In this document: positions 1-10,318 of the stretch, one piece after another | Position numbering within the stretch: position 1 is the stretch's first letter | Layout of the letters: each line of letters opens with the position of its first letter | Assembly (NCBI GenBank): GCA_030619985.1 | Contig: JAUXAI010000043.1 | Span: 1-10,318, forward strand | Length of the DNA: 10,318 nt | Direction: 5' to 3' | DNA from: a bacterium | Lineage (GTDB): Bacteria > UBP18 > UBA7526 | The notes under the pieces: generated by a model | Database searches by the model: none | The model's input: the letters and a program-made list of their open reading frames with translations, nothing else | Told to the model about the DNA's origin: nothing | Translations under genes and position numbers: made by a program

Positions 1-297
1 AGCCTCCCTGCGAATCTTTCTCATCTCCTCAATCTTTATGGAAGTTCCGGTCGGTTCAATTACTTTGACATCTGGATACTTATCAAGATCGATTCGGATA
101 CAATTTCTACATTTATCGCAAGAATCAATATCGCCTTTTTGGCAGTTCAGTGTTTTAGCTAGGGTCTTGGCAGTAAGTCCTTTGCCCACACCATCTGGCC
201 CAACAAAGAGATAGGCGTGGGATAGGCGATTATTCTTGATGGCGCTCTGAAGTATTTTAATCGCCCCTTCCTGCCCAATGATATCCTTAAAACTCAT
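1..297 (-). CDS. holB: DNA polymerase III delta-prime subunit, N-terminal part (cut by window edge)
   Basis: The reading frame starts at the ATG at 297 and runs off the window after 99 codons with no stop. It begins MSFKDIIGQE and has a Walker A-like GPDGVGKG at residues 33-40. Four cysteines (C52, C60, C63, C66) have the spacing of the zinc module of clamp-loader AAA+ subunits. SHAYLF at 26-31 is also typical. Delta-prime is the stator of the clamp loader, which places the sliding clamp on DNA at the replication fork. The gamma/tau subunit DnaX shares this fold, but the short N-terminus and the DIIGQ start fit delta-prime better. The ribosome binding site AAGGAAGG lies at 301-308. The upstream spacer contains DnaA boxes, one of them about 23 bases before the start codon, so DnaA control of this gene is possible. 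The family call is firm; the delta-prime versus tau choice is less certain because the C-terminus is missing. Confidence 0.85.
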   Translation of the reverse strand, partial: MSFKDIIGQEGAIKILQSAIKNNRLSHAYLFVGPDGVGKGLTAKTLAKTLNCQKGDIDSCDKCRNCIRIDLDKYPDVKVIEPTGTSIKIEEMRKIRREA

Positions 298-331
298 ATT
301 CCTTCCTTTGGGGATAACTTGTGGATAACTC

Positions 332-359
332 TTAATGCAAACTTATAAGTAGAGGTCAA
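332..359 (-). promoter_or_regulatory. Weak candidate promoter for holB
   Basis: On the minus strand TTGACC (354-359, five of six bases of the -35 consensus) is followed 16 bases later by CATTAA (332-337), a poor -10. Transcription would then start close to the DnaA box at 320-328, so DnaA bound there would cover the start point. The spacer contains a perfect 10-bp palindrome, ACTTATAAGT, at 341-350. The -10 match is weak, so this is only a suggestion. Confidence 0.25.
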
Positions 360-472
360 TTAGTCCACTTCAGGTCCAGTGGTCTGGATTACAGTCGATA
401 TTGGCTCTAAGTCCTTTATTCACAGGGGTTTAGAGGGATAGAATACTGATTTTATAGACTCCCTGGCTTCAG

Positions 473-498
473 AGTTTCTCAGAAACTTTTCGACGAAA
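473..498. repeat. Two adjacent dyads between DnaA boxes
   Basis: AGTTTCT (473-479) and AGAAACT (481-487) form a dyad around one central base. It is followed directly by TTTCG (488-492) and CGAAA (494-498) around a central A. The arms are too close for a good RNA hairpin at full length, so protein binding to DNA or repeat debris is more likely. A further small stem, TCCAG/CTGGA, lies at 375-388. Confidence 0.4.
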
Positions 499-523
499 GA
501 GGATGGACTGTGGATAACTTGGC

Positions 524-595
524 CCAAGCAGGCTACCAGCTACAAGCCTCGATCTGCATGTGACCTGTAGCCTGAAGCCTGGAGCCCTAATCCTC
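524..595. repeat. Degenerate AGCCT/GGCTAC short-period repeat
   Basis: On the minus strand the sequence just after the DUF2721 stop reads as repeated variants of CAGGCTTCAGGCTACAGG, ending with TAGCTGGTAGCC. The period is irregular, about 9 to 10 bases. The TAG stop of the DUF2721 gene (587-589) is inside or at the edge of this block. With the DnaA-box cluster it fills the gene-free stretch 300-586. Confidence 0.5.
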
Positions 596-1066
596 CATAA
601 GTTTTTCTTCTATCTGAATCTCCATGAGCGTTGTTCTATAGGATATCTGAATCTCCATAGCGGCAAAGATGGCCCCAACCAAGACCAGAAGCATCCCCAG
701 GCTAAACATAAGTATAGCAAGCATTATTATAGCCGATATCTTGAAGCTTAAGGCAATACTTATAGATGTTATGACGAAGAAAATAACACCTATGTAGAGA
801 CAGAGCGTAGCGTTCTTCTGGTATCTTCCCCTCCCTACCAAGATTTCAAGCTGCTTCTTGATGCTCTCCAGACGGGTTTTATCAATATTGGTCAAAACCT
901 CCTTGGCCAAGAAGGCCCTCTTTTCAGTATTGAACTGGTGGATGCGGTCGATGATTCTTCCATACTTATTCTGAAGGCTTAAGAGTAGAAGCCCACAGCA
1001 GGAGACCATAATGGCTGGGGTGAGGACTCCACCTATAATCCTGGTTACTTCTGTTATCTGGCCCAT
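587..1066 (-). CDS. DUF2721 family membrane protein
   Basis: This 159-residue protein starts MGQITEVTRI. A hydrophobic segment at about 9-31 (APxx-like core, SCCGLLLLSL) is followed by NKYGRIIDRIHQFN at 33-46. That pattern is typical of the DUF2721 family, whose members have a glycine-rich first helix followed by an N-R-Y-G-R-x-x-D-R motif. A charged, probably coiled segment fills 47-85. Two further membrane helices lie at about 88-108 and 112-137, and the tail is acidic. The start at 1066 is preferred over an in-frame TTG at 1090 because AGGAGG (1073-1078) lies six bases before it; the TTG lies inside a repeat and upstream of that site. The function is unknown. It stands apart from the moa operon, with its own possible promoter at 1167-1175. 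Confidence 0.8.
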   Translation of the reverse strand: MGQITEVTRIIGGVLTPAIMVSCCGLLLLSLQNKYGRIIDRIHQFNTEKRAFLAKEVLTNIDKTRLESIKKQLEILVGRGRYQKNATLCLYIGVIFFVITSISIALSFKISAIIMLAILMFSLGMLLVLVGAIFAAMEIQISYRTTLMEIQIEEKLMED

Positions 1067-1083
1067 TTCATTCCTCCTTGCAA

Positions 1084-1160
1084 CCGCCAAAACGCTAAAA
1101 GTCCGCCAAAGCGCAAAAAAACAATTTGGCGTCTTGGCGATTTTCTTTTGCGTCTTCGCG
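1084..1160. repeat. Short repeat family B (CGCCAAAGCGCA / TTGCGTCTTCGCG), imperfect dyad
   Basis: The left half has CGCCAAAACGCT (1085-1096) and CGCCAAAGCGCA (1104-1115). The right half has the reverse-complement type, TTTGGCGTCTTGGCG (1125-1139) and TTGCGTCTTCGCG (1148-1160). Together they form an imperfect inverted repeat of about 77 bp. The same motif family (TGCGTCTTTGCG) occurs inside moaA at 2641-2678. This block lies in the 5' leader of the DUF2721 gene. Confidence 0.65.
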
Positions 1161-1166
1161 TTACCT

Positions 1167-1175
1167 ATTTTACCA
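1167..1175 (-). promoter_or_regulatory. Candidate extended -10 promoter for the DUF2721 gene
   Basis: On the minus strand TGGTAAAAT has the TGn-TAnAAT form of an extended -10 element. No good -35 hexamer is seen at 17 bases. The DNA upstream (1176-1209) is very A/T-rich, as is common before bacterial promoters. The transcript would begin about 95 bases before the start codon and include repeat B. Confidence 0.3.
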
Positions 1176-1209
1176 TAATCTCTACTGAATTAAAAGTATA
1201 ACTTTAATA

Positions 1210-1298
1210 AGCGGGTGACTCGGCAGATCTCTATGAGTGGGAGGATCCACACCGGGCGGCGGGGCCCGCGAAGAGAGAATGCCGAGGCAGGACCCGCT
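1210..1298. ncRNA. GC-rich three-way-junction element (candidate structured RNA, strand unknown)
   Basis: These 89 bases are about 67% G+C between A/T-rich flanks. Complementary blocks are nested. AGCGGGT (1210-1216) pairs with ACCCGCT (1292-1298). CTCGGCA (1219-1225) pairs with TGCCGAG (1280-1286). TCTCT (1228-1232) pairs with AGAGA (1272-1276). Inside are two hairpins: GTGG/CCAC (1237-1240/1247-1250, loop GAGGAT) and CGGGC/GCCCG (1253-1257/1264-1268, loop GGCGGG). The result is a long basal stem with two arms. The minus-strand version overlaps the mogA stop codon (1297-1299) and would be the 3' part of the moa transcript. There is no T run next to it, so it is not a standard terminator. I do not recognise the RNA family. 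A mobile palindromic repeat is the main alternative. Confidence 0.45.
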
Positions 1299-1782
1299 AT
1301 AAACAGTGGCTAGTGTTCCCTTTTAGTATTTCAATCCCGTGCTTCACTGCTGGTAGAATGACCTCAAGGTTTTCCTTAATTGCCTTGGGGCTTCCGGGCA
1401 GGTTAATGATGAGGCTCTTCTTTCGTGTTCCCACTATAGCCCGGGAGAGCATGCTAAAGGAGGTCTTCTCCAATCCCTTTATCCTCATAGCTTCCGCGAA
1501 ACCGGGCACTTCCTTTTCGATTACCTCTTTCGTTGCTTCTGGAGTAACATCTCTTGGCCCGATCCCTGTTCCTCCGCTGGTCAGGATCAGATCGAGCCTT
1601 AATTTATCTACCCAATTTATCAACTTCTCCTTAATCTGATCCTTCTCGTCTGGTATGATCTTGTACTCTGAGACCTCTGCTGGTAATTTTTTAACCATCT
1701 CCTTCATAATTGGACCACTCTCATCCTTCCTCTCTCCTCTCGATGCCTTATCACTAATTACCAGTATTCCTACTTTTATCAT
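1297..1782 (-). CDS. mogA: Molybdopterin adenylyltransferase (MogA/MoaB-type MoCF domain)
   Basis: This 161-residue single-domain protein activates molybdopterin with ATP, giving adenylyl-molybdopterin, the substrate for metal insertion by MoeA. It has VGILVISDKASRGERKDESG at the N-terminus, the TSGGTGIGPRD loop at about 68-78 followed by TPEAT, and NLPGSPKA at 127-134. These are the pterin- and nucleotide-binding motifs of the MogA/MoaB family, and SRGE plus DESG favour MogA. The length is normal. The ATG at 1782 follows moaC by 11 bases and has GGGAG at 1789-1793. It is the last gene of the moaA-moaC-mogA operon. The stop codon overlaps the GC-rich folded element that follows. Family assignment is strong; the exact MogA versus MoaB name is less certain, and MoaB can do the same reaction in some lineages. 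Confidence 0.9.
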   Translation of the reverse strand: MIKVGILVISDKASRGERKDESGPIMKEMVKKLPAEVSEYKIIPDEKDQIKEKLINWVDKLRLDLILTSGGTGIGPRDVTPEATKEVIEKEVPGFAEAMRIKGLEKTSFSMLSRAIVGTRKKSLIINLPGSPKAIKENLEVILPAVKHGIEILKGNTSHCL

Positions 1783-1793
1783 ACTCCACTCCC

Positions 1794-2267
1794 TTACTTT
1801 CGAATGAAGACGCCGCTCCTTCCTCCGGTCTTCTTTACTAACTTCACATCTGAGATGACCATCTCCCTGTCCACTGCCTTACACATATCGTAGATGGTTA
1901 AAGCGCTGATACTTGCTGCCATTAAAGCCTCCATTTCCACTCCGGTCCTTCCCAGACACTTCACCTTTGAAATTATTCCGATTCTATCCTTTCCTTTTAG
2001 ATTAAAAGTGATCTCTATATTGCTGATCTCCAAAGGATGGCACATAGGGATGAGTTCGCTGGTTCTCTTGGCAGCCATAATCCCGGCCACCTTGGCCACA
2101 GATAACACATCCCCCTTAGCCATTTTTCCCTCTTTAATTATTCTTAAGGTCTTGGGCTTCATAATGACATCCGCAGAGGCTATCGCTTCTCGTTTTGTAA
2201 TCCTCTTCCCACTGACATCCACCATCTTAGCCCTTCCTTTCCTATCAAAATGAGTAAGTTTTACCAT
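1794..2267 (-). CDS. moaC: Cyclic pyranopterin monophosphate synthase
   Basis: MoaC acts after MoaA and converts 3',8-cyclo-7,8-dihydro-GTP to cyclic pyranopterin monophosphate in the cytoplasm. The 157-residue protein has all the usual blocks: [16 protein letters not shown] (15-30), [20 protein letters not shown] (51-70), LIPMCHPL with H77, [10 protein letters not shown] (106-115), and [13 protein letters not shown] with D127 and K130, followed by the KTGGRSG end. K51, H77, D127 and K130 correspond to the active-site lysines, histidine and aspartate of the family. The length is normal. The start at 2267 lies one base after the moaA stop. Its ribosome binding site, AGGAGG (2273-2278), is inside the last codons of moaA, so translation of the two is likely coupled. 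Confidence 0.95.
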
Positions 2268-2268
2268 C

Positions 2269-3264
2269 TTAGCCTCCTATCTTAGACATAACCTGGTCAT
2301 TTCCTTTAATGAAATGCTTCTCCGGTTTATTCTTTAAAGCCTCTTCAAATAATTCCTTGATTTCTCTATATCCTGCGCCAGTCCGTAAGAGTGTCTTAAT
2401 ATCTATCCCATAATCAGAGAAGAGGCAGGGATATAACTTTCCATCCGCTGTTAACCTTAAGCGATTGCAGGTAGCGCAGAAATGCTCACTCATAGGCGTT
2501 ATAAATCCTATGGTTCCTAAAGATTTTTCAAATCTAAAAGACTTCGCTGGTCCAGCACCCCTCACCTCTGCTGGAATCAATTCTCCCAATTCTCTCAATC
2601 TTTCTCTAATGATAGAAGTGGGAACAAACTCGAAAGATGATTTTTGCGTCTTTGCGATTAATTTTGCGCCTTTGCGGTCACAAAAGGGCATATACTCAAT
2701 GAATCTAATGTGCAGTGGTCGATCCAGGCTCATCTTAGCAAAGTCCAGAACCTCATCATCATTTATTCCCTTCATGACTACAACATTTATCTTCACCGGC
2801 TCAAGGCCCCTTTTTAAGGCCTCTTCTATTCCATCCAGGACAAGAGATAATCTCCCTACTTTGGTAATGCGATGGAACTTATTGGCATCCAGACTATCCA
2901 GACTAATATTTATCCTTTGGAGTCCAGCATTCTTCAAATCCCGAACATAATCCCTTAAGAGAATCCCATTAGTGGTCATGCTCAGATCCTCGACGCCTTT
3001 AAGATTAGCAAGTATCTCTACTAAATAGACTACCCCTTTTCTCACTAAAGGTTCCCCCCCAGTAATCCTGACCTTATCTATCCCCCAATCTATGCTATAT
3101 CTTACTATCTCTTCTATTTCCTCAAACCTCAGGATATCCTCATGTCCTAAGGGTTTAATCCCCTCTGGAGGCATGCAGTAAATGCACCGCAGGTTGCATC
3201 TATCAGTTACAGAGACTCTCAAATAATTGATTCTACGCTGATACCTATCAATTAGTAGCTCCAT
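2269..3264 (-). CDS. moaA: GTP 3',8-cyclase (radical SAM molybdenum cofactor protein A)
   Basis: MoaA makes 3',8-cyclo-7,8-dihydro-GTP from GTP by radical SAM chemistry, the first step of cofactor synthesis. The 331-residue protein has the SAM cluster motif CNLRCIYC (C23, C27, C30), GGEP at 69-72, and the second, GTP-binding 4Fe-4S site with C263, C266 and C280. It ends in Gly-Gly, as needed for activity in this family. The ATG at 3264 has AAGGA at 3271-3275. An unusual basic block, roughly residues 197-208 ([12 protein letters not shown]), sits between the conserved RFIEYMPF strand and the [15 protein letters not shown] helix. Its DNA (2641-2678) matches the intergenic repeat family at 1084-1160, so it looks like an in-frame repeat insertion. 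All catalytic residues are intact. It is the first gene of moaA-moaC-mogA. Confidence 0.95.
2641..2678. repeat. Repeat family B copy inside moaA (in frame)
   Basis: The plus strand reads TTGCGTCTTTGCG (2644-2656), then ATTAATT, then TGCGCCTTTGCGG (2664-2676). This is the same GCGTCTTNGCG pattern as the spacer repeat at 1125-1160. About 36 to 39 bases, a multiple of three, lie between codons for conserved MoaA segments, so the frame is kept. Confidence 0.6.
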
Positions 3265-3284
3265 TTCGCATCCTTTTGTCTTGA

Positions 3285-3420
3285 TCTCTCACTTTCCCAC
3301 TTTCTCATCTGCTCATCTGCTTTATCTCTTGTCCCTCACCAATCCACCTAATCCAACCAATCCACCCAATTTACTGCCCGCCTTCCCACTTTCTCACTTT
3401 CTCACTTTCTCACTTTCCCA
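3285..3420. repeat. Pyrimidine-rich tandem repeats between the GH94 gene and moaA
   Basis: Four 8-bp units of ACTTTCTC (the last is ACTTTCCC) run 3388-3419, and related units lie at 3288-3312. Between them, about 3340-3372, is a different tandem of a 9-base CCAATCCAC-type unit. The minus strand is therefore almost pure purine at 3388-3419. The GH94 stop TGA (3410-3412) and its last two codons are made by the repeat. No promoter for moaA can be recognised in it. Confidence 0.75.
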
Positions 3421-5788
3421 TTACTACTCTTACCTTACGGCTTTTTCCATCCTTGTGGGGCTTAATCAGATTTCCTTCTATCTTCTTTCCATCTACATAG
3501 ATTTCTTTTACTCCATGCTCTACCCCTTTTGGATTCTCAATGAGAATCTCATAGGTCGCTCCCCTAAAGGGTCTTCTTATCTTTGCCTTCTTCCAAGAGG
3601 AAGGAAGATGGGGATCAATCCTTATTCCCTCCACATGCTTTCTAACACCCAGCATCCATTCAGTAACAATCATATAGACCCAGCCTACGGTGCCAGTAAG
3701 CCAGGAGAAGGCCCCTTCCCCAAAGAGATAGGGATGGCCAGGTCCCACCAGATATTCACTGAATACATAGGGCTCCATCTTATAGAGTTCGTAATCCTTC
3801 TGTTTATTGGGCATAATCTTCTTCAGTGTCTGCCAAGCTTTATTGGAATATCCCAACATAAGATAGGCTACGATAAGAAAGGTTGCTGCATGACAGAAGA
3901 TAGCGCCATTCTCCTTAGTTCCTGGAGCAAACATAGTCGCCCGACCCAATGAAGGCTCATATTGGCTATAGGTAGGATAGAATAAAGCCGGGCCATGGTC
4001 ACTATCCAGATATTTGTCTATTGACTCCAAGAGTAACTTCAACCTCTTCTTGGGAACAATATCTGAAAGGATAGCCCAGGACTGGGTATTTAAAAAGATC
4101 TTTCCCTCTTTATTCCTATTCGAACCAAAGGCCTCTCCAGTATCCTTAAATCCCCTGAGATACCACTCCCCATCCCAGGCATTCTCATTGATTATCTCAG
4201 TCATCTCCTCTGCCCGATCCTTTAACTTCTGGGACATCTTTTCATCCTCTATAAGAGCCGCTAAACGGGAGGCAACCTTAAGGGAACCCACAAAAGCCTG
4301 GGCAAGCATCACGCTTTCCCCCTTCCCCTTAATCCCACAGGCATCCAAACCATCATTCCAGTCTCCTCGGCCTATAAGGGGAAGACCGTGTGTCCCCCGA
4401 TGAGAATAGGTATAGTCCAATTCCCGATAGATATGTTCCATAACCGTTCCTTCTCCCTCTTTAGGACACCACTCATCCACTAAATAGGGGGCCTTCTCCC
4501 TTAAGATTCCGATATCCCCAGTCTCCCGAATGTACTCAGAAACGAGGTAGGCCAGCCAGATGGTCTGACCTTTCATGGGTGGAGCATCCCCTGGTCCCCA
4601 GAGGGAGTAATTCACAGCATTCGTCCCATCAGCACGCACCAAAGAGGCTAATTTCAAAATAGTCTCGCGCACCAATTGCGGTTCAAAAGCCGCCAAACTC
4701 TCAGCATCCTGTACTATTCCCCGGTATCCTCTTCCCGGACCCCCACCATGATAGTAGGAAGGGTTACGATTCCAGAGGTTATTAATATATAACTGATAAG
4801 GAAGCCAAGTATTTACTAAGGTATTGAAATCCTCATCTGGGGTCTCAATCTTAATCTTTGATGTCTTCTCTTTCCAATCCTTCCTTACGGCATCTAATTC
4901 CTTCCTCACCTGAATGACATCCTGATATTTATTTAGAGTTTCTTTTGCTTTCTCTTTACTTTCGGTCTGCCCCAGAATAAAGACAAACTCCTTTTCCTCC
5001 AATCCATCCAATCCAAAGTTATGCTGCAATACTCCTACCGCATCCTCTCCTTCACAATTAGAGTTCCCTAAAGCCTCGTTCTTCAGTCCATCGGGATTCG
5101 AGATATCATTATACCTTCCGGTGAAGGCTGTCTTAAGACACTCGTAGCCATCCACTTTAAAATTGGAGCCAAAGAAGACCAGCCCCTCAAAAGGTCTAAT
5201 ATCTCCTTCCTGCCACTGGGCAGACTTCCGCCCTAAGATGGCTTTTGCCTCACCATCCCACCAGACCTTATTATAAAGAGTAGTAACATTATGGATGCGC
5301 AACTCTAAAAAATATTGACCGATAAGCCATTCAATAAAGCCATAAAGATGGAATCTTCTCTTTCTTCTGGTATCATTCTTTATCCTCACCTTCCAGATCT
5401 CACAGGGCTCTTTCCGGGGAACAAAGTAGGTTATCTCTCCTGTCACCCCAAAGGCCTTAGTAGTAATGGTGGTATATCCTAAACCATGCCTTCCCTCATA
5501 GAAGTCCAGTTCCCTCCTCATAGGCTGCCAGTTCAAACTCCAATACTGCCCAGTGGTTAAGTCCTTCAGATAGACATACCTTCCCGGCCGGTCAGTCAAG
5601 AAATTACTTGGGCCCCATCTTAAAATTCTATTAATTCCGCAGTCCTTATAGAAACTATAGCCTCCCCCAGTATGAGAGACCAGGGCGCAGTAATCCTCAT
5701 TGGTCAGATAATTGATCCAGGGACGAGGCGTCGCCGGATTGGTTATCACATACTCCTGATTCTTCTCATCAAAATGTCCGTATTCCAT
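3410..5788 (-). CDS. GH94 glycoside phosphorylase (chitobiose/cellobiose phosphorylase-like)
   Basis: This 792-residue protein resembles GH94 enzymes, which split beta-linked disaccharides with phosphate to give a sugar 1-phosphate and a free sugar, probably in the cytoplasm (no signal peptide is seen). The N-terminal beta-sandwich part (MEYGHFDEKNQEYVITNP, SHTGGGYSFYKD, DRPGRYVYL) is close to diacetylchitobiose phosphorylase, as is the total length. In the barrel, GDWNDGLD (475-482) holds the general acid aspartate, ENGAIFCHA gives the phosphate-binding histidine (H633), and WLTGTVGW gives the threonine (T700). The motif usually written GYRD before xxQD here reads GYRG (354-357), so a sugar-binding acid of characterised relatives is missing. 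Substrate is therefore uncertain. The ATG at 5788 has AGGGGG at 5795-5800; an in-frame TTG at 5806 lies upstream of that site. It is an outlier among cofactor genes. Confidence 0.85.
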   Translation of the reverse strand: MEYGHFDEKNQEYVITNPATPRPWINYLTNEDYCALVSHTGGGYSFYKDCGINRILRWGPSNFLTDRPGRYVYLKDLTTGQYWSLNWQPMRRELDFYEGRHGLGYTTITTKAFGVTGEITYFVPRKEPCEIWKVRIKNDTRRKRRFHLYGFIEWLIGQYFLELRIHNVTTLYNKVWWDGEAKAILGRKSAQWQEGDIRPFEGLVFFGSNFKVDGYECLKTAFTGRYNDISNPDGLKNEALGNSNCEGEDAVGVLQHNFGLDGLEEKEFVFILGQTESKEKAKETLNKYQDVIQVRKELDAVRKDWKEKTSKIKIETPDEDFNTLVNTWLPYQLYINNLWNRNPSYYHGGGPGRGYRGIVQDAESLAAFEPQLVRETILKLASLVRADGTNAVNYSLWGPGDAPPMKGQTIWLAYLVSEYIRETGDIGILREKAPYLVDEWCPKEGEGTVMEHIYRELDYTYSHRGTHGLPLIGRGDWNDGLDACGIKGKGESVMLAQAFVGSLKVASRLAALIEDEKMSQKLKDRAEEMTEIINENAWDGEWYLRGFKDTGEAFGSNRNKEGKIFLNTQSWAILSDIVPKKRLKLLLESIDKYLDSDHGPALFYPTYSQYEPSLGRATMFAPGTKENGAIFCHAATFLIVAYLMLGYSNKAWQTLKKIMPNKQKDYELYKMEPYVFSEYLVGPGHPYLFGEGAFSWLTGTVGWVYMIVTEWMLGVRKHVEGIRIDPHLPSSWKKAKIRRPFRGATYEILIENPKGVEHGVKEIYVDGKKIEGNLIKPHKDGKSRKVRVVMGK

Positions 5789-5804
5789 CTTTGACCCCCT
5801 TATC

Positions 5805-5885
5805 AATTAACAATGAACATTGAGCATTGAACATTGAACAATTAAAAATTAAAAATTCAAAGTACAAATTGAAAAATGCAAAATT
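5805..5885. repeat. A/T-rich short-period repeat upstream of the GH94 gene
   Basis: Three copies of a 9-base unit like GAACATTGA / GAGCATTGA lie at about 5814-5839. They are followed by ATTAAAAATTAAAAATTC and related A-rich words to about 5885. This family is not seen elsewhere in the window. No coding signal on the plus strand is convincing. Confidence 0.6.
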
Positions 5886-5915
5886 AAATCAGTTGGTTTA
5901 TCAGGAAATTATTAT

Positions 5916-6218
5916 CTATCTAATGGCACCGAAAGCCTTAGATATTGCTTCCAAAGTTTCTATTGCTTTCTCTCTTGTTTTGTTTAGCGATTCCAAATTT
6001 TTGTTAATTTTTTCTTGTTCTTTTTCAGGTAGTTCTTCTCCTTTAGAAGTGTTCAATTCAATGGAGCGATAAATTAATTCCATTTGGGTAGTCACCATTA
6101 ATGTTGATTGTGATACTAAATTAAGGTTTGTAGATATTTTCATCACTTCTTTCATAGATTTATTGATCTTCATATTTACTATTGTTGCCGCTGCTATAAC
6201 TATAGTAGCTAACGCCAT
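5916..6218 (-). CDS. Small hypothetical membrane-anchored coiled-coil protein, with a UGA near its 5' end
   Basis: I do not recognise this 100-residue protein. It begins with a hydrophobic stretch, MALATIVIAAATIV. A helical Met/Ser/Thr-rich part follows, then a charged segment (EELPEKEQEKINKNLESLNKTREKAIETLE, here about 61-90) that looks like a coiled coil. The only good ribosome binding site, AAGGAGG (6258-6264), is 39 bases before this ATG but six bases before another ATG at 6251 in the same frame. That frame reads MGTFNCIVA, then TGA, then IMALATIV. If the TGA were TGG (Trp), the result would be one clean membrane helix. So the gene may carry a nonsense mutation, be restarted after a leader peptide, or contain a base error. 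Base composition is A/T-richer than its neighbours, suggesting an accessory gene. Confidence 0.5.
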   Translation of the reverse strand: MALATIVIAAATIVNMKINKSMKEVMKISTNLNLVSQSTLMVTTQMELIYRSIELNTSKGEELPEKEQEKINKNLESLNKTREKAIETLEAISKAFGAIR

Positions 6219-6221
6219 TAT

Positions 6222-6251
6222 TCACGCCACTATACAATTAAATGTTCCCAT
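6222..6251 (-). CDS. Nine-codon leader or broken start of the small membrane protein
   Basis: ATG at 6251 follows a near-perfect AAGGAGG with a six-base gap and encodes MGTFNCIVA before TGA (6222-6224). Three bases later, in the same frame, comes the ATG of the 100-residue protein. Such spacing would permit re-initiation. The hydrophobic end (FNCIVA) runs smoothly into the downstream helix, which favours a single ancestral gene with a TGG to TGA change over a true leader peptide. Confidence 0.4.
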   Translation of the reverse strand: MGTFNCIVA

Positions 6252-6273
6252 CGTGCACCTCCTTATTTATTCT

Positions 6274-6291
6274 CTAATTCGTGCGAATTAG
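6274..6291. repeat. Perfect 8-bp inverted repeat just upstream of the small gene's ribosome binding site
   Basis: CTAATTCG (6274-6281) and CGAATTAG (6284-6291) are separated by two bases. The dyad lies about ten bases upstream of AAGGAGG. It could be an operator, but it also resembles the ATTCGCG words of the neighbouring repeat, so it may be part of that element. Confidence 0.45.
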
Positions 6292-6299
6292 CCTATCTT

Positions 6300-6380
6300 T
6301 ATTCACGTTTTTTATTCGCGATGATTCGCGTTCTAATTATCTTTCGTTTTTGCTTTACAGTTCGCGTTAATTCGCGTTCT
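6300..6380. repeat. TTCGCG repeat family A, copy 1 (3' side of moeA)
   Basis: The block TTTTATTCGCGATGATTCGCG starts at 6310, and AGTTCGCGTTAATTCGCGT starts at 6359, 49 bases later. Copy 2 at 10100-10176 has the same two blocks in the same order and orientation, 46 bases apart. The moeA stop codon TAA (6380-6382) touches the end of this copy. Confidence 0.7.
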
Positions 6381-7594
6381 TAGTCCCAAAGCTCCACTTC
6401 CACCATCTGGCCCTTCTCTATTCCTTCGCTTAATCTAGGAATCTTTAACAGTCCGTCTGCCTTTATCAGGGAAACGATATTCGCTGAACCCCTATGCAAT
6501 GGAATGGCAATTAGCATTTCTTCTTTTTCTTCAAGTCTTACTCGAATATATTCTTCTCTTCCCGTGGAGGAGGTAACGGTTCTTACTAATCGGGCATTTA
6601 CTATCTTTGCCTTTTCTTTAGCATTCATCATGGCTAAGATAGTGGGCTTGACTATCTTTCTAAAGACGATCATAACGCTCACCGGATTTCCAGGAAGACC
6701 GAAGATAATTTTTTCTTTTACTTTTGCAATAATGGTCGGCTTTCCCGGCTTTATGGCTACCCCTTGAGTCAAGATCTTTCCTTTGGCCAAAGAACCCATT
6801 ACCTTTAGGGTAAGATCATAAGCACCAACTGAACTTCCTCCAGAGATGAGAACCATATCTGCTTTAGATAACGCCTCCTCTATCTTCTTCTTTAAAACTT
6901 TATAATTATCCTTAATAATCCCAAAAGAAATGGGCTCTCCTCCACACTTCTTAATCTGAGCAGCTAAGGAATAGGTATTCATATCTCTGATCTGTCCAGA
7001 TTCAGGCCTTCTCGAAGGACGAACCAGCTCATCTCCAGTAGGGATGATGGCTACCTTTGGCCTCTTGAATACCTTTATCTTAGTAATTCCCAATCCGCTT
7101 AAGGCACCGATATCCTGAGATCTTATTTTATGTCCCTTTGCTAATAGGACCTCTCCTTTTTTAATATCCTCTCCTCTTTTTGCCACGTTCTCACCAGGAG
7201 TTAAGGCCTTCCTTATCAAAATCTTTTCCCCTCTAACAGAGTCTACATATTCCAACATCTCAACGCTATCAGCCCCTTGAGGCATTATGGCACCAGTATT
7301 TATCTTTATCGCTTCACCTTTCTTGACCTCTTTCTCTGGAACCTCACCAATCTTTATTTCTCCAATTAAAGATAGAGAAACAGGTTTTTCTTCACTCGCC
7401 CCAAAGGTATCTTCTGCTTTAACCGCATAGCCATCCATCATGGCCTTATTGAATGGCGGCAGATCCTCCGGAGAAATAACATCAATTGCCACGAACCTAT
7501 CCAGACTCTCAGTGGCTTCTATAGTCTCAGTTTCCATAAGTCTTATCTTTCCCAATATCTTCTTTGCCTCATCAACCGTCTTTAGTTCTAACAT
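6380..7594 (-). CDS. moeA: Molybdopterin molybdenumtransferase (metal insertase)
   Basis: MoeA inserts molybdate or tungstate into adenylyl-molybdopterin, completing the basic cofactor. The 404-residue protein has the standard domains in order. PPFNKAMMDGYAV (46-58) contains the conserved active-site aspartate D54. A split beta domain follows, with GENVAKRGEDIKKGE at about 134-148. The MoCF domain has PTGDEL (185-190), SGGSSVGAYD (251-260) and GLPGNPVS (299-306). The C-terminal beta domain ends in VELWD. Length is normal. The ATG at 7594 is preceded by GAGG at 7600-7603. It lies 75 bases after tupC on the same strand, so in this genome it travels with the tungstate importer and not with moaA-moaC-mogA. 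Many anaerobes carry two MoeA copies, thought to differ in metal preference; the position beside tup suggests tungstate, by inference only. Confidence 0.95.
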   Translation of the reverse strand: MLELKTVDEAKKILGKIRLMETETIEATESLDRFVAIDVISPEDLPPFNKAMMDGYAVKAEDTFGASEEKPVSLSLIGEIKIGEVPEKEVKKGEAIKINTGAIMPQGADSVEMLEYVDSVRGEKILIRKALTPGENVAKRGEDIKKGEVLLAKGHKIRSQDIGALSGLGITKIKVFKRPKVAIIPTGDELVRPSRRPESGQIRDMNTYSLAAQIKKCGGEPISFGIIKDNYKVLKKKIEEALSKADMVLISGGSSVGAYDLTLKVMGSLAKGKILTQGVAIKPGKPTIIAKVKEKIIFGLPGNPVSVMIVFRKIVKPTILAMMNAKEKAKIVNARLVRTVTSSTGREEYIRVRLEEKEEMLIAIPLHRGSANIVSLIKADGLLKIPRLSEGIEKGQMVEVELWD

Positions 7595-7625
7595 CCCAAC
7601 CTCGTTCTACTTAGAATGGTGAGTC

Positions 7626-7670
7626 TTTATCTGCGATAATCTGCATCTATATCTGCGGTTATCTGCGTCT
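7626..7670. repeat. Tandem ATCTGCG repeat between tupC and moeA
   Basis: ATCTGCGATA, ATCTGCATCT, ATATCTGCGGTT and ATCTGCGTCT follow each other with a period of 10 to 12 bases. This fills most of the 75-base gap between the two genes. The tupC stop TGA (7670-7672) sits at its edge. A weak stem is possible, but no terminator is seen. Confidence 0.65.
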
Positions 7671-8401
7671 CAAAAGATCATCTTTCCTTTAATAAATCTT
7701 AAGATACGCCTATCTTTGGGACTGGTAAAGATCTCTTGAGCATTTCCTGATTCAATGATCCGGCCCTCAAATAGGAAGCTGGCCTCATGAGCGAGGCGCC
7801 TTGCCTGAAACATATTATGAGTAGCAATAACAATCGTTGTCTTGAATTCTCCATTAATGTATTTTATTAATTCCTCAATTATGGCCACATTCCTGGGATC
7901 GAGATCGGACGTGGGTTCATCCAGAAAGAGGATCTCTGGTTCCAGGACCATGGCTCTTGCTATAGCCACCCTCTGCTTCTCGCCTCCAGAGAGATCCCTT
8001 GCCCTTTTATGCTCATACCCTTTAAGGCCTACTACTTTTAAGGCCTTCTTTACTTTCTCAAGGATCGAGCTCCTATTCTCTCCCCTCACCTTCAATCCAT
8101 AGGCCACGTTCTCATAGACAGAGGTATTAAAAAGGACGGGCTTCTGGAAGACCAGAGTCATCCTGCGATGTAGGTTCAGGCGGTTATTCTCTCTTAGTGC
8201 TTTTCCATCGAAGTGGATCTCCCCAGAGGTTGGTTCTTCCAGGAGATTTAAGAGGCGCAGTAAGACGCTTTTTCCCACGCCACTCGGCCCTATTATAGCA
8301 TGTATTCTTCCCCTTTCCAATTGAAGATTTATCTCTTTTAGAACGGCCTCTCCATTATATTCCTTGGATAGATTGTGGGTTTGTATGGTATAGTTTTTCA
8401 T
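7670..8401 (-). CDS. tupC: Tungstate ABC transporter, ATP-binding protein
   Basis: This 243-residue cytoplasmic ATPase drives oxyanion import with TupB and TupA. Visible motifs are Walker A GPSGVGKS (38-45), Q-loop Q86 in LVFQKP, signature LSGGEKQR (137-144), Walker B LFLDEPTSDLD (158-168) and switch histidine H195. There is no C-terminal molybdate-binding (MOP/TOBE) domain of the ModC type, as expected for TupC, which ends soon after the ATPase core. The ATG at 8401 has AAGGTG at 8406-8411. That site lies inside one arm of a 13-bp inverted repeat whose partner is just after the tupB stop, so its accessibility may be controlled by folding. Specificity comes from the neighbouring TupA; the ATPase sequence alone would not separate tungstate from other anions. 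Confidence 0.9.
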   Translation of the reverse strand: MKNYTIQTHNLSKEYNGEAVLKEINLQLERGRIHAIIGPSGVGKSVLLRLLNLLEEPTSGEIHFDGKALRENNRLNLHRRMTLVFQKPVLFNTSVYENVAYGLKVRGENRSSILEKVKKALKVVGLKGYEHKRARDLSGGEKQRVAIARAMVLEPEILFLDEPTSDLDPRNVAIIEELIKYINGEFKTTIVIATHNMFQARRLAHEASFLFEGRIIESGNAQEIFTSPKDRRILRFIKGKMIF

Positions 8402-8539
8402 CCCGCACCTTTTTTATGATTCACCCCGCTCCTTCTTCTCCCCAAATCCCCGGCTGCGTGCAAGGAAGGGGCGAGGTTCACAAGGCTTTTTCTTTTGCTT
8501 TTTAAAAGATAAGTATAAAACACGATAAAAGGTGCGGGA
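8401..8539. repeat. Spacer bounded by 13-bp perfect inverted repeats between tupB and tupC
   Basis: TCCCGCACCTTTT (8401-8413) is the exact reverse complement of AAAAGGTGCGGGA (8527-8539). The repeats start two bases downstream of the tupB stop (8541) and end on the tupC start codon. In the tupBC transcript the second arm contains the tupC ribosome binding site AAGGTG, so pairing would hide it. The 113-base interior is C/T- and A/T-rich with no convincing open frame. A small non-autonomous mobile element is possible, but I see no clear target duplication. Confidence 0.6.
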
Positions 8540-8540
8540 C

Positions 8541-9233
8541 TCATTCTCTAATTCTCTGTAAATAATAAAGTCCGGCGTTAATTAGAAAAGCAACGGCCAA
8601 GAGTATAATCCCTAAGGCCAAAGCGAGCTCAAACCTTCCCTTCCCGGTCTCCAGGGCGATGGCCGTAGACATCACCCGGGTAGTTCCCTTTATATTCCCT
8701 CCCACAATCATGGCTGCTCCGATCTCAGTAATTACCCTCCCAAATCCAGCGATTAACGCTGCTAAAATGGCCACTCTCGCCTCTCTTAAGACAGTGAGCG
8801 TCGTCTGGACCTTTGTTGCCCCAAGGGAGATGGCACTCTTAGTAATAGCAGGGTCCACGCCTTTCACTGCTACTAAGGATAAAGCGCCGATAATGGGAGT
8901 GGCTAAGATGGTCTGAGCAGTAATCATGGCACCCGGGGTATAGAGAAGTCCCAACATACCCAGAGGACCCCTGTGGGATAGGAGGAGATAGACGAAGAGC
9001 CCCACCACTACTGTAGGAAGGGCAAAACAAGTATTGAGTATAGTAGTTATTATTCCCCTCCCTGGAAACCTGTGGAGTCCGACCAATGCCCCCAGGGGAA
9101 TGCCAAGGCATGAGGCCAATAAGACCGCAGTTCCTGAGATGCGCAGGGATAGGAATATAATAGTATAGGTTCCTCTGTCAAAACTAAAGAGTAAATGAAC
9201 AGCCTCTTTAAGTCCAGTCAATATGTAACCCAT
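8541..9233 (-). CDS. tupB: Tungstate ABC transporter, permease protein
   Basis: This 230-residue inner-membrane permease forms the channel for tungstate. It is strongly hydrophobic, with about five to six helices. The cytoplasmic EAA loop, which docks the ATPase, is seen around AISLGATKVQTTLTVLREAR, followed by the IAGFGRVITEIGAAMIVGGNI segment typical of Tup/Mod-type permeases. I place the start at 9233 (MGYILTGLKEAV) because GGGGA (9239-9243) is five bases before it and only one base separates it from the tupA stop (9235-9237). An upstream in-frame ATG at 9269 would add twelve hydrophilic residues and overlap tupA. The family contains members for molybdate and tungstate; the call as TupB rests on the adjacent TupA. 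Confidence 0.92.
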   Translation of the reverse strand: MGYILTGLKEAVHLLFSFDRGTYTIIFLSLRISGTAVLLASCLGIPLGALVGLHRFPGRGIITTILNTCFALPTVVVGLFVYLLLSHRGPLGMLGLLYTPGAMITAQTILATPIIGALSLVAVKGVDPAITKSAISLGATKVQTTLTVLREARVAILAALIAGFGRVITEIGAAMIVGGNIKGTTRVMSTAIALETGKGRFELALALGIILLAVAFLINAGLYYLQRIRE

Positions 9234-9234
9234 A

Positions 9235-10101
9235 CTATTCCCCGATTTCTGAGCAGGGTGAAGAAACAAGGTTCTTCGCCGAAGGCGAAGACGTCCTTAT
9301 AAGATGGAAGAGTGGCTCTCCGAACTCTTCCTTGCCAAATTCCCTTATTATCTTCTGTCCTTTATCTGAAATCAAAAAGTTGATAAATGCTGTACCCCTT
9401 TTATAAGTAATATAAGCATACTTTTTAGAGTTAACTAATATTATGCTATACGGATTATGTAATAGCTTATTTTCTTCGTAAAGAATATCTAAAAAACTGT
9501 TTTCTTTATAGGACAAATAGGTAGCACGATCTGTTAGACAATAGGCTCTCTTTTGGCTCGCGATAACTAAAGTGACTCCCATCCCCTGTCCGGTCTCTTG
9601 ATACCACTCGCCCTCTGGAATTAAACCTGTTCTTTCCCAGAGTTGTCTTTCTCTCTTATGTGTTCCAGAATCATCCCCCCGGGAGATGAAGAGCACTTCC
9701 TTGTGAGCGATAGCAGATAAAGCGGATATTACTCCACTCATTCCCTTAATCTTCGCTGGATCATCCTCTGGCCCAACAATGACGAAGTCATTATACATAA
9801 TGTTCTTTCTATTTACCCCATACCCTTCCCTCACGAACTCCTCCTCTGCCTCCGGATCATGGACTAGAATGAGATCGCAATCCCCATTCTTTGCCAATCG
9901 GATGGCCTTTCCTGTTCCACAGGCGATAACGTCCACCTTCACTTTTGCCTCTTTCTCAAAGGCAGGGATCAGGACATCGAGGAGTCCAGAGTTCTCTACA
10001 CTTGTAGTGGTAGCCAGAATAAGATGAAGAACCTTTCGCTTACAGCCCAGCGTAAAGACCACAACTATTATAAATCCCAAAAGGAATATTTTTTTATTCA
10101 T
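9235..10101 (-). CDS. tupA: Tungstate-binding lipoprotein of the ABC importer
   Basis: TupA captures tungstate outside the membrane and delivers it to TupB. The 288-residue protein has a lipoprotein signal (MNKKIFLLGFIIVVVFTLGC, lipid-attached C20). TupA hallmarks are TTTSVENSGLLDVL (31-44), ACGTGKAIRLAKNGDCD (60-76), VHDPEAEEEFV, YGVNRKNIMYNDFVIVGP, the SRGDDSGTH loop (140-148), and LTDRATYL (189-196). The TTTS and RGDDSGTH loops are expected to hold the oxyanion. The start at 10101 is chosen over a GTG two codons earlier because AAGAG lies five bases before it, though this site is weak. The last 20 or so residues after FGEPLF are unlike the usual short family end and are encoded across a palindrome (9273-9291), suggesting a repeat-driven extension. 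A structured leader lies upstream. Confidence 0.93.
   Translation of the reverse strand: MNKKIFLLGFIIVVVFTLGCKRKVLHLILATTTSVENSGLLDVLIPAFEKEAKVKVDVIACGTGKAIRLAKNGDCDLILVHDPEAEEEFVREGYGVNRKNIMYNDFVIVGPEDDPAKIKGMSGVISALSAIAHKEVLFISRGDDSGTHKRERQLWERTGLIPEGEWYQETGQGMGVTLVIASQKRAYCLTDRATYLSYKENSFLDILYEENKLLHNPYSIILVNSKKYAYITYKRGTAFINFLISDKGQKIIREFGKEEFGEPLFHLIRTSSPSAKNLVSSPCSEIGE
9273..9291. repeat. Palindrome TCTTCGCC-GAA-GGCGAAGA within the 3' end of tupA
   Basis: The arms TCTTCGCC (9273-9280) and GGCGAAGA (9284-9291) are perfect and separated by GAA. The dyad encodes part of SSPSAKN in the TupA tail. On RNA it would make a strong short hairpin about 35 bases before the stop and the tupB start. 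Confidence 0.6.
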
Positions 10102-10176
10102 TCGCACTCTTTTATTCGCGACTATTCGCGTTTGTTTATTGCGTTCCTGCCCAATAGTTCGCGTTGATTCGCGTCA
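10100..10176. repeat. TTCGCG repeat family A, copy 2 (5' side of tupA)
   Basis: TTTTATTCGCGACTATTCGCG starts at 10110 and AGTTCGCGTTGATTCGCGT at 10156. These blocks match copy 1 at 6300-6380 in order, orientation and near-spacing. The copy covers the tupA start codon and its leader and reaches almost to the terminator-like hairpin. Confidence 0.7.
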
Positions 10177-10177
10177 C

Positions 10178-10215
10178 AAAAAAACCAGCTCCCGTGGGTT
10201 TAAAGAAGCTGGTTT
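10178..10215 (-). terminator. Rho-independent terminator-like hairpin in the tup leader (attenuator candidate)
   Basis: On the minus strand AAACCAGCT (10215-10207) pairs with AGCTGGTTT (10190-10182) over nine base pairs, with a 16-base loop. A run of seven T (10184-10178) follows. It lies about 77 bases before the tupA start codon and in the same direction, so it would stop transcription before tupA unless prevented. A terminator of an upstream gene outside the window is the other reading. Confidence 0.65.
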
Positions 10216-10318
10216 AAATCTCCTTTCCAAACACGGGAGGTATGGCCGTTTCCCGCCATGCCCTATCGCCCCGATATCATATCCCTTAATTGGGATTTAG
10301 AACATTGGGGTCGGAACA
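10189..10318 (-). promoter_or_regulatory. Structured tup leader with competing helix (riboswitch candidate, partial)
   Basis: On the minus strand CTCCCGTG (10239-10232) can pair with CACGGGAG (10196-10189) over eight base pairs, which takes two bases from the terminator stem and traps the other arm. Upstream are further stems: ATGGC/GCCAT (10259-10255/10246-10242), a TATCG/CGATA hairpin (10264-10276), and ATCCC/GGGAT (10296-10292/10285-10281) inside a CCCC/GGGG pair (10310-10307/10272-10269). A GC-rich folded domain, an antiterminator and a terminator before a metal-uptake operon is the usual plan of a transcriptional riboswitch. I cannot match it from memory to the Moco/Tuco consensus. The 5' part is outside the window. 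Confidence 0.5.

Follow-up and report, generated by a model that had tools for sequence, protein, structure and literature searches.

A conserved, phased cluster of DnaA boxes upstream of holB: a candidate non-origin DnaA-binding element in an uncultured bacterial lineage

The stretch of DNA analysed (hereafter the window) is a whole contig of 10,318 bp (C45) belonging to a 1.25-Mb draft genome of 91 contigs that is 83.65% complete (G000). The beginning of holB, the gene for DNA polymerase III delta-prime, lies at one end of the window and runs off the contig at its 3′-end (Table 1); the full ORF codes for 354 aa in the related genome G002. The genes following holB are ricT, mutM, metG and a gene for a UvrD/PcrA-type helicase. 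On the other side of the spacer upstream of holB the window contains a gene for a DUF2721 membrane protein, an arrangement found in G000 only. The contigs of the relatives lack this gene and have moaB in its place. On the far side of the spacer element described below, moaB is present in at least four of five genomes; in G000 the DUF2721 gene separates moaB from the element, which stays with holB. The rest of the window (1297–10107, minus strand) contains the molybdopterin genes moaB (recognised with Pfam), moaC, moaA and moeA (assigned by eye), as well as a tungstate/molybdate-type ABC transporter (also by eye). These genes are interrupted by one coding for a 798-aa glycoside-phosphorylase-like protein (3410–5806).

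The spacer upstream of holB contains three exact copies of the DnaA box TTATNCACA (boxes A, B and C in Table 1) plus a near-box, TTATCCCCA (box D). A first-pass annotation of the window had located three exact nonamers and one near-box within a single 209-bp stretch, and had noticed no other exact box; both statements proved correct, no exact box beyond these three being present in the 10,318 bp. Along the holB strand the order of the features is A, B (reversed), C, D, the ribosome-binding stretch and the start of holB at position 297. Boxes C and D form a tandem with a 2-bp gap and an 11-bp period. The distance from A to B is 93 bp and that from B to C is 96 bp, both in the window and in G002. 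Boxes A and C, which share the same orientation, are 189 bp apart, equivalent to 18.0 helical turns at 10.5 bp per turn, with B midway. The whole G000 assembly contains 25 exact boxes, compared with 13 matches to a reversed control pattern, and a scan of it showed the cluster before holB to be its only cluster of exact boxes.

Table 1. Coordinates of the features at the holB locus (positions in the window) and of the probable origin regions of related genomes (positions in the regions named)
Feature	Position	Strand	Description
holB (DNA polymerase III delta-prime), gene start	1..297	-	Pfam PF13177, E 1.7e-25; 3′-end off contig
Gap from box D to holB start	298..308	-	11 bp; contains the purine-rich ribosome-binding site AAAGGAAGG
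Conserved element	309..524	-	216 bp, GGCCA plus box A through box D, reading towards holB; five-genome alignment
Box D	309..317	-	TTATCCCCA; TTATCCACT in G003
Box C	320..328	-	TTATCCACA, invariant in 5/5 genomes
Box B	416..424	+	TTATTCACA, orientation opposite to A and C; TTATTTACA in G003, TTATTCATA in G004/G005
Box A	509..517	-	TTATCCACA, invariant in 5/5 genomes
DUF2721 membrane protein gene	587..1090	-	Pfam PF11026; beside the element in G000 only
Probable origin region in relatives	L122 9522-11462; L123 11301-13681; L124 1522-4000; L125 7804-8340		dnaA-flanking boxes, TTATCCCCA-type variants, AT-rich stretch, skew switch

G000 was compared with five other members of its GTDB family (G001–G005). 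A holB gene was found in five of the six genomes, and each time the element lay immediately before it; the sixth, G001 (75% complete), gave no holB-level match and no match to the element. The alignment of these five genomes (G000, G002, G003, G004 and G005), which represent three genera, showed exact boxes upstream of holB to be present also in G002 (three boxes), G003, G004 and G005; when one mismatch was allowed, the four boxes appeared in the same order in every genome. The pairwise identity of the element was 0.74–0.87, close to that of the first 297 nt of holB (0.78–0.97), and 136 of the 232 alignment columns were invariant. Between the boxes, conservation was only slightly lower than in the boxes themselves and nearly on a par with coding DNA. 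Conservation stopped at the outer boxes, and the sequences beyond box A could not generally be aligned. The boxes, their spacing and the intervening DNA are thus kept in relatives, and the first-pass annotation's proviso that the boxes might prove unconserved there does not apply.

The spacing of the boxes is otherwise fixed at 93/96 bp, the sole sizeable indel in the alignment being the loss of a net 11 bp, about one helical turn, between boxes B and C in G003. The B–C distance in this genome is 85 bp instead of 96 bp, and the A–C distance 178 bp instead of 189 bp, i.e. 16.95 turns rather than the 18.0 seen elsewhere (at 10.5 bp per turn). By contrast, the spacing of the boxes upstream of dnaA varied strongly among genomes. 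The start of box D lies 20–96 bp before holB, depending on the genome, and in the relatives the gap between the two exceeds that of G000 by about 76 bp at most. The flanks of the element (window positions 525–588; L117, L119 and L121) contain unrelated dispersed short repeats that differ between genomes; on the upstream side one repeat family is common to G000 and G005, and another to G002 and G004. The element was absent from 92 genomes of other families, and a search of a plasmid collection gave no match. A 36-bp match in contig C36 of G002 was discarded as a related element; it falls within an apparent rsmG gene and is missing from the list of exact boxes. The best reading of these comparisons is that the element is a lineage-specific, non-origin candidate for DnaA binding.

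The possibility of a wider DnaA regulon was explored in 74 regions around other exact boxes from G000, G001, G002, G003 and G004, and was rejected: nearly all the boxes common to different genomes sit in ORFs or dispersed repeats. The exception was a single TTATACACA located before an ORF and common to G000 and G002, two genomes of the same genus only. None of the 74 regions contained another intergenic box cluster outside dnaA that was conserved between genomes, and no DnaA boxes were found within 400 bp upstream of the holB/dnaX-type matches L006–L030. A repeat family containing TTATGCACA(GATTA) was observed near position 601 of L132, L135, L145, L149, L157, L165 and L167. Since this family supplies many of the isolated exact matches in these genomes, raw box counts overstate the number of DnaA sites.

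The best explanation, and one we regard as somewhat probable, is that the element has a regulatory function: it would bind DnaA ahead of holB without being an origin. Wherever holB was found, in five genomes, the boxes are conserved in the 5′ region of that gene, and the box D variant TTATCCCCA recurs repeatedly in the spacer of the lineage's own dnaA–dnaN origin. The DnaA protein sequences of the relatives carry GGRDHTTV, a canonical signature for recognition of the DnaA box. Control of holB is favoured by the closeness of the element to the ribosome-binding site. E. coli DnaA is a regulator of replication genes and prefers boxes paired at a distance of 2–3 bp (PMC11317965), an arrangement that the C/D pair matches. 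The element is most likely an operator through which DnaA controls holB and the genes that follow, and possibly also a DnaA sink. The first-pass annotation had offered both an operator and a titration site as readings; the two survive, and are strengthened by the finding that five genomes keep the boxes, their spacing and the DNA in between.

According to this operator model, DnaA would load at all four boxes, of which C and D form a tandem pair. Boxes A and C are helically in phase, a relation left intact by the only length change, and the bound sites would join into a single looped DnaA–DNA complex on the 5′ region of holB. This complex would alter the transcription of holB, ricT, mutM, metG and the UvrD/PcrA-type helicase gene, and the supply of clamp loader would follow the level of free or ATP-bound DnaA. 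Repression is our first guess as to the sign of this control, being likelier than activation, because boxes C and D lie just before the ribosome-binding site. No convincing sigma-70 promoter was detected on the holB strand of the element, a consensus scan performing no better on it than on shuffled sequences. The constant placement upstream of holB may merely reflect conserved synteny, given that at least four of the five genomes have moaB across the element.

DnaA bound at the element would be withheld from oriC, making a modest titration effect also likely. The main rival to the operator reading takes this further: like the DnaA-box clusters of B. subtilis, or datA or DARS of E. coli, the element would be a DnaA sink or a locus that modulates DnaA activity, retaining DnaA or altering its nucleotide state and so delaying or timing initiation at oriC, with holB an incidental neighbour. 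The two roles are compatible, and the element may have both, although the rival taken by itself is possible rather than probable. The conservation of the whole block and its fixed, phased spacing would suit a higher-order complex, the element is the sole conserved intergenic cluster apart from that at dnaA, and precedents outside oriC have been reviewed (PMC5295017, PMC13220808). Like the DnaA-box clusters known outside oriC (DBCs), the element groups a number of exact boxes in a short non-coding stretch that is not at the origin. A sink consisting of only four boxes is less expected, however, as is one that always lies at holB, with box D in G000 almost touching the ribosome-binding site.

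The near-equal conservation of the DNA between the boxes is not explained by an operator alone, and would suit a structured leader RNA, or some other cis element of holB conserved through an RNA or another protein, in which the boxes were secondary. Compensatory double changes in short dyads point in the same direction: these amounted to 12 cells, compared with a mean of 2.9 in column shuffles, none of 300 shuffles reaching 12. They are suggestive only, since the structure was picked on the same five sequences. The dyads concerned occupy alignment columns 49–63, 101–131 and 149–161 (window 309–524), one of them being centred on box B, and could be either RNA hairpins or protein-binding palindromes. 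Against a leader RNA, the window sequence folded no better than shuffled sequences (single-sequence z = 0.49), the alignment energy was unremarkable (z = -1.2, 11% of the shuffles in a five-way column shuffle being as stable), the RNAalifold covariation term was unfavourable, no known RNA family was matched in Rfam, and the outer edges of the element coincide with DnaA boxes. This alternative is therefore unlikely. A small gene in the spacer was also considered and rejected, no reading frame being consistently open across the alignment. We would put forward, tentatively, a fuller version of the operator reading. In it a dedicated DnaA-responsive element, by means of a phased DnaA loop held at three points, would make the supply of delta-prime depend on how active the initiator is; selection would act on the inter-box DNA too, perhaps because it serves a second architectural protein or a leader RNA.

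The first-pass annotation had also suggested that the cluster could be oriC at an unusual place. A box cluster with conserved spacing might indeed indicate a chromosomal origin, or a second one, and the G000 assembly lacks both dnaA and dnaN, so that a conventional origin cannot be seen there; the origin was therefore examined in the relatives. In these, boxes were present upstream of dnaA, and the dnaA–dnaN spacer contained four exact or one-mismatch boxes, often TTATCCCCA, with an AT-rich stretch adjoining dnaN that peaked at 80–88%. The same dnaA–dnaN array was found in G001 and G002, which belong to the same genus as G000. In G003, G004 and G005 the GC skew was negative through the dnaA–dnaN side and positive upstream of dnaA. 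A box cluster thus lies at dnaA where the skew turns, which is one of the two findings that the first-pass annotation had named as counting against its proposal; the arrangement resembles the bipartite origin of B. subtilis (PMC5295017). Around the holB element (24 kb covered in G002, 31 kb in G005) the skew did not turn: to either side it remained positive for the holB strand, except at contig ends. The element also lacks an AT-rich unwinding stretch, its 40-bp windows being 45–72% AT. Of the features that the first-pass annotation had noted after the plus-strand box (box B), the GGGG reads NGGG in relatives, the A/T-rich run is not notably so, at about 57–72% AT compared with the peaks beside dnaN, and the TAG/GAT triplets do not look, by eye, like a conserved trio array (box/spacer/DnaA-trio array, BUS): G003 reads GAGGGGGGAATAC at this point and does not keep them. 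The absence of a skew switch at holB, together with the dnaA/dnaN origin found in relatives, leads us to reject the origin reading: the holB element is not oriC, and it is very improbable that it acts as a chromosomal or second origin.

Contig breaks were observed inside dnaA in G001 (end of C92) and in the dnaA–dnaN spacer in G002 (start of C31); these, and the absence of dnaA and dnaN from G000, indicate that the origin region assembles poorly in this genus. All six genomes but G005, in which none was found, have two perfect parS-like TTCCACGTGGAA sequences each, located on other contigs (G000:C79 9207 and 10368; G002:C36 11184 and 12102, for example). Those of G002 surround an apparent parA–rsmG region.

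Finally, that the boxes are chance matches in an ordinary spacer is scarcely credible: the window contains only slightly more one-mismatch matches than expected (13 observed, 8.1 expected), but the probability of three of 25 exact boxes falling within 189 bp was 0.0002 in a simulation of uniform placement, and the conservation of the same boxes with the same spacing in five genomes already refutes this reading.

DnaA-box clusters outside oriC are already known. The nearest experimental parallel is the 5′ region of dnaX-ebfC in Borrelia burgdorferi, which DnaA binds and activates, the activation having been observed in vitro (PMC9879097). Its DnaA site(s) likewise lie outside oriC and immediately before a clamp-loader gene, but the gene is dnaX (Borrelia lacks holB), and instead of the conserved, phased array of four boxes described here there is one predicted box, together with an unrelated region that DnaA binds. 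In B. subtilis, intergenic clusters of exact boxes likewise lie outside a dnaA–dnaN-type origin (Okumura 2012, as summarised in PMC5295017). According to that summary, these are six clusters near oriC that are known by their deletion phenotype, whereas a single cluster is described here; none at holB is mentioned in the text consulted. The datA, DARS1 and DARS2 loci of E. coli are also short, conserved, non-coding and equipped with several boxes in a fixed geometry; those loci act with IHF/Fis on the nucleotide state of DnaA. The double boxes of E. coli nrdA, mioC and purH (PMC11317965) consist of a strong and a weak box in tandem, 2–3 bp apart, upstream of a gene, and are comparable to the C/D pair with its 2-bp gap; they differ in their target genes, and the element adds boxes B and A at distances of 96 and 189 bp.

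No earlier report of holB as a DnaA target was found in the literature searched, and this target looks new. The analysis also shows that a box cluster in an assembly without dnaA can be mistaken for an origin. The element provides a compact, testable candidate for a DnaA complex from a deep uncultured lineage. If DnaA does control holB, the initiator would directly determine how much of a replisome-loading component is supplied; in the literature searched, such a connection between initiator and clamp loader has so far been reported only for dnaX in Borrelia.
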